IMG/VR virus record: IMGVR_UViG_3300042502_000594
Span: 1 to 64,000 of that record
Strand: one strand, 5' to 3'
From: a virus
Length of the DNA: 64,000 bases
Positions 1-64,000 of this stretch are shown piece after piece. Made by a program: the position numbers and the translations under genes. The notes beneath the pieces are model-generated. The model saw only the letters and a list, made by a program, of their open reading frames with translations, had not been told where the DNA came from and did no database searches. Position 1 is the first letter of the stretch. Every line of letters begins with the position of its first letter.

Positions 1-895
1 CAGCTTCCACCCCTGCCTCTTTAGTAGGCGCAACCTCTACCTTAGGCTCTTCAAACAGTTTGGCTAGTCTTTCACGGCGGTCTGGTTTACCCTTAGGCGC
101 TTCCTTGACCTCGGATACTAGTTTCTGTTCGGTTTTTGGAGTATAATCAGAAAATTTCTTACCCTCTATAATTGCGCCGCCATCAGTAATTATGCGAACA
201 CCAAAGCTTCCATAACCAATAACGCGACCGTCAAATTCTTCAACATCTCTTCCAAAGTTAGATGACTTGGTTATGGTTGCTCTCTTGCCACCAAACCTTT
301 CGTTCTTTGTTGCTATTTCATCAAGCGTGTTTGCATAGTCAATAATTGCCTGTTCAGACATACCGCGCAGATCAATCTTTTCCCCTTCAAATACGCGGCC
401 TATCTTTCTCAAAGCATCCGTCAAGTTGTTTGATAAAGTTTTTCTTCTTCCAGCAGCAGTACTAACTCCCTTAGATTGTACGTACTTAGTCTTTATGTCT
501 GGATCAACACCTATTTGACTCTGAAGATTATCAAAGCCTCCTTGGTTAAATAACAGATTTTCAGAAGGCTTAAAGTTTGTTTTTATATCATCGTTAAAGA
601 CGGGTTCGGTTTTTACTTCAGGCTTTGTCTCTGGAGCTTTCTCTTTTTTAGCCAGAGCTACTTTTTCTACTTGAGGGGCAGCAGGCTTGGCCGCCTCTAC
701 CTTCAAATACCCATTATCAGTAAGCCACTTTGTTACGCTGTCGATATCCGCCTTACCGCCCGACTGCTGAAACTTAGACATCAAATCAGTAAGCGCAGGG
801 GTATAGTTCATGTGCGCGGCAAGTGACTCCTTAGAGCCAAACACCTTACCGGCATCTTTTCCTGTCTTGGGTATATATACGCAGCCTTTTGCCAT
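1..895 (-). CDS. Large hypothetical late protein, N-terminal part (runs off window)
   Basis: An open frame starts at ATG 895-893 and stays open to base 1, giving at least 298 residues. The protein begins MAKGCIYIPKTG and has a Lys/Pro/Glu-rich linker around residues 70-100. A compact mixed section follows around residues 160-250, then another charged Lys/Glu region runs to the window edge. I recognise no domain. It is the last visible gene of the minus-strand late operon, directly after the 63-residue gene and downstream of the internal virion proteins, so a virion or ejection role is inferred from position only. It could be the front part of the gene cut off at the right window edge (62596-64000), since both are on the same strand and run in the same direction. 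Confidence 0.8.
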   Translation of the reverse strand, partial: MAKGCVYIPKTGKDAGKVFGSKESLAAHMNYTPALTDLMSKFQQSGGKADIDSVTKWLTDNGYLKVEAAKPAAPQVEKVALAKKEKAPETKPEVKTEPVFNDDIKTNFKPSENLLFNQGGFDNLQSQIGVDPDIKTKYVQSKGVSTAAGRRKTLSNNLTDALRKIGRVFEGEKIDLRGMSEQAIIDYANTLDEIATKNERFGGKRATITKSSNFGRDVEEFDGRVIGYGSFGVRIITDGGAIIEGKKFSDYTPKTEQKLVSEVKEAPKGKPDRRERLAKLFEEPKVEVAPTKEAGVEA

Positions 896-897
896 TA

Positions 898-1089
898 CTA
901 CTTATCAGTTTTTTGTTGATTATCAAAGTCGGGAAGGGTCTTCACAAACTCGTCAATGCACTCGTGGCACCCCTCGTTTAGCTTCTTCTTTACCCAGTTA
1001 ACCTTGTTTTTAGGCACGATAGCCATGATCCCCTTGGTGGAGAATATCGCAATTTCTTCGCCTTCGACTTCTACTAGTTTCTTTTCCAT
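898..1089 (-). CDS. Small conserved-looking hypothetical protein, 63 aa
   Basis: ATG at 1089-1087 overlaps the TAA of the upstream 1208-residue gene (TAATG-type overlap), indicating translational coupling. The stop lies two bases before the start of the next gene. The sequence has a basic middle (KNKVNWVKKKLNEG) and a CHEC pair near residue 42, followed by an acidic tail. No signal peptide or membrane segment is seen. The function is unknown. It sits between two large internal virion-type proteins, so it may be a minor virion component or assembly factor. Confidence 0.75.
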   Translation of the reverse strand: MEKKLVEVEGEEIAIFSTKGIMAIVPKNKVNWVKKKLNEGCHECIDEFVKTLPDFDNQQKTDK

Positions 1090-4000
1090 TAAGTTACAGG
1101 TACTAAATTGCCATACTGATCGGGAGCGTAATTTACGCCATTTATCGTTACGACTTCACTTCTGTTGTTAGAATATGTTTGTTGAACAGGCATCCCGTAC
1201 TGCGGCTGTTGGTAAGGGTTTTGGAAAGTCTGCTGAGCAGGTGGCTGAAGTGCCGGGTTGGACTGGGTCTGTTGCAAGAACTGCTGTGGTTGCTGTTGCA
1301 TACCGCCTCCAATCATTCCCAATCCCTTTGTTGCCTGTCCCAACGTCTTGTTTATTCCACCCATTCTCATGGACATCTTCTGTGCCGTACTTAACTTGTC
1401 TCCGGCAGCAAACGTCTTGGCTGCGCCAGCAGAAGTACCCGCGCTAACTGCCATGCCCGCTATCGTTCCGACAGCGCTTATTAAATCGCCCGCCTGAGAC
1501 AGCTTGCTTGTGTGCTTAGACGGATCGTAATTTTTTGCATCAATCCCACCTATTTGGTTGATTGCTCCACCGGCCATTCCAACCGCTCCCGCTATGGGAG
1601 CTGTCACAGGAATAACCTTAAGGGCCGTGCCTGCAAGTTTTCCAGCGAAGTTGCCCGCCTCGTCGAACTTATCATTTGAGTACTGGTCCTCGTCTATGAT
1701 ATCCTGCATGGACTTTATGCCAGCCACGTTGCCTATGGTTGACAGCTGAGTGTCAACAATGGTAAGCCCGACATCCTTAAGCGTCTTCCAGAAACCTCCC
1801 TTCTTAGCTTTGAGGTTCGGCTCCTTTCCGGTGTAGCCTATCTTTCCACCCAACACCTCGATGTCTATACCGCCGTTCTCGTGGCTTTTTCCCTTGAACT
1901 CTGTTACGATGTCCCACTTACCGCCGGGGATGAAGCCCATTCTCATGCCATGTTCGGCTTTCTTAGTTCCGGGAGGACACTTGATTTCTACGCTGCCTTC
2001 ATCAACCATTTTGTCAATGTCTGCTGCGGTAATTACATTCTCACCAAGCGCCTGCTTCATCAGTGTCTCCATCTCATTGAGACCGCCCTCTTTGTTCTGT
2101 GAGCGCATCTCATCGAGCTTGGCGGTAACGTCAGCAATTTGCTGTTCAGACATTGTGCCTGTGCCGGTCTCGTTTTGCTGAACCTCGTTTTCAAACAACG
2201 CCTGTTCGAGGTTGTTTATTTCGGATATTCTTGTGGGCGCAGCTTGTGTTTTAGGAGCTTCTAGGGCGGCTAGTTCTGCGTCGTATTTAGCATTGATTTC
2301 TTGTCTTCTTTGTTCTCTTTCTTTTCTGTCTTGTTCGTTTTTTGCAATCCTCTCTTTGTCTTCTTTTGTTGGATTTTCTTCATCTATAAGAGGATAAAGC
2401 CTTTCTACGTTTTCAGGTTTATTTAATTCTTCTTTTCTTCTTTCTTCTATTTCTTCCCTTTGTGCTTGAAGTACTCCACCTGCTTGAGTCGTTTCTGTGC
2501 CTGCGCCTTGGATAACCCTGGCTTGGATAGGTTCTTGCCCGACTCCGACTTGACCTGGTAGCCCTTGGATGTTTTCTTGATCATATATTGCTTGTTTTTG
2601 CTGTTCTAATTGATCGGCGAACATGGCGTTAACCTCGTCCTCCAACTGCTTAATCTCCGCGTCTTTTTGCTCATCTGGTATTCTAAGCTTCTTCATTCTC
2701 TCCTGCTCCTTCTTCATCAGGGCGGCTTGTTGTGCGAGGGCGAAGGCTTGGTTTTGCTTTTCGCGACTCATGCCCTTCCACGCACTGTGAGAACTCATAG
2801 CATCGAAAACCTCAGTTGCTTCATTGAAATCTTTTAAGTCTTCTTTATTTCCTATTTTGTCGGCAGCAGTTCCGCGCTCAGTCAACATGTCTCTTCTGTC
2901 AACCATCTCACGCATTACCTCTTGTTGTACAGGGCTTTTAGGAGTTGGTCTAGAGAACACGGATAGTCCTCCACCCGCTATCAATCCGCCTAATATGGCG
3001 TCTGTGTATGCCTCTCCATTAAACGTATCATTAAAATACTCTCGTTTTCCAACCGCGTTTATTGTTTCTTTTCCTACATCTTCCCCCACTTGACCAAGCA
3101 ATTCTTCTCCCGCTTCTTTTACAGCGGTTTTAGCATAAGTTATTCCCGACTCAGGCACAGCCTTAAGTGCGTTTTTCAAAGATAATTTTGCAGCCTCTTT
3201 TATTGGAAGCCCTGATTTAACTCCAGATTTAAGTCCTTGTATAACGCTTTTTCTAAAAGCACTAGGTTGAAAGTATTTAACATCGGGGATAATTGATTCG
3301 ATAAGTGCTGTTTGAGCGGCTAAAAACGAACCTGCTACAGCCGCCTCTTGCGGAGACATCCCCGCATCAAGAGCCTCTTGGTAGTAGTCTGCTTCACTAG
3401 TCAAAAAAGCAGTTCCAAATGTGGCTGCCGATTGGCCAAGCGACGTTGCCCCGCCTAGCGAGCCTCCCGCAGCAAATAAAGCTGCCGACCCTATTGCGTT
3501 ACCTCCAACAACTGCAAGTCGAGCGGTAAATGGAAGGTCGGACATATTCTTGCCCTGGGGTAATGGTGCGCCAAATTCACGATCTAAATCAGACTTTTGA
3601 CCTGATACCATGTCGTACATCTGGTCGGACCAGTCGTAATCCGTGTCACCGACTAAATCACCAAGAACCTTAGGAACTTGAGCCACGCTTAATACACCAT
3701 TCGCTACAGCACCTCCGATTCCCTTAAAAAACTCGACAGTATTACCGTCTCCTGCTTGAAGGGCTTCGAATCGGCGCAACTTAGCCTCCTCATCTACCAT
3801 TTCGGTTCCTGCAATTTTTCCATATTGCAGTTTATTCTGAGCGTATACAGCCGAGGTGCCTAGCAGTGAATTTCTCTTCTTTTCGTACTTGCCGTACAAA
3901 TCATTTAATTGAGCTTTCTGCTCATCTGTTACAGCTATTTTTTGAAGCTCATCAATTTGATTTGATACTTGACCTAGCTCCCATTCCTTAGCATCATAAA

Positions 4001-4715
4001 ACTCTCCTACAGCTTCAGATTCAACTTGTCTTAAAAACTTTTCATCTTGATCTGTTCTATCGGCCTTTGGTTTCGCTTTTAAAGCCTTGTATTTTTCTTT
4101 ATAAGTATCACTTTTACTAGAACCAACAAGCTCCAAATAATCTAAGTAATTACTTGTAATATCTGCTGCATATTCATTGGATTCACCCGGCGTTGGCATC
4201 TTATAAATATCCTTATCGCCAATAACAGAATTAAAAATAGCCTTGCTTTTCTGTGAGTTTTTAGCAACGATAATAGGATCAGCGAATTTAGGTGCGCTAA
4301 TCTCATCGGGCTTTTCTTCAACGTCAACCTCAAAGTATTTAGACGTGGGAATCTTGGCTTTCTTTTCAGCCGCCTTTTGCTCCTGCTCTTGTTGAAAACT
4401 CGTCTTTAATGGGACTTGGGTTTCGCTTGCAGAGTTTACAATCTTCTCAGTTATTTTTTGCCCAAAGCTCGGCGCAGAAGGCTGACCAGGCTGCCCGACA
4501 GGCGCTGAAGAGTCTGTAGGTACTTTTTTTTTTGAAGGGGAGAAGTATTCATTGTAAAAATCATCAGACCCTTTAGTGGTCAGTTGATTATCTACCATGA
4601 ATTTATGAAGTTGAGCCGACTTGTTTGGGTCGGAGTATTCAGACAAAAATGTAGCCTCGTCCTTTTGGGTGAGACCATTGTCTTTCATGAACTTGTATAT
4701 TGGGTTAATCTCCAT
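1089..4715 (-). CDS. Large internal virion / ejection-type protein, 1208 aa
   Basis: The N-terminus carries two tandem copies of a ~33-residue motif (IYKFMKDNGLTQKDE and LHKFMVDNQLTTKGSDD, residues ~6-70) of a kind found at the start of large Bacteroidota phage virion proteins. A Pro/Lys linker follows. Residues ~395-500 are Gly/Ala-rich and hydrophobic, long Gln/Glu coiled-coil stretches run over ~620-850, and a KSHENGG motif occurs near residue 955. A second Gly/Ala-rich region (~1030-1150) precedes a Gln-rich tail (QQQPQQFLQQTQ). Size, Ala/Gly-rich segments and position after the tail genes fit an internal protein that is ejected to form a channel through the envelope, as in podoviruses. 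That role is inferred. The start overlaps the upstream gene's stop. Confidence 0.7.
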   Translation of the reverse strand: MEINPIYKFMKDNGLTQKDEATFLSEYSDPNKSAQLHKFMVDNQLTTKGSDDFYNEYFSPSKKKVPTDSSAPVGQPGQPSAPSFGQKITEKIVNSASETQVPLKTSFQQEQEQKAAEKKAKIPTSKYFEVDVEEKPDEISAPKFADPIIVAKNSQKSKAIFNSVIGDKDIYKMPTPGESNEYAADITSNYLDYLELVGSSKSDTYKEKYKALKAKPKADRTDQDEKFLRQVESEAVGEFYDAKEWELGQVSNQIDELQKIAVTDEQKAQLNDLYGKYEKKRNSLLGTSAVYAQNKLQYGKIAGTEMVDEEAKLRRFEALQAGDGNTVEFFKGIGGAVANGVLSVAQVPKVLGDLVGDTDYDWSDQMYDMVSGQKSDLDREFGAPLPQGKNMSDLPFTARLAVVGGNAIGSAALFAAGGSLGGATSLGQSAATFGTAFLTSEADYYQEALDAGMSPQEAAVAGSFLAAQTALIESIIPDVKYFQPSAFRKSVIQGLKSGVKSGLPIKEAAKLSLKNALKAVPESGITYAKTAVKEAGEELLGQVGEDVGKETINAVGKREYFNDTFNGEAYTDAILGGLIAGGGLSVFSRPTPKSPVQQEVMREMVDRRDMLTERGTAADKIGNKEDLKDFNEATEVFDAMSSHSAWKGMSREKQNQAFALAQQAALMKKEQERMKKLRIPDEQKDAEIKQLEDEVNAMFADQLEQQKQAIYDQENIQGLPGQVGVGQEPIQARVIQGAGTETTQAGGVLQAQREEIEERRKEELNKPENVERLYPLIDEENPTKEDKERIAKNEQDRKEREQRRQEINAKYDAELAALEAPKTQAAPTRISEINNLEQALFENEVQQNETGTGTMSEQQIADVTAKLDEMRSQNKEGGLNEMETLMKQALGENVITAADIDKMVDEGSVEIKCPPGTKKAEHGMRMGFIPGGKWDIVTEFKGKSHENGGIDIEVLGGKIGYTGKEPNLKAKKGGFWKTLKDVGLTIVDTQLSTIGNVAGIKSMQDIIDEDQYSNDKFDEAGNFAGKLAGTALKVIPVTAPIAGAVGMAGGAINQIGGIDAKNYDPSKHTSKLSQAGDLISAVGTIAGMAVSAGTSAGAAKTFAAGDKLSTAQKMSMRMGGINKTLGQATKGLGMIGGGMQQQPQQFLQQTQSNPALQPPAQQTFQNPYQQPQYGMPVQQTYSNNRSEVVTINGVNYAPDQYGNLVPVT

Positions 4716-5929
4716 TAGAATCCTCCTTGTGGTACGCCTGTAAATGTTTTTCCTGTAGAGGTAGTTACACCAGTTCTTGTTCTAAACTCATCAAATACAT
4801 TGGGATATCCTTGAGCATCAAAGTTACCCTTGTTTTTATCGTAGTCAACCTCTAGTTGAATTTGCTTAACGAGTTTGCTTCCGTCTGGCTGAACCTCTTC
4901 TATTGTTCCATAACCAACCGCAGCTACAGCGCCTCCTGGCTTCAAGTAAAATCCGTCAGCAGGGACAAAATTCATAACAGGGCTTCCTTTATCATCGTAA
5001 ACATAAACGGGCTTTGTCTTACCAAGAGCTATCTTGTTAATTCCATAAGACTGATCCCACTTTGGGTTGGTCTCTTTGGTTTGTCCAGTAATTAGAACAT
5101 CGGGTTCTTTTTTAGGACCGCCGTCGGATCCGCTTTTAGAACCGCCACCTGCCGGCACTTGTCTATCTTCTTTTGCCGGGTATCTCTTTTGACCCTCGGT
5201 GGCAACCCTTTCAGCAAACGCCATCTCGTCTTCACCATCTTTCTTGAGTGATTCAAACACGTCCTGCCCGGATGGGTCGTTCATGATAAAGTCCAAAACT
5301 AAGCCTCTGTGGGCCTCTTTGTTCCGAGATGTAATCTTTAATCTTCCTTTATCTACAACCTCTTCCTTTGGAATTGTGTTGTCTATAAAGTCTATCATGT
5401 TGTAGTTGATCTTGAACGGATTGGACTCGGTACGCATCTTTGCCCTTTCCTGTGGTGTCTTGTTGGGGTCGGCGTAGTCTTTGAGCCATTTAGTAGCGTG
5501 GTCTTTATTGTACTTGTTGGCCTTGTCTTGGTTGAGTACGTTAAAGGACTGGTTAGAATACGCTTCGTTGTCCTTCGCCGCCGATGTGGTCCTGCGAATG
5601 TTAGCCTCTAGCTCCTTCATCTTACGCATCAATGAAGGGTCCATGTTGCCTGGGTCTATGCCCTTTGCCCTAAGGTCTATGATAAAGTCGTTGTACTCGT
5701 TAACGGCCTTGTTCACGTACTCAAAGTCTGACTGCCACACGTCGCCTGGGTCCTCTAAAAGGGCGTTCCAAGTCTGTTGCTGTTTCTTTAACTCTTCCTG
5801 CTTTTTTTTACGCTCGGCTATAATATCCTTTTGGATATTATACATTTGGTTGTAAAAACCAGACGTGTTAAAGACGGTAGCTTCACCACCACCTTCTGGA
5901 CCTACTCTTCCTTGGCTTGCTACTTCCAT
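4715..5929 (-). CDS. Putative internal virion protein, 404 aa
   Basis: ATG at 5929-5927; its TAA overlaps the next gene's ATG. Residues ~30-150 are strongly charged and predicted coiled coil (IIAERKKKQEELKKQQQ). A flexible Gly/Ser/Pro/Lys section lies around 250-280 and a more globular C-terminal part ends in TGKTFTGVPQGGF. No enzyme motif is recognised. The gene sits between the tail hub cluster and the 1208-residue ejection-type protein, so a structural or internal virion role is likely. The exact family is not identified. Confidence 0.65.
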   Translation of the reverse strand: MEVASQGRVGPEGGGEATVFNTSGFYNQMYNIQKDIIAERKKKQEELKKQQQTWNALLEDPGDVWQSDFEYVNKAVNEYNDFIIDLRAKGIDPGNMDPSLMRKMKELEANIRRTTSAAKDNEAYSNQSFNVLNQDKANKYNKDHATKWLKDYADPNKTPQERAKMRTESNPFKINYNMIDFIDNTIPKEEVVDKGRLKITSRNKEAHRGLVLDFIMNDPSGQDVFESLKKDGEDEMAFAERVATEGQKRYPAKEDRQVPAGGGSKSGSDGGPKKEPDVLITGQTKETNPKWDQSYGINKIALGKTKPVYVYDDKGSPVMNFVPADGFYLKPGGAVAAVGYGTIEEVQPDGSKLVKQIQLEVDYDKNKGNFDAQGYPNVFDEFRTRTGVTTSTGKTFTGVPQGGF

Positions 5930-5932
5930 TTT

Positions 5933-6823
5933 TTAATATATCGGATTGTTTAAATCGCTATCTGGGCTATTAAAGAAACCAGAACTAAAATTGCTTCCCG
6001 TGTATCCGCTTGGAGCTTGTGGTACTACGGGTTGATAATAGTCCCACACGCTTGGGTTTTTACCCATCATTCCGCCCATACCAAAAAAATCGCCGTACAT
6101 TGGCGCTGAAGGATTAGTCATGGATGGTTGATTTGCTATTGAAAAAGGCAATGGATCAACCGATGGGGTTGGTACTTGAGAATTTTTATCAAGAGAACCT
6201 TCGACACCACCTGGTGTACTCCCAATTTTTCCAAACAACTGTGATGCGGCATCAGTTCCCAAGAACTGAACAGCCGCCTGAGTCAATCCTTGTAGTCCGC
6301 CCATCCTGTTTTGCATAGAGGCCCCCTTCATTGCCGCAGCTGCTGCCGCTCTTTGGTTCCAGTCTAACTGCCTGTCGGCGGTAACCTTGTCTTGATAAGC
6401 AGCCATAGTGTTTAGGGCTGACTGCAATGTTTGTTGGCGCTTATTGTAGTCCTGAGCGGCAGCCGCACCTAGTTTTAATTGGCCTTCTTGACCAGCTTCC
6501 CCTAACTGAGTAATTACGCCTAACAGGTCTTGTGCCGACGTGGCCGCCTTCGATGCCCTACCAGCAGTTTTAGCGTTCTCTTGGTCTATCATGTACTGCA
6601 TATAGGTCTGCCCCGCCATTTCGCGTGGACGAGCAACATCCTCAGCAATACCCAGAGCCCTGTTGGCGCTGTCTGGTATTTCATACGCAACGCGAGGCCC
6701 GAGCGCTTGCTGCATCTTCTCAGCTTCTTTACCCTGCTTTCTGGCTGTGCCCATTTGAAGAAGGCCAGGACCTAATTGCACTAAAGAAGAAACTAACTGT
6801 GGGGTTAACCAACTCATATCCAT
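5933..6823 (-). CDS. Putative internal virion protein, Ala/Gln-rich, ~296 aa
   Basis: The frame extends to a TTG at 6832, but ATG 6823-6821 (MDMSWLTP) or ATG 6817-6815 is the more likely start. The first ~160 residues are Ala/Gln/Gly-rich and helical (QLGPGLLQMGTARKQGKEAE; AAAAAAMKGASMQNRMGG). The last ~100 residues are Pro/Ser/Asn-rich and probably disordered. This pattern resembles podovirus ejection proteins such as T7 gp14 or P22 gp7-like types, but I see no decisive motif. A TAAATTTG element lies just upstream (6837-6830) inside the end of the preceding gene and may be a promoter. Confidence 0.65.
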   Translation of the reverse strand: MDMSWLTPQLVSSLVQLGPGLLQMGTARKQGKEAEKMQQALGPRVAYEIPDSANRALGIAEDVARPREMAGQTYMQYMIDQENAKTAGRASKAATSAQDLLGVITQLGEAGQEGQLKLGAAAAQDYNKRQQTLQSALNTMAAYQDKVTADRQLDWNQRAAAAAAMKGASMQNRMGGLQGLTQAAVQFLGTDAASQLFGKIGSTPGGVEGSLDKNSQVPTPSVDPLPFSIANQPSMTNPSAPMYGDFFGMGGMMGKNPSVWDYYQPVVPQAPSGYTGSNFSSGFFNSPDSDLNNPIY

Positions 6824-6829
6824 AGCTCG

Positions 6830-6837
6830 CAAATTTA
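6830..6837 (-). promoter_or_regulatory. Possible promoter -7 element (TAAATTTG)
   Basis: On the minus strand the octamer TAAATTTG matches the Bacteroidota -7 consensus TAnnTTTG, 7 bases before ATG 6823. It overlaps the stop codon of the tail hub gene. No clear TTTG -33 box was identified, so this is weak. It could give separate expression of the internal virion proteins. Confidence 0.3.
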
Positions 6838-9800
6838 AGATAAAACACCCTTAATTCCAACAGAGAAAAGAACAGAACCTTCACCCGACGATCCTGGCGC
6901 TGCTGGGTCATAACTCAACGTGTGGGTCAAGGCGTTTGCTCTTACGTCTTCTCCATTTAATAAAACCTTTTCACTCAAGTACCATGTGCCCTCCACGTTG
7001 TACGTGTTGGGCTCCAACCCTACTAACTCAACGTCAGTGGTGTTCGGTCCTGAGCTATAAACAGGGTTGTCAATAATCCCTGTGTATATGTTCTTGTCTT
7101 CCTGTACAATTGTAATGGTCTCACCAGCGAGCGAGGATTGGTTGCCGTTCAGTGTCCATGTGTTTGAACTGGTAAAGCTCACGTTTCCTGAAACAAAGAA
7201 GCGAGGATCGTACAGGTTCTTACGGTAGTTTGTCTTACCATATCCCTCATACATTCCAAGCAAGTTCTCGGTCATGATGGTCTTCATTCCGAGCGGGTAG
7301 TTCCTGTTCGGCTCTGATGATGCATCAACCGCGAACTTGTCGTCCGAAATCAAGGTTATATCTTGATAACGCTTTAATAGTAAAGGATTTTCGTTTGATA
7401 CAAACTTGACCTTCTGAATGAATGAATCTCCGTGGAACGTCCACTCGCCGTCTTGGTTGTGGAGATAGAGCTGATTGTTCTCTCCCCAACCAACTAGCGT
7501 CTGACCAAGGTTACAGAACAGGGCAAAGTTGTAGTCGTAGGTTGAACGCCATCTCATGTTTACATAGTCAAACACTACATGATCGTTGTAGTAAACATAC
7601 CTAGACCGCTTTATTGTAGCTGTGTCTGCGAATATTGTATAAAATATTGGGTCGGGACCAACGCTAATAGTGTCCCCGGTAATTCCTGTAACATTTCCAG
7701 TATACAATGAAGTTCCTAACTCTATATCAACTATTTCAATGAAGTCGCCTAATTGATATTGAGTCCCATCGTTTGAGATGAAAAACTCGTCATCATAATC
7801 AATCTGGTTAGGGTTTGTCTCCGTTCCTATAAGGTCGAGTTCTTGAAGTTTAAATGCAAATCCAACCTCTCCAACAGTCTCGTTAATGTAAGTCCTTACC
7901 ATCGGGCTTGGGCTGTCGTTGTAAGCCTTGGCAAGCGCTTTAGTCTTTGTTCTGAACTTGTAGTCCTTTCCTGTGTCGGGATCTATCTCGCTGACCACCA
8001 TTTGACCGTTTCCTCCTGAGTAAATAAACACCCCAGAGTTGTTGTCGAAGTACATCACGGATCCGTTTGGAAGAAGGGCGGTCGCCCCTGCGTCAGTACA
8101 CCCGAACAGACTCTTGTAGTCAAACCACGACGCAAACGTCTTGTTAGAAACACGAACAGTTGAGTCTGATCCCACCTCGTTTGGATAGAACTGGATGTAA
8201 ATAGAGTTCTCTCTCTTTGGTTGTAGACACTTCAAGGTCTTACCCTCGCGGCCTGACATATACGTCCTAACAATCTCCCCGTAAAGAGGGTTCATGTCCT
8301 CGATGTTTGTGTTGTCGAGGGCGAATGAAGAGAGTCCGTTTATCTGCGTCCCAAGCACGAAGGATTCGGAGTGGATAGACGACGCCCTGCGGTGAACCAT
8401 CTTGGCGTTTTGGTCCTCGATCCTGAGCCTGCCGTCGTTGTGTATGTCGCTTGGGAAGTAGTCTGAATAGTTAAAGTCTTCTATGAAATAATATATAATG
8501 GACCTACCTCCGCCAAAACCGGAATAACTGTTCCTCTGCCTCAAGTAAACGTCACCGTAGTTTATTTGGTAAAACGCGGCGGTGGTGCTGACAAGGTTGT
8601 CAACTACTTGGTCTTGACCGTTAAGCGTAACATAAGCAATCGTTATGTCGGTTCCTATGGCGCTTAATGTTATCGTGGTTATGTTCCTGATACTGTCATA
8701 AATAGCCGAAGTTACATCGGTTGTGTCTTGATCAATAGAACCATCACCATAGTAAATAGTGGCAGGCCATCCAGTTGTTCCGTTTAATTGGCTCTGATCC
8801 CCGCTCATGTAAAAATATTCAACCGCAGGCTCGGTGTCTATCTGTATGTAATACTGAACAGGAGAACCATGAGACCTATCCTCAGTGTGTGGATTTTTTA
8901 TCTGAATAGCCTCTGTTATGTCTTTCCACGTAGAAACAAACACGTTCCCGGTGTCGTCCACAGATGGTCTTGGGGTATAAATCTCAAGCTCTTGTCCGAA
9001 TATTTTACTAGTGGAGGCCGTGAAATCATCACCAATAGAAATCATTTCAGCTTGAAACAAGTTAGTGTATATAACCGTTCTACCAGACTCCACGCCAACC
9101 TCTACGATGTCCAATTCAAGGTATGGCAAATATTGTAGGTAGTATGCGTTAGACCTCTTGAATCGCAACTTGTCACCCACCTTAATCTCGTGCCTAATGT
9201 TAGCCCCCTTGTTATTGGTCACATAGTAGTTGTCAAGATATATCTTGTAACGACTGTTTCCTGAGTCAAGGACCACAGATGCCTGGTAAGCTGCCGTTCC
9301 GTTGTTTAGGTTTGTTATATACTGTCCAAAGCTCAATATCTCGGTTGCCGGTTTTGCCACTATCCAATACTTAGTAGCCCAAACTGGTGGCACGTGATTT
9401 ATTGCAATTTTGGGGATTACAGTAAACGGGTTTTTAAAATCGTTAAGCGCTCCTGATTGGGATATGTCATAGAACCATGGAACAAACAAGTTCATAGAGT
9501 CGACGGTGTAAACCGTGCTGTCCCTATATGCTCTGTCTCCATAAACGATCCCAAACTCATGAGTTGCCCCAACCTTTAGGCTTGGGGTAACGCCCGTTAC
9601 CTTGTCGTAGTCTAATGTTCTTGAAGACCAATTAGAGCCATAAGGTAAGTTTCCATTTATGGACTGCAATCCCCCTCCTCCTTGGTACCCGAAAGGACTA
9701 TTCTCCCATTTAGCCATCCTGTTTGATTCAATCGTTCCTGATCCAACCGTCCCCGAATAAGTAAAGTCACCAAGAACCCAAGTGTAAGACCCGTTTGTTA

Positions 9801-12288
9801 TGGTGTAGACTGGGTCGCCGCCGACAAATGAGTTTGCTGCATCGTTATCAAAAGCACCATCAGCATCTAACCTAACAAACTTCTCTCTTGATATTCCTTT
9901 GTAAGAAGTAAACCTTCCGCAAACGTATACAAATAACCCATTATAGTCCACAGAATATACAAGGTCATCAAAACCAGTTCCTGGATCAAATGTTGAGGTT
10001 GGTGGCAGGGTTCCGTCAGCGTTTAACAGGGCGATTCTGTTTCTTGAAGAGCCGTTGCAGGTGTTGAAATTTCCTCCAATATAAGCCCTGTCTAGCCCCG
10101 TGAAAGTGGGGATAATCGATATAGAGAATACGGCGCCGTTGGTGAATCCAGAATAAGTCGGGTCATGTGTTCCGTCGCTGTTTAATCTAGCCAAATTTGT
10201 AAGGAATGACGGTATGCCTAAGGAAAATCCGCCTATAATCACTCTCCCCGTAGACTGGACATCTATCGCGTAAACCTTGCTTAATGATGGTGTAACCGAT
10301 GTTATCGGGGACGTAAAGCCCGTGTCTAAGGTTCCGTCAGGATTTAATCGAGCAATCAAGTTTCTTGACACGCCGTTAAACTCGGTGAAGTCTCCCCCAA
10401 CTAAAATCTTTCCATCAGATTGTATTTTTATCGCGTATACGTCCCCATTAAATCCCGAACCTACGTTAAAAGACGTGTCTATTGGTCCGTTTGGCTGTAA
10501 TCTCGCTATTCTATTTCTAGGGTTGCCATTAAAGTCAGTGAACTTACCCCCAACTACTATATAGCCATCAGACTGAACCTTTATCGCAAGAACAGTGTCA
10601 TTGAATCCCGTGCCTACATTAAAGTTGGGATCTACAGTTCCGTTTGAATACGTTGTTGATGTGCCAATCCTGCATATTCTGTTTGAGGAAACATTAGCAA
10701 TAGCCGTAAACTCACCTCCGACTATTTTATAGTTGCCCTGATTGTCACCTGTTTTAATGGCCCCATTGAAGCCATATCTACCAACTGCGGTGTATTGCAT
10801 TCCGTCTGTAGAGTAAGATATGACGGTTCCAGGTAATTCAAAATAACCTTGCGCCCCCCATTGTTCTATGAACGAATTACCTACCAGTTCCATTATGTAG
10901 GCGTTCTGGTCAAAGAATGTTGGCAGTGTAAGCGCTGTGTCTACATCTTCCTGAGACACACTATAGAATAGGCGTTGGTTGCTGTATGGGTTACTGGTAT
11001 AAACTGTATCAGTCCATGTAACAAACTGCAAAATGTCTCCGGCTTGAAATATAAATGAATTAGTCACATCCCCATAAGCATCTCCAGAGTATCTAAATAT
11101 AAAATCGCCACCTGTTATTTGAACCGTAAAAAGAGTGCTAAAGTCAACAGAGTTCCAAAGAACCTCCCTGACGTCATACCCGGTCTGAACATCTAAAATA
11201 AATGGAGCCTCGGTAGGCTTGTCGTAACCCTCTCTAAAGTTAGAATATGCCAACTGATTGGTTGGGAGATACTCTTGACAGTCAGAAGTTATCGGTAGCC
11301 TGTCGTAGTTCTTAAACACGTCAGTGGCAGCACTTGTAGCAACACTGCCATAAAAGTTTACGGTGTGAAATGCATTGTCGCTTATAGAGTCTTGGTCCTT
11401 GTTGAGTTGAAGGAATACACCAAATGGAGGCACTGTTCCGAATGAATCCCTATCGAATTGCTGAACTGCTAGGTTGAAACCTCTAATAACCTTAGGTCCT
11501 GTATCAAATTGGATCCTTATTACATTGTCGTTGTTGAGGAACACCCAGTTGGTTCCACTAACAAGTTCTGACTGGTCAGGTAGGGCCAAGTTAGAATACA
11601 TCGACCAAACACCAATCTCGCCGTTTTCGTATATAGGCTGAATGATAAACTTAAATAGTTTACCACGCAGCTTGTTGTCATTGCGAGCAGTGTCCGTAAA
11701 GTAACTGACGATAGGTGGCTCCATTGGCCACTTAATTGCGTCTATAGTTTGAAGATCGTATATCGTGTAAAAGCCGTCAAGGGCCTTACGTATGTTAATC
11801 TGATAAGGAGGATTGAAAAGACGGGTTCCGTCGTCTTCATACATTGCGGGGTCCCAACGTCCGTCAGTCCATTTAAGGATATCGTCTATCACATTCGCGT
11901 GAAAGATTGGCCAGTCTGGACTAAAGTTTAATACCAAGTCTTGAACTACGAGTTGATGAGTTTGAGTTGCGATATAGTAAACCCAAATCTCGTGAGGAAC
12001 GGGGGGTGGAGGGAACGGAAGTACTGGAGGTGGTGTGTATTTGTAAACGAAATAAACAATAGCGTTTTCCTTCAGCCACTGTGTGGCCCCAAGCACCTTG
12101 TCTTCAGGCTCAATATCATCATTGGTAATCTCAATAGTACCATCTGAGGTCTCTACCGCGAATGCATTACCCGAATTAAAACCAAGGCGACAATATGAAA
12201 AGTCACGATAGTCGCCCTTGGGTATACTCTGTGGGGTGTCGTCGGTGTTTATACCGCCCTCAAATGTTATTATCTCGTTGAAATCCAT
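6835..12288 (-). CDS. Giant tail hub / stabilisation protein with delta-60 repeat propeller, 1817 aa
   Basis: The N-terminus (FEGGINTDDTPQSIPKGDYR) resembles the start of large tail-hub or stabilisation proteins of Bacteroidota podoviruses, including crAss-like phages. Residues ~505-865 hold at least five or six delta-60-type repeats with the pattern GGxFxxFNGxxRNxIARLNxDGTxDxxF, known to fold as a beta-propeller. The flanks are beta-rich, with many YYxG and GTxI segments. The ATG at 12288 directly follows the upstream gene. Position after the three connector proteins and before the internal virion proteins supports a tail hub. The inserted propeller may bind host surface sugars or protein (inference). 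No proteolytic or sialidase motif was seen. Confidence 0.75.
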   Translation of the reverse strand: MDFNEIITFEGGINTDDTPQSIPKGDYRDFSYCRLGFNSGNAFAVETSDGTIEITNDDIEPEDKVLGATQWLKENAIVYFVYKYTPPPVLPFPPPPVPHEIWVYYIATQTHQLVVQDLVLNFSPDWPIFHANVIDDILKWTDGRWDPAMYEDDGTRLFNPPYQINIRKALDGFYTIYDLQTIDAIKWPMEPPIVSYFTDTARNDNKLRGKLFKFIIQPIYENGEIGVWSMYSNLALPDQSELVSGTNWVFLNNDNVIRIQFDTGPKVIRGFNLAVQQFDRDSFGTVPPFGVFLQLNKDQDSISDNAFHTVNFYGSVATSAATDVFKNYDRLPITSDCQEYLPTNQLAYSNFREGYDKPTEAPFILDVQTGYDVREVLWNSVDFSTLFTVQITGGDFIFRYSGDAYGDVTNSFIFQAGDILQFVTWTDTVYTSNPYSNQRLFYSVSQEDVDTALTLPTFFDQNAYIMELVGNSFIEQWGAQGYFELPGTVISYSTDGMQYTAVGRYGFNGAIKTGDNQGNYKIVGGEFTAIANVSSNRICRIGTSTTYSNGTVDPNFNVGTGFNDTVLAIKVQSDGYIVVGGKFTDFNGNPRNRIARLQPNGPIDTSFNVGSGFNGDVYAIKIQSDGKILVGGDFTEFNGVSRNLIARLNPDGTLDTGFTSPITSVTPSLSKVYAIDVQSTGRVIIGGFSLGIPSFLTNLARLNSDGTHDPTYSGFTNGAVFSISIIPTFTGLDRAYIGGNFNTCNGSSRNRIALLNADGTLPPTSTFDPGTGFDDLVYSVDYNGLFVYVCGRFTSYKGISREKFVRLDADGAFDNDAANSFVGGDPVYTITNGSYTWVLGDFTYSGTVGSGTIESNRMAKWENSPFGYQGGGGLQSINGNLPYGSNWSSRTLDYDKVTGVTPSLKVGATHEFGIVYGDRAYRDSTVYTVDSMNLFVPWFYDISQSGALNDFKNPFTVIPKIAINHVPPVWATKYWIVAKPATEILSFGQYITNLNNGTAAYQASVVLDSGNSRYKIYLDNYYVTNNKGANIRHEIKVGDKLRFKRSNAYYLQYLPYLELDIVEVGVESGRTVIYTNLFQAEMISIGDDFTASTSKIFGQELEIYTPRPSVDDTGNVFVSTWKDITEAIQIKNPHTEDRSHGSPVQYYIQIDTEPAVEYFYMSGDQSQLNGTTGWPATIYYGDGSIDQDTTDVTSAIYDSIRNITTITLSAIGTDITIAYVTLNGQDQVVDNLVSTTAAFYQINYGDVYLRQRNSYSGFGGGRSIIYYFIEDFNYSDYFPSDIHNDGRLRIEDQNAKMVHRRASSIHSESFVLGTQINGLSSFALDNTNIEDMNPLYGEIVRTYMSGREGKTLKCLQPKRENSIYIQFYPNEVGSDSTVRVSNKTFASWFDYKSLFGCTDAGATALLPNGSVMYFDNNSGVFIYSGGNGQMVVSEIDPDTGKDYKFRTKTKALAKAYNDSPSPMVRTYINETVGEVGFAFKLQELDLIGTETNPNQIDYDDEFFISNDGTQYQLGDFIEIVDIELGTSLYTGNVTGITGDTISVGPDPIFYTIFADTATIKRSRYVYYNDHVVFDYVNMRWRSTYDYNFALFCNLGQTLVGWGENNQLYLHNQDGEWTFHGDSFIQKVKFVSNENPLLLKRYQDITLISDDKFAVDASSEPNRNYPLGMKTIMTENLLGMYEGYGKTNYRKNLYDPRFFVSGNVSFTSSNTWTLNGNQSSLAGETITIVQEDKNIYTGIIDNPVYSSGPNTTDVELVGLEPNTYNVEGTWYLSEKVLLNGEDVRANALTHTLSYDPAAPGSSGEGSVLFSVGIKGVLS

Positions 12289-13019
12289 TATCCTAAGTTA
12301 AACTCTGAACTTTGTGCAAGGGCGTCAATCATCTCGCTCAGTCGTGGGGCCTTAACCAAAATGTTGGCACTCCACTGAGCCGCCTCGTACTGCATCTGTA
12401 ACTCCTTGAACTTCGAGCGGTCTAGTGCTGTTCCCTTGTGGAGACAATACTCCGCCATGAGGTACAAACGGAATGGTTCGGCGTATGCTGTGTCGATGAG
12501 GCTATTCTCGTTAACGTCCGAGCCGTTTGAGAAGTACTCGATTACCAACTGCCCGTCGGGTATATTGTGATCAAAAATGATATTGTTGCCGTCTATTCGG
12601 TAATAGTTTTGATTCCGTCCACCACCTAAGCCAAACTGACTCTGGTTGTAAAAGAAACCAAAGTATCCGTATGGGAAAAGGCCATCCGCAATTACGGGGT
12701 CGGTCTTGTCGCTTTCGCATTGAAAGAACTCCTCTGGATATGTCAATGACGTGTCTGGAGTCAGAGTCCAAATGCGACGGCCGGACTTGAGTCCAACCTT
12801 GGTAATCCTCATGCAGTCCCCTGGCATGGTAAACACTCTTGCCCCAGTATCAATCTTTCCGTAGATCGTTCTCAAAGACACGTTTCCGTCTAGTGGAGAC
12901 TTCTCGCTAAAGTAGTCAATGGCTACCTGCACCATCCAGTTAAGCTCACGACCTGTTGGGTTCTTCCCCAAGCGGTAAAGAGCTGACGTGGCTATGTATT
13001 TTATGTTCTTGATCGTCAT
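12288..13019 (-). CDS. Tail ring / connector-type structural protein, 243 aa
   Basis: ATG 13019-13017 overlaps the upstream TGA (ATGA). The protein begins MTIKNIKYIATSALYRLGKN, has an acidic-basic helical start, a beta-rich middle (TPDTSLTYPEEFF) and a helical C-terminus rich in Leu and Ala (FKELQMQYEAAQWSANILV). The third of three consecutive ~200-250-residue proteins between the fibre gene and the tail hub, it has the size and order expected of head-tail ring proteins in crAss-like and P22-like phages. The assignment rests on order and fold impression, not a diagnostic motif. Confidence 0.6.
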   Translation of the reverse strand: MTIKNIKYIATSALYRLGKNPTGRELNWMVQVAIDYFSEKSPLDGNVSLRTIYGKIDTGARVFTMPGDCMRITKVGLKSGRRIWTLTPDTSLTYPEEFFQCESDKTDPVIADGLFPYGYFGFFYNQSQFGLGGGRNQNYYRIDGNNIIFDHNIPDGQLVIEYFSNGSDVNENSLIDTAYAEPFRLYLMAEYCLHKGTALDRSKFKELQMQYEAAQWSANILVKAPRLSEMIDALAQSSEFNLG

Positions 13020-13624
13020 TGAGCAACTTGATTTTGCATGTTCTGACCGTCAACCGAGTCGTTACTCAAGTCGTCTTGGTACTGAGGCTGTGAAGTCAAC
13101 AACTGCATACACGCCTGGAAGAGCATCACCTCACCTCGGTTTCCTTCCCCGTAAGGTATAATCAAAACGTCGTCGTCAGCCATTTGATATATGTTGGGAA
13201 CCATAACAACCGTTACGTCACCCTCAGGCCTCTTGTTGAAACGAAGTTTGTTATTGTACAGAATAGCAGCCGAGCTGTTTGCCCCACGCAACACCTTCAT
13301 GGCGTTTGCCTCTGCCTTTGTCTGAATAATGTATTCGTTACTTCCTGTACCTTCGTCCGTAACCGTGAATATAGCAAGTGACCCCGCCACAGGTTGTGGG
13401 TTTAGAGTCACGTAGTATCCGTTCGCGTCCGTTGCTGGAGTAAAAACGTATGGAACTGCCATATCACTCGCATCGTATGGGTTGGCGCTTACAATATCTG
13501 CAAGGGCCATGTTCATCACGCGAGAAATAACCGAGCGTGGATACAGGCGGCGCAAGTCCTCCGGAGTGTCTCCTCCAGTCAACCTGTGCTGTATGAGTTC
13601 TATGGCCTGGCGTTTTGTTATCAT
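13016..13624 (-). CDS. Tail ring / connector-type structural protein, 202 aa
   Basis: Translationally coupled on both sides (ATGA overlaps with 13621-14376 and with 12288-13019). An N-terminal helix bundle (KRQAIELIQHRLTGGDTPED; ISRVMNMALADIV) is followed by a beta-rich centre and a short Gln/Asn-rich tail (QNMQNQVAQ). This arrangement is common in small head-completion or tail-ring proteins of podoviruses. No catalytic motif is present. The role is inferred from the syntenic block of three similar-sized genes before the tail hub. Confidence 0.6.
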   Translation of the reverse strand: MITKRQAIELIQHRLTGGDTPEDLRRLYPRSVISRVMNMALADIVSANPYDASDMAVPYVFTPATDANGYYVTLNPQPVAGSLAIFTVTDEGTGSNEYIIQTKAEANAMKVLRGANSSAAILYNNKLRFNKRPEGDVTVVMVPNIYQMADDDVLIIPYGEGNRGEVMLFQACMQLLTSQPQYQDDLSNDSVDGQNMQNQVAQ

Positions 13625-14376
13625 ACCTTACTTGGCATTTGAGTCTGAATGTTCCACTGGTTCTCGTTACCGATACCAACATACGTCTTAATCATGTCGA
13701 TCAAGTGGTCTACGCAGCTCTCAGGATACTCAAACTCAACGCTCAAACTAGGATCTCCTGTAGATGCAACAGTATTGTTGGTATGTACACTACCCGGAGG
13801 TAAATATACGGCAACTCCGTTAACAATGTCGTAGTCGAAGTAAGGAATATTTGGAGTCCTTATGTAAGTAAACGTGATGCGCGGGATGTACGGATAAATG
13901 AAATACTTGTCGTTTCGTGTGACAAGGATTGGGTCATTCTCTTCCGGGTTGTCTACAGGGCTTATGAGAGAGCTTCTCATCTTTGCGTCGTACTGATGCT
14001 GGCTAACAAACTCAACACTTCTGTAGTTGTATTCCATCCCACAGTTCACGTTTAAAAGTTCTAGGTAGCTAGATGACGCCTCATACCAAATGTCGTCTGG
14101 AATGTCAGCATAGCCACCCTTTTTCGGATCCCCAGCAAATACCGGGGTGAAATTCATCGCAGGATACTGAGGACTACCCAGGGTCTTGATGAAGGTCTGA
14201 AGGTCGCTTGTAATCTCCCGGTTCTTTTCAAAAAGGTCAACCAAGCGGTTTAAGTATCGTTGGTTAACCGTCTTGATTCCCTTGTTGAAGGTTTCGGGAG
14301 TTACGTATCCTCCGCGCAAGTCCTTACCCGCGCGGAAGAGTAACTCTTCATATATCTGACCTAGGTTAGTAATCAT
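13621..14376 (-). CDS. Tail ring / connector-type structural protein, 251 aa
   Basis: It starts MITNLGQIYEELLFRAGKDL, with helices in the first ~70 residues, then a beta-rich segment with many Tyr and Pro residues (FIYPYIPRITFTYIRTPNIP), and ends with a helix that would pack on a ring (ESCVDHLIDMIKTYVGIG). It is the first of three consecutive small structural genes. ATGA overlap joins it to the next gene, and its ATG overlaps the TAA of the fibre gene. A ring or adaptor role at the portal is inferred by gene order. Confidence 0.6.
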   Translation of the reverse strand: MITNLGQIYEELLFRAGKDLRGGYVTPETFNKGIKTVNQRYLNRLVDLFEKNREITSDLQTFIKTLGSPQYPAMNFTPVFAGDPKKGGYADIPDDIWYEASSSYLELLNVNCGMEYNYRSVEFVSQHQYDAKMRSSLISPVDNPEENDPILVTRNDKYFIYPYIPRITFTYIRTPNIPYFDYDIVNGVAVYLPPGSVHTNNTVASTGDPSLSVEFEYPESCVDHLIDMIKTYVGIGNENQWNIQTQMPSKV

Positions 14377-17300
14377 TATGGATAGATTTCAATTCTTATA
14401 GTCGCGCCATCTAATACCCCGTTATCTAATTGCGGTCCCGTTCCTCCACTTGGCGCACCAAAAGAAAGAATTTGAACAGTATCGTTTCCAGCTCTTCTGC
14501 CAGCAACACTAACAAGAGCGCCACTATATGCGCCTAAACCAGACTTGTATCCACCAAGGGTCGCCGTAACAACTGTTTTAGAAACAGTAAATATTGAGTT
14601 TGTTATTGATGCTTCATACGTTCCCACGCCTAAATATCCCCACGTAATAGTCTCTCCTGTAGTGTTTAAAACAACAGTAGCAGTTGGATCTGATGTGCCG
14701 ACTTGACTGACGATGGCTAGATACACCTTTGGTGCTATTGTTTCAATTATTTTACCAGAGGCATCAACACTTAATGAACGTGCCGCCGTTCCAGTGTAGG
14801 TCCCAGAGCCATACTCATTTAAAGTGGCTGATAAGTCATCATTTAAAGTAAGTGAAGTGAGCGGAGATGCCCCGCCTGCTTTTACCTTAAACTCAAGAGT
14901 CCCTCGTTGTGTAGAGGCGTTGGTTACAGGGCTTTCAATAGCCGCTGTTGTAATTGTACTAGACGCCCCTTCTGATTTGAATTGAATGGAAGATCCGATT
15001 CCAGCAGCTCCAACACCTGAGTCTACAGTAGTCTGTAAAATAAGGTTGGTAGCAACCGTGTTATTTGTAGCGCGATCCACCTTCAATGTAGCTGCTGTGT
15101 TGGTTGTAGCAGTAACATCAAGAGCGTTAGTCGTTCCTGTAAGACTAAGCGCATTCGTTGTGCCTGTTACGTCAAGCGCTGTGCCTATAGTCGATGAAAT
15201 TTCCACATCACCGGTAGTGCCTGATATTGTCAGCTTCCTAGTATTTAAGTCAATAGTGGTTGCAGCATCTAAAGAGCCACCAAGAACTATATCTCCAGAC
15301 GAAATTGATAAACCATTTGAAGCGCCGCTTTCAATTACATTGCCATTAACGTCAACACCTAAAAAATAGGCGGGGTCCCCCGTGAAGTTTCCGTCACCAT
15401 ATAAAGGAAGTGTTACAGAGGCGTTTGGATTAATAGTAAGCGCAGTTGACTCAACTCCCGCAAGCGTTGTCGTGATGTCTAACTTAGAGTTTTTTGCAGA
15501 CGCATTTTGCCATGTGCTTATTATACTAGACATATATCCGGTATAACTTGCGGTTGGCTCATTGGCAGAGAATCTTAAAGAAGTTCCATGGCCATTACCA
15601 GGGAATAATGAGACACCTGCTAACAATAATGTTGGAGAAGCGGTGTTGGTGCTAGCGAGATCCAATGTATTTAAAACTGCCGACCCAACACTATGAACGC
15701 CCTGAGAACTGAATGCTCTACCCGTTGAATTAGAAACGCTAAGAGAAGGTGAAGTGTCTGATCCAGTTATGCTAACAGAACTTGTGGTTCCGCTTATTGT
15801 TAAATCATTAACGCCTCTGCTTATTGTGGTAGGCTTGGTTAAAGAGCCGCCTAGTTCAATGTTGTTGGCAAACTCAGTTAAACCATTTGATGCGCCTAAA
15901 ATGGAGTTTGTCTCAATAATGTTACCATCAACATCAACTCCTAAAGCATAAGTTGGAGTGCCCGTAATGGTTCCACCGCCATAAGAATCCAATCTAGCAG
16001 AGCCGTCTGAATCAAGAGTAAAGACCGTTGATTCAACACCAGCTAACGCTGTTGTTAATTCAAGTTTAGAATTTTGAGACGCAGCATTTTCCCACGAGCT
16101 TTTTATAGAAGATGTTGTAGGTGTTCCTGCTGTTGTATTTTCTAAAACAAACTCCAATGAGGCGCCAAATCCATTTCCAACGGTTCCACTTGTACCTGTT
16201 TGTACCTTTATGTTTTTAGCAACCGTATTGTCAGTAGCAGTTCTATTAACGGCAAACACACCAGCAAAATCATCGGTGGCTTGCGCTGCAAAAGCGTTAT
16301 CAACACCACTTACAACCATTGCGGGGAAACCGCTAGTAGATTTCGCTATGCTTATAAAGCCTGTTGTAATTGGGTAGCTTAAAAAATAAGGACCTACATT
16401 TATTGTAGTGTTTTGATTCAGTATTCCGCCAAGCTCAAGATTAGTTCCTGTCTTGTTGATACCGTTTGCTCCATCGTAAATAAAGTCAGCGGCAATTTCT
16501 TGAAGTTGTCCTTGAACCGTTCCCGCAGTTAGTGGCGCGTTTGGTGTAGCGATAACATCGATTGCTAGGATTGTACCAGCAGGGTTGTAGTATACTTCCC
16601 ATTCTAATTCTCCCGGAGTTGCGACTGTACAACGGTAAAGAATACCCGTGCTAACGTCCTGCCAAATTGCGCCAAATTCCACCGACGTTTGCAAAGCGCC
16701 TGGGTCATCCCCGCCGCCATCATACAAACGGTATTGAATGTTTGCAAGCAGCTCGTCGATTACAGACGTAGCAGAGTTGTTTGATACCCAATAGTAAGTA
16801 TTGTCGTCGCAGCAAGAACACTCGCAACCTGATGCGTCTAATTGAGCCTCTAAAAGTGTAAGTGTTTCTCTGTACTTATCGAGTTCCCCGCAAGCTCTGT
16901 AGTTCATCGCCTGCATATAATATAGGGCCACGTTGTCTACAAATACTTGATACTTAGAAATTCTGTTTCGGATAAGTTCTGTCGCATGAGCCGCACGAAG
17001 GTTCTCAATACAAGGAATTAGCCCGCAAAGTGTTCCCGCGCAAGTAACCGCGAACTCCTTAATTACGGAGTTGTTGTAAAGAACAACGAGACCAGAAACT
17101 TGCGTTTGTTGGATTTGCTGACTTAAAACAACGGTATAAGTACCTGTAGCAAGCGGAGTCAGTGACGGTGTTGTAGGGTATGGTAATGAGCTTATTACAA
17201 CTGGAGGTGTAGTCGTCCAAGATGGATAGTTTACCGTGCAGTTTAAACTCGAAACAATCTCGCCAGATGCAAGATTAGTTGTGTTTGAAACTGACCATGT

Positions 17301-17963
17301 TCCAAAATCGCCGTACTCACAATCGTATATAAAATTTACGTCAGCGCTTACCTGTGTACATCCTGCGTAACTATATGTTGCGCTAAGCTGTACATTTGAT
17401 ACATCGTAAGTTAGATCGTATGAGCCTGATGGACTAACGGGAGTGTTAAGGGTTATTACGGTATTTCCAGCTGTATAATTTATACTAGAAATAGTTCTAG
17501 AGCTTGGAAAACCAGGAACAACAGGTGTTAATGTAATGCTATCCCCAACCTCAAAAAAGTCACTCATCCATTCATATCCAGAAAGAGTGAGAGCGCTTGA
17601 TGCGGATCCTGTTGGATTAGGAGCGCCTTCAGTCAATCTCAGGCTGTAGCTAATCCCGTAAAGACCATTAGCCACATTTCCGTTAAGGTCAAGTGGCAAG
17701 TCAAAATATCCAGTTGGAGTTCCGTCTAATCCAAAGTTCCAGTTCTGAAGATCAATCAACGGATCTCCAACGGAGTTTTTAGAATCGATTACATCTCCGT
17801 TAAAAGTGAGAACACCGTATCCCTTAGCCTGTTGCAACACTAAATCAAAGTCTGCAAGACCGGCATAGTCGGTTGAATCGGTGACAACGCATCGCGGTAT
17901 AACTGTCCCTGTAAGGGGATCAACATACGTTAAATCAAACGAAAGGGATACGGTGCTAATCAT
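14376..17963 (-). CDS. Repetitive fibre-like virion protein, 1195 aa
   Basis: The N-terminal ~450 residues are beta-rich and contain a Cys cluster (GCECSCCDDN, near residue 375), preceded by a helical hairpin. The C-terminal two thirds is built of about three ~195-residue repeats ending in LGVDVDGNIIET, LGVDVNGNVIES and LSVDASGKIIET. Each repeat contains a GGSLxxxTTI beta-strand module with Ser/Thr/Gly-rich text typical of trimeric phage fibres. Lying between the 307-residue protein and the ring proteins, near the capsid gene, it could be a head fibre or a tail/collar fibre. A similar Cys cluster and C-terminal style occur in the gene at 56801-57955. Confidence 0.65.
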   Translation of the reverse strand: MISTVSLSFDLTYVDPLTGTVIPRCVVTDSTDYAGLADFDLVLQQAKGYGVLTFNGDVIDSKNSVGDPLIDLQNWNFGLDGTPTGYFDLPLDLNGNVANGLYGISYSLRLTEGAPNPTGSASSALTLSGYEWMSDFFEVGDSITLTPVVPGFPSSRTISSINYTAGNTVITLNTPVSPSGSYDLTYDVSNVQLSATYSYAGCTQVSADVNFIYDCEYGDFGTWSVSNTTNLASGEIVSSLNCTVNYPSWTTTPPVVISSLPYPTTPSLTPLATGTYTVVLSQQIQQTQVSGLVVLYNNSVIKEFAVTCAGTLCGLIPCIENLRAAHATELIRNRISKYQVFVDNVALYYMQAMNYRACGELDKYRETLTLLEAQLDASGCECSCCDDNTYYWVSNNSATSVIDELLANIQYRLYDGGGDDPGALQTSVEFGAIWQDVSTGILYRCTVATPGELEWEVYYNPAGTILAIDVIATPNAPLTAGTVQGQLQEIAADFIYDGANGINKTGTNLELGGILNQNTTINVGPYFLSYPITTGFISIAKSTSGFPAMVVSGVDNAFAAQATDDFAGVFAVNRTATDNTVAKNIKVQTGTSGTVGNGFGASLEFVLENTTAGTPTTSSIKSSWENAASQNSKLELTTALAGVESTVFTLDSDGSARLDSYGGGTITGTPTYALGVDVDGNIIETNSILGASNGLTEFANNIELGGSLTKPTTISRGVNDLTISGTTSSVSITGSDTSPSLSVSNSTGRAFSSQGVHSVGSAVLNTLDLASTNTASPTLLLAGVSLFPGNGHGTSLRFSANEPTASYTGYMSSIISTWQNASAKNSKLDITTTLAGVESTALTINPNASVTLPLYGDGNFTGDPAYFLGVDVNGNVIESGASNGLSISSGDIVLGGSLDAATTIDLNTRKLTISGTTGDVEISSTIGTALDVTGTTNALSLTGTTNALDVTATTNTAATLKVDRATNNTVATNLILQTTVDSGVGAAGIGSSIQFKSEGASSTITTAAIESPVTNASTQRGTLEFKVKAGGASPLTSLTLNDDLSATLNEYGSGTYTGTAARSLSVDASGKIIETIAPKVYLAIVSQVGTSDPTATVVLNTTGETITWGYLGVGTYEASITNSIFTVSKTVVTATLGGYKSGLGAYSGALVSVAGRRAGNDTVQILSFGAPSGGTGPQLDNGVLDGATIRIEIYP

Positions 17964-17967
17964 CTTT

Positions 17968-18891
17968 TTATAGTTTTCTTAATTTACTTAACAATTCATC
18001 ATTTACTTTGAGGTGATCAATCAAGGCAAATGCGTCCTTCTCTCCTGTTGATTCGAAGAGCGGATTCTTTAACCATTTAGTTCCGTCACCTCTACGGTCG
18101 CGAAGATACCAAATTCCGTCCTCATTTTTAATAAAACCTTCAGAAGAAAGTCGATTTACCATCTCGTGGATAGTCTCCTCGGCCTTCACCTCTTGTTTCT
18201 TTGGACGAGAGTCAAGTATTTCGAACGCGTTTTTGCGGAATGTCTCACTTCCATTCTTGATAGAGTCGTGAAGCATCACGCGGTTTTCCTCCTCGGAGTT
18301 CTTCTTTGGAAGGGCAAGACCGTCGATTGTCTTCAACACCATTTCGTATGGAGTGTCAAAATAAATCATGTTCTCTAACTCACGAGCGCTCTTAGCTTGG
18401 TCAATCTTGCTCTTGGCATCCATCTCTGGTCTGTCAAACTCATAGAAGGGATCTGCCGCAGGGTTTATACACTTGTTTCCCTTAATGTTTGGACACAAGA
18501 AATACAAGTAGAACAAGAAATCTTTTTGCCCCGGCTGAACGGTCATATTGTTGTCAAGGGTTGTATACCCCGATGGGTAACCCCAAGATATTTGACCGTC
18601 TGCTCTTTTTGGGTAGGTTGTGGCATATTGAACCGGATAAGTGTAACCGTCTTCAGGATCTACAACTAGACCCCTAGCCTTTCTTGTATTTCCCGTAGGA
18701 GCTTCGATTACTGTTCTTATTTCTCCGTCTTTATCTGAAGAAGAAACCTTTTGCAGTCGAAGCATTTTTGATTGCGTAACCTTGATTTTCAGAGGAATTC
18801 CGTTGTAAAACTCAGGAAATTCTTTTTGCATTATTTCATCTGCCCATATTGGAACAGGTATGGACTCACCTGTACTTATATCGAAAAGCAT
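17968..18891 (-). CDS. Hypothetical head-associated protein, 307 aa
   Basis: It follows the major capsid gene in the late operon, after a strong hairpin terminator. The first ~100 residues look like a small beta-domain (STGESIPVPIWADEIMQKEF). The middle has helices with a YFDTPYEMVLKTIDG segment, and the C-terminus resembles a winged-helix-like stretch (EETIHEMVNRLSSEGFIKNE) ending DELLSKLRKL. The function is not recognised. Position suggests a head completion, decoration or assembly protein, expressed at lower level than the capsid protein because of the intervening terminator. Confidence 0.6.
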   Translation of the reverse strand: MLFDISTGESIPVPIWADEIMQKEFPEFYNGIPLKIKVTQSKMLRLQKVSSSDKDGEIRTVIEAPTGNTRKARGLVVDPEDGYTYPVQYATTYPKRADGQISWGYPSGYTTLDNNMTVQPGQKDFLFYLYFLCPNIKGNKCINPAADPFYEFDRPEMDAKSKIDQAKSARELENMIYFDTPYEMVLKTIDGLALPKKNSEEENRVMLHDSIKNGSETFRKNAFEILDSRPKKQEVKAEETIHEMVNRLSSEGFIKNEDGIWYLRDRRGDGTKWLKNPLFESTGEKDAFALIDHLKVNDELLSKLRKL

Positions 18892-18912
18892 AACGTATGT
18901 TGGGTTTATAAA

Positions 18913-18945
18913 AACAAGGGGGTTTTTACACCCCCTATGTTTTTG
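18913..18945 (-). terminator. Strong hairpin terminator after the capsid gene
   Basis: On the minus strand an AGGGGG/CCCCCT stem, extendable by AACA/TGTT around a one-base bulge, is followed by TTTTT. It lies 12 bases after the major capsid stop and before the next late gene, so it probably trims most capsid mRNA while letting some reads through. The mirrored T-run on the other strand makes it bidirectional. Confidence 0.75.
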
Positions 18946-18957
18946 AGTTTACAAAAA

Positions 18958-20349
18958 TTAGTTTACGTTGGTCAACAAACCGTACTTCTGAGCGTTGATA
19001 AATTTGAACGCGATTTCAGATACGATGTGAACACCAAGTTGCCATACGTCGGTCTTATTAGCCGCCGCACGACCACCAGTCTGCCACATGTTCATGAATG
19101 CACCAGGCTTGTGAGCAAGACGGATATATTTACCCATGTTACCCAAACCGTCGTCAACACCCTGAGAAGTCATTGGCAAGAACACCGCGTAACCAGGCCA
19201 TGGGTTAGCATTGCCATTGCCAGCAGCTACGTTGAACGTCTGTGGGTTATCGAAGATACCCATACGAACAAGACCGAAGTTCTTGTTGTTGAACACCAAA
19301 TTGTTGAATGAGTAGGTAGTAGACATCAAGTCTGCGTAAGCACCCTCACCCCAGAAGGTTTTCTCCATCTGAACTTTGTTGATGCTGATGTTAGCATTCT
19401 TGTTGTACTGCAACAAAAGTTGCTCAAGAACAGATGAGCTTTGACCGCTAGTCCAAACCATATAGTTCTTCACAGAACCATCGATTTTAGAGAGCTTAGC
19501 TTCCAGAGCGTAGATGTCAGTGATGTCGGGACCAGCAGTTGTGGTGTCGCAGTCTACAACCTGACCTGAAGTCAAGATGGTAGGCAACAAACCATTTGCG
19601 AACTGATATCCATTCAATCCGGTGTTGTCAGCTGGAGAGCCTGCCAAGAACGTGTTCACGATAGCAACCTGGTGCTCGCGCTGCAAGTAGATAATGTCGC
19701 GTGAGTTAGAGTATGGAGTCGCAGTACCGTTCTCAAGTTGAGTGTACCAAAGTTGGTTGTAAAGAGCCTCAGAGCTAGAAAGGGCATCGTTACGGAATGT
19801 CTGCAACTTTGCGCTATACTTTGTATCAAATATGAACTTAGGGTCTTGTGCGGGTGAATTTTCCTGAACAGATACACCAACATAGAAGAATGTGTCATTA
19901 GCTGCAATATCAGTAGCAGGAACAACACTAGCCTTTAAAGGACGAAGAGTCAATTGGTTTGCAGCGGGCTTGGTAATAATCTGATACAACTCACCAGTCC
20001 TAGCATGACGCCAAATTTCATTCTTGATAGGGAAAGAGTAACCAGTTAATGCATCCACCTCGCCAGAAGGAATGGTAACGGTAATTGTAGAACCAGCTGT
20101 TGCACCACCTGTTTCAGTAGCAACTGTGAAAGGAACCTCCATACGGTTCATTTCGAACCAGTTTACGATTTGCTGCTTAGCAATTTCGCGGTTACCAATA
20201 CCGTTCATGATTTGGTTCATAGCATCCCAGTATTCGTCACCGAACGGGAGGTATGCTACTGCATCGAAGTCGTCCTTCAACGCGTCCCAGTTATTTAGGA
20301 TCCCATTGGTCATACCGCCGGGTATCGCTTGGGCTATAAGATTTGCCAT
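18958..20349 (-). CDS. Major capsid protein, 463 aa
   Basis: It directly follows the scaffold-type gene in the terminase-portal-scaffold-capsid order. The protein starts MANLIAQAIPGG and contains a beta-rich segment near residues 75-160 (N-arm/E-loop region by analogy) and long mixed alpha/beta text, with a C-terminus rich in Asn, Gly and aromatic residues. Size 463 fits HK97-fold capsid proteins of Bacteroidota podoviruses. It has no cleavage motif that I can recognise. A strong terminator immediately downstream and the A/T-rich leader fit high expression. The call rests on gene order plus composition. Confidence 0.8.
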   Translation of the reverse strand: MANLIAQAIPGGMTNGILNNWDALKDDFDAVAYLPFGDEYWDAMNQIMNGIGNREIAKQQIVNWFEMNRMEVPFTVATETGGATAGSTITVTIPSGEVDALTGYSFPIKNEIWRHARTGELYQIITKPAANQLTLRPLKASVVPATDIAANDTFFYVGVSVQENSPAQDPKFIFDTKYSAKLQTFRNDALSSSEALYNQLWYTQLENGTATPYSNSRDIIYLQREHQVAIVNTFLAGSPADNTGLNGYQFANGLLPTILTSGQVVDCDTTTAGPDITDIYALEAKLSKIDGSVKNYMVWTSGQSSSVLEQLLLQYNKNANISINKVQMEKTFWGEGAYADLMSTTYSFNNLVFNNKNFGLVRMGIFDNPQTFNVAAGNGNANPWPGYAVFLPMTSQGVDDGLGNMGKYIRLAHKPGAFMNMWQTGGRAAANKTDVWQLGVHIVSEIAFKFINAQKYGLLTNVN

Positions 20350-20368
20350 TTTCTTTTAAATTTTTTAA

Positions 20369-21424
20369 TTATTCAACACTCTTTAATTTCTGTGACGGAA
20401 GAGAAATACCTCTAGCCAACAAGTCTTGCTGTGCAGGGGTTAAGTTCTTCGCGTCTACAGTTGTTTTGTCTACACGGTTAATTGTTTTAGGTTGACCGTT
20501 GTAGACCTCTTTGACCACCTTCTTTTCTACGCTTGCCGAAAGTGACTTGGCTATTTGAACTCCGAGATCCCCAGACTGAACCTTATGAATGAGGATTTGG
20601 TTCTCTAACCAGCTTCTGACCGCTTGCTTTCCTTCTTTAGTGGTCGTATCAAATGCTTGACCTAAATAACCTGCATACTGCGACTTCAAAATCGAATCAA
20701 TCTCTTCGTTTGAAACTTTTAACGAAACTTCTGACTCTCCGAATTTGTAGGGGACATCCTTTAGCTGCTTGGCGTAGGACTCTGCCTCGGCAAGTGCTAT
20801 TGTCTGTCTTTCCGCAATCTGCTTTTGAGTTTGGCTCTTTAGCTCTTTTGCAAAGGTAAAAGGATTTTTAACAGTTTCAACATCTTTCTTAGTCTTTTCA
20901 ATTATTTCTATAGCGTCTATAGCATCAGACTTTAAAAGAGCTGTCGCGTAATAATCCCCTTCACCTAAGTTATACTTTTCACGAATAGCCTCCTCGATGG
21001 TCGATTGGCCTAAACGCTTGAATTTGTCTGGGTTCTTTACCGCCTCGGCAATGACGAGTGCCTTGAGTGGATCCTCCATTAATGAGTCTGGGTTTGAAGA
21101 AACGATTTGATTGGCAATCGAAGGATTGATACCCTTTTTGCCAAAGGACACGAGTGTACGTGCTTCTTCATTCCCCCCGAACGGATCGTCGGCCTCTTGC
21201 AGCAAGGAAAGGCCTTCGTTAATCTCAGCCTCTTTGCTTACAATGTAAGCAGCGCGTTCCTTGTATCCTTTTAACTCCTCGAACTCACTTTTAAAGGAGT
21301 CCTCGTTTTCATAGCCATAAGCTGCAAACCATGGCATATCAGCCTGGTTTACTTGATCGGCTACTTGTTCGTTAACTTGTTCGTTAACCTGCTCGTCTTG
21401 ATTTTCTAATTCGTTGTTTTCCAT
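20369..21424 (-). CDS. Scaffolding-type protein, 351 aa
   Basis: It lies between portal and major capsid genes, the classical scaffold position. The protein is highly charged and mostly helical. It starts with an imperfect acidic Gln/Val/Asn repeat (NEQVNEQVADQVNQ) and has few aromatics and no Cys. A Lys-rich C-terminal section (VEKKVVKEVYNGQPKTINR) could be the capsid-binding basic region of scaffolds. No protease motif was seen. Known scaffolds share this composition but little sequence, so the call is by position and character. Confidence 0.75.
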   Translation of the reverse strand: MENNELENQDEQVNEQVNEQVADQVNQADMPWFAAYGYENEDSFKSEFEELKGYKERAAYIVSKEAEINEGLSLLQEADDPFGGNEEARTLVSFGKKGINPSIANQIVSSNPDSLMEDPLKALVIAEAVKNPDKFKRLGQSTIEEAIREKYNLGEGDYYATALLKSDAIDAIEIIEKTKKDVETVKNPFTFAKELKSQTQKQIAERQTIALAEAESYAKQLKDVPYKFGESEVSLKVSNEEIDSILKSQYAGYLGQAFDTTTKEGKQAVRSWLENQILIHKVQSGDLGVQIAKSLSASVEKKVVKEVYNGQPKTINRVDKTTVDAKNLTPAQQDLLARGISLPSQKLKSVE

Positions 21425-21429
21425 ATATT

Positions 21430-23826
21430 TTATACTCTTCCTGTGATTTCGTTTCCTAACTCAGCTTCAAGGGTTGCCTCAAGCTGTATCTCTTCGAGGG
21501 CCTGCTTACCCTTCAATAATTGTACTTGGTAATTTGCATCAGCCTTAATCTTAGCAAGCTGCTGCTCCTTCATAAGCTCCATGTTAGCCATCTCGCGCTG
21601 CTTCATGATTTCAATCTGGGCAAGCTGCATAGCCGTTTGACGCTTGGCCTCTTCAGCCATCATAGCAGACTGCTGCTGACCTTGGATGGTCTGTTGCATC
21701 ATCATCTGGGCATTCTTCTGCTCGCGTTCACGGGCCTCAGTTTCTTCGGTCGCCATAAACCAAAGCGCTTCGTCAACATCGCCATTCTTAAGCAACTGAG
21801 CAACACGCTCTACGCTTGATGGGGAAAGCAGAACCGAACCGTCTTTGGTTGGAATTTGAGACATTTGAATAGCCCTTTGAAGTATTGCGCTCTTTTCCTT
21901 TTCGTTTGGAATAGACTTAACGCTAATTGCTAGTTGGTCCAATGAAAGACCTTCGATTTCGTCCAGGGAGTCAACCATGTTCTTTCCAATTACGCCTTCG
22001 TAGAACTCGCGAATCTTAGAGTCGTATTCTATGTCTATACGTGCCTGGTGAATGATACGCTCTCCCACCTTGCGCTTAAAGTCACGCTCTGAATCGCGAA
22101 GGGTCCAGTTTGCGTGGTTGCCGGCTTGGTAGTCTTGTTCCATAACACCAACAAGTCTTTCCGCGCTTTGGTCGGGACTAGCTGCCATTGCATCCGGGAT
22201 ACCCATGGTGTCCTTGATCATCATCTGCAAGTTGGCTATCTGCTGAATCCATTCAGCTCCCTGTGGACCTAAGCCGTTGTCCATCTCAGTAAGTGGTTGA
22301 GAAACGTACTTTCCTGTTGCCGCGTTGAACTTGGTGGCAACAACCTGAATACCGTTCTGACGATGTACGTGTACAAGGTCAAACAAGTCATACTCTACCC
22401 CGCCAATCTTTATGTTTGCGGCCTCGCCCACATCAATTCGGTATCCTTTAGGAGCCGCAGCCCATACGGCAGCACGAAGTTTAAGTATGGCGAACATTAA
22501 GTCGTCAAGCAATCCTCTTACACTACGTGTGGGTGACTGTCCAGGAATACGGTCGATAACGTAAGAGCTCATCGGTGTGAGTCCCTTCTGCATCTGGTTA
22601 GGCTTCTTCTTCCACTCGTAGATTCGGTCAAGACCGGTTCCTGAGATGATATATGAACCCTCGTACCAATAGTTGCAGGCAACCTCTTCGTATGTGTCGT
22701 TTGGATTCTTTTTCTTTTCGTCTACAGGCTTGTTGTTGCGAAGGAATGATGCATACCCCTGCTTATTCTTTCTCTCTACGTATTGCTTGTAGTCAGTGGA
22801 AAGGTATTCAAACTTCAGGACGTAAACCTTGAAGTCCATCCAAACCCAGCGGTTTGATGTCTCGTCCTTTCTTTCAAAGGCCCAAACGGGAATCATGGAG
22901 GCATTCGTCTGATAAGGAACGTAGGACTTAGCCATTGACTGAATCTGCTTCTCATCAAATCCCGCCTCAACTAGCTTTGGGAATATAGACTGAATAGTTT
23001 CAATCTCAATGTGACCAATAGCCACGGGTTCGTTCTCATTGTCCTCGTTCCAGAGCATGATAAGACGGGCAGGATCAATGTACTGAACCTTCACCTGTCC
23101 TGTAATTGGGTCGTTGTAAATCTTTGCAGATCGGAAGTGATAATCAATGGCATCACGATTTATATCGGTACGCATCGAACCCCAGTTAGATGAACGAAAG
23201 CCTGACTCAGCTAATTTCTCTAAAGCTACCTCATACTTTGTCTTGAAAAAACCAAGACGGTCCGCCATCTCTAGCATGGTCTCGTCCTTTGGCACAAACG
23301 GAAGTTTAAACTCCGGCAGGCCAAGCTCGCGCATCAACGGGTTAGTAAAGTTCGCCTTAGCGTATACATCATTCTTGTTGCGCTTCTTTTTATTGATGAC
23401 GTTTTTATCAAGAGAAACACAATCAAGTTTATAATCGTTATCTGAAAGAATCGATAAAAGAACATTCGTTAGTTTTTTCATTGGAGAGAAAATGTCGTAG
23501 CTTATGTTAGCCATCGCCTTTCTCTGCGCGATATTCATTCCCTTTGTTGACTGAGACGCCTCGTTGTTTGACCTTGTCTTAGTTCCAATAGGGGATCCGT
23601 TAGTAAACCAGTTCTTATATTTCTCCACCGACTGAATTCCAGAGCCGTAGTTTCGGGTCTCCTGCATCTCAGGGAGCTGAGTGTATGAAAAATAAGTACC
23701 TCCTGTACAGAAGCGAGAATACAATGCCCTTCCGCATCGCAAGCCAAACTCAGGCTTTAGCTTTTCTATCTCTGGCACATTATCGCTCGGAAACAAATAG
23801 TTTCCAGCCATTTGAGGCAGTATCAT
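21430..23826 (-). CDS. Portal protein, 798 aa
   Basis: It sits between terminase large subunit and scaffold. Size and internal features (long helical stem regions, IQQIANLQMMIKDTMGIPDA around residue 530, and a Gln/Met/Ala-rich C-terminal coiled coil, ~680-780) match crAss-like and P22-like portal proteins. The P22 portal has a comparable C-terminal barrel of Gln-rich helices. Two starts are possible, ATG 23826 or ATG 23811 (MAGNYLF). It forms the dodecameric DNA gate of the head (family knowledge). Confidence 0.85.
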   Translation of the reverse strand: MILPQMAGNYLFPSDNVPEIEKLKPEFGLRCGRALYSRFCTGGTYFSYTQLPEMQETRNYGSGIQSVEKYKNWFTNGSPIGTKTRSNNEASQSTKGMNIAQRKAMANISYDIFSPMKKLTNVLLSILSDNDYKLDCVSLDKNVINKKKRNKNDVYAKANFTNPLMRELGLPEFKLPFVPKDETMLEMADRLGFFKTKYEVALEKLAESGFRSSNWGSMRTDINRDAIDYHFRSAKIYNDPITGQVKVQYIDPARLIMLWNEDNENEPVAIGHIEIETIQSIFPKLVEAGFDEKQIQSMAKSYVPYQTNASMIPVWAFERKDETSNRWVWMDFKVYVLKFEYLSTDYKQYVERKNKQGYASFLRNNKPVDEKKKNPNDTYEEVACNYWYEGSYIISGTGLDRIYEWKKKPNQMQKGLTPMSSYVIDRIPGQSPTRSVRGLLDDLMFAILKLRAAVWAAAPKGYRIDVGEAANIKIGGVEYDLFDLVHVHRQNGIQVVATKFNAATGKYVSQPLTEMDNGLGPQGAEWIQQIANLQMMIKDTMGIPDAMAASPDQSAERLVGVMEQDYQAGNHANWTLRDSERDFKRKVGERIIHQARIDIEYDSKIREFYEGVIGKNMVDSLDEIEGLSLDQLAISVKSIPNEKEKSAILQRAIQMSQIPTKDGSVLLSPSSVERVAQLLKNGDVDEALWFMATEETEAREREQKNAQMMMQQTIQGQQQSAMMAEEAKRQTAMQLAQIEIMKQREMANMELMKEQQLAKIKADANYQVQLLKGKQALEEIQLEATLEAELGNEITGRV

Positions 23827-23890
23827 ATCTTACAAATTTAAGTAAACAACTACAAATGTATGAAAATTTATCATAAATGGTTGAAAACAA

Positions 23891-26353
23891 TCAATCTATT
23901 TCGAAAAACGAAAACCCTCCCTGTACCTCTATCGGTTGATAAGCCTCCTTGTAAAGGTCAGGCATCCGGCTCTTTATGGCCCTCATACACCACCCCGTGG
24001 CGGCACACAAGTCATGGTTTGTCAAGTCATCAATACCCCTCATTTGACTCCACTCCTCGACTATCTCCCACATCTTCACGTACTTAACGTTATTATTGAA
24101 GAAGGTCATGATGTCTCCGGCCATCTCGTTTTTTTCGGCTTCACCTGCCCAAACGCCTGGCCTTGCGTCCTGCTTTCCGTCTGATCCCAAGTCCTTCAAT
24201 AGGTATCCATCGAACCCATTGTCTCTAAAGTATTCAACCAGAGCTTCTCCGTCGGGCCACTCTGGGTAGACGTAGGCCCCAAGGAACACAGCCGCCTTTA
24301 ACCACTCCTCGTGATACTCGGCCTTGTCTTCTGTCTGTCTGTTGTAAATCAAAATCCAGTCGTTACTTACCCACTCACTCCTAGGCTTGGTGTCTGAATC
24401 GACCTGGCTGTCCCTCTTATAGAAAACAGCAGCAGCCGCGTTTGACTTCTTTTTACCTACAGTGTTTCGTTTATGGAACTTTACCGGGTCACAGCAAAGG
24501 AAGAATTTGTTCATTACAGATGGATCGGGAGCGTAAATAGGACCCCTATTCTTTGGTTGAATGTAACCCTCTTCTGCTGTAACAACGGTCTTCCTGTTAC
24601 GCATCTCATTTGGTGGAAGGTAACTCATGGTCCAACTTCCCTTAGGATCATTCTCCACATAAACATCACCACCAAACTTGTCGCCCATCCACTTGAAGTT
24701 AATCTTTGTGGTAATAGGGGTACGAGAAAACTTAAGTTCCGATATGCGGTCACGCATCTTCTCGATAGGCATACCCATGTCCTTTGGTATTACCGCGAAT
24801 GCCTGCTTCCAACTCATCGGGAAGTTCTGCTGTAACTTAATCAGCTTCTGCCATTCTCTCTTACGTTCAAAGTAATCCGCTTGGTTTAAAAGATATGACT
24901 TGGCTCCCTTGGTGATCCACTTGCCCTCGTTGGACATTACAGGTTCCTTTGGATCATCAATAATACTTGCCCCATACTCGTCAATGTATCCTTCTACCGC
25001 GTAGTAACCCGGCAAGAAGAAATTTATAAGTCCCGACGGTGTAGTTCCGTTCTCGTTGCGGTCAGAGAAGTGTGAGTCATTGGCAATATCAAAGAACTGC
25101 GCTCCACCCCCTGTGTCCATGTCACCTACCGTAGATGGCATGATGCAAAATCCACGAATGTTTTCCCCGCGCTCGATGGCGGGTTTCATCGTATTGTACC
25201 ACCACGTCGGGATGTTTTGGTCCGCCGCCTTCGCATCCGTTTTCTTCGCTGGCTCGTCACGGTAGACAAAAGCGATCTCCGCCTCTCCGTCCGCCGCTTT
25301 CTCCGTCGAAGGGAGCGGCGTGATGAAGCACTCCATTTGTTCGGGGATGATTCCTGCCCTTGCTGCTGATGCGATTGCTCCTTCATACTGGAAACGCAAA
25401 CCCTCCTTCGCTTCTATTCGTCCGCGATAGTACGGGCGAAAGAAGAAAGGGAGCTTGCTTACAGGTGTTTGAATTTGTTTTATGAATATCTTGTTCACCG
25501 CCTGGTCCTCGTTCATCGCCTGGATAATGAAGGTCTGGTCGGGCATGTTGAGTGTTCCCCACGTGCAGAAGCAACAAGCAATTGCCGTCTTCGCAATACG
25601 TCGACCAGAGACGAAGTTTATTCCATGTACAGTGCGCTTCCCCTTCTTAACAGTGATGTTGACATTCGGTTCCATGAAATATTCCACTCCCATGTCGTTC
25701 ATTTCGTCAACCACGTTCTTGACGTCTTGGTTTGAGTACTTTGTTTTTACTACCGCGTCTTCCCTATAAATAATCTTGTGCTTGTAGAACGCATCCTCTG
25801 TGCTGTAGGCATACATGAACAGGTGAAACATCTTTCTTTGGTAGTCCCTGTAGTCGGGCCTGTTGTTATTCTTACCGAAGTTTTTTACCGTCCAAAAGTT
25901 TAAGAAGAAGTAGTTTGCTCCGTTTATGTAGGTAGGTTTCCCTTTAATGAAACACCAATATCCAACATATCTGCGCTTTATCTGGAGCTTGATCCACTCA
26001 ATCTCCATAGCGTAATACTTCTGATTTGATTCGATTTCTTCGTAAATATCTTCCAACCTTACGTCGCCAACCTCCTTGTACTTGGACTTGTTGGTTGCGT
26101 GTTTCTTATTGAAAACAACCTCGTAGATGAGCCTTATCTTTTCAGGAGTTTCCTGATAAGTAAACTTTTGGTCTTTTGGATTCATTCCATACCCATCAAC
26201 GTAGGTAAGGGCCTCCTCCCTTGTCACCTCTCTTTTTAGGTGGTGTGAATACCACTCCTCAAGGCGCGGAAGCGGAATGCGGATCGTGTCCAACTCGTCG
26301 TCATCCTCGTGGAATGAAACATACTTATCCTCCTCTTCGTATTCGTACTTCAT
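23891..26353 (-). CDS. terL: Terminase large subunit, ~820 aa
   Basis: Start chosen at ATG 26353-26351 (MKYEYEEEDKY), whose ATGA overlaps the upstream gene's stop; the frame itself extends 13 codons further. The ATPase domain shows a Walker A-like SGRRIAKTAIA (~residue 247) and a Walker B FVYRDEP (~364). The C-terminal RNase H-fold nuclease is suggested by CCDPVKF, LLKDLGSDGK and HDLCAATG in order. It packages DNA into procapsids via the portal. The unusual GRRIAKT Walker A resembles crAss-like terminases. A divergent small subunit may be the gene just upstream. Confidence 0.9.
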   Translation of the reverse strand: MKYEYEEEDKYVSFHEDDDELDTIRIPLPRLEEWYSHHLKREVTREEALTYVDGYGMNPKDQKFTYQETPEKIRLIYEVVFNKKHATNKSKYKEVGDVRLEDIYEEIESNQKYYAMEIEWIKLQIKRRYVGYWCFIKGKPTYINGANYFFLNFWTVKNFGKNNNRPDYRDYQRKMFHLFMYAYSTEDAFYKHKIIYREDAVVKTKYSNQDVKNVVDEMNDMGVEYFMEPNVNITVKKGKRTVHGINFVSGRRIAKTAIACCFCTWGTLNMPDQTFIIQAMNEDQAVNKIFIKQIQTPVSKLPFFFRPYYRGRIEAKEGLRFQYEGAIASAARAGIIPEQMECFITPLPSTEKAADGEAEIAFVYRDEPAKKTDAKAADQNIPTWWYNTMKPAIERGENIRGFCIMPSTVGDMDTGGGAQFFDIANDSHFSDRNENGTTPSGLINFFLPGYYAVEGYIDEYGASIIDDPKEPVMSNEGKWITKGAKSYLLNQADYFERKREWQKLIKLQQNFPMSWKQAFAVIPKDMGMPIEKMRDRISELKFSRTPITTKINFKWMGDKFGGDVYVENDPKGSWTMSYLPPNEMRNRKTVVTAEEGYIQPKNRGPIYAPDPSVMNKFFLCCDPVKFHKRNTVGKKKSNAAAAVFYKRDSQVDSDTKPRSEWVSNDWILIYNRQTEDKAEYHEEWLKAAVFLGAYVYPEWPDGEALVEYFRDNGFDGYLLKDLGSDGKQDARPGVWAGEAEKNEMAGDIMTFFNNNVKYVKMWEIVEEWSQMRGIDDLTNHDLCAATGWCMRAIKSRMPDLYKEAYQPIEVQGGFSFFEID

Positions 26354-27003
26354 GGTATTACCTCCGGGAATATCTCTTTCTTTTCGCGCCAAATCCTAGC
26401 ATAGTGTTCGGGCTGTATTCCTAGGTTCTCAGCGCGAACAGAAAACGTGATTGCCTTCTGTAGTGTGATGCTAACCTCGTCACTCATGATTCGAGTACGG
26501 GCATCCACAAGTGTCTGACGCCAACTCTCAAGACCCGCTTGGAAGTTCTTGTCATCATTCGATCTGTCAACAGGCTGAGTCAAGAGCGCCCTTTGCAACG
26601 CAGCTATTCGAATGTCTGCCGTACTCATGATCGAATAATCTTCCGAGCATTGCAGGCGTGTAAACGTGATGTACCGCTCCACCGCCCAGTCTACATTCAT
26701 CATGCAGAGCTGGGCGTACCCATCCTCCGAATCCGTGTCATCAACCATGATATTCAGCTTGTTCAACGTGTATCGTTTGCGCTGGTTGATGTCCGGATAC
26801 GCATCTTTAACGGGTGTGCCTGGAGCGAACATATATATGAGATATCGAACAACCTTGTCGGCGCTAACCCCCTCAGGAAGGTCATCTGACCTGTCCAGAA
26901 TATGGGCTTGACTGGCCAGGTCCGAGAAGCGGTAGATTACCGACTCGTCATCCGGGATGCCTTCAATGTTGTAGGATATTTTACTAAAGTCTAGTTTTAT
27001 CAT
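26350..27003 (-). CDS. Hypothetical protein upstream of terminase, 217 aa (small terminase candidate)
   Basis: The ATG at 27003 overlaps the stop of the preceding gene by four bases (ATGA), and its own stop overlaps the terL ATG, so it is tightly coupled to terminase. The protein is mostly helical, with aromatic-rich helices (ADKVVRYLIYMFAPGTPVKD) and a charged C-terminus (HYARIWREKKEIFPEV). No clear helix-turn-helix was recognised. Position immediately before terL fits a terminase small subunit or packaging accessory factor, but this is inference. Confidence 0.6.
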   Translation of the reverse strand: MIKLDFSKISYNIEGIPDDESVIYRFSDLASQAHILDRSDDLPEGVSADKVVRYLIYMFAPGTPVKDAYPDINQRKRYTLNKLNIMVDDTDSEDGYAQLCMMNVDWAVERYITFTRLQCSEDYSIMSTADIRIAALQRALLTQPVDRSNDDKNFQAGLESWRQTLVDARTRIMSDEVSITLQKAITFSVRAENLGIQPEHYARIWREKKEIFPEVIP

Positions 27004-27803
27004 TCTTCGATTGCTAATATAACCCTAGGTTGAAACCTAACGTAGTCGCTTGACTCAGCCATGGTTGAGTCTAGCTTAACTGCAAAATGCTTTTTTATAC
27101 AGACCACATCCCCCTTCTTTACCTCTGTGTTTGTCCATACGTCATGGGCTATGTACTTTGGCATCTTGGCTGGAGGAACTTCTACTTGCACCCTTTCTGT
27201 TTCTGAGTCTAGCAGAAAAATGCTTCCTGACTTTCTATCGTTAGGTAAAACCTTTCCAATGATGTATCCGTTCATGCTCTTAATCTCTCCGTTCCTCTTC
27301 GCGGCATAAATACATTCAGAAGGAACAAGCACATATCTTTTTCCGTCCTTCTCAAAACCTCCGTCGCCTTCTGTGATAAAGTTCCTTGTGTAAGTAGAGT
27401 CAAACCAAATCTCGTCGCCAGGCTCTCCGTCAAACTCGCAAAAGAAGTCCCAATTCTTTGTGGTAGAACCTTTTTCAGGCTTCTTCACAAGCACCCCTCT
27501 CCTAACGGCCTGGGTAGCTCTAACATCCTCTTTATTTGGATCCACCTCCTTCTTCTGTTCACCAGCCATTCTCACGTATTCAGACATGGCCCTCTTGTCT
27601 TTGTAATTGCTTTTCTTCATGGACTTTAAAAGCGAACCCATGTCGTTAATGCTACCCTCTTCGGTTATACCCTTTAGGCTGTTTACCAACTTTAGTGTTC
27701 CGCCATTAAAAGATATCTCATCTTCAGTCCAAGAATGTATCTCGACCAAACAGTCGCCGTCTATAAGCCTTAACTGGTCTATGTCAACGTCTTCAAAGTT
27801 CAT
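27000..27803 (-). CDS. Beta-rich late protein with GroES-like pattern, 267 aa
   Basis: Two regions read like the end of a GroES/Cpn10 barrel. The first is EPGDEIWFDSTYTRNF, then KRYVLVPSECIYAAKRNGEI. The second is KKGDVVCIKKHFAVKL, then DYVRFQPRVILAIEE. Both follow the GroES order GD-V-f ... y-l-v ... I-A. No canonical mobile loop is obvious. Phages such as T4 carry GroES replacements for capsid folding; a similar role here is inferred from the late, pre-terminase position. It could equally be an unrelated beta-barrel. It overlaps the next gene by four bases. Confidence 0.5.
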   Translation of the reverse strand: MNFEDVDIDQLRLIDGDCLVEIHSWTEDEISFNGGTLKLVNSLKGITEEGSINDMGSLLKSMKKSNYKDKRAMSEYVRMAGEQKKEVDPNKEDVRATQAVRRGVLVKKPEKGSTTKNWDFFCEFDGEPGDEIWFDSTYTRNFITEGDGGFEKDGKRYVLVPSECIYAAKRNGEIKSMNGYIIGKVLPNDRKSGSIFLLDSETERVQVEVPPAKMPKYIAHDVWTNTEVKKGDVVCIKKHFAVKLDSTMAESSDYVRFQPRVILAIEE

Positions 27804-28051
27804 TAGAGTATCTTTTTGTAAATTTCAAACAGTTGCTTTTGGGTCTCAAAGTTTTTCTTACCAACCGGCATGCGTCTCTTTATCTTGTTCACTCCCCGGC
27901 GCAGGGATGAATACGTTCCAAACAGGTTAATCGCGTCCCAGTTACTCATCAGCTTCTCCACATCCTTCATGTCTGTGTTCTCCCGCTCGATGTAATAGTT
28001 GTACACCTCTATGATCCTGTGGTAATTACTTTTTGTCTTTGTCCTTATCAT
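27803..28051 (-). CDS. Small basic hypothetical protein, 82 aa
   Basis: ATG at 28051 overlaps the end of the upstream gene by 26 bases, and its TAG overlaps the next gene's ATG. The protein is helical and basic (RGVNKIKRRMPVGKKNFETQ), without Cys. It begins MIRTKTKSNYHRIIEVYNYY. Its position in front of the packaging genes would suit a small terminase or DNA-binding factor, but no motif supports this. Confidence 0.6.
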   Translation of the reverse strand: MIRTKTKSNYHRIIEVYNYYIERENTDMKDVEKLMSNWDAINLFGTYSSLRRGVNKIKRRMPVGKKNFETQKQLFEIYKKIL

Positions 28052-28328
28052 AATGCTCCTTCAGTTTTTGGAAATACATTGAACGCTTTATTCGCGTCTC
28101 GACCTGTGTCTTCCCTATTTCTTCTAGCGTGTTGTTGTATCTTACGATGGCTTTCTCGACCTGATCTAAGTCATCTGTCGTGATGCTAGGATCACAGTAA
28201 AGCAGTTTTCTCCGCGCAGATGTGGCCATGGGGGTGAAGATCTTCATCACCTCGTATATCTCAATCTTGTCGTCAATCATCCTGTTGACGATTGATATGG
28301 CTCGTTTCCAGTTATCTATTTTATTCAT
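28026..28328 (-). CDS. Small helical hypothetical protein, 100 aa
   Basis: ATG at 28328-28326 lies within the last codons of the preceding gene (stop at 28321). The sequence is helical and Lys-rich and ends in a KDKDKK tail. A segment SARRKLLYCDPSITTDDLDQ might be a turn between helices. Position as second gene of the late operon suggests an early-expressed late factor, such as a packaging or regulatory protein. Function unknown. Confidence 0.6.
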   Translation of the reverse strand: MNKIDNWKRAISIVNRMIDDKIEIYEVMKIFTPMATSARRKLLYCDPSITTDDLDQVEKAIVRYNNTLEEIGKTQVETRIKRSMYFQKLKEHYDKDKDKK

Positions 28329-28536
28329 ACAAAAATGCTATATGTCTTTCGTGTACCGAGTACATCTCAGTGTCCTGTAGCTCAACCTTTTCAATCTTAC
28401 CTATAACGCAGGCCTTTTGGCCGACCTCTAGGTCAACCCCGTTTCCTACCGCCATTATGGTTACATCTATTTGCTTTGGCTGTCTCTTGTCAATGATCAC
28501 AAAGACACGTCCGTCTGGTGGTCTCAAATTCGTCAT
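28321..28536 (-). CDS. First gene of late operon; small GroES-like candidate, 71 aa
   Basis: ATG 28536-28534 lies only about five bases after the minus-strand TATATTTG element, so its mRNA is nearly leaderless. The sequence starts MTNLRPPDGRVFVIIDK and ends MYSVHERHIAFLYE. Both ends resemble GroES (RPLxDRVxV ... YxxVxExDIxAxxE), with VGNGVDLEVGQKACV in between matching the VGxG ... GD region. It is shorter than GroES (~95 aa) and lacks an evident mobile loop. The co-chaperonin call is tentative. Confidence 0.55.
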   Translation of the reverse strand: MTNLRPPDGRVFVIIDKRQPKQIDVTIMAVGNGVDLEVGQKACVIGKIEKVELQDTEMYSVHERHIAFLYE

Positions 28537-28540
28537 GGTG

Positions 28541-28571
28541 CAAATATACTCAAAAACAACACAGTGTCAAA
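28541..28571 (-). promoter_or_regulatory. Late-operon promoter (minus strand)
   Basis: On the minus strand a TTTG -33 box (28571-28568) and a TATATTTG -7 box (28548-28541) are separated by 19 bases, matching the Bacteroidota consensus. It would start the transcript that covers the whole minus-strand structural block. It faces the early promoter at 28579-28608. Confidence 0.7.
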
Positions 28572-28578
28572 TTATTGC

Positions 28579-28608
28579 TTGTAAATAGTACTAAACAACG
28601 TATATTTG
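28579..28608 (+). promoter_or_regulatory. Early promoter (plus strand)
   Basis: TTG (28579-28581), a 19-base spacer and TATATTTG (28601-28608) precede the 28613 gene; the start codon is five bases after the -7 box. Together with the minus-strand promoter it forms a compact divergent control region. Confidence 0.7.
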
Positions 28609-28612
28609 CAAT

Positions 28613-28804
28613 ATGTTTCTCCTCTCAATTATCTTAACTATTGTATCTATCTATCTGATGATTAAGAACTCTATTTACGGATGTGGCAAGCGGTGTTACA
28701 AGACCCGGAAAGAGGCTAAGGATCATTGTGATTACGACCAACAGGTTTATATGTGCTGGGACTGTGAAATGTGGCACGTAAAAAATAATGAAGAAAATAC
28801 TTGA
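28613..28804 (+). CDS. Small membrane-anchored Cys-rich protein, 63 aa
   Basis: It starts MFLLSIILTIVSIYLMIK, a single N-terminal membrane segment, followed by a basic Cys-rich domain with CGKRC, an HC and a C-terminal YMCWDCEMWHV. The CxxC/H pattern could bind zinc. It is the first early gene, directly behind a divergent promoter, so it would be made at once after infection. Possible roles such as host takeover or membrane anchoring are guesses. Its stop overlaps the -33 box of the next promoter. Confidence 0.65.
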   Translation: MFLLSIILTIVSIYLMIKNSIYGCGKRCYKTRKEAKDHCDYDQQVYMCWDCEMWHVKNNEENT

Positions 28805-28831
28805 CAACCTCGCGTGGTTGTTTTATGTTTG
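28801..28831 (+). promoter_or_regulatory. Promoter for replication leader RNA
   Basis: TTGACA at 28801 and TATGTTTG at 28824-28831, with a 20-base spacer after TTG, fit the Bacteroidota promoter form. The predicted start lies near 28836, so the transcript begins with the structured leader. Confidence 0.65.
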
Positions 28832-28838
28832 CAAAATA

Positions 28839-28944
28839 TATCCTGCCTCCCGTTTGTTAAAGAGCAACAGCAAACGGGGGTTAGGATAGGTAAATTATCT
28901 TTTACCTAATTAGGCCCGTAAAGTTGCTCTTACGGGCTTTTTTT
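28839..28944 (+). ncRNA. Structured leader / attenuator RNA with complementary loops
   Basis: The first element is an 18-position stem (28839-28856 with 28871-28888; one mismatch, two G-U pairs) with a 14-base loop. A 7-bp hairpin (AGGTAAA/TTTACCT, 28888-28907) comes next, then the terminator. Loop bases 28862-28868 (GAGCAAC) are complementary to terminator loop bases 28923-28929 (GTTGCTC), extendable to nine bases by opening two terminator pairs. A kissing-loop or antiterminator switch is inferred. Any transcript reaching the replication genes from this promoter must read through it. Confidence 0.65.
28914..28944 (+). terminator. Intrinsic terminator directly before replication operon
   Basis: An 8-bp perfect stem GCCCGTAA/TTACGGGC with an 8-base loop is followed by seven T. 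The next start codon is only four bases downstream, so this is an attenuator-type position rather than an end-of-operon terminator. Confidence 0.85.
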
Positions 28945-28948
28945 ATTT

Positions 28949-29638
28949 ATGAATACAGGACAAATAGTAAAAGGGAAACGCACGCATGACTTTGCGATTA
29001 TCCCAAATGAAATCTCGCAGTCAAAAGAACTGACCATGGAAGAAAAGGGCATGATGTGTTTCCTTCTTTCGCTCCCAGAGAACTGGGTTCTTTACAAAAA
29101 GAATCTTTACAATCAAATGCCAGATGGTAAACACGCAGTGGATAGGGTGTTTAAGTCCCTGCAAGAGAAGGGGTATATCCTAAGCTGCCGTCAAATAGAC
29201 GTAAGTACAGGCAGAATGGAGGGGTGGAACCACATTGTTTACGACGAGCCTCAACTTGACCGAGATGCGGATTTACCGACATCCGGTTTTCCCGTTGTCG
29301 GTGAAACCCGTAAATCGGAAAACATCGATATATATAAAGAAACAAACATCTACAAAGAAACAATAACATATAAATACGCATTTGAGGATTTTTGGCTTGC
29401 ATACGACAAGAAGGTGGACAAGAAACAAACCCTTGCTGTTTGGAATAAACTATCTGATGAGGACCGAACCCTAGCAGTTGAAGGCATGGGAAACCACAAG
29501 AGTGGTCGCGAGCGCAAATACTGGAAGGACCCGGTGCGCTATCTTCGTGATAAAAGGTGGGAGGACGAGACAACAACAACGAACGTAAAACAAACAAACT
29601 ATAGCTATGACCCAAATGATGCAAGGAATAAATGGTAA
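28949..29638 (+). CDS. Winged-helix replication initiator / helicase-loader-type protein, 229 aa
   Basis: The N-terminal ~100 residues form a winged-helix-like domain typical of phage replication proteins (TMEEKGMMCFLLSLPENWVL; VDRVFKSLQEKGYILSC). A variable linker follows, then a C-terminal module FWLAYDKKVDKKQTLAVWNK ... YWKDPVRYLRDKRWED, often found at the end of helicase-loader or DnaD-like proteins. It begins four bases after the attenuator and overlaps the primase-helicase gene. It likely recognises the origin or loads the helicase; no origin site was proven. Confidence 0.7.
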   Translation: MNTGQIVKGKRTHDFAIIPNEISQSKELTMEEKGMMCFLLSLPENWVLYKKNLYNQMPDGKHAVDRVFKSLQEKGYILSCRQIDVSTGRMEGWNHIVYDEPQLDRDADLPTSGFPVVGETRKSENIDIYKETNIYKETITYKYAFEDFWLAYDKKVDKKQTLAVWNKLSDEDRTLAVEGMGNHKSGRERKYWKDPVRYLRDKRWEDETTTTNVKQTNYSYDPNDARNKW

Positions 29639-31559
29639 GGTATCCATCTACAAAGACTTCAATGACCTGCAAGGACACACAATTAGTGTACTGGGCGCAC
29701 TTGAACGAATTAGGACTGGAAAATCAAAGGCACTTGTTGAGAAGGCGAGGGAAGCCAAGACCAAGAAAGAGGCGGACGAGTTAAAAAAGAAACTCCCAGC
29801 AGTTTGTTTCAGTGGAACTTTTTCCAAAAGGAAGGATTCTGAGCTGATTGAACACTCCGGATACATCGTGTTGGACTTCGATAACGTGGCGGATATGGCC
29901 CAAAAACGAAGCGAATTGTGTTCAGTGAGGTATATTACCGCTGTTTGGGAATCACCCTCAGGAAAGGGCTTAAAAGCGCTCGTCCAAATTGAGTGGAAAA
30001 CAAAGCATAAGGAACACTTTGATGCTTTGATGGAGGAGATGCCCGACATTGACAAGACTGGTCGAAATGTTTCTCGCCTATGCTTTGAGTCGTATGATCC
30101 TCAAGTTTGGTATAACCCAAACGCTGAGGTATACAGCAAGTTGCCTGTAAAGAAAGAAGACAGGAGGTTGCCCCAACAGACAACTACAGAGACTATTAAC
30201 GACGACGACAAGATATTCCAAAACCTTCTAACGTGGATGACGTCCAAGGGTGATGCGTTCCGTGAAGGAGAAAGGAACCACTTTGTGTTCAAACTCGCAG
30301 CAAGCTGTTGCAGATTTGGGATGATGGAAGAGACGTGCTATAGCCTGATGATGATGCACGTTACCCCAGACTCTAGCTTTAGTCAGAAGGAGTGCAGGCA
30401 AGCCATTCGCAGCGCGTATAGGGCCAACATGAATCAGTGGAACACCGCTGAGTTTACTAAAGACCAACTGGTTACAAAGAGTAACCACAAGGAAGTAGAG
30501 ATCGTAATCACCGCAGAAGATGCGGAGAATATCGCCGCAGAAGATGTCATTTATGCGGAGGAAGTATTTGAACAGGCGTCTGAGATTTATCACAAGGGCT
30601 ATCAGGCGGCCATGCCGCTTGGCGTTCCGCTTCTAGACAAACACTTCAAAAGAGTCAAGGGAGAATTAACAATTGTTTCCGGAATTGGAAACTACGGTAA
30701 GTCTTCTTTCATGAAGTGGGAGATGATATTCCGCATGGTCAGGTTCGGGGAGAAGGTTGCCATATTCACTCCTGAGGAATTACCTGCTGAACAGTTTTAT
30801 CATGACCTAGTTGAAATTTACTTTGGTAAGGACTGCACTCCGAATAATTACCACAGGCCGAGTTACGATTCGTACAAGAAGGTGTACGAAATGATTGGTC
30901 AACACATCTTCATGGTGTACCCCAAGAACGTAAGCCCGACTCCTGACTACGTGAAAGAAGTCTTCCTAAGCATGATCATCAAGCACGGAATAGACCGCGT
31001 TGTAATCGACCCGTTCAATCAGATGGCAAACGACTACACCAAGGGAGGTGGTCGAAGCGACAAGTACCTTGAGACGTTCCTTTCTGACTGCACAAGGTTT
31101 GCAAGGAAGAACAACGTGTACTTCGACATCGTTGTCCACCCGCACAAGATGAGGAAGGGAGACGACGGAAACTACCCATGCCCGGAGGTGTTCGACCTTG
31201 CAGATGGAGCGATGTGGAACAACAAGGCGGACAACATCATCATCTACCACAGGCCTGTTGCTCAGACAGCTCCCGAAAGTCCGCTCTGTGAGTTTCACTC
31301 CAAGAAGATCCGCAGACAGAAGATCGTCGGGATAAAGGGTTTCTTTGACTTTGAACTTGTAAGGTCTACTCGCAGGTTTATGTTTGATGGAGTAGATTAT
31401 TTGCAGAGAGCCATAGACGGTCAGTACGTTCAGTCTAACATCGAAGAGCCAAAGCCCTCTGTAATCAAGCCAAACAGAAACTGGACTGATTCTAAAGAAG
31501 CAAAGGAATGGAATGAGGAGCCAGGACACCCGAACGGGTATAGGGAGGATTGGGAATGA
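29607..31559 (+). CDS. Primase-helicase: VirE_N/primase-like N-terminus and DnaB-type ATPase, 650 aa
   Basis: Residues ~25-190 match the VirE N-terminal/BT4734-like family (SGYIVLDFDN; SPSGKGLKALVQI), which is related to archaeo-eukaryotic primases. Residues ~200-280 read as a PriCT helical domain (GERNHFVFKLAASCCRFGM). The C-terminal half is a RecA-fold helicase with Walker A-like SGIGNYGKSSFMKW (~355) and later VVIDPFNQMAND as Walker B-like. Overlap with the upstream gene (32 bases) suggests coupling. It probably opens and primes phage DNA. The fused architecture is common in Bacteroidota mobile elements. No separate DNA polymerase gene is seen. Confidence 0.8.
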   Translation: MTQMMQGINGKVSIYKDFNDLQGHTISVLGALERIRTGKSKALVEKAREAKTKKEADELKKKLPAVCFSGTFSKRKDSELIEHSGYIVLDFDNVADMAQKRSELCSVRYITAVWESPSGKGLKALVQIEWKTKHKEHFDALMEEMPDIDKTGRNVSRLCFESYDPQVWYNPNAEVYSKLPVKKEDRRLPQQTTTETINDDDKIFQNLLTWMTSKGDAFREGERNHFVFKLAASCCRFGMMEETCYSLMMMHVTPDSSFSQKECRQAIRSAYRANMNQWNTAEFTKDQLVTKSNHKEVEIVITAEDAENIAAEDVIYAEEVFEQASEIYHKGYQAAMPLGVPLLDKHFKRVKGELTIVSGIGNYGKSSFMKWEMIFRMVRFGEKVAIFTPEELPAEQFYHDLVEIYFGKDCTPNNYHRPSYDSYKKVYEMIGQHIFMVYPKNVSPTPDYVKEVFLSMIIKHGIDRVVIDPFNQMANDYTKGGGRSDKYLETFLSDCTRFARKNNVYFDIVVHPHKMRKGDDGNYPCPEVFDLADGAMWNNKADNIIIYHRPVAQTAPESPLCEFHSKKIRRQKIVGIKGFFDFELVRSTRRFMFDGVDYLQRAIDGQYVQSNIEEPKPSVIKPNRNWTDSKEAKEWNEEPGHPNGYREDWE

Positions 31560-31600
31560 CGAAAAAAACCATATCGGGTATAAATTTAACAATTTTTTTC

Positions 31601-31631
31601 TTGCACAAAAGAAACATATATGCTACATTTG
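31601..31631 (+). promoter_or_regulatory. Promoter before SSB-like gene
   Basis: TTG (31601-31603), a 20-base spacer and TACATTTG (31624-31631), 32 bases before ATG 31664. It gives SSB its own transcription start inside the replication operon. Confidence 0.65.
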
Positions 31632-31663
31632 CGAATATAATCAATTAATTAATCATAAAAATT

Positions 31664-32296
31664 ATGGGATTAAATCAAGGTGGTTCATCAAACCGTACTT
31701 ACCTCAGCATATCTGACGGTAAGATTGCTAGGCGAGTTCAAGAAGGAACAGCTGGCTCAATTAAGTGTAACAGCAAGGACGGCACAAGCGTGTGGTACGA
31801 ACAGCGATTTGCTTCGCTGTCTGGTCACATCACGGACGTATTCAAGCGCGTATCCGAAAAAGGATATGGAGACCAACTCTGCATAGTTCTAAAGGATGGA
31901 GGAGAAGAATATCAAATCCAAATGCCTTGGTCTTCACGATACTCGTCAGGTTTTTTCTTATGTATGCCAAACATCGACGCAGGAAAGGAAATTACTCTTT
32001 CTCCGTGGTCAAAGCAAATTGATGGAAAAACTCGCACAATGCTTTATTTGCGCCATGGCCAAGAGGACATCAAGTGGGCATGGACCAAAGACAACCCAGG
32101 CAACATGCCAGAAATGAAACAGATCAAGGTGAAGGGACAAGTTGTATGGGACGACTCAGAGCGCCAGGAGTTCTTTGAGAGGCACCTCAACGACATCTTC
32201 CTTCCACAGGTAAAGGCTGTGAGTTCTGTAAAGAAATTAGACTCATACGCTGCTATAGCTCCTTCTGAGGACCCTGGAGACGACTTACCATTCTAA
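31664..32296 (+). CDS. Single-stranded DNA-binding protein-like, 210 aa
   Basis: The protein ends EDPGDDLPF, an acidic tail with a terminal Pro-Phe as in bacterial SSB (DDDIPF), which recruits replication partners. The body is beta-rich with many aromatics (WYEQRFASLSGHITDVFKRV; MLYLRHGQEDIKWAWTKDN), compatible with an OB-fold. Neighbours are primase-helicase and DnaA-like genes, and it has its own promoter. The N-terminal MGLNQGGSSNRTYLSISDG is shared by some phage SSB-like proteins. Function by tail motif and context. Confidence 0.75.
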   Translation: MGLNQGGSSNRTYLSISDGKIARRVQEGTAGSIKCNSKDGTSVWYEQRFASLSGHITDVFKRVSEKGYGDQLCIVLKDGGEEYQIQMPWSSRYSSGFFLCMPNIDAGKEITLSPWSKQIDGKTRTMLYLRHGQEDIKWAWTKDNPGNMPEMKQIKVKGQVVWDDSERQEFFERHLNDIFLPQVKAVSSVKKLDSYAAIAPSEDPGDDLPF

Positions 32297-32307
32297 TCTT
32301 AACCAAG

Positions 32308-32348
32308 AGTCGTGGCGGGGGATAAACGCAGGTAAACCCGCCACGGCT
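32308..32348 (+). terminator. 12-bp hairpin between SSB and DnaA-like genes
   Basis: AGTCGTGGCGGG (32308-32319) pairs with CCCGCCACGGCT (32337-32348; one G-U), with a 17-base loop. Only three T follow, so termination may be partial. It could set the ratio of SSB to the downstream DnaA-like protein or protect the SSB mRNA end. Confidence 0.6.
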
Positions 32349-32362
32349 TTAAACAAACGAAC

Positions 32363-32848
32363 ATGAGATACACATTCAAAGACCTAGTGGACCTTGTCCA
32401 CGTAAACAAACGGAACGAGTTTACAAAAATTTACGAGTACTTACATAAGATAGACAACCCTCAGGAGAACGAAATTCTTGAGAAGGTTGGCAAACACTTC
32501 GAGGTTACACCTAAGGAGATCAAGGGAAGGAACAGGTACGCCGACGTTGTACTAGCAAGACAGATGTTCATGGCAACAATCAAGGTGTGTTCAACTAAAA
32601 CCCTTGCCGAGGTTGCAAGGATCGTAGACAGAGACCACGCCACCGTTTGTCACGCCATGAAGACCATTCGCATGGACTACGACTACAACCCGGCTAGAAG
32701 GAACAAGATAAGACACTTCATCGCCGACCTAGACCCAACAAGACAAGAACTATTATTAGACTTTTTAAATGAACGGAACCCCGATATACTTGCCGCCTAC
32801 TCCATCGACGCTGACCGAGTTACAGCACCTTCGGAATTTGAGGCATAA
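32363..32848 (+). CDS. Free-standing DnaA domain IV-like DNA-binding protein, 161 aa
   Basis: Residues ~42-100 contain a DnaA C-terminal helix-turn-helix pattern: VTPKEIKGRNRYADVVLARQ, then TLAEVARIVDRDHATVCHAM. The RDHATVCHA stretch matches the DnaA signature RDHSTVxHA that contacts the origin box. There is no AAA+ ATPase domain, so it cannot act as a full DnaA. A helical N-terminus and a C-terminal tail flank the domain. It may mark the phage origin, compete with host DnaA, or repress genes. The preceding leader contains AAACAAACGAAC, a recurring start context here. Confidence 0.75.
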   Translation: MRYTFKDLVDLVHVNKRNEFTKIYEYLHKIDNPQENEILEKVGKHFEVTPKEIKGRNRYADVVLARQMFMATIKVCSTKTLAEVARIVDRDHATVCHAMKTIRMDYDYNPARRNKIRHFIADLDPTRQELLLDFLNERNPDILAAYSIDADRVTAPSEFEA

Positions 32849-33035
32849 CCTCCTCATTCAGGACATGGAATACCCCAAGCTGGGTATACACAAGCCAAAG
32901 ATTAAATACGACCGTGAAAAGTCTCTCATGCGTTTGATTAACGTAAGGCTGTACGAACTAACCGGAAATGATATGTATCTTTGGATCAGCGGACACTTTA
33001 ACGAACTTAAAAAAATAGAAGATGGGACGAATTGA
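32769..33035 (+). CDS. Small hypothetical protein, 88 aa
   Basis: The ATG lies inside the DnaA-like gene (80-base overlap, different frame). The part unique to this gene codes for helical, basic text (KIKYDREKSLMRLINVRLYE). It overlaps the next gene by 14 bases. The start may be later, since the first ~25 residues lie within the other frame. Function not recognised. Confidence 0.5.
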   Translation: MNGTPIYLPPTPSTLTELQHLRNLRHNLLIQDMEYPKLGIHKPKIKYDREKSLMRLINVRLYELTGNDMYLWISGHFNELKKIEDGTN

Positions 33036-33300
33036 AATAAAAGACGCAAAGCGCACAGTAGACGGACAGAAGGTCAACGCATACCGCGTCCGTACTATTG
33101 GAGACAACAACGAAATACTTCAGACCTCTGAGGTATTGAACACGATTGACAGCGTAAAGAAACATATCCGGGCAATGGCCCTTGCATGGAACAGCGAGGG
33201 GTACGCCGAGGTTGTAGACTGCACGTATCGCGGAAAGTTTGATGGTAAAATCATTGACCTTGAAGAGTACGACAAGCTAAAGTTTGAAACAATTTCCTAA
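33022..33300 (+). CDS. Small hypothetical protein, 92 aa
   Basis: ATG at 33022 overlaps the preceding gene by 14 bases. It encodes a compact alpha/beta protein (MGRIEIKDAKRTVDGQKVNA) with a helix SVKKHIRAMALAWN and an acidic end. The last A of its TAA is the first base of the next ATG (TAATG). No family is recognised. It sits among early replication genes. Confidence 0.6.
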   Translation: MGRIEIKDAKRTVDGQKVNAYRVRTIGDNNEILQTSEVLNTIDSVKKHIRAMALAWNSEGYAEVVDCTYRGKFDGKIIDLEEYDKLKFETIS

Positions 33301-33446
33301 TGGACACCATTGAGTCTATCATGTACGTGCCATACAATGTGTGTGAGGGCGGCGAAGAAAAAATAATGTATATTTGCGTCCCTGCCACACTGGTAATCAT
33401 GAGGAATCAAAAAGTCGAAAAATCACAATTTATATTTTGGAACTAA
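33300..33446 (+). CDS. Tiny hypothetical protein, 48 aa
   Basis: The ATG overlaps the upstream TAA (TAATG) and the frame is open for 48 codons (MDTIESIMYVPYNVCEGG). Coupling makes translation plausible. A TATATTTG element lies inside it (33369-33376). It has no recognisable domain and may be a leader peptide for the membrane protein that follows. Confidence 0.4.
   Translation: MDTIESIMYVPYNVCEGGEEKIMYICVPATLVIMRNQKVEKSQFIFWN
33369..33376 (+). promoter_or_regulatory. Possible promoter -7 element
   Basis: TATATTTG matches the -7 consensus but no TTG box at the right distance was seen. It lies 90 bases before the ATG of the two-segment membrane protein. Confidence 0.35.
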
Positions 33447-33466
33447 AAAAGTCATTCCCAGCCTAC

Positions 33467-33685
33467 ATGTTGGAACTTCCCAACATTACACTTACAGCAT
33501 TCCTGTTTGCGTTCGTTATCGCGTTTGTGTTTTCCCTTTGGGAGAAGAACTACGCAACTGCGATTGCTTCGTTTCTAATCGTTGCATCCATCCTTCCAAT
33601 TAAGTACTACATGTGGAAGAAGATAAAGGTGCAAGGCGATGACAACGAAAAAAAGCACAAAGTCATCGTAATCAAAAGAAAGTGA
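33467..33685 (+). CDS. Small two-segment membrane protein, 72 aa
   Basis: The ATG at 33467 begins MLELPNITLTAFLFAFVIAF. Upstream in-frame starts are non-ATG and would add a charged head. Two hydrophobic segments (residues ~9-22 and ~30-46, AIASFLIVASILPIKYYMW) are followed by a very basic tail (KKHKVIVIKRK). This is a typical small phage inner-membrane protein; holin or superinfection roles cannot be told from sequence. A terminator follows about 85 bases after its stop. Confidence 0.6.
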   Translation: MLELPNITLTAFLFAFVIAFVFSLWEKNYATAIASFLIVASILPIKYYMWKKIKVQGDDNEKKHKVIVIKRK

Positions 33686-33770
33686 GCAAACTAAATTGTT
33701 TGTCGATACATTTGCTGAGTTGTGCTTTTATAGCGCAAGTTCAGTTTGTTTTATTCATTTCGTTTGTGAA

Positions 33771-33797
33771 AACCGTCTCCTAAGCGAGGCGGTTTTT
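33771..33797 (+). terminator. Intrinsic terminator before phosphoesterase gene
   Basis: A 9-bp stem AACCGTCTC/GAGGCGGTT (one G-U) with a 6-base loop, then TTT. The T-run also supplies the -33 TTTG box of the next promoter. Confidence 0.8.
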
Positions 33798-33825
33798 GCT
33801 TTTATGGTGATAGTTATTACATTTG
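33795..33825 (+). promoter_or_regulatory. Promoter for metallophosphoesterase gene
   Basis: TTTG (33795-33798), a 19-base spacer and TACATTTG (33818-33825). The -33 box is built from the terminator tail, so the two signals are packed into about 55 bases. Confidence 0.7.
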
Positions 33826-33840
33826 CAAATATCTACCTTA

Positions 33841-34860
33841 ATGAAAAACAACGTACAGAACTATCGCAACATCTTAAACGACACGCGAGACCTTAGTCAA
33901 AACAAAAAGATTGAATTAGAGTATGATAACGTAACGTCCGGGATCACACTTGACTCTTTTAAACGACAGTTTCTCTCCTGGAAGAAGAACAACAAAGTAG
34001 AACCAGTAAAGAAGGCCAGGATAACTCCAAAGGCCATCGCAAACGCATTCGAGGATATCATTAATGAGCTGATTCCCGACAGTAACCCACTAGGGTTGCC
34101 TGACTCAAAGGAAAAAAGTTACAGCCCATATAAATTCCCAGTTAATCACAATGATATCCTATTTCTCACCGACATTCACGTACCATATCACAACATTCCC
34201 GCCCTCACAGCGGCGCTCAAGTACGGACTTGAAAACGAGGTCAACACGGTCTACATCAACGGGGACCTCATCGACTTCTATGCGATCAGCCGGTTCCAAA
34301 AAGACCCGCGCAAGAGAGACCTCGCTTCTGAAATCTATATGGCAAGGGAGTTCCTCTACACACTGCGGAAGCTGTTCCCTACTCAAGCAATATACTTCAA
34401 GGCAGGAAACCACGACATTCGCTGGGACCACTACCTGATCAACAACGCGTCAGATTTAGTTGGGATTGAAGAATTCTCCTTGGAATCCATCCTGCATCTC
34501 AACCAGCTCAACATTACCTTCATCCCAGACAAGCAGCTTGTAAGAATGGGCAAGCTAATAGCCCTGCATGGTCACGAGTTTGGGTCAAGCATGTTCAGCC
34601 CGGTGAACATTGCCCGTGGACTTTACCTCCGGGCCAAGGACAACGCAATCTGCGGGCACCACCACCAGACGTCGGAGCATACCGAGCCAAACATCAACGG
34701 CAAGGTTACGACCTGCTGGTCGGTAGCCTGTTTGTGTGAGCTGCACCCTGACTATATGCCGATCAACAAGTTTACTCACGGCTTTGCACACGTGAAAGTG
34801 TTTGATAATGAGGAGTTTGAGGTTACAAACTACCGGATTGTGAACGGCAAGATTAAGTAA
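33841..34860 (+). CDS. Calcineurin-like metallophosphoesterase, ~339 aa
   Basis: ATG at 33841 starts MKNNVQNYRN. The metal-binding motifs of the family appear in order: LTDIHVPYH (D-x-H), NGDLIDFY (GD), KAGNHDIRWD (GNHD), ALHGHEF (GH) and CGHHHQT (GHxH). About 95 N-terminal residues precede the fold and may target DNA or a partner. Members cleave phosphodiesters or phosphomonoesters with two metals; the substrate here is unknown (nucleic acid end processing is one possibility). It has its own promoter and terminator-bounded unit. Confidence 0.85.
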   Translation: MKNNVQNYRNILNDTRDLSQNKKIELEYDNVTSGITLDSFKRQFLSWKKNNKVEPVKKARITPKAIANAFEDIINELIPDSNPLGLPDSKEKSYSPYKFPVNHNDILFLTDIHVPYHNIPALTAALKYGLENEVNTVYINGDLIDFYAISRFQKDPRKRDLASEIYMAREFLYTLRKLFPTQAIYFKAGNHDIRWDHYLINNASDLVGIEEFSLESILHLNQLNITFIPDKQLVRMGKLIALHGHEFGSSMFSPVNIARGLYLRAKDNAICGHHHQTSEHTEPNINGKVTTCWSVACLCELHPDYMPINKFTHGFAHVKVFDNEEFEVTNYRIVNGKIK

Positions 34861-34862
34861 TA

Positions 34863-34937
34863 GCTGTAACATTTTTATGCACGTTTTTGTTACAGGACGT
34901 GTACATTTTTTTCTGTATTTTGCATAACAGGATGTGC
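34863..34937 (+). repeat. Inverted and direct repeats before mini-metallopeptidase gene
   Basis: CTGTAAC (34864-34870) and GTTACAG (34889-34895) form a 7-base inverted repeat around a T-rich spacer. An ACAGGAyGTGyA element occurs twice (34892 and 34927 regions). This is a short non-coding stretch with operator-like repeats; it may be a binding site or weak promoter area. Confidence 0.45.
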
Positions 34938-34938
34938 A

Positions 34939-35181
34939 ATGGAGAACCCAAGGATCAAATACAGGAAGTTAGGCAGGGAAAGGGCGCGTGGCCTTTACCA
35001 TGAGGACGGTCTTATTGAGATCGATCCAAGACTCCCTGCAAAGGAACACCTTGAGGTAATTATTCACGAATATCTTCACCACGAGTTCAAACACTGGGAG
35101 GAAAGCCATGTTGAAGAATACGGGAGAAAAATCTCCGAGTTCTTATGGGCATTAGGTTACAGACGCGTAAATTTGGAATGA
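34939..35181 (+). CDS. Mini HExxH metalloprotein, 80 aa
   Basis: Residues ~41-49 read VIIHEYLHHEF, with the HEYLH zinc signature HExxH of zincin peptidases and a third possible ligand in the following His/Glu residues (HWEESH). At 80 residues it is far shorter than SprT or M-type peptidases, so it may be a minimal zincin. Many phages carry such small IHExxH proteins next to replication genes. Substrate unknown. ATG at 34939; a two-base gap to the next gene. Confidence 0.65.
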   Translation: MENPRIKYRKLGRERARGLYHEDGLIEIDPRLPAKEHLEVIIHEYLHHEFKHWEESHVEEYGRKISEFLWALGYRRVNLE

Positions 35182-35182
35182 C

Positions 35183-35434
35183 ATGAGAGTTATCCTTCCG
35201 ATCGTTGTGGATACAGACGAAAAAAGAATCGCAGAGATGGTTGGCTCTACGCCAGACAAGTTCGAATGCGAGCCGGCTGTGTTTTATTCAATAGACAACG
35301 TGCGTCCATACATGAACTTTAAAAACCTGTGCATGGTAAGCAGTGGTGGAGACGACTTTATTGTCGGACTGTCGATGGAGGAGGTAGACGAGATCATTAT
35401 GGACGACTTTACATTCACGTTTAGCGCAAATTAA
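35183..35434 (+). CDS. Small acidic hypothetical protein, 83 aa
   Basis: It begins MRVILPIVVDTDEKRIAEMV and has an acidic helical C-terminus (LSMEEVDEIIMDDFTFTF). The gene follows the mini-metalloprotein directly. No family recognised; composition is acidic and globular. A new promoter begins shortly after its stop. Confidence 0.6.
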   Translation: MRVILPIVVDTDEKRIAEMVGSTPDKFECEPAVFYSIDNVRPYMNFKNLCMVSSGGDDFIVGLSMEEVDEIIMDDFTFTFSAN

Positions 35435-35445
35435 TGTTAATTTTC

Positions 35446-35475
35446 TTGCATATTGCCACGCGTGTATTATATTTG
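35446..35475 (+). promoter_or_regulatory. Promoter before overlapping gene cluster
   Basis: TTG (35446-35448), a 19-base spacer and TATATTTG (35468-35475), with ATG 35494 nineteen bases downstream of the -7 box. Confidence 0.7.
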
Positions 35476-35493
35476 CCAACATAAATAAACGAA

Positions 35494-35952
35494 ATGAACG
35501 ATTTAGAAAGAAAAAAACGACTGATTGTGACCGCCCTAGGCGCACAACAGATCTACGCGCAGTGTCACGACGAGTGTGTGGACCTAAAGTTCTTCAAGCA
35601 TGACCTGAAGATGCACTCCAAGAACCTAATTGCCAAGCTAGAGCGTGAGCTGATGCCGATCTTTGGCGTTCTTGGTAACGTGGACGGCGGGGACGCATAT
35701 CTAAACGCTGTAAGCTCGATGGAGGACACCTTGCAGAACCTTGCGACACTCCCTGTGGAGTACTGGGCATTAGTAAACCAAGGGATTTATGACATAAAAC
35801 AACTAATTCATGAAAAGAACCAAGAAGGGGATAACGGAGTACCTGGCGGAGAGGATAATGGAGTGGAATCCGAAGGTGGACAGCCAAGCGATAGCATGGA
35901 CGCTGAGCCGGAACATACCTCAGCTCAAGAGCATGAGGCAGGCGGACATTGA
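35494..35952 (+). CDS. Helical hypothetical protein with acidic tail, 152 aa
   Basis: The first ~105 residues are helical (SKNLIAKLERELMPIFGVLG) with two Cys. The last ~47 residues are Gly/Glu/Asp-rich and overlap the next gene in another frame (143 bases). That tail looks low-complexity and could be translated as overprinted sequence. The real end may be affected by frameshift or assembly error. Function unknown. Confidence 0.55.
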   Translation: MNDLERKKRLIVTALGAQQIYAQCHDECVDLKFFKHDLKMHSKNLIAKLERELMPIFGVLGNVDGGDAYLNAVSSMEDTLQNLATLPVEYWALVNQGIYDIKQLIHEKNQEGDNGVPGGEDNGVESEGGQPSDSMDAEPEHTSAQEHEAGGH

Positions 35953-36067
35953 AACACTTCTTCAGGCCTGCAAAGATGATCTTTCCCAATGGTCCTATAC
36001 CGGTCACGACTCCCCTTGGAGACGGATACATCCTCTACATAACACCGAACGGCTTCCTGGAGAATGA
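35810..36067 (+). CDS. Hypothetical overlapping protein, 85 aa
   Basis: It starts MKRTKKGITEYLAERIME inside the previous gene. The first ~58 residues form a helical, charged module (IPQLKSMRQADIETLLQACK). The C-terminus overlaps the following gene by 92 bases and looks less natural (WRRIHPLHNTERLPGE). It is one of five heavily overlapping small genes here. Function unknown. Confidence 0.5.
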   Translation: MKRTKKGITEYLAERIMEWNPKVDSQAIAWTLSRNIPQLKSMRQADIETLLQACKDDLSQWSYTGHDSPWRRIHPLHNTERLPGE

Positions 36068-36167
36068 CGAGATAACGGTCGTGCTGTCAAACGGCGGCGA
36101 AATAAGGCACTTCTCTAGCGACCAGGTGCGTGTGTGGAAAAACTCAACCTACGGGATACATGAATAA
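35976..36167 (+). CDS. Small beta-rich protein, 63 aa
   Basis: The ATG at 35976 (MIFPNGPIPVTTPLGDGYIL) is preferred over an upstream TTG at 35949. The text is a clean beta-strand pattern (EITVVLSNGGEIRHFSSDQV), as in small phage OB- or SH3-like proteins. Its stop overlaps the next gene's start by 8 bases. No function is recognised. Confidence 0.6.
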   Translation: MIFPNGPIPVTTPLGDGYILYITPNGFLENDEITVVLSNGGEIRHFSSDQVRVWKNSTYGIHE

Positions 36168-36348
36168 CTACGTGATAACGATATGGGACGGCGAGAAGAT
36201 CGTCCACAACGCAAGGGCTAAGGCCAAGAGTCCTGAATCTGCCAAGACAAAGGCTTTAAGTGACTGTTTGAAGATGGATAAACTAATGGGAACTGAACGT
36301 AAATGGTTAAGCTACAGATGGGACATACAAGCGACAATAAGCCGATAA
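36160..36348 (+). CDS. Small hypothetical protein, 62 aa
   Basis: The ATG at 36160 (MNNYVITIWDGEKIV) lies inside the last codons of the previous gene. A beta-hairpin-like start is followed by a Lys/Ala helix (ARAKAKSPESAKTKALSDCL). The end overlaps the next gene by 46 bases. Function unknown. Confidence 0.55.
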   Translation: MNNYVITIWDGEKIVHNARAKAKSPESAKTKALSDCLKMDKLMGTERKWLSYRWDIQATISR

Positions 36349-36530
36349 AATACGCCTCAGACCTACTCAATGAAGTGGTTATGGACATGATTATGCGTGA
36401 AAAGAAGGGTTTTTCTCAGTATAATCACACAATGGACCGCACGGACCTGACCAAAGACGAGTGGCTGCAACACGCATACGAGGAGGCGCTCGACCTTGCG
36501 CTGTATCTCAAGAAGATTATGAACTCATAA
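36303..36530 (+). CDS. Small helical protein, possible MazG/NTP-pyrophosphohydrolase-like fragment, 75 aa
   Basis: The C-terminal part DEWLQHAYEEALDLALYLKK resembles the metal-binding helix of all-alpha NTP pyrophosphohydrolases and related phage proteins (ExxD spacing with YLK end). The protein is too short for a full enzyme and may dimerise or be an unrelated helical protein. It overlaps the preceding gene by 46 bases. An AAACAAACGAAATG leader for the next gene follows directly. Confidence 0.45.
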   Translation: MVKLQMGHTSDNKPIKYASDLLNEVVMDMIMREKKGFSQYNHTMDRTDLTKDEWLQHAYEEALDLALYLKKIMNS

Positions 36531-36539
36531 ACAAACGAA

Positions 36540-36821
36540 ATGAAAAAGAAGACACAGTACACAATCTTTGCCTATGAGCCAGGCACTGAGGTTTATGCCA
36601 TCTCGATGTGGCATGATAACGGAAAGCCAACCGACCACCTCGCAATCTACAAGGCCAAGGTGGCGTCGTGGAGCTATGACGCGGAAGAGAAAGACGTTCT
36701 CTACTACCTTGAAAGCCCCGGCGGCAAGTGGTGGGGAGACAGTATCAAAGGGGAGTATGTTTCAGAATCTTTTGAAGAGCTTTCTCAGTACGCTAAAGAA
36801 CTCTGGACAAATGGGAAATAA
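36540..36821 (+). CDS. Small hypothetical protein, 93 aa
   Basis: ATG with the AAACAAACGAAATGA start context common in this phage. The sequence is a mixed alpha/beta fold rich in Trp and Tyr (TVYAISMWHDN-like, VASWSYDAEEKDVLYYLES) with a WW pair (GKWWGD). It overlaps the next short gene by 11 bases. No known family. Confidence 0.6.
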   Translation: MKKKTQYTIFAYEPGTEVYAISMWHDNGKPTDHLAIYKAKVASWSYDAEEKDVLYYLESPGGKWWGDSIKGEYVSESFEELSQYAKELWTNGK

Positions 36822-36915
36822 AAACAACCTCCGCAGAGACATTGAACACGTCGTCCCCTACCTGATCTTACTTGCAATTTATGCAGCAATAATGCTAATA
36901 CTATTTTCGCTATGA
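36811..36915 (+). CDS. Tiny single-pass membrane protein, 34 aa
   Basis: ATG at 36811 gives MGNKNNLRRDIEHVVP, then a hydrophobic helix (YLILLAIYAAIMLILFSL) to the end. Its TGA overlaps the methyltransferase ATG (ATGA). It may be a real small phage membrane protein or a coupling peptide; short length limits certainty. Confidence 0.5.
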   Translation: MGNKNNLRRDIEHVVPYLILLAIYAAIMLILFSL

Positions 36916-37976
36916 GTGAAAAGGTAAAGTACATTTCCGTCTGTAGCGGAATAGAAGCAGCCTCCGTTGCGTGGCACGACATGGGATGGGAACCCGTGGC
37001 ATTCTCAGAGATTGAACCGTTCCCCTCAGAGGTTCTCAAAATCAGATTTCCAAACACCCCGAACTGGGGTGACATGACTAAATTTAATACTTGGCCAAAT
37101 GCAAATGTCAATCTTCTCGTTGGAGGCACACCATGCCAGTCCTTCTCAGTCGCAGGTCTCAGACAAGGTCTTAAGGACCCAAGAGGCAATCTCATGCTCA
37201 CGTTTCTTGCAATCGCTGAGCGTTACAAACCTAAGTGGATTGTCTGGGAAAACGTCCCCGGAGTCCTGTCATCTAACGGAGGAAAGGATTTTGGTTCCTT
37301 CCTCGGGGCGTTGGGGGAGTTGGGGTACGGGTGGGCCTATCGGGTACTGGACGCTCAATGGTTCGGAGTGGCCCAAAGACGTAAACGTGTGTTTGTTGTC
37401 GGATGTCTTGGAGACCAACGAGCTGCCGCAGAGGTTCTATTTGAGTCAGAAAGCGTGTCAAGGAATCCTGCGCCGAGCAGAGAAAAGAGGCAAGCAGTTA
37501 CCAGAGCAACTGAAGAGAGCGTTGGAAGCGGTAAGTGGTGGGACGGAGGAGACACCTCAGCAACCCTAACTACAAGAAGTGGCGGACAGTACATGCCCGA
37601 CAAAGACAACTTCCAAGCAGTAATTCAGCCAACCATAATAGACCGTGCTGCATTCAACCAGGGCGAGAATGCTCAATATGAACCAAAGATTGAGGAGTCG
37701 GAAACCATGCCTTCACTTGTTGCGAGGGGTCCACACGCTGTTGCCCACACGGCTTCACGCATAAGCAATCCTCCGATGGCTATCAGACGCCTTACCCCGG
37801 TGGAGTGCGAAAGGCTTCAAGGCTTTCCCGACAATTGGACAAAGATCCCGTGGAAGAAGAAACCAGCAGAGGATTGTCCCGACGGACCAAGATACAAGGC
37901 GTGTGGGAACTCAATGGCCGTTCCTGTAATGCGGTGGATTGGTCAGCGAATAAACAAAAAAACCGACCATTTCTGA
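36912..37976 (+). CDS. dcm: DNA (cytosine-5) methyltransferase, 354 aa
   Basis: Motif I is SVCSGIEAASVAWHDMGW (residues ~8-25). Motif IV GGTPCQSFSVAG contains the catalytic Cys of PCQ, motif VI ENVPG and motif VIII AQRRKRVFVVG are present, and LTPVECERLQGFP with GNSMAVPV closes the target-recognition end. It methylates cytosine C5 in phage DNA, most likely to escape host restriction (family knowledge). No cognate endonuclease is visible, so it is an orphan enzyme. The gene is the last of the early cluster and its 3' end overlaps the terminator of the opposite mini-operon. Confidence 0.93.
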   Translation: MSEKVKYISVCSGIEAASVAWHDMGWEPVAFSEIEPFPSEVLKIRFPNTPNWGDMTKFNTWPNANVNLLVGGTPCQSFSVAGLRQGLKDPRGNLMLTFLAIAERYKPKWIVWENVPGVLSSNGGKDFGSFLGALGELGYGWAYRVLDAQWFGVAQRRKRVFVVGCLGDQRAAAEVLFESESVSRNPAPSREKRQAVTRATEESVGSGKWWDGGDTSATLTTRSGGQYMPDKDNFQAVIQPTIIDRAAFNQGENAQYEPKIEESETMPSLVARGPHAVAHTASRISNPPMAIRRLTPVECERLQGFPDNWTKIPWKKKPAEDCPDGPRYKACGNSMAVPVMRWIGQRINKKTDHF

Positions 37977-37980
37977 TCGG
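37954..37980 (-). terminator. Terminator of minus-strand mini-operon
   Basis: On the minus strand a 7-bp stem CCGATCA/TGGTCGG (one G-U) with a GAAA loop is followed by seven T. It lies within the 3' end of the methyltransferase gene. Confidence 0.75.
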
Positions 37981-37997
37981 CTTTAGTCGTAACTACA

Positions 37998-38026
37998 ACG
38001 GTCCCTGCACGAGACCGTGTTTCTTT
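37998..38026 (+). terminator. Terminator for methyltransferase transcript
   Basis: ACGGTC/GACCGT, a 6-bp stem with a 9-base loop, then GTTTCTTT. Convergent with the minus-strand terminator just to the left. Confidence 0.6.
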
Positions 38027-38288
38027 AGCAGTCCCACTTTCTCAAAGCTAAAGCCTTGCGAGTGGGTTTGCCATTTGGTTTCTTCATAGGACCTGGCATA
38101 CCACCCATTCTAGCACAAAAAGACTTCCTCCGAGCAGCGCTCTTGGGAGACTTCTTTGCTTGCTTGGCCGATACTGGGGGCTTCAATGTGCCTCCTGTTT
38201 CACGCTTGTACGAGGCTCGGCCCTTGGCGTTTAGACCGCCTTCTGGGTTCTTGCCCTCCTTTCTTTGCCATGCTGCTGTCCTTGCCAT
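38025..38288 (-). CDS. Conserved small basic phage protein (DUF6321-like), 87 aa
   Basis: The sequence starts MARTAAWQRKEGKNPEGGLN and contains KGRASYKRETGGTLKPPV and KSFCARMGGMPGP. This pattern is shared by a small protein family of cyanophages and other phages that I know as DUF6321. It is strongly basic (Lys/Arg) and without hydrophobic core signs, suggesting DNA or nucleoprotein contact. Its ATG overlaps the stop of the upstream gene. Function of the family is unknown to me. Confidence 0.75.
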   Translation of the reverse strand: MARTAAWQRKEGKNPEGGLNAKGRASYKRETGGTLKPPVSAKQAKKSPKSAARRKSFCARMGGMPGPMKKPNGKPTRKALALRKWDC

Positions 38289-38443
38289 TATTTTTTCTTT
38301 TTAGCGGTCTTTTTTGACTTCTCAAAGTCCTTCGATGTAGGTGCGCCTGGTGTTCCGGGCTTCCTCATCTTCTCGCCTGATCCCTCAGCTATTCGCTTTC
38401 TCTTGGCGTGAATGTTCGCATATAGTCCTGCCTTTGCTTTCAT
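38288..38443 (-). CDS. Small basic conserved phage protein, 51 aa
   Basis: ATG 38443-38441 gives MKAKAGLYANIHAKRKRIAE, then GSGEKMRKPGTPGAP and a Lys-rich tail. The GLYANIHAKRKRI...GSGEKMRKPG pattern is a conserved signature of small phage proteins, typically next to the DUF6321-like gene. The stop overlaps the following ATG (TAATG) and the start overlaps the previous gene's TGA (ATGA). Highly basic; role unknown. Confidence 0.7.
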   Translation of the reverse strand: MKAKAGLYANIHAKRKRIAEGSGEKMRKPGTPGAPTSKDFEKSKKTAKKKK

Positions 38444-38559
38444 CCTTGTCCTCTTGATGGTTTTACATTCTTGTCCATTGGTGACTTGCGCTTAAAAGGC
38501 TTCCCATCCTTGCGCTTGCCAAACGTGGTCTTAGACCCGGTACCCATCGCCTTAGCCAT
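38440..38559 (-). CDS. Tiny basic protein, 39 aa
   Basis: ATG 38559-38557 encodes MAKAMGTGSKTTFGKRKDGK and a Lys/Pro-rich end. The TGA overlaps the next ATG (ATGA), so translation is coupled. It belongs to the same four-gene basic-protein unit; no known family. Confidence 0.6.
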   Translation of the reverse strand: MAKAMGTGSKTTFGKRKDGKPFKRKSPMDKNVKPSRGQG

Positions 38560-38710
38560 GGCTACCCCCTTCACACTTACACTTCTCCGCCTCCTTGGCC
38601 TCCATCTCCATCCTTTCCATCTCCGAGCGACGTCTGTTCTTTACCATCTGCTTGGCAGGTGTATACCCCCCAAACATGTTATCCATAAAGTCCTGTGACG
38701 CGTATTTCAT
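38552..38710 (-). CDS. Tiny protein with charged helix and Cys pair, 52 aa
   Basis: ATG at 38710 starts MKYASQDFMDNMFGGYTPAK, followed by a strongly charged helix (RRRSEMERMEMEAKEAEK) and a CKC end. It is the first gene of the minus-strand mini-operon, 13 bases after a TATATTTG element. Function unknown. Confidence 0.6.
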   Translation of the reverse strand: MKYASQDFMDNMFGGYTPAKQMVKNRRRSEMERMEMEAKEAEKCKCEGGSHG

Positions 38711-38723
38711 AGCCTTTTTTTTA

Positions 38724-38731
38724 CAAATATA
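38724..38731 (-). promoter_or_regulatory. Promoter -7 element of mini-operon
   Basis: TATATTTG on the minus strand, 13 bases before ATG 38710. The -33 box was not firmly identified. It drives four tiny genes opposite to the surrounding early genes. Confidence 0.6.
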
Positions 38732-39175
38732 CACGGAGTCATGAAATATCCAACAAATTCCGTAAACTCATAATGGTTGTAAACTCATAGTGGTTGGGGT
38801 CAATAAACTATAGACTCATCCTGGTTGGGGTCACCCCCCACACTGCCCCTGCCCTGTCCCCGTCCCGAAGTCGATTCAGCAAAGGGGGTGGGGTGCTTGT
38901 CTTGCCGCCCCTGTCCATGCCGCGGGTATTTTGTCTCCACCGCGTGTAACAACCGCATTTTTGCGCTGATAGTCAGCACGTTATATTTCGCGTCCCATGC
39001 GTGGCGTATTTATGCCAGACCTTTTCGGGGTATTTCAGGCAGTATTTGCCCGTTTCGAGGGGTGCGCGGGGTATGTATTGTTTCACGTCCAGGCCGCACA
39101 TTCTTATTTAGAATGATTCCAGATAAGCATTTCAGCCCGTTTAAAGGCATGTAAACAGCCCGCCTACCGTAGATA

Positions 39176-39474
39176 CTGCCCGCGTAGATTGCCCGCGTTT
39201 ATTGGGCTTCCTTGCAGTTGTGGAGGGGTGCGGGGCTTTTGGTTGGGGCAACCCGAGAAAGGGGTTTTTAATCGTGTGTGCGCGCATGAGTGCCTTAACT
39301 GCTCTTTGTCTATTCTCTTACATTCTCTTTGAGTACTTGGGCTATCCGTTGCAGATTTGCCCGCGTGAGGGGTTGCCCTTTCCGGGTTGCTTCCATGTTT
39401 GCCTCGTCTATTTGTTTCCTGTCTCTTTACCCTTGTGAAATACTGCGCGGATCCCTTTGACTATTTGCCCGCGT
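39176..39474 (+). repeat. Iteron-like YTGCCCGCGT copies
   Basis: The decamer occurs at 39176-39185 (C at position one), 39189-39198, 39357-39366 and 39465-39474, plus a degenerate TTGCCCGTT at 39046-39054. The first two are 13 bases apart. All are in the same orientation. This is seen directly; a protein partner is not known. Confidence 0.6.
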
Positions 39475-39620
39475 CCAGGCTATCCGACCAACACAAACCA
39501 ACACCGTTGAACCCTTCTCAAATATACAACAAAAGCCGGCACGAAAAAAATTTTTTTTCACTTAAATCATTGAAAATGAGCAAGTTTTATTTAGAATGAG
39601 TATAAATAACGGTTAGGGTA

Positions 39621-39650
39621 TTGACAAGAAATAAAGTTAGACTATCTTAG
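39621..39650 (+). promoter_or_regulatory. Promoter for small-gene cassette
   Basis: TTG (39621-39623), a 19-base spacer and TATCTTAG (39643-39650; one base off TAnnTTTG), 20 bases before ATG 39670. Confidence 0.5.
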
Positions 39651-39669
39651 CCGAAAATTTAGAAACAAC

Positions 39670-39867
39670 ATGAAAAAAGGCATTCAGTACACACACTATC
39701 TAGCGGGCGACATTCTCGAAATTATCAACGGGGCGCACCTTGCAAAAGAGCTGATGAATGAAGGCAGCGCGGAAGCCGCCGAATGGCTAAGATACACCAT
39801 TGAGCGCGCCCAACAACTAAGCGAAAAACTAGCTCGTTTGGATATAATCAACGAAATGAAATACTAA
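39670..39867 (+). CDS. Small helical hypothetical protein, 65 aa
   Basis: It starts MKKGIQYTHYLAGDILEIIN and is almost wholly helical with a heptad-like centre (AKELMNEGSAEAAEWLRYTI). First gene of the cassette, with its own promoter. No family recognised. Confidence 0.6.
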   Translation: MKKGIQYTHYLAGDILEIINGAHLAKELMNEGSAEAAEWLRYTIERAQQLSEKLARLDIINEMKY

Positions 39868-39891
39868 ACACATCAATAATAAATTAACACT

Positions 39892-40182
39892 ATGAGTAAC
39901 ATCGTAACCCCTCAAGATTTTACACGTATCAACAACGACGTAAACGGAAACCCGCGCTATGTGGTACACTTCACCCAACTAGTAAATGAAGCCGACCGCG
40001 AGACCGCGAAGAACTGCGCGCCTCCGTTCGGTTATATTTCGGAACTTTACAGTATAGCCGTAAAAAAGGCCAATAAATTAGGCGGGCGCAAATACCATAC
40101 GAAAAGCTACGGCGGCGGCATTGTATTCCAGTCTTACAACCTCGACAACCTGTGCGAACACATCAACAACATCAACAAATAA
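39892..40182 (+). CDS. Conserved small protein of Bacteroidota mobile elements, 96 aa
   Basis: The start TPQDFTRINNDVNGNPRYVV is a sequence I associate with small uncharacterised proteins carried on Bacteroidota plasmids and conjugative elements. It is followed by a helical part and KYHTKSYGGGIVFQSYNL. The leader reads TAACACTATG, the style used by most genes of the cassette. Function unknown. Confidence 0.65.
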   Translation: MSNIVTPQDFTRINNDVNGNPRYVVHFTQLVNEADRETAKNCAPPFGYISELYSIAVKKANKLGGRKYHTKSYGGGIVFQSYNLDNLCEHINNINK

Positions 40183-40205
40183 CAACCTCTTAAAATTTCA
40201 ACACT

Positions 40206-40499
40206 ATGAAAAACATTTTAGAAATTCACAACGTTAGCGACTCAATAGCATTTTGCGAAGCGCAAGGGCTAGCCATTTGTTTTCAAGCATACGCCGACGA
40301 GTGCGCGGGCGAATCAATTATGAACGTCGGCTTTAATTCAAACAGCGGGTATGTATACATAGCCCTCGAAAATGGTATTTCGATATGCTCAATGTTGGGG
40401 CGCGGCGTTGAGTATCTGGTGACCAACTTTGAAGACGGCGAAGAGACGTTTTTAGAAAGTTACAGCGAAGCGGAGCAGTTGCTCGCTTCAATGTATTAA
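40206..40499 (+). CDS. Small hypothetical protein, 97 aa
   Basis: Leader TTTCAACACTATG. The text begins MKNILEIHNVSDSIAFCEAQ, has beta-hairpins in the centre (SGYVYIALENGISICSMLG) and an acidic helical end. The tRNA-like T-arm element starts just after its stop. No family recognised. Confidence 0.6.
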   Translation: MKNILEIHNVSDSIAFCEAQGLAICFQAYADECAGESIMNVGFNSNSGYVYIALENGISICSMLGRGVEYLVTNFEDGEETFLESYSEAEQLLASMY

Positions 40500-40545
40500 A
40501 CGGGCAATGGTGCACGAGCGGGTTCGATTCCCGCTCCTGTTTCTA
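40500..40545 (+). other. tRNA T-arm-like element without complete tRNA
   Basis: GAGCGGG-TTCGATT-CCCGCTC is a perfect 7-bp stem with a canonical T-loop (TTCGATT), directly followed by CTGTTTCT as an acceptor-like strand without encoded CCA. The preceding bases (acgggcaatggtgcac) give only a weak, G-T-rich counterpart, and no D-arm or anticodon arm can be drawn convincingly. It may be a tRNA remnant, an integration scar or a structured mRNA element. Confidence 0.5.
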
Positions 40546-40575
40546 AAATTTCAACAACAATAAAAATTCAACATC

Positions 40576-40788
40576 ATGAACACCAATTTACAAACATTCG
40601 AATGCCATGTAAGATTAGCCCAACACAGCAACGGAGGGATAATCTTCGCGGACGTATTCTACACACACACAGGCAACCGATTCGGAGCCATAAGAAAGGG
40701 AATTTTACAAGCCCGCAAATACAACGCTGACGAGGTTAGAAGGGTGAACATCTTGCACCAATATGCCCCTACGTATTTTGAAATATAA
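40576..40788 (+). CDS. Small hypothetical protein, 70 aa
   Basis: Leader ATTCAACATCATG. Beta-rich start (TFECHVRLAQHSNGGIIFAD), then a basic helix (RFGAIRKGILQARKYNADEV). It resembles small cassette proteins of plasmids in style; no function known. Confidence 0.6.
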   Translation: MNTNLQTFECHVRLAQHSNGGIIFADVFYTHTGNRFGAIRKGILQARKYNADEVRRVNILHQYAPTYFEI

Positions 40789-40808
40789 AAACAAAAATAG
40801 ACCACCAC

Positions 40809-40976
40809 ATGACACTATCAACCAACACGCAGTGCCTACTATCCAACGGCAAAGTAGGAACATTCAAAGGTTACAAAGAAACACCGTCCGGTTTATTGCT
40901 TCGGTTCATATACCCCGAACGCGGGCGAATGATAGAGCAGACCTTTTCAAAATACGAAATAATCAAGAAAGTATAA
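40809..40976 (+). CDS. Tiny hypothetical protein, 55 aa
   Basis: ATG at 40809 opens MTLSTNTQCLLSNGKVGTFK and continues in a beta-hairpin-like pattern (GLLLRFIYPERGRMIEQTFS). It fills the gap between two genes on the same strand and is too short to be found by length filters. Function unknown. Confidence 0.55.
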   Translation: MTLSTNTQCLLSNGKVGTFKGYKETPSGLLLRFIYPERGRMIEQTFSKYEIIKKV

Positions 40977-40993
40977 CCAAACACAAAAAAGCT

Positions 40994-41269
40994 ATGTATC
41001 AGAATTTCAACTTCCAAACTACGTTGGGCAATGTATCGCTAGACCTTTACAAGCCAACCAAAGTGAATTTATGCGGCATAAACTACGCGAGCGAGTTACA
41101 GGTGCAAGTCTGGACGAACCACGAAGAAACAGCCGGGTATATCGTGTACGCAAGCATTCCCAAAAAAACAGCGAGATACAGCCGAATCAAAAAACACTAC
41201 ATCGACGAGGCGAGCGCGAAAAAGTACGGTCGTCAGTTAATCAGCGAAATTTTACCAATAATCAAATAA
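40994..41269 (+). CDS. Small hypothetical protein, 91 aa
   Basis: ATG at 40994 (MYQNFNFQTTLGNVSLDLYK) chosen because the longer frame upstream overlaps two other genes. Beta-strands and a Lys-rich C-terminus (KTARYSRIKKHYIDEASAKK). Part of the cassette; function unknown. Confidence 0.6.
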   Translation: MYQNFNFQTTLGNVSLDLYKPTKVNLCGINYASELQVQVWTNHEETAGYIVYASIPKKTARYSRIKKHYIDEASAKKYGRQLISEILPIIK

Positions 41270-41278
41270 TTCAACACC

Positions 41279-41554
41279 ATGAGCAACGAAAGATTTGCGC
41301 GGATATGCTCCGCAACCAACAAAGGCATGAACGAAGGTTTCCTGTTCGAAGAATCTCTAATGTACTTCATTGAGAAGGAAGACGCCGAACGCTACGCAAT
41401 CGAAATTGGCTATACCGACCTAGACGAGGCATACGACGACGGCGCATACTGCTATACCGAATGGGACATTGAAGATGAGGGCGAGTGGTATGAGAAGCAC
41501 GAAGGCGAATGGTACGAATGCACAGATGAAGAAAAAGTAAAATACAACCAATAA
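41279..41554 (+). CDS. Small acidic hypothetical protein, 91 aa
   Basis: Leader TTCAACACCATG. The C-terminal half is very acidic with repeated Trp/Tyr/Glu text (EGEWYEKHEGEWYEC), a near-duplicate of seven residues. Acidic proteins like this can mimic DNA, for example to block host nucleases, but there is no family evidence here. Confidence 0.6.
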   Translation: MSNERFARICSATNKGMNEGFLFEESLMYFIEKEDAERYAIEIGYTDLDEAYDDGAYCYTEWDIEDEGEWYEKHEGEWYECTDEEKVKYNQ

Positions 41555-41565
41555 AATTAAAAACC

Positions 41566-41787
41566 ATGTTTCAAGTAACAGTAACACGAACAACAACCGG
41601 TGAATGTATCTACAATGATGAATTCGCCACCATAGGAAAGGCATACAACCGCTTTGCGGAGTGGTGCGAAGATTATTCATACATCATTGAAGAAACAAGC
41701 GAGGAAGAATTCAATGCAGGCGGCTTTACTGCCGGGGGTAGGGGCTTCGATTACACAATAGAACTAAAACAAGTAACTCAAGAATAA
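41566..41787 (+). CDS. Small acidic hypothetical protein, 73 aa
   Basis: MFQVTVTRTTTGECIYNDEF, then an acidic middle with aromatic residues and GGFTAGGRGFDYTIELKQV. Net acidic. Follows the previous acidic protein by 11 bases. Function not recognised. Confidence 0.6.
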   Translation: MFQVTVTRTTTGECIYNDEFATIGKAYNRFAEWCEDYSYIIEETSEEEFNAGGFTAGGRGFDYTIELKQVTQE

Positions 41788-41811
41788 ACAACAATTAAAC
41801 ACTTCAATACA

Positions 41812-42339
41812 ATGACAACGCAACAACAAAACATCATTGACGCACTAACCGACGAGTTCACACGCATCAACAAGGCGAGTGCAACCAAAAAATCATTCAA
41901 CCTCATCAATGTTGATGCCCTACAAGACAAAACAAGGGCTCAAAAAGAGTTCAAAGAACTCTCAAAGCAAGACCTTGCGACCTGGCAATTAGCCGCCTAC
42001 GCTGAAATGGAACGCATTATCGAACTATTAGTAAAAGATTTACCCGACCATGTAAGGGTTGAGAGGTACGATGAGCGCATTGGCAAGTACAAGTCACCCG
42101 AAATACAAATACGACACGAAAGTGTTAGCCCAAGAGCGCATTGCGATGATGTAGTTTCAATTAGAGTGAAGATTGATTTTTGTAGGAGGTACAATGAATA
42201 CGAGATGGGTTTTGATTTCGGTAAACGATTATTATACACAACAAGTGAAACAGGCTGCATGAGTGAATTTGATACAATCGAAAAAGCCGTTAGCCACATA
42301 AAATTCCAAGAAGGACTACGCCAAAAAGTATTACGATAA
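41812..42339 (+). CDS. Hypothetical cassette protein, 175 aa
   Basis: Leader CAATACAATG. Helical N-terminus (QQNIIDALTDEFTRINKASA) with TRIN text resembling the 39892 gene, and a mixed C-terminal region (YEMGFDFGKRLLYTTSETG). It is one of the larger genes of the cassette. No family recognised. Confidence 0.6.
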   Translation: MTTQQQNIIDALTDEFTRINKASATKKSFNLINVDALQDKTRAQKEFKELSKQDLATWQLAAYAEMERIIELLVKDLPDHVRVERYDERIGKYKSPEIQIRHESVSPRAHCDDVVSIRVKIDFCRRYNEYEMGFDFGKRLLYTTSETGCMSEFDTIEKAVSHIKFQEGLRQKVLR

Positions 42340-42381
42340 TAATTAAACACAACAACAACCAACAAATAAAAAATAAACAAC

Positions 42382-42876
42382 ATGCCAAACCACGTAATTC
42401 ACCGCCTGTACATTCATGGCGACAACCAACAAGAAGTTAAATCATTCATTCGCGGAGAAGCAGCGATAGACTTCAACAGGATTATTCCAATGCCGGAGGA
42501 TCTGAATGATACACCCGCCCCGACCCCAATGAAGACCGAAGAGGATATAAAGAAACACCACGAACTGATGCAAAAGTATGGAGTATCTAATTGGTACGAC
42601 TGGAGATTGAGTAATTGGAACACAAAGTGGAATGCCTATAACATAGAAGAAACCGAGCATTACATCCAATTTCAAACCGCATGGAGCACACCCCTTGCAG
42701 TAATTGAAAAGCTCAGTTTGTTATTCCCTGAAAATACCTTTGAGGTATCATTTGCCGACGAAGATTTAGGATATAACTGCGGAAGCTACATGTATCAAAA
42801 CGGCGAGCGCATAAGCGAAGAGCAAGGAGACATGGCCTGGGCTTGTGAGCTATGGGAATACGAACTAGAATCGTAA
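42382..42876 (+). CDS. Api92-like / DUF1281 ferredoxin-fold protein, 164 aa
   Basis: It starts MPNHVIHRLYIHGD, with FNRIIPMPEDL and a YDWRLSNWNTKWNAYN centre. PNHV...L.I, IIPMP and DWR..NWGTKWNAY-like motifs define Api92/DUF1281 proteins of phages and plasmids. The role is unknown, but the family travels with mobile elements. Length fits the family. The protein is acidic at its end (QGDMAWACELWEYELES). Confidence 0.8.
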   Translation: MPNHVIHRLYIHGDNQQEVKSFIRGEAAIDFNRIIPMPEDLNDTPAPTPMKTEEDIKKHHELMQKYGVSNWYDWRLSNWNTKWNAYNIEETEHYIQFQTAWSTPLAVIEKLSLLFPENTFEVSFADEDLGYNCGSYMYQNGERISEEQGDMAWACELWEYELES

Positions 42877-42894
42877 ACAATTAGCTTACAAACG

Positions 42895-42993
42895 ATGATA
42901 AACAAAAAAACAACCGCCCAGATGCTCGATATATATGAGCGAATTGTGGCTGTAATTGCCGCGATAATCTTGATAGTCGTACTACTATCATAA
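42895..42993 (+). CDS. Tiny membrane protein, 32 aa
   Basis: ATG at 42895 gives MINKKTTAQMLDIYERI, then a hydrophobic stretch (VAVIAAIILIVVLLS). Short single-pass protein, plausible but unproven. It precedes the strong hairpin at 43012. Confidence 0.4.
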   Translation: MINKKTTAQMLDIYERIVAVIAAIILIVVLLS

Positions 42994-43011
42994 ATTAACA
43001 ACCATTAACAA

Positions 43012-43045
43012 GTGGGTGCAATACTTAGAACTATATTGCACCCAC
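43012..43045 (+). terminator. 12-bp perfect hairpin inside the cassette
   Basis: GTGGGTGCAATA (43012-43023) pairs exactly with TATTGCACCCAC (43034-43045) around a 10-base loop. Only ATTTAAAA follows, so it may be a weak terminator, a processing site or a structured leader of the 43061 gene. Confidence 0.55.
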
Positions 43046-43060
43046 ATTTAAAACAACACT

Positions 43061-43327
43061 ATGCAACAATCCAACTTTCACAACGTAAGTTTCTTACAAT
43101 GGATGCGCGATGCATCCTACGAATACAACGCAGAATTCGACGTTAAGGTTTATGAGGACAAAGAAACCGGAATCGTTTACATAGACATTCACGACACCTA
43201 CGACAAAGACAGCTCGAATGTACTTGAATCATTCAGCTACATGGACATGGAAGAAATAGACCAGGACATAGAATGGGCAGAGAAAGAATTTAACGTAACA
43301 ATTAACACTATAAAAAATGAGTACTGA
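43061..43327 (+). CDS. Small acidic hypothetical protein, 88 aa
   Basis: Leader AAACAACACTATG. Text MQQSNFHNVSFLQWMRDASY, with an acidic second half (SYMDMEEIDQDIEWAEKEFN) and many Asp/Glu. It overlaps the next gene by 11 bases. Function unknown. Confidence 0.6.
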   Translation: MQQSNFHNVSFLQWMRDASYEYNAEFDVKVYEDKETGIVYIDIHDTYDKDSSNVLESFSYMDMEEIDQDIEWAEKEFNVTINTIKNEY

Positions 43328-43508
43328 AGAAAAAGTAATCAGCCACATCCAACAACAAATCATGGACGAATGGCGGGCAGTCATGAAGTATGAAGAGCAA
43401 CTGAAAAAGCCGGCATGGGAGGGTGACCAAATCATCAAAGACTGCATCGCCAATGCCAAAGACCGCATCGAAATCTATACAATAATCCTAAACAAGTTTG
43501 AACAATGA
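43317..43508 (+). CDS. Small helical hypothetical protein, 63 aa
   Basis: MSTEEKVISHIQQQIMDEWR; all-helical, with KDRIEIYTIILNKFEQ at the end. It overlaps both neighbours by a few bases (ATGA to the next), so it is read as part of a coupled chain. Confidence 0.6.
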   Translation: MSTEEKVISHIQQQIMDEWRAVMKYEEQLKKPAWEGDQIIKDCIANAKDRIEIYTIILNKFEQ

Positions 43509-43726
43509 ACCACGAAGAAATCGACCAAGCAAAAGAGGTGTTACGCAAAGCCGGATACAATGTTGAATCCCTATGGCACGTCCAAGACGTAACCGATCGG
43601 TACGAATGCGATGAGGAAACAGCATACGATATTCTTACCAATGCGCTTGATAGAAGCATTGAAAGAACATTTGATGTCATATCTGACGAAGCAATGTTTT
43701 ACGAACTAAAAGAAAAACAACAATGA
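43505..43726 (+). CDS. Small helical hypothetical protein, 73 aa
   Basis: MNHEEIDQAKEVLRKAGYNV, followed by VTDRYECDEETAYDILTNAL. The layout resembles small UBA- or ParG-like helical proteins, but no match is certain. Coupled by ATGA to both neighbours. Unknown role. Confidence 0.6.
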   Translation: MNHEEIDQAKEVLRKAGYNVESLWHVQDVTDRYECDEETAYDILTNALDRSIERTFDVISDEAMFYELKEKQQ

Positions 43727-44091
43727 GATACTTTAATTACGACGATTGGAAACTATCCAACCCCGACGACGACGGGCACTACACCGAAGAAACAACCGAC
43801 CACATTGAGGAGACCATCTTCTTTAAGTATCTGCAAGGGTACAAGGGCAGATTCGCCTACGGCATGATAACCAAGCAAGGTTACTGCATAACAATTACCG
43901 ACTGCCTCAGCATTCCGGCAATAGAAACTGACGAGATTGAGCCGACGCAAACTGAGCAGGATGATGAGATACATAGACTACGAATGAACTACAAGGAGTT
44001 TACCTTTATTGATCGCTCCGAGTTTATGGGACAGTATCATTTAGCACATGGACACTTAGCAACCATCATCGCAAATGAGACGCGTAATTGA
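43723..44091 (+). CDS. Hypothetical protein, 122 aa
   Basis: MRYFNYDDWKLSNPDDDG; acidic first half with a beta-rich centre (KGRFAYGMITKQGYCITITD), His-rich tail (QYHLAHGHLATII). Coupled to the preceding gene. Function unknown. Confidence 0.6.
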   Translation: MRYFNYDDWKLSNPDDDGHYTEETTDHIEETIFFKYLQGYKGRFAYGMITKQGYCITITDCLSIPAIETDEIEPTQTEQDDEIHRLRMNYKEFTFIDRSEFMGQYHLAHGHLATIIANETRN

Positions 44092-44143
44092 CCAGATAGT
44101 ATTCAACCTAATGATGTGGCTCTTAAAAGACATTGACAAATGA
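44075..44143 (+). CDS. Possible 22-residue coupling peptide
   Basis: ATG at 44075 inside the previous gene gives MRRVIDQIVFNLMMWLLKDI and stops with a TGA overlapping the next ATG (ATGATA). A hydrophobic mini-peptide or a chance frame. Confidence 0.25.
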   Translation: MRRVIDQIVFNLMMWLLKDIDK

Positions 44144-44460
44144 TAATCGACTATCGCACCGGCGACGACATAGTCGCAATCAAAGACCACTCACAGGGTG
44201 TGTTCCTAAAAGGAGATGTGTTCACAGCTATGGCCATGCAAAGGAATGGCTGTGGATGCATCATCCTTGTGGACATCGGATTGAAAAGTGACAGGCCATT
44301 CACCAAGTGTCCTGTATGCGACATGAACGACGAGAAGACCGACAATGTATGGTGGGTAGATGCTCGTGCGTTTCGTAAGCTACTGACTAAATCGGAGGAA
44401 GCAGACCTCGCAGATGTGCTCGCTGAGGTGTTCGCTGAAGAACTAAATAGTCTTAATTAG
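44140..44460 (+). CDS. Small protein with CPVC motif, 106 aa
   Basis: It starts MIIDYRTGDDIVAIKDHSQG, a phage-type opening, with CGCIILVDIG, a CPVC pair (KCPVCDMNDEKTDNVWWVDA) and an acidic tail. A CxxC plus upstream CGC could bind zinc. Known in phages of many hosts as an uncharacterised small protein. It ends the first half of the early operon. Confidence 0.65.
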   Translation: MIIDYRTGDDIVAIKDHSQGVFLKGDVFTAMAMQRNGCGCIILVDIGLKSDRPFTKCPVCDMNDEKTDNVWWVDARAFRKLLTKSEEADLADVLAEVFAEELNSLN

Positions 44461-44492
44461 ACTAAGATTAACTGATACCATTGAAGTTACAC

Positions 44493-44500
44493 TATATTTG
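44493..44500 (+). promoter_or_regulatory. Promoter -7 element before recombination genes
   Basis: TATATTTG, nine bases before ATG 44509. No TTG at the ideal distance, so the -33 part is weak. Confidence 0.5.
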
Positions 44501-44508
44501 CAATCTAA

Positions 44509-44724
44509 ATGACAAAGCTATTTAAAACCAAAGACGGGTATGAAGTTGTAAAAAGTTCGCGTGACGTTTATGCAATCATAGGCAAGCGCGTGAAGTACAT
44601 AGGCAAGGTCTCGCCCAGTTACCAGTCGAGCGGAAGGCTGCTCAAGAATATACCAAACGAAATCAAATCAATCTTTTTTAACATTCAACGAAATGAATTG
44701 GAATCTACAACAACTATGGAATGA
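44509..44724 (+). CDS. Small hypothetical protein, 71 aa
   Basis: MTKLFKTKDGYEVVKSSRDV; a basic, beta-rich opening followed by YIGKVSPSYQSSGRLLKN. Its last 32 bases overlap the nuclease gene. Function unknown. Confidence 0.55.
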   Translation: MTKLFKTKDGYEVVKSSRDVYAIIGKRVKYIGKVSPSYQSSGRLLKNIPNEIKSIFFNIQRNELESTTTME

Positions 44725-45688
44725 ATGCGTTTATTCCCAACAACGTGCGCTAGAGCCACGAGACTACTGCTATGCATCGGAAATCGGTCAGCCCCTCGTT
44801 GACCGTTATCTCAAGATGAAAGCGGTTACACCAACCAACCCACCAAACATGAGAAGCCTCCGCAAGTTCGAGGCGGGTAACCTTGTCGAATGGGTAGTAC
44901 GCTATGTGTTAGAACGTGCTGGCCTGATCAACAATACACAAGAGCGTGTTATGGTCGAGTACCCGAACATGCTCAAGGTATCGGGTCGATTAGACTTCCT
45001 TGCGGGCGGCAAGATTGACATCGAACGTGCCAAGCAAGACATCACATCCTCGCACCTCCCGGAGTCTATCCAAGCATCCTCCCTGTACATCGCGGAGAAA
45101 CTACATGAGAAGTTTGGTGACAAGGAATTAGAGAAGAAGGTTCTCGAAATCAAGTCATGCTCATCATTCGTGATGGACATGATGGAGAAGACAGAGAAAC
45201 CCATCAAGCACCACAGACTCCAACTATTCCACTACATGAAGGGATTGGGTTTGAACGGTGAACTCGTGTACATCTGCAAGGATGACCTACGGATGATGTG
45301 TTTCCAATACGAGCCGTCGGCTGAACTTGAAGCTGAGTACCTCGCAGACCTTGAGAAGATAACGCACCACTTCAACACATCCACTCGTCCGCCACTTGAG
45401 AAACACATCGTGGTCGAAGACGGCAAGTTCAAAAAGAATTTCGGAATCGAATACTCCAATTACCTCAAGTTCCTGTACGACTTCGAGGAGCCACGCGACT
45501 ACGCTGACTCAGTTAAGTCCCAGGTTGCACGCTGGACTCGTGTGGTTGCCCGCTACGCTAAGGGCGACAAGATAACTCCAAAGAACGAGGAAGTACGTGC
45601 TGAGATCGAAGCAGCCGGATACAACTTTAATCAAATCGTAGAACAAGCCAAGAAGTTTGGCGTAACTGAAGAAGAAGAAGAAATTTAA
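44693..45688 (+). CDS. PD-(D/E)XK (RecB/Cas4-like) nuclease, 331 aa
   Basis: Active-site features appear in order: SGRLDFLAGG (Asp), VLEIKSCSSF (ExK) and HHRLQLFHYM (QxxxY-type) between residues ~100 and 190. An aromatic and Glu-rich C-terminal region and a long N-terminal helical part complete it. Start context AACGAAATG. The enzyme likely processes DNA ends for phage recombination or replication; lambda exonuclease, RecB and Cas4 share this fold. NinB- and NinG-type genes are nearby. Confidence 0.8.
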   Translation: MNWNLQQLWNECVYSQQRALEPRDYCYASEIGQPLVDRYLKMKAVTPTNPPNMRSLRKFEAGNLVEWVVRYVLERAGLINNTQERVMVEYPNMLKVSGRLDFLAGGKIDIERAKQDITSSHLPESIQASSLYIAEKLHEKFGDKELEKKVLEIKSCSSFVMDMMEKTEKPIKHHRLQLFHYMKGLGLNGELVYICKDDLRMMCFQYEPSAELEAEYLADLEKITHHFNTSTRPPLEKHIVVEDGKFKKNFGIEYSNYLKFLYDFEEPRDYADSVKSQVARWTRVVARYAKGDKITPKNEEVRAEIEAAGYNFNQIVEQAKKFGVTEEEEEI

Positions 45689-45700
45689 TAATCAAACCAA

Positions 45701-45919
45701 ATGAAAATACAAATCGACACCAAATTCTCCGTAGGAGACACAATCTTTTTCATCGATGATGACAAGATTAAATTCGCAGTAATCTACAAGATGGAAATTA
45801 CTATCGAAGAACACGAACACAGAACGTATCTATTTGCGAGAGACCAAGACAGAAACGTATCGGTAGTTCCGGAAAGAAGAGCATTCATATCAAGAGAACA
45901 ACTAATCCAATCACTATGA
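45701..45919 (+). CDS. Small hypothetical protein, 72 aa
   Basis: MKIQIDTKFSVGDTIFFIDD, beta-rich, basic end. ATGA overlap with the next gene, which begins with similar MRIQIEKN text. Possibly a small beta-barrel; unknown role. Confidence 0.6.
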   Translation: MKIQIDTKFSVGDTIFFIDDDKIKFAVIYKMEITIEEHEHRTYLFARDQDRNVSVVPERRAFISREQLIQSL

Positions 45920-46149
45920 GAATCCAAATAGAAAAGAACGTACCAGCTCCCAAGCACAGTACAAGATCGGGCAAGTACCCATTCAAGGACATGGTAGTGG
46001 GAGATTCATTCTTCATTACGGATGAAAACCCAGAGCCCATACGCAAGAAGATATCAGCAGCCGCTTGTATGTTCTGCAAGAAGAATGACAAATATAAATT
46101 CAAGACTCAGGTCTTAGATACCGGAGTCAGGGTATGGAGGGTACAATGA
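45916..46149 (+). CDS. Small conserved phage protein with KYPF...VGDSF motif, 77 aa
   Basis: The text KYPFKDMVVGDSFFI followed by RKKISAAACMFCKKNDKYKF and VRVWRVQ is typical of a small conserved phage family (I know it as DUF7303-like, from memory). Its stop overlaps the next ATG (ATGA). Function unknown; it often sits near recombination genes. Confidence 0.7.
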   Translation: MRIQIEKNVPAPKHSTRSGKYPFKDMVVGDSFFITDENPEPIRKKISAAACMFCKKNDKYKFKTQVLDTGVRVWRVQ

Positions 46150-46580
46150 AACACAACGCAGTAATCACACCACAGGGGGCATTGCGAATCTACAATCGCC
46201 CCCTCTTCGAAGAGGACGTCAGAGCGATGTCCCGTGAGACGGACTTGGCTGTGACCATCGAAGTCAAACTGAAGAAGCGGTTCCGGTCGGACGTGCAGAA
46301 CGCATACTATTGGGGCGTGGTAGTGGCCATGATATCGCAGAGACTACGCGAGCTTGGACACGACGTCGACCGAGACCTCACGCATGAGTTCCTCAAGGGA
46401 AGGTTTCTCTATACTGAGTTCACAGACCCGACATCCGGTGAAGTCATGAAGATTCCACGCAAGACGTCGGAGCTTGCAACGGAAGAGTTTATGGAATACG
46501 TCGAACACGTCAAGCAGTTTGCTGCTGAGACGTTGGACATTTATATTCCCGACCCAAATGAGCAACTTGAGATAGGTTAA
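46146..46580 (+). CDS. ninB: NinB-like recombination protein, 144 aa
   Basis: The start at ATG 46146 is chosen because of the ATGA overlap. SDVQNAYYWGVVVAMISQRL, then HEFLKGRFLYTEF and a helical end match the general pattern of lambda NinB (Orf) family proteins, which load recombinases onto SSB-coated DNA. Length (~145) fits. Co-occurrence with NinG and a RecB-like nuclease supports a recombination role. It is the last gene of the 44.5-46.6 kb transcript. Confidence 0.7.
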   Translation: MKHNAVITPQGALRIYNRPLFEEDVRAMSRETDLAVTIEVKLKKRFRSDVQNAYYWGVVVAMISQRLRELGHDVDRDLTHEFLKGRFLYTEFTDPTSGEVMKIPRKTSELATEEFMEYVEHVKQFAAETLDIYIPDPNEQLEIG

Positions 46581-46780
46581 ACCTTGGACTCATTCAAAAG
46601 AAAAGACAGAGAAAAGAAACAAGTCAAGAAGAAACCTAAAGAGAAGAAAAGAAAAAGCCTCCCCCCGTGAAAAACAAACTACCCCGCCCCACAAAGGGGC
46701 AGCTACCCGATCCAACATACTCGCGTATGAAGTTTGCCTCTTGCACCGACAGGGCTGATTCGGATAGGTGGGAAACGGGT

Positions 46781-46820
46781 AAAAAAAAAGCCCTCGTCTG
46801 GTACGTCCGAGGGCAATTTT
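46781..46820 (+). terminator. Intrinsic terminator after NinB-like gene
   Basis: A-run, GCCCTCG/CGAGGGC 7-bp stem (46790-46796 with 46808-46814), 11-base loop, then AATTTT. The loop contains TCTGGTAC. Confidence 0.75.
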
Positions 46821-46824
46821 GGCA

Positions 46825-46879
46825 TGAGAATTAGATTTCTCAATTCCCACATTGCACTGGTACCAGACACTGCAATGTG
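46825..46879 (+). ncRNA. Tandem hairpins with loop complementary to terminator loop
   Basis: TGAGAA/TTCTCA (46825-46842) and a 9-bp perfect CACATTGCA/TGCAATGTG hairpin (46848-46856 and 46871-46879). The latter's loop contains CTGGTACCAG, a palindrome, and GTACCAGA (46860-46867), exactly complementary to TCTGGTAC in the terminator loop. A kissing or dimerising RNA is inferred. Confidence 0.5.
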
Positions 46880-46929
46880 AGAACGCAACAAAAGTATGGC
46901 TACAAAAATGTAAAAGTCAAAAAAAATAA

Positions 46930-46960
46930 TTGCATAAAAACAACACATAAGTTATCTTTG
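46930..46960 (+). promoter_or_regulatory. Promoter for lipoprotein transcript
   Basis: TTG (46930-46932), a 20-base spacer and TATCTTTG (46953-46960), five bases before ATG 46965. Confidence 0.65.
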
Positions 46961-46964
46961 TAAA

Positions 46965-47231
46965 ATGAAAACAACATCTTTAACAATTTTAATCGCGCTA
47001 TCCCTACTTGCATGCAAGAAAGAGGAGCAACCGGAACCCGCACAACCAACACAACAATGTAACTGCGGGACTATCGCTAACGACGGCATCGACTCGGCCA
47101 CCAACTGCTACTGGTTGGAGATACGAAACGAATGCTCCGGCAACAAGAAGAAGTTCTGCTTTGACCAAGACGTTTGGACAAACAACTTTGTCGGCGACAG
47201 ATTCTGTGTAACTAACGTAACATCTTGGTGA
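46965..47231 (+). CDS. Phage-encoded surface-type lipoprotein, 88 aa
   Basis: A signal peptide MKTTSLTILIALSLLAC with lipobox LLAC is followed by KKEEQPEPAQ. The K-K-E-E just after the lipid Cys fits the Bacteroidota lipoprotein export signal (Lys followed by two acidic residues), which sends lipoproteins to the cell surface. The mature part has six more Cys (CNC, CYW, NEC, FCF, FCV), probably disulphide-bonded. A surface lipoprotein made early suggests superinfection exclusion or receptor masking (inference). It has its own promoter. Confidence 0.75.
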   Translation: MKTTSLTILIALSLLACKKEEQPEPAQPTQQCNCGTIANDGIDSATNCYWLEIRNECSGNKKKFCFDQDVWTNNFVGDRFCVTNVTSW

Positions 47232-47234
47232 ACA

Positions 47235-47468
47235 ATGAACCTACCAATGTTTGAAAAAGACAAGGCGAACCACGCCATCTACGGTGTGGTAATCTATGGA
47301 CTATCTTCCATCCTAATCACGCCTATATTCTCCTTAATCGCGGTGTTTACCACAGCGGTAGCAAAGGAGCTGTATGACAACTACAACGGCAAGAGGTTCA
47401 GCTATGGAGACATCATGGCGACCCAGGCCGGTGGGATAATCGGGTTCTTGATATCAATTATTAACTAA
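47235..47468 (+). CDS. Small membrane protein with KANH and KELYD motifs, 77 aa
   Basis: After FEKDKANHAIYGV come two membrane segments (IYGLSSILITPIFSLIAVF and GGIIGFLISII). Between them, AKELYDNYNGKRFSYGDI and TQAGG form a pattern known from small membrane proteins near phage lysis genes (DKxxH ... GKExxD ... DxxxTxxG). Acidic and His residues may line a small pocket. Function unknown. Confidence 0.65.
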   Translation: MNLPMFEKDKANHAIYGVVIYGLSSILITPIFSLIAVFTTAVAKELYDNYNGKRFSYGDIMATQAGGIIGFLISIIN

Positions 47469-47481
47469 AACAATTTGACGA

Positions 47482-47709
47482 ATGAAACAACAAACAGCAG
47501 TAGAGTGGTTAATTAAAGAATTAGAATCATATGGTGATCCACAATTTTGTAAAATAGAATGGGAAACATTAGATTTACTAATACAACAAGCCAAAGCAAT
47601 GGAGAAGGAGCAGATTATGAATGCTTACTTAGAAGGAGAATCAGATGCTGACCACTCCGATGATTCGGCATTACGATTTTACAACGAAACATACGGAGGT
47701 GACAAATGA
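47482..47709 (+). CDS. QTAVEWL-family small protein, 75 aa (paralogue 1)
   Basis: QQTAVEWLIKELES ... IQQAKAMEKEQIMNAYLEGE. The family is frequent in Bacteroidota phages and prophages; the next gene is a paralogue. Helical and acidic, no known function. ATGA-type coupling to the next gene. Confidence 0.7.
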   Translation: MKQQTAVEWLIKELESYGDPQFCKIEWETLDLLIQQAKAMEKEQIMNAYLEGESDADHSDDSALRFYNETYGGDK

Positions 47710-47981
47710 ATGAACAAACCGCAGTAGAATGGCTAGTGGAACAAGTCAACAGCGACTGCCTAAACTCCACGTTTATCAGGCCAGAGCTGATCAGGAAGGC
47801 CAAGGCAATGGAACGCGAACAGATTGAGGGCGCGTTCAATTCGGGTACTAACTTTGACGCATACAGGCCGAACTGCCCCGCAGGTTACGCCTATTACGAG
47901 GCGATGTACGAGAAGCGTAAGGTTATGATGGGTGACCTAAAGGATTTCTTTAACTTTAGCAAATACAAGAAAAAGAAATGA
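47706..47981 (+). CDS. QTAVEWL-family small protein, 91 aa (paralogue 2)
   Basis: NEQTAVEWLVEQVNS ... IRKAKAMEREQIEGAFNSG matches the preceding gene over the first ~50 residues, then a basic Lys-rich end (FFNFSKYKKKK). Tandem duplication is likely. Function unknown. Confidence 0.7.
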   Translation: MNEQTAVEWLVEQVNSDCLNSTFIRPELIRKAKAMEREQIEGAFNSGTNFDAYRPNCPAGYAYYEAMYEKRKVMMGDLKDFFNFSKYKKKK

Positions 47982-48193
47982 AAGCAATACTTGAATTTAA
48001 TTTGCCGGAAGATCAGTCCGATTTCGACCTCGCAGTTAAAGCCCTCGACATGAGGATTGCATTAGACGGAATCCGACAATACCTCAGGGGCAAGGTCAAG
48101 TACGACACCCATGACGAGAAACAGTGGGAGGCGTATAACGAGGTATACGAACAATTCTACGAAATAATAAACAATTACAACATAAAGCTATGA
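47978..48193 (+). CDS. Small hypothetical protein, 71 aa
   Basis: MKAILEFNLPEDQSDFDLAV; helical, with GIRQYLRGKVKYDTHDEKQW. The EFNLPED opening is common in small phage proteins. Four-base overlap to the next gene. Function unknown. Confidence 0.65.
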   Translation: MKAILEFNLPEDQSDFDLAVKALDMRIALDGIRQYLRGKVKYDTHDEKQWEAYNEVYEQFYEIINNYNIKL

Positions 48194-48465
48194 TCAAAAT
48201 CTCAGACAAGCCATCTAAGAAGGTGGAACACTTTACCGGAACCATAACCATGTCGTTCCCAAACATAGAAAACAAAATTTGGAACTTCACGGTGTTGCGT
48301 ACAACGAACGGATCAACTACCTTTGCCGTACAAGCAGACTATGAACAATTCATACAACACATTAACGACGAGGTGGATGGCGAGTTATACACGACAATAC
48401 TCGAAGAAACCGTCAAGGCAAACTTGGCTAAAGAACAGGCAGAGTGGAAACCTGCCGAAAAATAA
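48190..48465 (+). CDS. Small hypothetical protein, 91 aa
   Basis: MIKISDKPSKKVEHFTGTIT; beta-rich core with acidic helical end. No family recognised. Position directly before NinG. Confidence 0.6.
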   Translation: MIKISDKPSKKVEHFTGTITMSFPNIENKIWNFTVLRTTNGSTTFAVQADYEQFIQHINDEVDGELYTTILEETVKANLAKEQAEWKPAEK

Positions 48466-48473
48466 GATAGCGT

Positions 48474-49013
48474 ATGAAGGCGAGGAATAAGAAGTGCAGA
48501 ATCTGTAGGCAGGAGTTTATCCCTAAGTACAGCACGATGCAGGCAACGTGTGAGAACATCGAATGCATGATAGCCTATTCCTCCAAGCAGAAGGATAAGA
48601 AAACCAAGGCTGAGTTCAAGGCCATCAAGGAGCGGAACAAGTCCGTCTCCCAGTGGAGAAAAGAACTACAGCAGGTGTTCAACCAATACATCCGGCTTCG
48701 AGACCAAGGAAAGGGCTGTATATCCTGCGGGAAGCAGCTACAGGGCAAGTATGACGCGGGTCATTACTTTTCTGTAGGCTCCTACCCAAACCTCAGGTTC
48801 AACGAGTCGAACGTGCATGGCCAGTGTGTGGGCTGCAACCAACACAAGCACGGCAACCTGTTGGAGTACGCCATAGGAATTGAGAAGCGCATTGGCAAGA
48901 GCAAGCTAGAGGAACTGAAGTCCATGCGTAACGACCGACTCAGCCTACCACTAGATAAGATGAAGGAGTTGATATACCACTACAAGGACAAAGTAAAAGA
49001 ACTAAAAAAATGA
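48474..49013 (+). CDS. ninG: NinG recombination endonuclease-like protein, 179 aa
   Basis: An N-terminal zinc-knuckle pattern (CRICRQEF, CENIEC) is followed by CISCGKQLQGKYDAGHYFSV and NESNVHGQCVGCNQHKHGN. The GHYxSVGSxPxLRFxExNxHGQCxxCN text is typical of lambda NinG (Rap), a Holliday-junction and branched DNA endonuclease with Cys/His metal sites. Length fits. It pairs functionally with the NinB-like and RecB-like proteins. The stop overlaps the next short frame. Confidence 0.85.
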   Translation: MKARNKKCRICRQEFIPKYSTMQATCENIECMIAYSSKQKDKKTKAEFKAIKERNKSVSQWRKELQQVFNQYIRLRDQGKGCISCGKQLQGKYDAGHYFSVGSYPNLRFNESNVHGQCVGCNQHKHGNLLEYAIGIEKRIGKSKLEELKSMRNDRLSLPLDKMKELIYHYKDKVKELKK

Positions 49014-49060
49014 TTGATCCACCCACCTGGGAAGACCTAGGATACGCTAACTTTGAATAA
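49010..49060 (+). CDS. Possible 16-residue peptide
   Basis: ATG overlapping the NinG stop (ATGA) gives MIDPPTWEDLGYANFE. Could couple translation to the next gene; very short, low certainty. Confidence 0.25.
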   Translation: MIDPPTWEDLGYANFE

Positions 49061-49061
49061 C

Positions 49062-49460
49062 ATGGACAAGACCAAAAACATTTATACTCTCATCGTCCTC
49101 GCGCTAAGCGTGGTCATCCTCTGCGGGGTGTTCTTTCTAGTCTTCCACATGGGAGGATTGAAGGAAAGCTCCGAGAACGAGGCTGTGGCCATAGACAGGC
49201 TGCATGAGATAACCGAAAAGTACGAGGCCAAGATGGACCAGAACATCATCATCGTACAGGAAACCAAGGCCGCCATCGACTCCCTGCTAGTTCAAGACGA
49301 GAAGCAGTTCGTCATAGAGCAGGAGCAGATAGCCAAGTCTAAGATATTGATTTCACGAATACCCAAAATGCCAAATGACACACTACAAAAACTTTACACG
49401 CTCTCTTGGAATTATCTTCTTAATGAGTATCGCTCAGGCCGTCTACAGCCAGCCGAGTGA
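49062..49460 (+). CDS. Spanin-like membrane protein with coiled coil, 132 aa
   Basis: ATG 49062 begins MDKTKNIYTLIVLALSVVIL, one N-terminal membrane anchor, then a long periplasmic helical region (AIDRLHEITEKYEAKMDQN, QEQIAKSKILISRI). This is the form of inner-membrane spanins such as Rz. The next gene overlaps its 3' end by 86 bases in another frame, as Rz1 does with Rz. No sequence motif proves the call; NinG precedes it. Confidence 0.5.
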   Translation: MDKTKNIYTLIVLALSVVILCGVFFLVFHMGGLKESSENEAVAIDRLHEITEKYEAKMDQNIIIVQETKAAIDSLLVQDEKQFVIEQEQIAKSKILISRIPKMPNDTLQKLYTLSWNYLLNEYRSGRLQPAE

Positions 49461-49791
49461 GATCCCACAGCTCCCAAGAGAGGCACAGGAAATCGTATCA
49501 GCAGCCGCTGAGACCATCCGGCAGAACAAGATGACCATCGAGTCACGTTCGATGCGTATACAACAGATGAAGGACCAGCTAGAGGCTGCCCAGATAGCCC
49601 TTGACTTGGCCATAGAAAATAACGACCTTTGCAACGAGGTTCGTCAGAACCAACTGGCGGAGATCAGGTTTCTAAAGAGTCAATACCTTGACATGAAGCA
49701 GGAGATGAAGAAGGAGAGAAGGAGAAAGATATTTTGGAAGTGTGCAACCATTGTTACTTCCGCCACGACATTATACTTTTTTGTCTTTTAG
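49375..49791 (+). CDS. Secreted coiled-coil protein with C-terminal membrane segment, 138 aa
   Basis: It starts MTHYKNFTRSLGIIFLMSIA with a signal-like sequence and likely cleavage after AVYS. A helical coiled coil follows (SMRIQQMKDQLEAAQIALDL), then a hydrophobic end segment after a KKERRRKIFWK patch. There is no lipobox. As the overlapping partner of the 49062 gene it may be an outer spanin or a unimolecular spanin-like protein (inference). Its transcript ends at a terminator. Confidence 0.5.
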   Translation: MTHYKNFTRSLGIIFLMSIAQAVYSQPSEIPQLPREAQEIVSAAAETIRQNKMTIESRSMRIQQMKDQLEAAQIALDLAIENNDLCNEVRQNQLAEIRFLKSQYLDMKQEMKKERRRKIFWKCATIVTSATTLYFFVF

Positions 49792-49792
49792 T

Positions 49793-49820
49793 GTTATAGT
49801 TGTTATAGTTGTTTATTGTT
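49793..49820 (+). repeat. Tandem GTTATAGTT repeat
   Basis: GTTATAGTT occurs twice in a row, then a degenerate GTTTATTGTT. Lies between the plus-strand gene end and the convergent terminator. Confidence 0.5.
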
Positions 49821-49827
49821 GAAAGAG

Positions 49828-49855
49828 GGCCATCCAACGGGGTGGCCTTTTTTTT
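49828..49855. terminator. Convergent terminator between spanin-like gene and endolysin
   Basis: GGCCATC/GGTGGCC 7-bp stem (one G-U) with a six-base loop, then eight T on the plus strand. On the minus strand the following text is only CTCTTTC, so it serves the plus transcript best. The endolysin stop overlaps the T-run. Confidence 0.75.
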
Positions 49856-50438
49856 ATCTAAAGCTGGTAGCCTTTTTCCAACGTGTGATGTGGGTGTTCT
49901 TAGACAGCGGACGGATCTTGACGTAGACACCATCCCGTGACCGGCTGTCACGCATTCCCTGTTCGTTAGTATTACCCTCGATAACCCTTACCGAATACTC
50001 CCCAACGCGGTCTACGATTCCGGTGTGTCCGATCCCTTTGTATCTTGACTTCTTGAAGCTTGAGTATGTGTATGTGGCAACAAGGACATCGCCATCACGA
50101 AAGCTCTGATAAAATCTTCCATTCGTAAAGATTACATCTTTTTGGTTATAAGCAGACGGAGACCACCCAGTTATGGTGTTTGGGATGTTGCAGTCGTCAA
50201 GGATAGCCCGGACGAAGAATGCACACCACGCGTAGCCGGGCTTCCACCCGACCGCCGCCATCATCTTCTGGAGGTCTCTGTCATTGAAACCCTGATTGTT
50301 ACCTCCTTTCTCCTTTACGCCTACAAAGGAAGCGGCTGTGGCACGGACGCAGTAACCGTCATTATCAGCCACAAGATTAGAAGGAAGGATAAGAGTAATC
50401 CAAAGTAAACAACAAGGTATAAAACGATTCTTTGCCAT
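49854..50438 (-). CDS. Endolysin, CHAP/NlpC-P60-type amidase-peptidase, 194 aa
   Basis: A signal-like N-terminus (MAKNRFIPCCLLWITLILPS) is followed by the CHAP-type layout: GYAWCAFFVRA with catalytic Cys (~residue 72), GHTGIVDRV with His (~138) and VIEGNTNEQG with the third polar residue. It also has VGVKEKGGNN, typical for TIGR02594-like cell-wall hydrolases. It cuts peptidoglycan at lysis. Its first 118 bases overlap the holin candidate's end. The signal peptide suggests Sec export, so the holin may not be strictly needed for exit (inference). Confidence 0.8.
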   Translation of the reverse strand: MAKNRFIPCCLLWITLILPSNLVADNDGYCVRATAASFVGVKEKGGNNQGFNDRDLQKMMAAVGWKPGYAWCAFFVRAILDDCNIPNTITGWSPSAYNQKDVIFTNGRFYQSFRDGDVLVATYTYSSFKKSRYKGIGHTGIVDRVGEYSVRVIEGNTNEQGMRDSRSRDGVYVKIRPLSKNTHITRWKKATSFR

Positions 50439-50713
50439 GGTGTAGATGCGTATTCTAGTTCCTCCTTGGCGTGTTTCGAATAGAAGTAGTTCTGTAAACC
50501 ACGGAAGTTGAAGAACCCACCAAGGAATGCTACAAAGTTAGCAAAAACCATGACAAGTGCGGCAAGTAAAACCTGCTGAATGTACTCCGTGGAGATCAGT
50601 CCGTCACCGAAATACTCGGCGCTGTAGGATCCTGCGAGTAGGAATAGGAAGAACGCGAGCGGGATAGTCCATACCCCGTCGAAGAGTTGTAGTTTGCGTA
50701 GTATCTTTTTCAT
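50321..50713 (-). CDS. Holin candidate, three membrane segments, 130 aa
   Basis: Three hydrophobic segments: TIPLAFFLFLLAGSYSA, QVLLAALVMVFANFVAFLGG and VLYLVVYFGLLLSFLLILWL. A short basic N-terminus and location directly before the endolysin (same strand, overlapping) fit a class I holin-like protein. No motif is universal for holins, so this is by topology and position. Its ATG overlaps the stop of the upstream gene by four bases. Confidence 0.65.
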   Translation of the reverse strand: MKKILRKLQLFDGVWTIPLAFFLFLLAGSYSAEYFGDGLISTEYIQQVLLAALVMVFANFVAFLGGFFNFRGLQNYFYSKHAKEELEYASTPWQRIVLYLVVYFGLLLSFLLILWLIMTVTASVPQPLPL

Positions 50714-51810
50714 AAAAGGTATTTGTTCATTGTATCTAAATCGATTGATGATCCGCTAGTTTCGTTCTTGCCCTGGGCAGGGAGAAACTCAAAGTCAAAG
50801 GCTAGTCTGCTTCCCTCAGGGTAAGTCAGCATTTTAGTTGCCTGGTCGTACTTAACCTCGTCACCCTTGACAAGTCTTATGGTTGTATCTTGACTAGAGT
50901 ACAGGGTTATATCCCACGCAGTCCCGAACACGTTGGTTCCTGTCTTTGTGAACTTGTCATTATACAGCTTCCATCTACACACAAAGTCTGGGAGTAGTTT
51001 ACCATACGAACTGATAAGGCTGGTATACGGAATGTCCTTAGCCAAGATACCGTTGATATAAACCTCGCCCTTTAACGTGGTGTCGTCAACCATAACAATG
51101 TCCGAGGCAATGTTCAAACAATGTGTGTCGTGGCTCTTAAACTCAACGTGCCATGTGGTCCCGAACGCGTCTGCCAGTTGGAAGTCATTCAGCCCCGTCT
51201 TTGCCTTCAATTCAGCAATGGTATACTTAGGGTAAGACTTTGTAAAACGTGTCGGATTTGGGGTCGATGTGGTCTTGATAAAGGTCTTTCGAAGAATCGA
51301 TCTCCACATCACATTCTCATCGTGTGGGTAATGAACCCCGAAATAGTTGTTGAACCCCTGCTCGTAGTAGAAGTTATAGTCATACCCGTTAGCTGTAGGG
51401 ACGATACGAACCTCGTTCCACCCGGTCCAGCTCTTCTGTCCTGTTCCCTCTGGGAGGTTGACAAGGTTTCCGCTTGAGTCAAGCACCGTGTCGATAGTGA
51501 ACTCCTCGTATGGACGATAGAATACAAACGTCCCGTTCTCCATGCTCACAAGGTCCATATTGCTTGAATGCAGGTGTATCGCGGCAAGGTTCAGGGGATA
51601 TGCCCCGAACAAGGAGACCGTTGAATCTATGACATAGTTATAGGTAATAGTCGGGCCGAACTTTCCGTTAGCCCCCTTGACCATCTTAGTGTAATCCATC
51701 AAACAGATTTCCACAAGGGACTTAGTTGTCCTCTTGTTGATCTGCCCGTTGATTGCCCCCATCTCCGATGGCAAGTTCAATAACCTTAGTGACTTATCTA
51801 AGTTCTGCAT
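50710..51810 (-). CDS. Virion-associated hypothetical protein, ~366 aa
   Basis: Start ATG 51810 (MQNLDKSLRLLNLPSEMGAI) is preferred because the longer frame overlaps the promoter. The protein is beta-rich, with TGLNDFQLADAFGTTWHVEF and FGTAWDITLYSSQDTTIRL, two related FGTxW beta segments. No known domain. It lies after the fibre genes and before holin. It may be a fibre, receptor-binding or lysis-linked protein. Confidence 0.55.
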   Translation of the reverse strand: MQNLDKSLRLLNLPSEMGAINGQINKRTTKSLVEICLMDYTKMVKGANGKFGPTITYNYVIDSTVSLFGAYPLNLAAIHLHSSNMDLVSMENGTFVFYRPYEEFTIDTVLDSSGNLVNLPEGTGQKSWTGWNEVRIVPTANGYDYNFYYEQGFNNYFGVHYPHDENVMWRSILRKTFIKTTSTPNPTRFTKSYPKYTIAELKAKTGLNDFQLADAFGTTWHVEFKSHDTHCLNIASDIVMVDDTTLKGEVYINGILAKDIPYTSLISSYGKLLPDFVCRWKLYNDKFTKTGTNVFGTAWDITLYSSQDTTIRLVKGDEVKYDQATKMLTYPEGSRLAFDFEFLPAQGKNETSGSSIDLDTMNKYLL

Positions 51811-51826
51811 AGGTGTATTATTTGTA

Positions 51827-51834
51827 CAAATATA
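51827..51834 (-). promoter_or_regulatory. Promoter -7 element for lysis block
   Basis: TATATTTG on the minus strand, 17 bases before ATG 51810. It may give separate late transcription of this gene, holin and endolysin. Confidence 0.5.
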
Positions 51835-51836
51835 AT

Positions 51837-52466
51837 CTAAGAAAATGATATTGAACTTACTGTAGGTGGTTGTGTAACCATTACATACCAATTAGATGAA
51901 GTAGTTACAGTTCCTTTATATGTCCATAAGGTACAGTCAGCGGAGCTATCTATATCTGTAACTCTCAGATAATCAACATATTGGCTAGTCAGTCCGTTGT
52001 TAAGTAGATTAAAAATTCTTGGTGTTCCGGGAGAAGAAGACACTAAATTTATAAAACCAGCAGGAGTTCCTAATGCAGCAAAAGAAGAACTGAGCGTAAG
52101 TGTTCCTGCCAATTGTATAGTTGTATTTATAGTAGAAAATCTTAGACCGCACCCTATTGTGGATCCTCCAGGGTCTAATATAGAATTGGCACTAATAACA
52201 ATAGAGGATGTACCTGATATACTGTTTGTACTTGATAAGGTTACATTCCCAGCTACAGTTAGCAAAGCATTTACTATTAAGTTGCCTGTATAACCTGTTG
52301 TTGTTAGTGATAATAATGCAGTTGTAGCAGCACCTACTGTGCACTGGCCGTTGTTAGTTCCTGTAAATACTACATCATCCCCAGCTGCAGGTACACCTGC
52401 TGGAGACCAACTTGCTGCTGTTGCCCAAGTGGATGCTGTATTTGATATCCAGGTTTTAGTAGGCAT
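51837..52466 (-). CDS. Fibre-like protein, 209 aa
   Basis: MPTKTWISNTASTWATAASW, then PAGVPAAGDDVVFTGTNN and repeating beta-strand text rich in Ser/Thr/Asn, ending SSNWYVMVTQPPT. It looks like a beta-helix or beta-prism fibre head. The first ~60 residues resemble the start of the next gene (WGTAGNWDTGVLPSATLAGT), so the two are probably paralogues. Stop and start overlap the neighbours. Confidence 0.6.
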   Translation of the reverse strand: MPTKTWISNTASTWATAASWSPAGVPAAGDDVVFTGTNNGQCTVGAATTALLSLTTTGYTGNLIVNALLTVAGNVTLSSTNSISGTSSIVISANSILDPGGSTIGCGLRFSTINTTIQLAGTLTLSSSFAALGTPAGFINLVSSSPGTPRIFNLLNNGLTSQYVDYLRVTDIDSSADCTLWTYKGTVTTSSNWYVMVTQPPTVSSISFS

Positions 52467-54277
52467 TAGTTAGATATAAATGTTGAGTGTCTTGTTCTAG
52501 GATAATCCCAGTTTTTCCAGTTTTTTGTGTTTGGAGATATAAATCCTCCTCTTGTCCAAATTGTCTGCCCATTGGAACTATCAACATCGAGACCACCAGT
52601 CCCTGCACTAATGTAAAATAAATCTTGGGATGCACCTGGAAGAAGAGTAAATATAGTGCTTGCAGTAGCGGGATCTGAGCCTATTGATAATCCATTAGCG
52701 GGAACAGCTATCCAAGATAGCATTATTAAACTTGTCCTTATCTTATACTCTACTGATGGAAGCAATCTAAGAGCAGATCCAGTGGAGCTTGGTGCAAGAG
52801 AACATGATAAGCTATCACAATCCCATCCTATAGTTCCTCTGTGTGTAAATGTAAGGTTTGATATAGCATTAGTTAGAGTAAAGGTCAATATCCTAACCGG
52901 AACCGTATCATAGAAAAACAAAAGTGTTCCAGATGTAGAGCCAGCACCATTTGTGTTGTGTTCAAGAGAGGGTATGGTAGCTCCCGAAGAACCAAGGCCG
53001 TAAAATGCAGCAGACTGTCCTGCTAATATGCCTGCCCCTAAACTAAAGTTTAACAGTCCAGAAGTATACGTCAATGATCCAGAATCTCTAAATCCGATAA
53101 TAGTTGAAATCGTTACCGACCCCGTTGTGTTTATTTGAACCTGCCAGCTTATACCCCATGACACAAAAGATGTGGTGGCATTACTTTCTGAATATGTTAC
53201 GGAAGTTCCCTGTAGTACAAGAACCGTGGTGCTTGATGCCCTCATGCCAGCAGCATGAGAAAAGTTTCCGTTTAAATATATCGTGCCTCCTGAGGTAAGC
53301 ATTGGACCTTTAGTGACTTGGGTAGGTGTGGTGCTTAAGTTTCCAACAACGCAGATGTTACCTACTATATTCATGGTCTGAGGGCCAGATAGAGCGGCTG
53401 TCCTTATCTCTAGGTTATTAAAGTTTACACCCGTTGAGTTAGTTGTTGTGGCTGATGTAGAACTACTTCCGTTTAAGTTTACAGTATACGTTGCTGAGGT
53501 TTGAACATTTTGGTATAGTATAAAGGTCCCATCACACACAACCGTTCCTGCAACATATAAAAACGTAGACCCTACCGCTGTACCTAGTCCACCATATCCA
53601 GAATTACCGGCAAGGGTAACGGTTTGACCTGGAGCATCTATTGTTAGGTTTAACCCGAAGCCTCCACTATTAACGACACCAAACCAAGAGTAAGTACCAG
53701 TACCAGTCATCCTTATGGTTGAGATAGAGCCAGCTGTAGCAACTATTCTACCAGCTGCCCCAGATAGTTGTATAGTAACATTTGCACCAGCATTTATTGT
53801 AAACGCTCCAGAGAAGGTAACAACATTAGCTGCGCCTGGTCCAATAAATATATTCCCATTTATTGTCCAGTTATCAAGTAAGGTAACGCTAGGGTTCGCA
53901 AATGCTGCAATAGTAGCTATACCAAAAGCATTTGACCATACTCTTCCATTACTTCTAAGACTAGTATTACCATTTGCTCTTGTAAGTATAGCACCAGTTC
54001 CTGCTATTCCCATAGTGGGAGAAAGAGTAACTGTATGACCTGGATTTGCAGAACTTGTAGACCCAACTATTATATTATTAGTCATGGTTATAGTGTTAGT
54101 ATAACCAGTAAAGTTCAAGTTTCTACAAACAGCCGTTGTAATGTTTACCGTACAGTTAGGAGAGGACGCATTAAATATGGCATCAGTACCTGCTAGTGTA
54201 GCAGAGGGTAGTACCCCGGTATCCCAATTCCCCGCAGTACCCCAGTTACTATCTATGGCCCCTGTGAAAATTGGCAT
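52466..54277 (-). CDS. Fibre / beta-helix protein, 603 aa
   Basis: Begins MPIFTGAIDSNWGTAGNWDT, related to the 51837 gene. Repeated short beta-strand modules of Gly/Thr/Asn/Ser text (GTAVGSTFLYVAGTVVCDGT) suggest a right-handed beta-helix as in tail spikes. No catalytic motif for polysaccharide cleavage was noticed. Probably a receptor-binding or decoration fibre. Confidence 0.6.
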   Translation of the reverse strand: MPIFTGAIDSNWGTAGNWDTGVLPSATLAGTDAIFNASSPNCTVNITTAVCRNLNFTGYTNTITMTNNIIVGSTSSANPGHTVTLSPTMGIAGTGAILTRANGNTSLRSNGRVWSNAFGIATIAAFANPSVTLLDNWTINGNIFIGPGAANVVTFSGAFTINAGANVTIQLSGAAGRIVATAGSISTIRMTGTGTYSWFGVVNSGGFGLNLTIDAPGQTVTLAGNSGYGGLGTAVGSTFLYVAGTVVCDGTFILYQNVQTSATYTVNLNGSSSTSATTTNSTGVNFNNLEIRTAALSGPQTMNIVGNICVVGNLSTTPTQVTKGPMLTSGGTIYLNGNFSHAAGMRASSTTVLVLQGTSVTYSESNATTSFVSWGISWQVQINTTGSVTISTIIGFRDSGSLTYTSGLLNFSLGAGILAGQSAAFYGLGSSGATIPSLEHNTNGAGSTSGTLLFFYDTVPVRILTFTLTNAISNLTFTHRGTIGWDCDSLSCSLAPSSTGSALRLLPSVEYKIRTSLIMLSWIAVPANGLSIGSDPATASTIFTLLPGASQDLFYISAGTGGLDVDSSNGQTIWTRGGFISPNTKNWKNWDYPRTRHSTFISN

Positions 54278-54278
54278 A

Positions 54279-54515
54279 CTACAACTGATTTAGAACCTGC
54301 TCAGTAACCTGACGAGCAATTATTTTATCTTTCTCTGTGATTACTCTATTCTCTATATTACCCTCTACCTCTTCTACGCTTTGTGGTAGGAAGTGGTAGA
54401 TTGCAACATCAACTAAGTCTGTGATGTCACCTGAAAATTGAATAGACACTTCTGTTACAAGAGCGTCTCCTTCTAGATACTTATTGTTAATTGTGTAAGT
54501 GTGAGTTATTGCCAT
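54279..54515 (-). CDS. Small fibre-associated protein, 78 aa
   Basis: ATG 54515 (MAITHTYTINNKYLEGDALV) is chosen over an upstream frame start. Beta-rich first half with VTEVSIQFSGDITDLVDVAI, helical end. Lies five bases after the previous gene. May be a fibre chaperone or adaptor (inference). Confidence 0.6.
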   Translation of the reverse strand: MAITHTYTINNKYLEGDALVTEVSIQFSGDITDLVDVAIYHFLPQSVEEVEGNIENRVITEKDKIIARQVTEQVLNQL

Positions 54516-54520
54516 TGCTA

Positions 54521-55219
54521 TTAGATTTTGGTTACAAATATCTGAAGGATAACCCAAGATACAGTAGTAGCTGAGTTTACGTTAAAACCTATAATATCAT
54601 TAGCTGCTATAGATGTTGTCCATCCAGTCAAAGTACTAGATGCGGCTGTTTGTTGAGATGATAAAGTAGGTTTAGCTGAACCTGTAATTACGTTAGCAAC
54701 TGTTGGGATTGTTGGTGCAGCTGTTTTCCATATATCTACAACTATAGATCCTGCTGTATTAGCTATCAATCTCCAACTTGTTATAGTGCAAGCATAGGGA
54801 ACTTGAACATATCCCTTTTGACCAACTGTAATTGTTCCTCCTGATCCATCTATAGTAGTACCTATTGTTGCTGAACTACCTCCCGCAGCAATAGTAAATG
54901 ACACATCAGCAGATAGATTTTGAGTATTACCATTAATAGTAATAGTTCTTGTTGGTGGGACTTTGTCATTAAACGCGGTACGATCCGCTGCACTCAAGTA
55001 CCCGTCTACAGAGTTTGTTGCAAGTGGAATACTCAAGTTAGGGGTTGTCCCGCTAGAGGATACAAGTGGAGCTGTTGCCGTAACGTCCGTAACCGGAGTA
55101 CCCACCTGAGATGCTACATACGCCTTTACCGCAGACTGCGACGGAACCACGATGTCACTATCTAGCGACAGGGTTGGGTCGGTATCAATCGGGGTTCCTT
55201 TTGTAAATCCTTGTGACAT
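54521..55219 (-). CDS. Fibre-type virion protein, 232 aa
   Basis: The first 90 residues hold the PLVSSSGTTPNLSIPLATNS and GYLSAADRTAFNDK modules seen at the ends of phage tail fibres. Then a Gly/Ser/Thr-rich beta domain follows, with WRLIANTAGSIVVDIWKTAA. Likely trimeric fibre part. Receptor role inferred. Confidence 0.65.
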   Translation of the reverse strand: MSQGFTKGTPIDTDPTLSLDSDIVVPSQSAVKAYVASQVGTPVTDVTATAPLVSSSGTTPNLSIPLATNSVDGYLSAADRTAFNDKVPPTRTITINGNTQNLSADVSFTIAAGGSSATIGTTIDGSGGTITVGQKGYVQVPYACTITSWRLIANTAGSIVVDIWKTAAPTIPTVANVITGSAKPTLSSQQTAASSTLTGWTTSIAANDIIGFNVNSATTVSWVILQIFVTKI

Positions 55220-55220
55220 A

Positions 55221-56468
55221 TTATCTGCTTATTTCTTCCCAGTCCATTGAACCAAATACACTTTCATTATTTGTACCTGCTGCTAAAACTAATGTGAACT
55301 CAAAAGGAGTGCCTGTTAATCCATCTCTTTCTAATTGGGTACTTAATAAAGCTGCTCTTAATATATCTACAGACACACTTGTGCTTGCTGTAGCTGTAAA
55401 ATATCCTGATGCAATAACTCTAGCTCCCGTAAAAGAAAAAGAGGTTCCTGTTGTGTTATATTCTACGCAAGAATTTACTCCTGCGCTCGTCCATGAGCCT
55501 GCTGTGGTGGTGCCTCCTGATACAACTTGCCAATTAAAATTAGCTGCTGTATTACCTATTGCAGAAAGAGCTGTTGCTACAGCTATACCATCTAGCCTTG
55601 TTGATTTAAGTCTTATAGAAACAATAGGATAATACGTACCTGCTGTTGTTAATGTTCTAGGTATAGTGATTGGTGTACCTACAGCTTGTTGTGAACCACG
55701 AAGTTCATATCCTCCTTCAGACAGTACGGTAGAGCATATCTGTTTTAAGGCACTAGCACCACTTGTAGCGCCTGTATTAGTTACCTCATACCTTAATGGC
55801 AAGGATGCCGTTGTGATGTAGGTAGATGTAATCAAGTTGGCGTGATGGAACTTATGGCAAACGTAGAAGTTCCCATTTATAACAAAGCCTATCCTAACTG
55901 TTCCTACCCCTAACCATTCTAGATCCATGAACAAGATCTGGGCCTTTGTTAGGTCAAGTATGATCCCACTAGGTCCCGAACCATCCATCGGGTCAACATT
56001 CCAACTTGCTTGGGCCACCGGAGTGTTTACAACTGACCCCGTAACAAAACTTCTCTCTACAAAACTTACCGTGGTATTGTTCTGTTCTAGGTAGAACCCG
56101 TTTTGTGCACCATAGTAACCAACTCTTTGTCTGAGGTTGGTCTTAGCTGCACTCATCACAAACGTGGAAAGCACAAGTAAGCTCTTGCCGGGCTGATACG
56201 AGAACACCTTGGTGGTTTCCCTCACAACCTCAGAACCTGACGCTGCTGTTACAGCAAGATCAACTAACCCTTGAGCAGCATTAAATGTAGCTGTACCTCC
56301 TGTTGCGGTAGCTGTAGACCACAGACCATTATCAGCAAATCTATGGCTTGAGTCAAACAAGGTGAATGGCTCGCTTACCCTTAGTCTTCCAAAGGCATCT
56401 AGATTAGGAGTATTTGCAAACGAAATCTCGCTACTAATTATGTTGTATGATGAGTATCCTTGTGCCAT
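55221..56468 (-). CDS. Conserved virion appendage protein, 415 aa
   Basis: NLDAFGRLRVSEPFTLFDS near residue 22 is a motif I know from conserved structural proteins of T4-like and other phages. The rest is beta-rich with repeated FxxTGAR and STxVDILRAALL text. The next gene (56470) is a usual neighbour of this family. Location among fibre genes supports a baseplate or fibre attachment role. No enzyme motif. Confidence 0.65.
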   Translation of the reverse strand: MAQGYSSYNIISSEISFANTPNLDAFGRLRVSEPFTLFDSSHRFADNGLWSTATATGGTATFNAAQGLVDLAVTAASGSEVVRETTKVFSYQPGKSLLVLSTFVMSAAKTNLRQRVGYYGAQNGFYLEQNNTTVSFVERSFVTGSVVNTPVAQASWNVDPMDGSGPSGIILDLTKAQILFMDLEWLGVGTVRIGFVINGNFYVCHKFHHANLITSTYITTASLPLRYEVTNTGATSGASALKQICSTVLSEGGYELRGSQQAVGTPITIPRTLTTAGTYYPIVSIRLKSTRLDGIAVATALSAIGNTAANFNWQVVSGGTTTAGSWTSAGVNSCVEYNTTGTSFSFTGARVIASGYFTATASTSVSVDILRAALLSTQLERDGLTGTPFEFTLVLAAGTNNESVFGSMDWEEISR

Positions 56469-56469
56469 G

Positions 56470-56799
56470 TTAGCTTATTTCAGATCCGTAAAGTGAGAAC
56501 GATAAGTTAGTATTCGAGGAATAAACCTTCACCCTGTCCGTTGTGGCCAAAGTTACACCTATTGTGGCAATAAAAGTATCATTTGCCCCGATAGGAAGGT
56601 CATAGTAAATGTAATCTTCAGGCTTGGTAACCCCTCCCCCTACAGCGATTGAGATTCTGAACGTGGAAAGGACAGAGGACCTGTTACACACGATGACAGA
56701 ACTAGCCACCGCTGAGGTAGCCGCCGGAACCGTGTAGAGTGTTGTCTCTGTTGTTGCTGATGGACTAGACTGTCCGAGTACTTTATATGCTGTTGCCAT
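56470..56799 (-). CDS. Small conserved virion protein, 109 aa
   Basis: MATAYKVLGQSSPSATTETT, SSVIVCNRSSVLSTFRISIA and YYDLPIGANDTFIATIGVTL form a pattern known in small phage structural proteins (VLGQ ... VCNR ... FRI ... YYDLPIxANDTF). It pairs with the 415-residue protein that follows. All-beta fold likely. Role in virion inferred. Confidence 0.7.
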   Translation of the reverse strand: MATAYKVLGQSSPSATTETTLYTVPAATSAVASSVIVCNRSSVLSTFRISIAVGGGVTKPEDYIYYDLPIGANDTFIATIGVTLATTDRVKVYSSNTNLSFSLYGSEIS

Positions 56800-56800
56800 T

Positions 56801-57955
56801 TTATGCTCCCATTAATAATAAAGGTGAAAGAGTGTCTGATGATCCCCCGGTCCCGTTAGAAGCCGACGTGATGCGACCCTGCTGGTCAACGGTTATGTTC
56901 GCGTTTGTATAAGCCCCAGGAGTAACAGCCGTGTCGGCAAGGTCAATGGTTCCACTTGTTGTTATCGTCCCACCATCAAGTCCTGTCCCTGCTGTTATCG
57001 AGGTGACCGTTCCTGTGCTTGTGGAAATGTATTCAACGTGACCTGAGGCATCCAAAGCTAGAACCATTCCAGTTGTAGCAGTTGCGTGGTTAGGGGTTAT
57101 GATGTCAACGTAGGTAGGCGTGACCTCTACAGACTGAGTGCCTGATACTATCCTAGAACCGGTGGCGTCTGTTTCCAATGAACCCGTAGCCGAGTTAGCC
57201 ACGAAGCTCGTGTTATTATCAAACGTGAGGTCAAATCCTCCTCCGTCAATCGTATTGTTTTGAGTAAGGGTTGACCCTGAAATAAGAGTTTCTTGAAGGG
57301 TGTCTATTAGGTTTCCTCCAACAGAGGTAACATCCACGCAGAGTTGGGTCCCGTCAGGGAACCCCGCAGGGCCTGCAAGTAATGTAGAGTCAAACCGCGC
57401 GAATGTTCCGAAATCGCTATAGTTAGACAGCTGATAAACACCGTAAACGGTAGGATCTGTTTTACTAAATATGAATATCCACGAGCCGTCTTGGACAATG
57501 GGCCAGAAACCCGTAAAGTCTTGGTTGTTGGCGGTAAAATAGTTTATTCGTATTACCGAGCCACCGTCATACAATGTCCCAGGGACATCCGGATCGCTCC
57601 CAGCTGTGTACTGAATCGAACACTCCGGCTCTGTGTTACCGCACTCGCAGCATCCCTTGAACACAGATGTTACAAGCAGTCTGTAAATCTCAATGGTCCT
57701 GTCCTGTACCTCCTTGGCTGTGTTGTTAGAGTTGAGAGACGTAAAAACATTGCCCCCAACCTCAGTCACGGTATACACAGTGAACTGAACCGACTTGATT
57801 CCATCTTGCGTTATGGTAATCGTGTCGTAGCCGTATGAAATATACGTGGGTACCTGGGGCATGACTTGACTCATGCTTATTTGATAGTCGGTCCCGTTTA
57901 AGAAAGATACGACATCGTTTCCCTCAATCTGTATCTTTGTAACTGTTAAATTCAT
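56801..57955 (-). CDS. Fibre protein with C-terminal ITSI-type repeat domain, 384 aa
   Basis: N-terminal ~115 residues form a beta/helix module ending in GCCECGNTEPEC, a Cys cluster like that in the 1195-residue fibre. The C-terminus has TGTVTSITAGTGLDGGTITT and ITVDQQGRITSASNG, the typical phage-fibre end. A possible anchor-and-tip architecture. ATGA overlap with the preceding gene. Confidence 0.7.
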   Translation of the reverse strand: MNLTVTKIQIEGNDVVSFLNGTDYQISMSQVMPQVPTYISYGYDTITITQDGIKSVQFTVYTVTEVGGNVFTSLNSNNTAKEVQDRTIEIYRLLVTSVFKGCCECGNTEPECSIQYTAGSDPDVPGTLYDGGSVIRINYFTANNQDFTGFWPIVQDGSWIFIFSKTDPTVYGVYQLSNYSDFGTFARFDSTLLAGPAGFPDGTQLCVDVTSVGGNLIDTLQETLISGSTLTQNNTIDGGGFDLTFDNNTSFVANSATGSLETDATGSRIVSGTQSVEVTPTYVDIITPNHATATTGMVLALDASGHVEYISTSTGTVTSITAGTGLDGGTITTSGTIDLADTAVTPGAYTNANITVDQQGRITSASNGTGGSSDTLSPLLLMGA

Positions 57956-58602
57956 GATTTACACTCTGCGTCAGAAGCAAAGGTACAAAACTCGTCGAGA
58001 CTTTTGTACATTTTTACATACTTAGACGTAGGAAATTTGTCACGCCACTCCATCTTGACACGCGCCCACTCCGGACCAGTTCGTACAGGCTGCGCCCGTT
58101 TTTCTTCCTTGGCTCCCGAAAAGATGAAATCAATCACAGACTTCTTGCTAGGACGACCGCCCTCCTTTCGTTTGTTCTCTATCATCACCTTTACCTCGTC
58201 GAGCTTTTCGTGATTCGCTTCTTCAAGCAGTTCCACCATCTGACGAAGAGATATGCAAGAATCGAGCTTACCACGCGTTATCGAAACCTTCTCGCGAATG
58301 ACTGGATCGCTGTCCAGGAACTTGATATCAAACCCAAGTTCACGCATAGCGAAGGTAAGGGCGAGAATGTCTGCCTTGATTTGCGCCGTCCCCCGGTTGG
58401 GAACCGAGGGGTAAATTGCGGAGTGCGAGTCTGTGCGTTTGTCACCGTCTATCCATATTGATGTAATACTAATCGCGTAGTCTGAATACTCCCTGTCAAC
58501 AAGCACAGTTGCATCTGGGAATCTTTCCTTTAGCTCCTTAATTAGTACTCTATATTCACTTAATTCGTGCGGTGTTGGGTCCGCTATTTTCAGCTCTATC
58601 AT
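57952..58602 (-). CDS. Hypothetical late protein, 216 aa
   Basis: First gene after the promoter at 58626-58619. Mixed fold with helices (RGKLDSCISLRQMVELLEEA) and a KEGGRPSKKSVIDFIFSGAK basic patch in the middle, ending ASDAECKS. No domain recognised; GRPSK could contact DNA minor groove (AT-hook-like single motif), which is speculative. Overlaps the fibre gene by four bases. Confidence 0.6.
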   Translation of the reverse strand: MIELKIADPTPHELSEYRVLIKELKERFPDATVLVDREYSDYAISITSIWIDGDKRTDSHSAIYPSVPNRGTAQIKADILALTFAMRELGFDIKFLDSDPVIREKVSITRGKLDSCISLRQMVELLEEANHEKLDEVKVMIENKRKEGGRPSKKSVIDFIFSGAKEEKRAQPVRTGPEWARVKMEWRDKFPTSKYVKMYKSLDEFCTFASDAECKS

Positions 58603-58618
58603 ATCGTTGTATTGAATG

Positions 58619-58626
58619 CAAATATA
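58619..58626 (-). promoter_or_regulatory. Promoter -7 element for fibre block
   Basis: TATATTTG on the minus strand directly after a T-rich terminator tail (TTTTCTTTTTATATTTG), 17 bases before ATG 58602. No -33 box was clear. Confidence 0.55.
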
Positions 58627-58655
58627 AAAAGAAAACCCAAGCCGTTGCCTGGGTC
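58627..58655 (-). terminator. Minus-strand terminator upstream of fibre-block promoter
   Basis: On the minus strand ACCCAGGC...GCTTGGGT forms a stem with one mismatch, followed by TTTTCTTTTT. It separates the small membrane gene (58874) from the fibre block. Confidence 0.6.
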
Positions 58656-58734
58656 AACCATAAGTAATCACTAACACTATTTATTACCAAAACCGGGGCG
58701 AATATATACCCACATGTTTAGTTATGCAAATTAT

Positions 58735-58765
58735 TTTGTATTAATTAAGAAATGTCATATATTTG
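58735..58765 (+). promoter_or_regulatory. Orphan plus-strand promoter
   Basis: TTTG (58735-58738), a 19-base spacer and TATATTTG (58758-58765): an ideal match, yet pointing against all neighbouring genes. Confidence 0.65.
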
Positions 58766-58769
58766 CCAT

Positions 58770-58843
58770 GCAAGTTCGCGCACATCAGTGCAGTCGGGAG
58801 ACGAGAACTTTGAGGGCGGGCTGATCACCGCCCTCTGTGTTTT
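58770..58843 (+). ncRNA. Putative small antisense RNA (~75 nt)
   Basis: Predicted to start near 58770 after the orphan promoter and end at a hairpin GAGGGCGG/CCGCCCTC (58812-58819 with 58828-58835, 8-base loop) followed by TGTGTTTT. It lies opposite to the 3' untranslated part of the 58874 gene. The only frame, MQVRAHQCSRETRTLRAG, is 18 residues. ncRNA status is inferred. Confidence 0.5.
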
Positions 58844-58873
58844 CAGAAGGTATACAACTACAGAAGGGAGAAA

Positions 58874-59089
58874 TTACTTGGTAGAGCGCTTCGCCTTGGA
58901 CTTCTTGTGGTGTCCGTAAAGAACGACGATGGACACAGTGCAGGCTAGTAGTAGAGACGCGATTCGGAAGCCCCACTCGGCCTGTTCCTGCCATGAAAGT
59001 ACGGTAGCAAATGTAGTTAATAAAACTGACGCTGCTCCGTCTGCGTATCCGTCTCCTGTCATATCCGTGTGATTGATATCGTGCTGCAT
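58874..59089 (-). CDS. Small single-segment membrane protein, 71 aa (holin-like)
   Basis: ATG 59089 gives MQHDINHTDMTGDGYADGAA; an ATG at 59062 is also possible. An amphipathic stretch (SVLLTTFATVLSWQEQAE) precedes a membrane helix (GFRIASLLLACTVSIVVLYG) and a very basic tail (HHKKSKAKRSTK). This resembles small holins or virion membrane proteins. Promoter-like TATATTTG lies just upstream. Position after internal virion proteins makes a virion or lysis role possible. Confidence 0.55.
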   Translation of the reverse strand: MQHDINHTDMTGDGYADGAASVLLTTFATVLSWQEQAEWGFRIASLLLACTVSIVVLYGHHKKSKAKRSTK

Positions 59090-59097
59090 TGCGCTTA

Positions 59098-59105
59098 CAA
59101 ATATA
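59098..59105 (-). promoter_or_regulatory. Promoter -7 element for small membrane gene
   Basis: TATATTTG on the minus strand, eight bases before ATG 59089, overlapping the intergenic end of the 996-residue gene. No TTG box was found. Confidence 0.45.
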
Positions 59106-59107
59106 TG

Positions 59108-62098
59108 TTACTTTGACTCTTCTATCTTTGCTTTTTTCTCTTTTTCTTTCTCTTTTTCGTTTCCGTAAGTAGAGACTCCACCTCCCAAGAAAGCATAAGC
59201 GGTCAAGAAGCCTGCTACGGTTTCAGGTTGATCCTCCCAAAGCTCATTTACAGTACCTATGTACATAGGGTAAAGACTACCGGCAAGCTCTTCTGATAAT
59301 ATAAACTCTTTACCATATAGTTTTTTCTTACCTTCCTTATCCGCCTTTGTCTGCGCCCACTTAACCGCAAGAGCAGCAGAAGGAGCAAGTTTGTTCTGAA
59401 CCAATTGAGTCGCTAACTCAAATCTAGTCGGAGTAAACATTCCCTCGCCTAACTTTTTAGTCTTACCTCCCTTAGTAATCGCATCCATAATCATGCGAGC
59501 TTGGAACACGATCATCTGCTGCTTACCAGCCCATGGATCTATACGAGTATTGCCAAGGCGAATCTTCATGAAGTCTGAGCTGTACGGATCCAAAGAAACC
59601 TCTGTTTCTTCATCGTCGTCGTCATTGAATTTAGATGCCGCCAAAGCAACAAAAGAACCTGTAATAGCCATATAAGTCATGAAGTCGGCCATAGCCATCT
59701 TCTGAGCCACCGATGGCTTATATGTCCCCTTTTGCCCCATCTTACCGAAGTGATAAAACGCAAGCGGAGTCATGGTCTTAAGAACAGAAGCCCAGTTGCG
59801 TGGCGAGAAGAATACTGTTGAAAGGGCCTTAGACGCACCCTCCAAAGGACCGAGTGACGCTCTACCTGTAAGAGTGTTAATCACATCAGCTACATTCTTG
59901 TACTCATCTACGTTGTCATTGAAGTTCTTTCCTTCCATTTCGAGCTTCTTCATTCCGTCTAGGTAACGAAGGATACGAATGGTATTCATATAACCAACCG
60001 TAGCTCTTTCTAGCGCCTTAAATACGTTGAGTTGTTTCCACTTTTCATACGCTTGCTTGCTGGCAAACTTAAGCGGCCAACCGGCATAGTCCCATATAAA
60101 GTTAACCCAGCCTCCCAAGAATTGCTCTTCCTTAGCATTGAGTTTAGCGTCAAACTCCGACAAAGAGAGTTTAGACTTCTTCATCTGCTCGTAATAGGGC
60201 TGAGTCTTAATAAAGTCACCCCATTGTTTAGCTTTCTTTTCGCTGGTAAAGTGTTGTACCGCCTTGAAAAACGCTCTAGCTGCATTCATGGGGTGAGCTA
60301 ATGTTTGTATGCCCCCCTGAATAAGCATAAACGAAATCTCACCCGTAGCCATAAGTGCGCGGGGGATGTTCCATATTTCAAGCAGTCCGTCGCGGAACTT
60401 CTGGAACTTAGTTCTATTTTGAAGCTCTACTTTGTATAACTCAGTATCAAACTCGTCTTGCAAGTTTTGTTTTTCTACACGCAGTTTGGCGAGTTCCTCA
60501 TCCTCAGTAAGCGGAGTCACCTTCTTTTTAGAGAAGTTACCTGTATCCAATCTTTCCTGAAGTTCTTCGATTCTCCTTGCCGCACGCTGCTTAGCTTGCT
60601 CAAGCCTCTTGGCGTTCTTGATCCCAGTAGATTCCAAAAGGTTATCTACCTCTTTAATCAACTTCTTTTCTTCCTCGGTCTTTTGAGCTTTCTTCTTGGG
60701 GTCCTTCTCAGACTCAATACCTGCTTGCAGATCCTCAATTCTCGATGTGAGTTTACCTATTCGCTTAAGCCTGTTAATCTCATCCTTGATATCATCAGAC
60801 GTCTTGGTTACTTCCTTTCCGTAACCAGTAATAGCGTCACGAATCTCACGATCGGTAGCGTTTGGATATGTCTCTGAAACCATGGCCTTCACCGCCGAAA
60901 CAAGGTCGTCCATGTTATCGATACCTGACTCTACAAAACTGCGAATCATTCCAGACGGAATCTGTATATCTCCCGGAGTCTCCTCAGAGAATACACCCTC
61001 TACCTGTGCGCGAACAGCATCTTTGTCTGCGCTATTTAATCTCTTGTACCATTCCTCCTGCTCAACAGCGTTCATCATTGCCGCGATACCGTCAGCAATC
61101 TTACCGCTTGCCTCAATCGCCTTTGCCCCAATCTCAACTAAGTCATTCCAGGTTACACCCTGAGTCTTAATTTGAATCGGATTACCGTTGGCGTCCTTGA
61201 ACTGAACGGGCTTTGTCTTTAGTTTCTTACGGAAGTCATCCGCTACAGACTTTGCCTTTTGAGTATAACTAACTTTAGCTGTCTGCTTTTGCTTGACGCT
61301 AGTTACTATACTTGCTATAACCTGATCTTCCTCAGCTTTCTTAGCACGAGCCTCCGCTTCTTTCAACTTAGCGTTCAACTCCTTGATTTTCTCATCGAGC
61401 TTGCGGAACTTCTTCTCGATATCTTCTGGGATAAACCCTTCGTTTTTATTCTTGTACTCTTGTATCTTCTTCTCAGCAGAGTAGCCAAACTTGGAGTTGC
61501 GATAAATATCATCTAATGAAGATATGAATCTACCTGCGCTTCTTGCCTTACGGTCAAACTCATTGAATAGCTTTTGCTGCAAGTCAACCAGTTCAGCCAT
61601 TTCCTGATCGGTCTCGGCATACTCCATGTCTGTTTCCACTTGGTCAATAAGCTCTGCAAACACGTATGCCGCGGCCCCATCCTCCATCATGCTCGCCCTT
61701 ACCGCTTGTAACGCATCGTCAAAACCAACTGCATCCACAAACTTCTGAGCAGCTTCTCTTGCGTCAGTTCTGCTTTCTACATCGTAGGTCAATCCGTACT
61801 TGTCTATAGCTTTTTTGGCCGCTTCTACATCCATGCCCTTCACCGCTCTTCCAAACAATGCCTTGCGGCGTCTCTTTGGTTTCTCTTCCTCGGTTTCTTT
61901 TTTACCAGGGGCAGGTGGCTTGGGTGGCGTCGCCCCAAAAGGGTTATCACCGCCAAGGCGATTAGTATTTATCGTACCGTCGGCAATAAACTTTTCCAAC
62001 GCCCCGTTATAGAGCATCTCCATGTAATCCTCAAAGGTCATCTCCTTTGGAGTAGCACCCTTAGAAGTCTTGATTGTTACCTTACAAGGTTTCGCCAT
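59108..62098 (-). CDS. Large internal virion / polyvalent-type protein, 996 aa
   Basis: The first 90 residues are Pro/Lys-rich. Long charged coiled coils follow (residues ~200-290 and ~430-550). The C-terminal ~400 residues are more globular and aromatic with segments such as WVNFIWDYAGWPLKFASKQA, FFSPRNWASVLKTMTPL and LDPYSSDFMKIRLGNTRIDP. This C-terminal part looks like the conserved end of large phage internal or polyvalent proteins; I compare it cautiously with LPD38-type domains. An ejection role is inferred. Ends in a Lys/Glu-rich tail. Confidence 0.65.
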   Translation of the reverse strand: MAKPCKVTIKTSKGATPKEMTFEDYMEMLYNGALEKFIADGTINTNRLGGDNPFGATPPKPPAPGKKETEEEKPKRRRKALFGRAVKGMDVEAAKKAIDKYGLTYDVESRTDAREAAQKFVDAVGFDDALQAVRASMMEDGAAAYVFAELIDQVETDMEYAETDQEMAELVDLQQKLFNEFDRKARSAGRFISSLDDIYRNSKFGYSAEKKIQEYKNKNEGFIPEDIEKKFRKLDEKIKELNAKLKEAEARAKKAEEDQVIASIVTSVKQKQTAKVSYTQKAKSVADDFRKKLKTKPVQFKDANGNPIQIKTQGVTWNDLVEIGAKAIEASGKIADGIAAMMNAVEQEEWYKRLNSADKDAVRAQVEGVFSEETPGDIQIPSGMIRSFVESGIDNMDDLVSAVKAMVSETYPNATDREIRDAITGYGKEVTKTSDDIKDEINRLKRIGKLTSRIEDLQAGIESEKDPKKKAQKTEEEKKLIKEVDNLLESTGIKNAKRLEQAKQRAARRIEELQERLDTGNFSKKKVTPLTEDEELAKLRVEKQNLQDEFDTELYKVELQNRTKFQKFRDGLLEIWNIPRALMATGEISFMLIQGGIQTLAHPMNAARAFFKAVQHFTSEKKAKQWGDFIKTQPYYEQMKKSKLSLSEFDAKLNAKEEQFLGGWVNFIWDYAGWPLKFASKQAYEKWKQLNVFKALERATVGYMNTIRILRYLDGMKKLEMEGKNFNDNVDEYKNVADVINTLTGRASLGPLEGASKALSTVFFSPRNWASVLKTMTPLAFYHFGKMGQKGTYKPSVAQKMAMADFMTYMAITGSFVALAASKFNDDDDEETEVSLDPYSSDFMKIRLGNTRIDPWAGKQQMIVFQARMIMDAITKGGKTKKLGEGMFTPTRFELATQLVQNKLAPSAALAVKWAQTKADKEGKKKLYGKEFILSEELAGSLYPMYIGTVNELWEDQPETVAGFLTAYAFLGGGVSTYGNEKEKEKEKKAKIEESK

Positions 62099-62589
62099 TA
62101 GAACAATTTTTCTTCGAGAAGCAATAACTTAAATTTATCCTTTCCATCCACATCCTCAAGCATATTGAGCTTGTCGCTATACTCCGCAACAGACTTGGTT
62201 TGAAGCTGGCGGAACTGCTGCAAGAAATCAAACGTGCAAAGGTCTACGTTGAACATCTTCTTTGATGTTTCCTCGTACGCCTCGTACAGGTCATACTCAA
62301 TTTTGTAAGCCTCTTCCAAGATCTCTAAAAGGCCGGAGAACTCCACCTGTGGCTTAGGTACAGTCGGAAGTGGAACGGTAATGTTCCAGTCCACCAAGTA
62401 CTTTTCAATCTTGGCCGCGTGTTCGAGTTCGTCTTGTGACTCAGCCGCGAAAAAGGCAGCAGCCTTGAAGTAACCAACACCCTGACACCAGTTGCTGGCG
62501 GCACGGTAGAAGTAAAAAGCATCCATCTCGTCAAGATGGCGTGGCGCCAATAGCTCTACTGCGCCTTTATCTAATTTATTGGGTATCAT
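62098..62589 (-). CDS. Ferritin-like four-helix protein, 163 aa
   Basis: RHLDEMDAFYFYRAASNWCQ, then FFAAESQDELEHAAKIEKYL: the E..D/ExxH spacing of ferritin-type diiron sites is visible, and a second pair of helices (LLEILEEAYKIEYDLYEAYE; FLQQFRQLQTKSVAEYSDKL) completes a four-helix bundle. Ferritin-like proteins bind or oxidise iron or protect DNA (Dps). In the middle of virion genes it may be packaged or used to handle metals during infection. The coupling (TAATG) with the 996-residue gene is tight. Confidence 0.75.
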   Translation of the reverse strand: MIPNKLDKGAVELLAPRHLDEMDAFYFYRAASNWCQGVGYFKAAAFFAAESQDELEHAAKIEKYLVDWNITVPLPTVPKPQVEFSGLLEILEEAYKIEYDLYEAYEETSKKMFNVDLCTFDFLQQFRQLQTKSVAEYSDKLNMLEDVDGKDKFKLLLLEEKLF

Positions 62590-62595
62590 ATCTTA

Positions 62596-64000
62596 TTACG
62601 GGCAACCGTCGGTTTTATCTGTTATCACACCTGCGTCTTGCAGTTGCTTGTTGATCTTTGAAATATTGTCGTAAATATACTTCAACTTTGGGTCAGATTC
62701 CAAAATACGCTTGTTGTCCAGCTTCGATTGTCTGTCCCCCTTATAATAATTGTCAATAATGTTTGCAATAGTGGCTTTGATTCCGGTCTTTGTTACTGGC
62801 GTCACGCCAAAGTCGTCTTTCAGAATCTCATCAAGTTGCTCTTTTTGATTTGCGGAGAGAGACTGATACCATTCTTGACTTCCGATTAAATCGTCAACAG
62901 CCTCTTGAGGATCTCTCCCCGAAGAAATCTCTTCTTCAACCGCGTCAGTTGCAAGAACAACGTCTAATTCCTTCTTACCCTTAGCATCGAGGTCTTTGTA
63001 TTCTTTTGTTCCCTTGAACTTGTTGATTGCCTCAATAATGTTTTCGGTAGTTTCAAGAATAGTCGCGTAAGCTTCGTATGCGGCGGCAAGTAACTTTGGA
63101 CCCGCCATAAGCATCCCGCCTGAAGCGTCTCTTAAATCTTGAGCCTTTGCCCTTAGTTCTTCTGCCTTTTGGAGTCTTTTTGATTTAGACTCTCTAGCTG
63201 CTTCTTCTTGTTGCGACGGTGCAACATCGCTAGGAAGACCTTCTCCCTGTTGGTCAAGTTGTCCAAGGTCGACTTCTTGTTTGAATCTTTCATATTCTTC
63301 TATTAATTTTATTTTTTCATCCTCTGGAAGTAGCTCGAAGTAATCAACCTGTTCACCCTCATCAATGCGACCTTCTTCAATCCCTTGGTTTACCTTACGC
63401 ATAGAGTCGTACTCAGCCGCCTCTTCCATGTCTCTGTTAAACTTATCAAGCATATCGACAAGTTCGTCCTCCATTTGTTCTTTATTCTCAAATGAAGCCA
63501 CTACATCTTGGATTTGTGCAACAGTATCTAATTCATCAAAAACGGCAGCGCCCATTTCACGAAGGTCTTCTTTGGCTATTGAACTCGCACTTGTTCCGGT
63601 GTCGGATACAATCCCCGCTTTCTTAGCTGCTTGCAACTCTTTACTATCCCTTCCTAACTCTGAAGATGTTGTGCTGATCTTTCCTCCGTTTAAGAAATAA
63701 AGCAAAATACTTCCTCTAAGTCCAAACGTAAAGTCATTAGCCATCGCTTTCGCTGCTTTGACCTTTTCATTTCGCTCTTTATTGAATTTGCGATCGACAT
63801 TCCTCCTTGATACCGCCTTGCCGTCTTTCTTGCTAACAAGCTTGATGTTCCCGCCTAGCGCAGGAGATGTGGCAAAGCCTAATCTGTCGGCTTCTTCTTT
63901 AATTTCATTCAATAAATTGCCAGCTAGAGGTTTTCTTTTCTTAGCAATCTTATTGTAGCGGTTCTTTTTGTTAATCAGCTCATTTACCGATTGGTCGAGA
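62596..64000 (-). CDS. Large helical hypothetical late protein, C-terminal part (start beyond window)
   Basis: The frame is open to base 64000, so the start lies outside; a TTG at 63912 is internal and not preferred. The visible 467 residues are Lys/Glu-rich and largely helical, with RRNVDRKFNKERNEKVKAAK and several acidic segments (EEGRIDEGEQVDYFELLPED; RDPQEAVDDLIGSQEWYQSL). No known domain. It precedes the ferritin-like and 996-residue genes and probably belongs to the internal virion protein set. It could be the rear part of the gene at 1-895. Confidence 0.75.
   Translation of the reverse strand, partial: LDQSVNELINKKNRYNKIAKKRKPLAGNLLNEIKEEADRLGFATSPALGGNIKLVSKKDGKAVSRRNVDRKFNKERNEKVKAAKAMANDFTFGLRGSILLYFLNGGKISTTSSELGRDSKELQAAKKAGIVSDTGTSASSIAKEDLREMGAAVFDELDTVAQIQDVVASFENKEQMEDELVDMLDKFNRDMEEAAEYDSMRKVNQGIEEGRIDEGEQVDYFELLPEDEKIKLIEEYERFKQEVDLGQLDQQGEGLPSDVAPSQQEEAARESKSKRLQKAEELRAKAQDLRDASGGMLMAGPKLLAAAYEAYATILETTENIIEAINKFKGTKEYKDLDAKGKKELDVVLATDAVEEEISSGRDPQEAVDDLIGSQEWYQSLSANQKEQLDEILKDDFGVTPVTKTGIKATIANIIDNYYKGDRQSKLDNKRILESDPKLKYIYDNISKINKQLQDAGVITDKTDGCP

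Follow-up and report, generated by a model that had tools for sequence, protein, structure and literature searches.

Covarying complementary loops in a leader RNA before the replication operon of an environmental phage

The replication operon of the phage described here is headed by what is, judging by its sequence, a structured leader RNA of ~110 nt (element 1), in which the loop of a long stem-loop and the loop of an intrinsic terminator are complementary to each other. A contact between these loops at the RNA level, maintained through compensatory changes in at least five sequence types, is well supported. Our preferred reading, held with a confidence slightly short of an even chance, is that of a self-recognising attenuator: the terminated leader would pair with leaders of its own type and would restrain the replication operon. 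The source record (IMGVR_UViG_3300042502_000594) is a virus contig of 65,484 bases, and the window, i.e., the whole stretch of DNA analysed, corresponds to its first 64,000 bases (1-64,000). Element 1 and the genes behind it consist of the following parts:

28801-28831, plus strand: promoter-like TTG-N20-TATGTTTG (sequence; -33/-7 pattern; kept in most homologues)
28840-28887, plus strand: stem-loop I, 6 bp, a mismatch and 12 bp (fold, alignment)
28862-28868, plus strand: recognition sequence of loop I, GAGCAAC, type A (pairs with 28923-28929; compensatory change among homologues)
28888-28907, plus strand: small spacer hairpin, HP2 (predicted fold)
28912-28944, plus strand: intrinsic terminator hairpin and seven T (sequence, fold, alignment)
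28923-28929, plus strand: recognition sequence of the terminator loop, GTTGCTC (32-leader alignment)
28949-29638, plus strand: replication initiator gene, the first behind the terminator (phrog_270, 8.3e-18)
29607-31559, plus strand: primase-helicase gene (PF08800, phrog_18375)

The layout that a preliminary description had proposed for positions 28801-28948 (promoter, hairpins, seven T and an ATG four bases on) is confirmed by sequence and fold, and the family matches listed above bear out the initiator and the primase-helicase that it had placed downstream. The TTG (28801-28803) is followed by 20 bases and then by TATGTTTG (28824-28831). Stem I is indeed long and contains one mismatch, but the fold gives it 19 positions (28840-28858 with 28869-28887) instead of the 18 claimed; its loop is AAAGAGCAAC (28859-28868). 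Many homologues are also predicted to form a hairpin of variable sequence at the position of HP2. The terminator stem carries the loop AGTTGCTC (28922-28929), its seven T occupy 28938-28944, and the initiator ATG lies at 28949, four bases past the T run. The minimum free energy of the leader is -46 kcal/mol versus a mean of -24 for shuffled sequences (z = -7.1), and none of 200 shuffles was equally stable. As had been claimed, GAGCAAC (28862-28868) and GTTGCTC (28923-28929) complement each other exactly, and the pairing can be extended to nine bases, the last two of them inside the terminator stem.

The promoter pattern of the Bacteroidota consists of a -33 and a -7 box (TTTG/TAnnTTTG), and the -7 box of Flavobacterium reads TAHHTTTG, a G at -9 being very rare (PMC6847099). 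The -7 box of element 1, TATGTTTG (28824-28831), has this atypical G, which is nearly absent from the promoters of Flavobacterium johnsoniae; the element-1 promoter is, then, plausible, though not an ideal one. Despite that rarity, most close homologues keep the G. Between the two boxes lies a near-palindrome of 18 bp, ACAACCTCGCGTGGTTGT (28804-28821), present as a single copy in the window, both arms of which change together in some homologues; it is possibly an operator, or else a weak terminator of an upstream ORF. This ORF (28613-28804) encodes 63 aa, is rich in Cys and His, has no family match and possesses its own consensus promoter, ending at 28608; its TGA stop falls within the TTGACA of the leader promoter.

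For the comparison of homologues, leaders were taken from the regions upstream of the initiator relatives encoded at 58 IMG/VR loci. The homologue sets include near copies and most contigs are fragments; the covariation alignment holds 32 distinct leaders. Covariation of the two loops was the check named beforehand, and it was passed decisively: the loop-loop helix (28862-28868 with 28923-28929) is 100% paired in 32 of the 32 aligned leaders, and from type A (GAGCAAC/GTTGCTC, n = 18) to type B (GAACCAC/GTGGTTC, n = 14) both partners are replaced in two of its seven pairs, so that chance does not explain the match. Three other types were found: (i) type C (GTAAGGC/GCCTTAC), in L051-L056; (ii) type D (GAGTCAC/GTGACTC), in L524, from a scan based on the helicase alignment; and (iii) type E, in L526 and L527 from that scan, where loop I contains TCTCTAC and the terminator loop, of eight bases, is A-GTAGAGA. 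The helicase of L526 and L527 is only 41% identical, and their leader, at the same position before the replication operon, has no evident shared sequence, yet it follows the plan of element 1: a stem of 5 bp, a mismatch and 10 bp closed by loop I, then a small hairpin and the terminator. In L526, a 49-aa ORF comes first in the operon and the initiator second. The helicase relatives L522, L523 and L525 have no such leader within the stretch searched.

Two-sided changes also occur in stem I and in the terminator stem. When a type A leader (L049) is set against a type B leader (L050), stem I and most of HP2 are shared, whereas loop I and the whole terminator hairpin differ together; the homologues included no mixed leader combining a loop of one type with a loop of the other. 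A search of viral contigs by the stem only, with the loop left free, likewise returned complementary loops in all true element-1 homologues, which belonged to types A and B only.

The preliminary description had offered either loop-loop kissing or an antiterminator, and had raised the idea that the switch might sense the replication state or a protein such as SSB. Kissing agrees with the covariation of the loops; the nine-base antiterminator is not supported, its extension not being conserved, as complementarity beyond the seven loop bases is lost in many homologues (for instance, L012 ACGAACCAC and L002 ATCGAACCAC). The seven bases that are conserved fall within the loops on both sides, an indication that the hairpins kiss while intact. 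A classical cis attenuator, in which the nine-base loop pairing or some other helix would serve as an antiterminator responding to a protein or a metabolite, could draw on the terminator abutting the ATG, on the ability of AAGAGCAAC to pair with GTTGCTCTT, and on the predicted capacity of some homologues to extend HP2 at the expense of the lower part of stem I. Nevertheless, it is very unlikely, given that pairing beyond seven bases is not conserved, that the nine-base duplex reaches -11.5 kcal/mol versus -14.1 kcal/mol for the terminator hairpin, and that neither a ligand nor a protein candidate was found.

A scan for terminators whose loop complements the loop of an upstream hairpin picked up one further site on the minus strand of the window (46884-46781), between the plus-strand NinB gene and the next plus-strand gene. 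This element 2 has the same design:

46889-46920, minus strand: promoter-like TTGAC..TACTTTTG (sequence)
46843-46884, minus strand: stem-loop I, with loop TCTGGTAC at 46867-46860 (scan, fold, alignment)
46825-46842, minus strand: spacer hairpin (fold, alignment)
46781-46814, minus strand: terminator with nine T, whose loop holds GTACCAGA at 46804-46797 (scan, fold, alignment)

The scan was run on six phage records with same-loop and reversed-loop controls. It returned these elements and one spurious match; the controls gave 10 matches, the sole one with this architecture being element 2 of the window, whose loop is palindromic. Both elements are found once each in five of the six near-full-length records, the other (G005) having only the first; in G013, the first element stands at both contig ends. 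Relatives of element 2 show about ten self-complementary loop pairs, a count that depends on how near variants are split, among them TCTGGTAG/CTACCAGA, TCTGGCTGG/CCAGCCAGA, TCTGACGG/CCGTCAGA, TTGGAGAG/CTCTCCAA and TGTAGAGAG/CTCTCTACA. Two-sided changes affect seven of the eight kissing pairs, and the observed covariation was matched by none of 500 shuffles. When only the stem was searched for and the loop left free, 15 of 15 distinct element-2 sequences had complementary loops, one of them via a G-U pair.

A gene directly follows the T run of element 2 in some relatives, and none does in the window and several others. Element 2 is retained even where it has no gene behind it, which rules out cis attenuation as its sole role; the existence of element 2, missed by the preliminary description, suggests more than a cis switch. 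As to what stands behind it, a protein of 239 aa, predicted to contain two winged-helix regions and weakly matching the phrog_270 replication initiation protein, starts at the end of the T run in L370 and L382, and an ORF of 82-84 aa (MYxGLKSVSPV...) comes directly after the terminator in L367, L369, L416 and L421; the one member searched gave no family match. In the window, the minus strand behind element 2 (46560-46780) has no open gene in phase and includes a stretch, ATCCGAATCAGCCCTGTCGG, that is conserved among relatives. An 86-aa ORF across element 2 was dismissed as probably not coding, the length of the terminator loop varying between relatives.

Both elements bear on the idea that the inverted repeats work as DNA, in the form of a replication origin or a recombination site. 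Element 1 does adjoin the replication genes and sits between divergent operons, but in the 32-leader alignment the G-C pairs of its stems have often become G-U through a change in one partner only, it is flanked by a promoter at one end and by a T run at the other, and element 2 is far from replication genes; a role at the DNA level is highly improbable.

A more serious contender, though still rather unlikely, is a contact made purely in cis: the loops would kiss within one RNA, the compact fold would tune the terminator or protect the RNA, and the types would drift by compensatory change and recombination with no meaning in trans. This predicts the observed covariation equally well, since pairing in cis and pairing in trans would leave an identical trace and are inseparable from sequence. 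By length arithmetic, kissing within one molecule is reachable in element 2 and in L526 and hard in element 1 of the window, where either HP2 would have to open or the complex to bend; with HP2 folded, a bend of ~115 degrees or more is needed, a figure that assumes ideal helices and excludes nothing. The distribution of types, too, counts against a purely cis contact. On a tree of the helicase gene (48 rows, three loop labels), the loop labels are unclustered (15 changes versus 17.7 for shuffled labels), close sisters carry different loop types, and such frequent exchange of A and B would be unexpected from slow, neutral double changes.

Pairing within types A, B, C, D and E is predicted at -9.0, -9.0, -9.1, -9.3 and -7.9 kcal/mol, respectively, and pairing between types at +2.4 to -3.4 kcal/mol; for A against B, the prediction is -0.5 to -2.8 kcal/mol, which would make these two types orthogonal. 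The element-2 types are partly cross-reactive by predicted energy and less strictly orthogonal than those of element 1. The equal duplex energies of types A-D were considered as a sign of tuned affinity and rejected as such: random 7-mers with four G/C give -9.2 +/- 0.5 kcal/mol, so that the near-equal values show a constant composition and not a tuned affinity. Overall, the loop types of element 1 would seem to behave like incompatibility types. A trans target elsewhere in the phage genome, one that would change with the loop type, was looked for as well and not found: in the six genomes, no site besides the two loops varies with the loop type.

In another scheme, the terminated RNA would itself be the product, a trans-acting small RNA or scaffold that joins its own copies, and read-through into the genes would not be regulated by the loops. 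The lack of a downstream gene behind element 2 in the window and in several relatives would suit it, and there is a precedent in the phi29 prohead RNA (pRNA), which, like the leader, has two complementary loops in one phage RNA and multimerises through them, the joining of copies being a phi29 feature (PMC7357161). Unlike the leader, the phi29 pRNA serves in the packaging motor, and its fold has no intrinsic terminator. The pRNA covariance model (RF00044) had no match in the six records and likewise none in the control genomes, so that the positive control failed too; the leader was not matched at E<=1. Against this scheme, every homologue whose start is present has element 1 immediately ahead of the replication operon, the distant L526 included, and the only covarying genome sites of the loops are each other. 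A small RNA or scaffold of this kind is consequently unlikely.

Under the self-recognising attenuator that we prefer, (i) most transcripts would stop at the terminator, yielding a short RNA with both loops; (ii) this RNA would recognise same-type leaders, and most likely do so both in trans and in cis; (iii) such pairing would set how often RNA polymerase reads through into the initiator and helicase genes; (iv) expression of the operon would drop as leader copies build up, a negative feedback; and (v) the loop types would act as incompatibility types, so that a resident phage would restrain a newcomer of the same type and not one of another type. Homotypic pairing in trans is favoured because the types resemble incompatibility types and because element 2 is kept without a following gene. 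As in attenuators of the intrinsic-terminator kind, a terminator lies between the promoter and the first ATG; since it abuts that ATG, any transcript from the element-1 promoter must pass it for the initiator and the helicase to be made. Element 1 would thus be an attenuator at least by position, and presumably a regulating one. In Bacteroidota, structure near the start codon lowers translation too (PMC6847099). Among the points against the preferred model are the following: (i) the loop types of element 1 are mainly two, whereas more might be expected under strong diversifying selection; (ii) no integrase, ParA or HTH_3 repressor match was found in six records, so that P4-like lysogenic immunity lacks a known setting here; and (iii) the element-2 types are predicted to cross-react in part.

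Known systems offer partial parallels. The CI RNA of satellite phage P4 is a short RNA from a replication-operon leader that complements the same leader and causes early termination; it is released from the primary transcript by processing, and its pairing partners are seqA and seqC, one upstream of it and one downstream (PMC4825925). The leader is similarly complementary to sites within itself (loop I and terminator loop, in 32 of 32 leaders). It differs in that loop I has the intrinsic terminator's own loop as its partner, in that five of six records have two such RNAs per genome, and in that no lysogeny genes were found. Neither a tyrosine integrase, nor a ParA-type ATPase, nor an HTH_3 repressor is present in the six near-full records, other lysogeny genes still being possible; no temperate element with an immunity function was thus recognised in them, and membership of the P4/C4 type is not claimed for lack of temperate genes. 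The C4 RNA of P1/P7 is also an antisense RNA from a phage leader, in which few base changes separate immunity types; it is processed from the ant leader, and its gene context and structure differ from those of element 1.

In the I-complex plasmids, a few loop changes in RNAI and stem-loop I can define compatible types, such as IncK1 and IncK2 (PMC10724649). Element 1 resembles I-complex RNAI and other rep leader attenuators in the loop-loop kissing within the leader of a replication initiator; unlike plasmid RNAI, an opposite-strand transcript, it has both loops on one RNA. On the minus strand, no TTG-N17-23-TAHHTTTG occurs within the leader (the nearest one, at 28541, lies outside it), and this lack of an opposing promoter excludes the leader from the counter-transcribed plasmid RNAs. 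Rfam 15 gave no match above the gathering threshold in the window. The trpB motif (RF04312), which also has a long stem, a linker and a terminator, scored 36.1 bits over the full model versus a gathering score of 59; its identity with the leader was rejected because E climbs to 0.22 once the search is enlarged and the homologues besides L001 have no match, the resemblance being one of layout only.

It is conceivable, though we regard it as doubtful, that these elements, as self-kissing terminator RNAs, make up a new class of regulatory RNA in phages: the terminator loop would be the recognition site, for its own type only, each phage could carry two orthogonal RNAs, and RNA-based incompatibility or copy-sensing would be under diversifying selection in apparently lytic phages. 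If true, environmental, apparently lytic phages would possess an RNA system of self/non-self recognition at their replication switch, element 1 having at least five loop types and element 2 about ten, and incompatibility of the plasmid style would reach lytic phages that co-infect a cell. The trans model aside, there is still a covariation-supported RNA family absent from Rfam. No described precedent was found in the open literature, a scope (that of open libraries) which does not prove novelty.

Among annotated phage records, no DNA relative of this virus was found, and the phages Panino, elemo, JQ, sniff, FL-1 and MW202828 have no such element in the regions scanned. In bacterial genomes, the initiator search had no match and the stem-pattern search gave chance matches only. 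The nearest relatives by terminase and helicase, though distant, are phages of Flavobacterium, Cellulophaga, Maribacter and Tenacibaculum. No linkage between the loop type and the N-terminal module of the initiator was seen by inspection. This N-terminal, DNA-binding part is swapped among relatives (the window, L030, L052 and L154), with at least four modules; the C-terminal part is constant across the swaps, and the leader RNA is kept in all of them.
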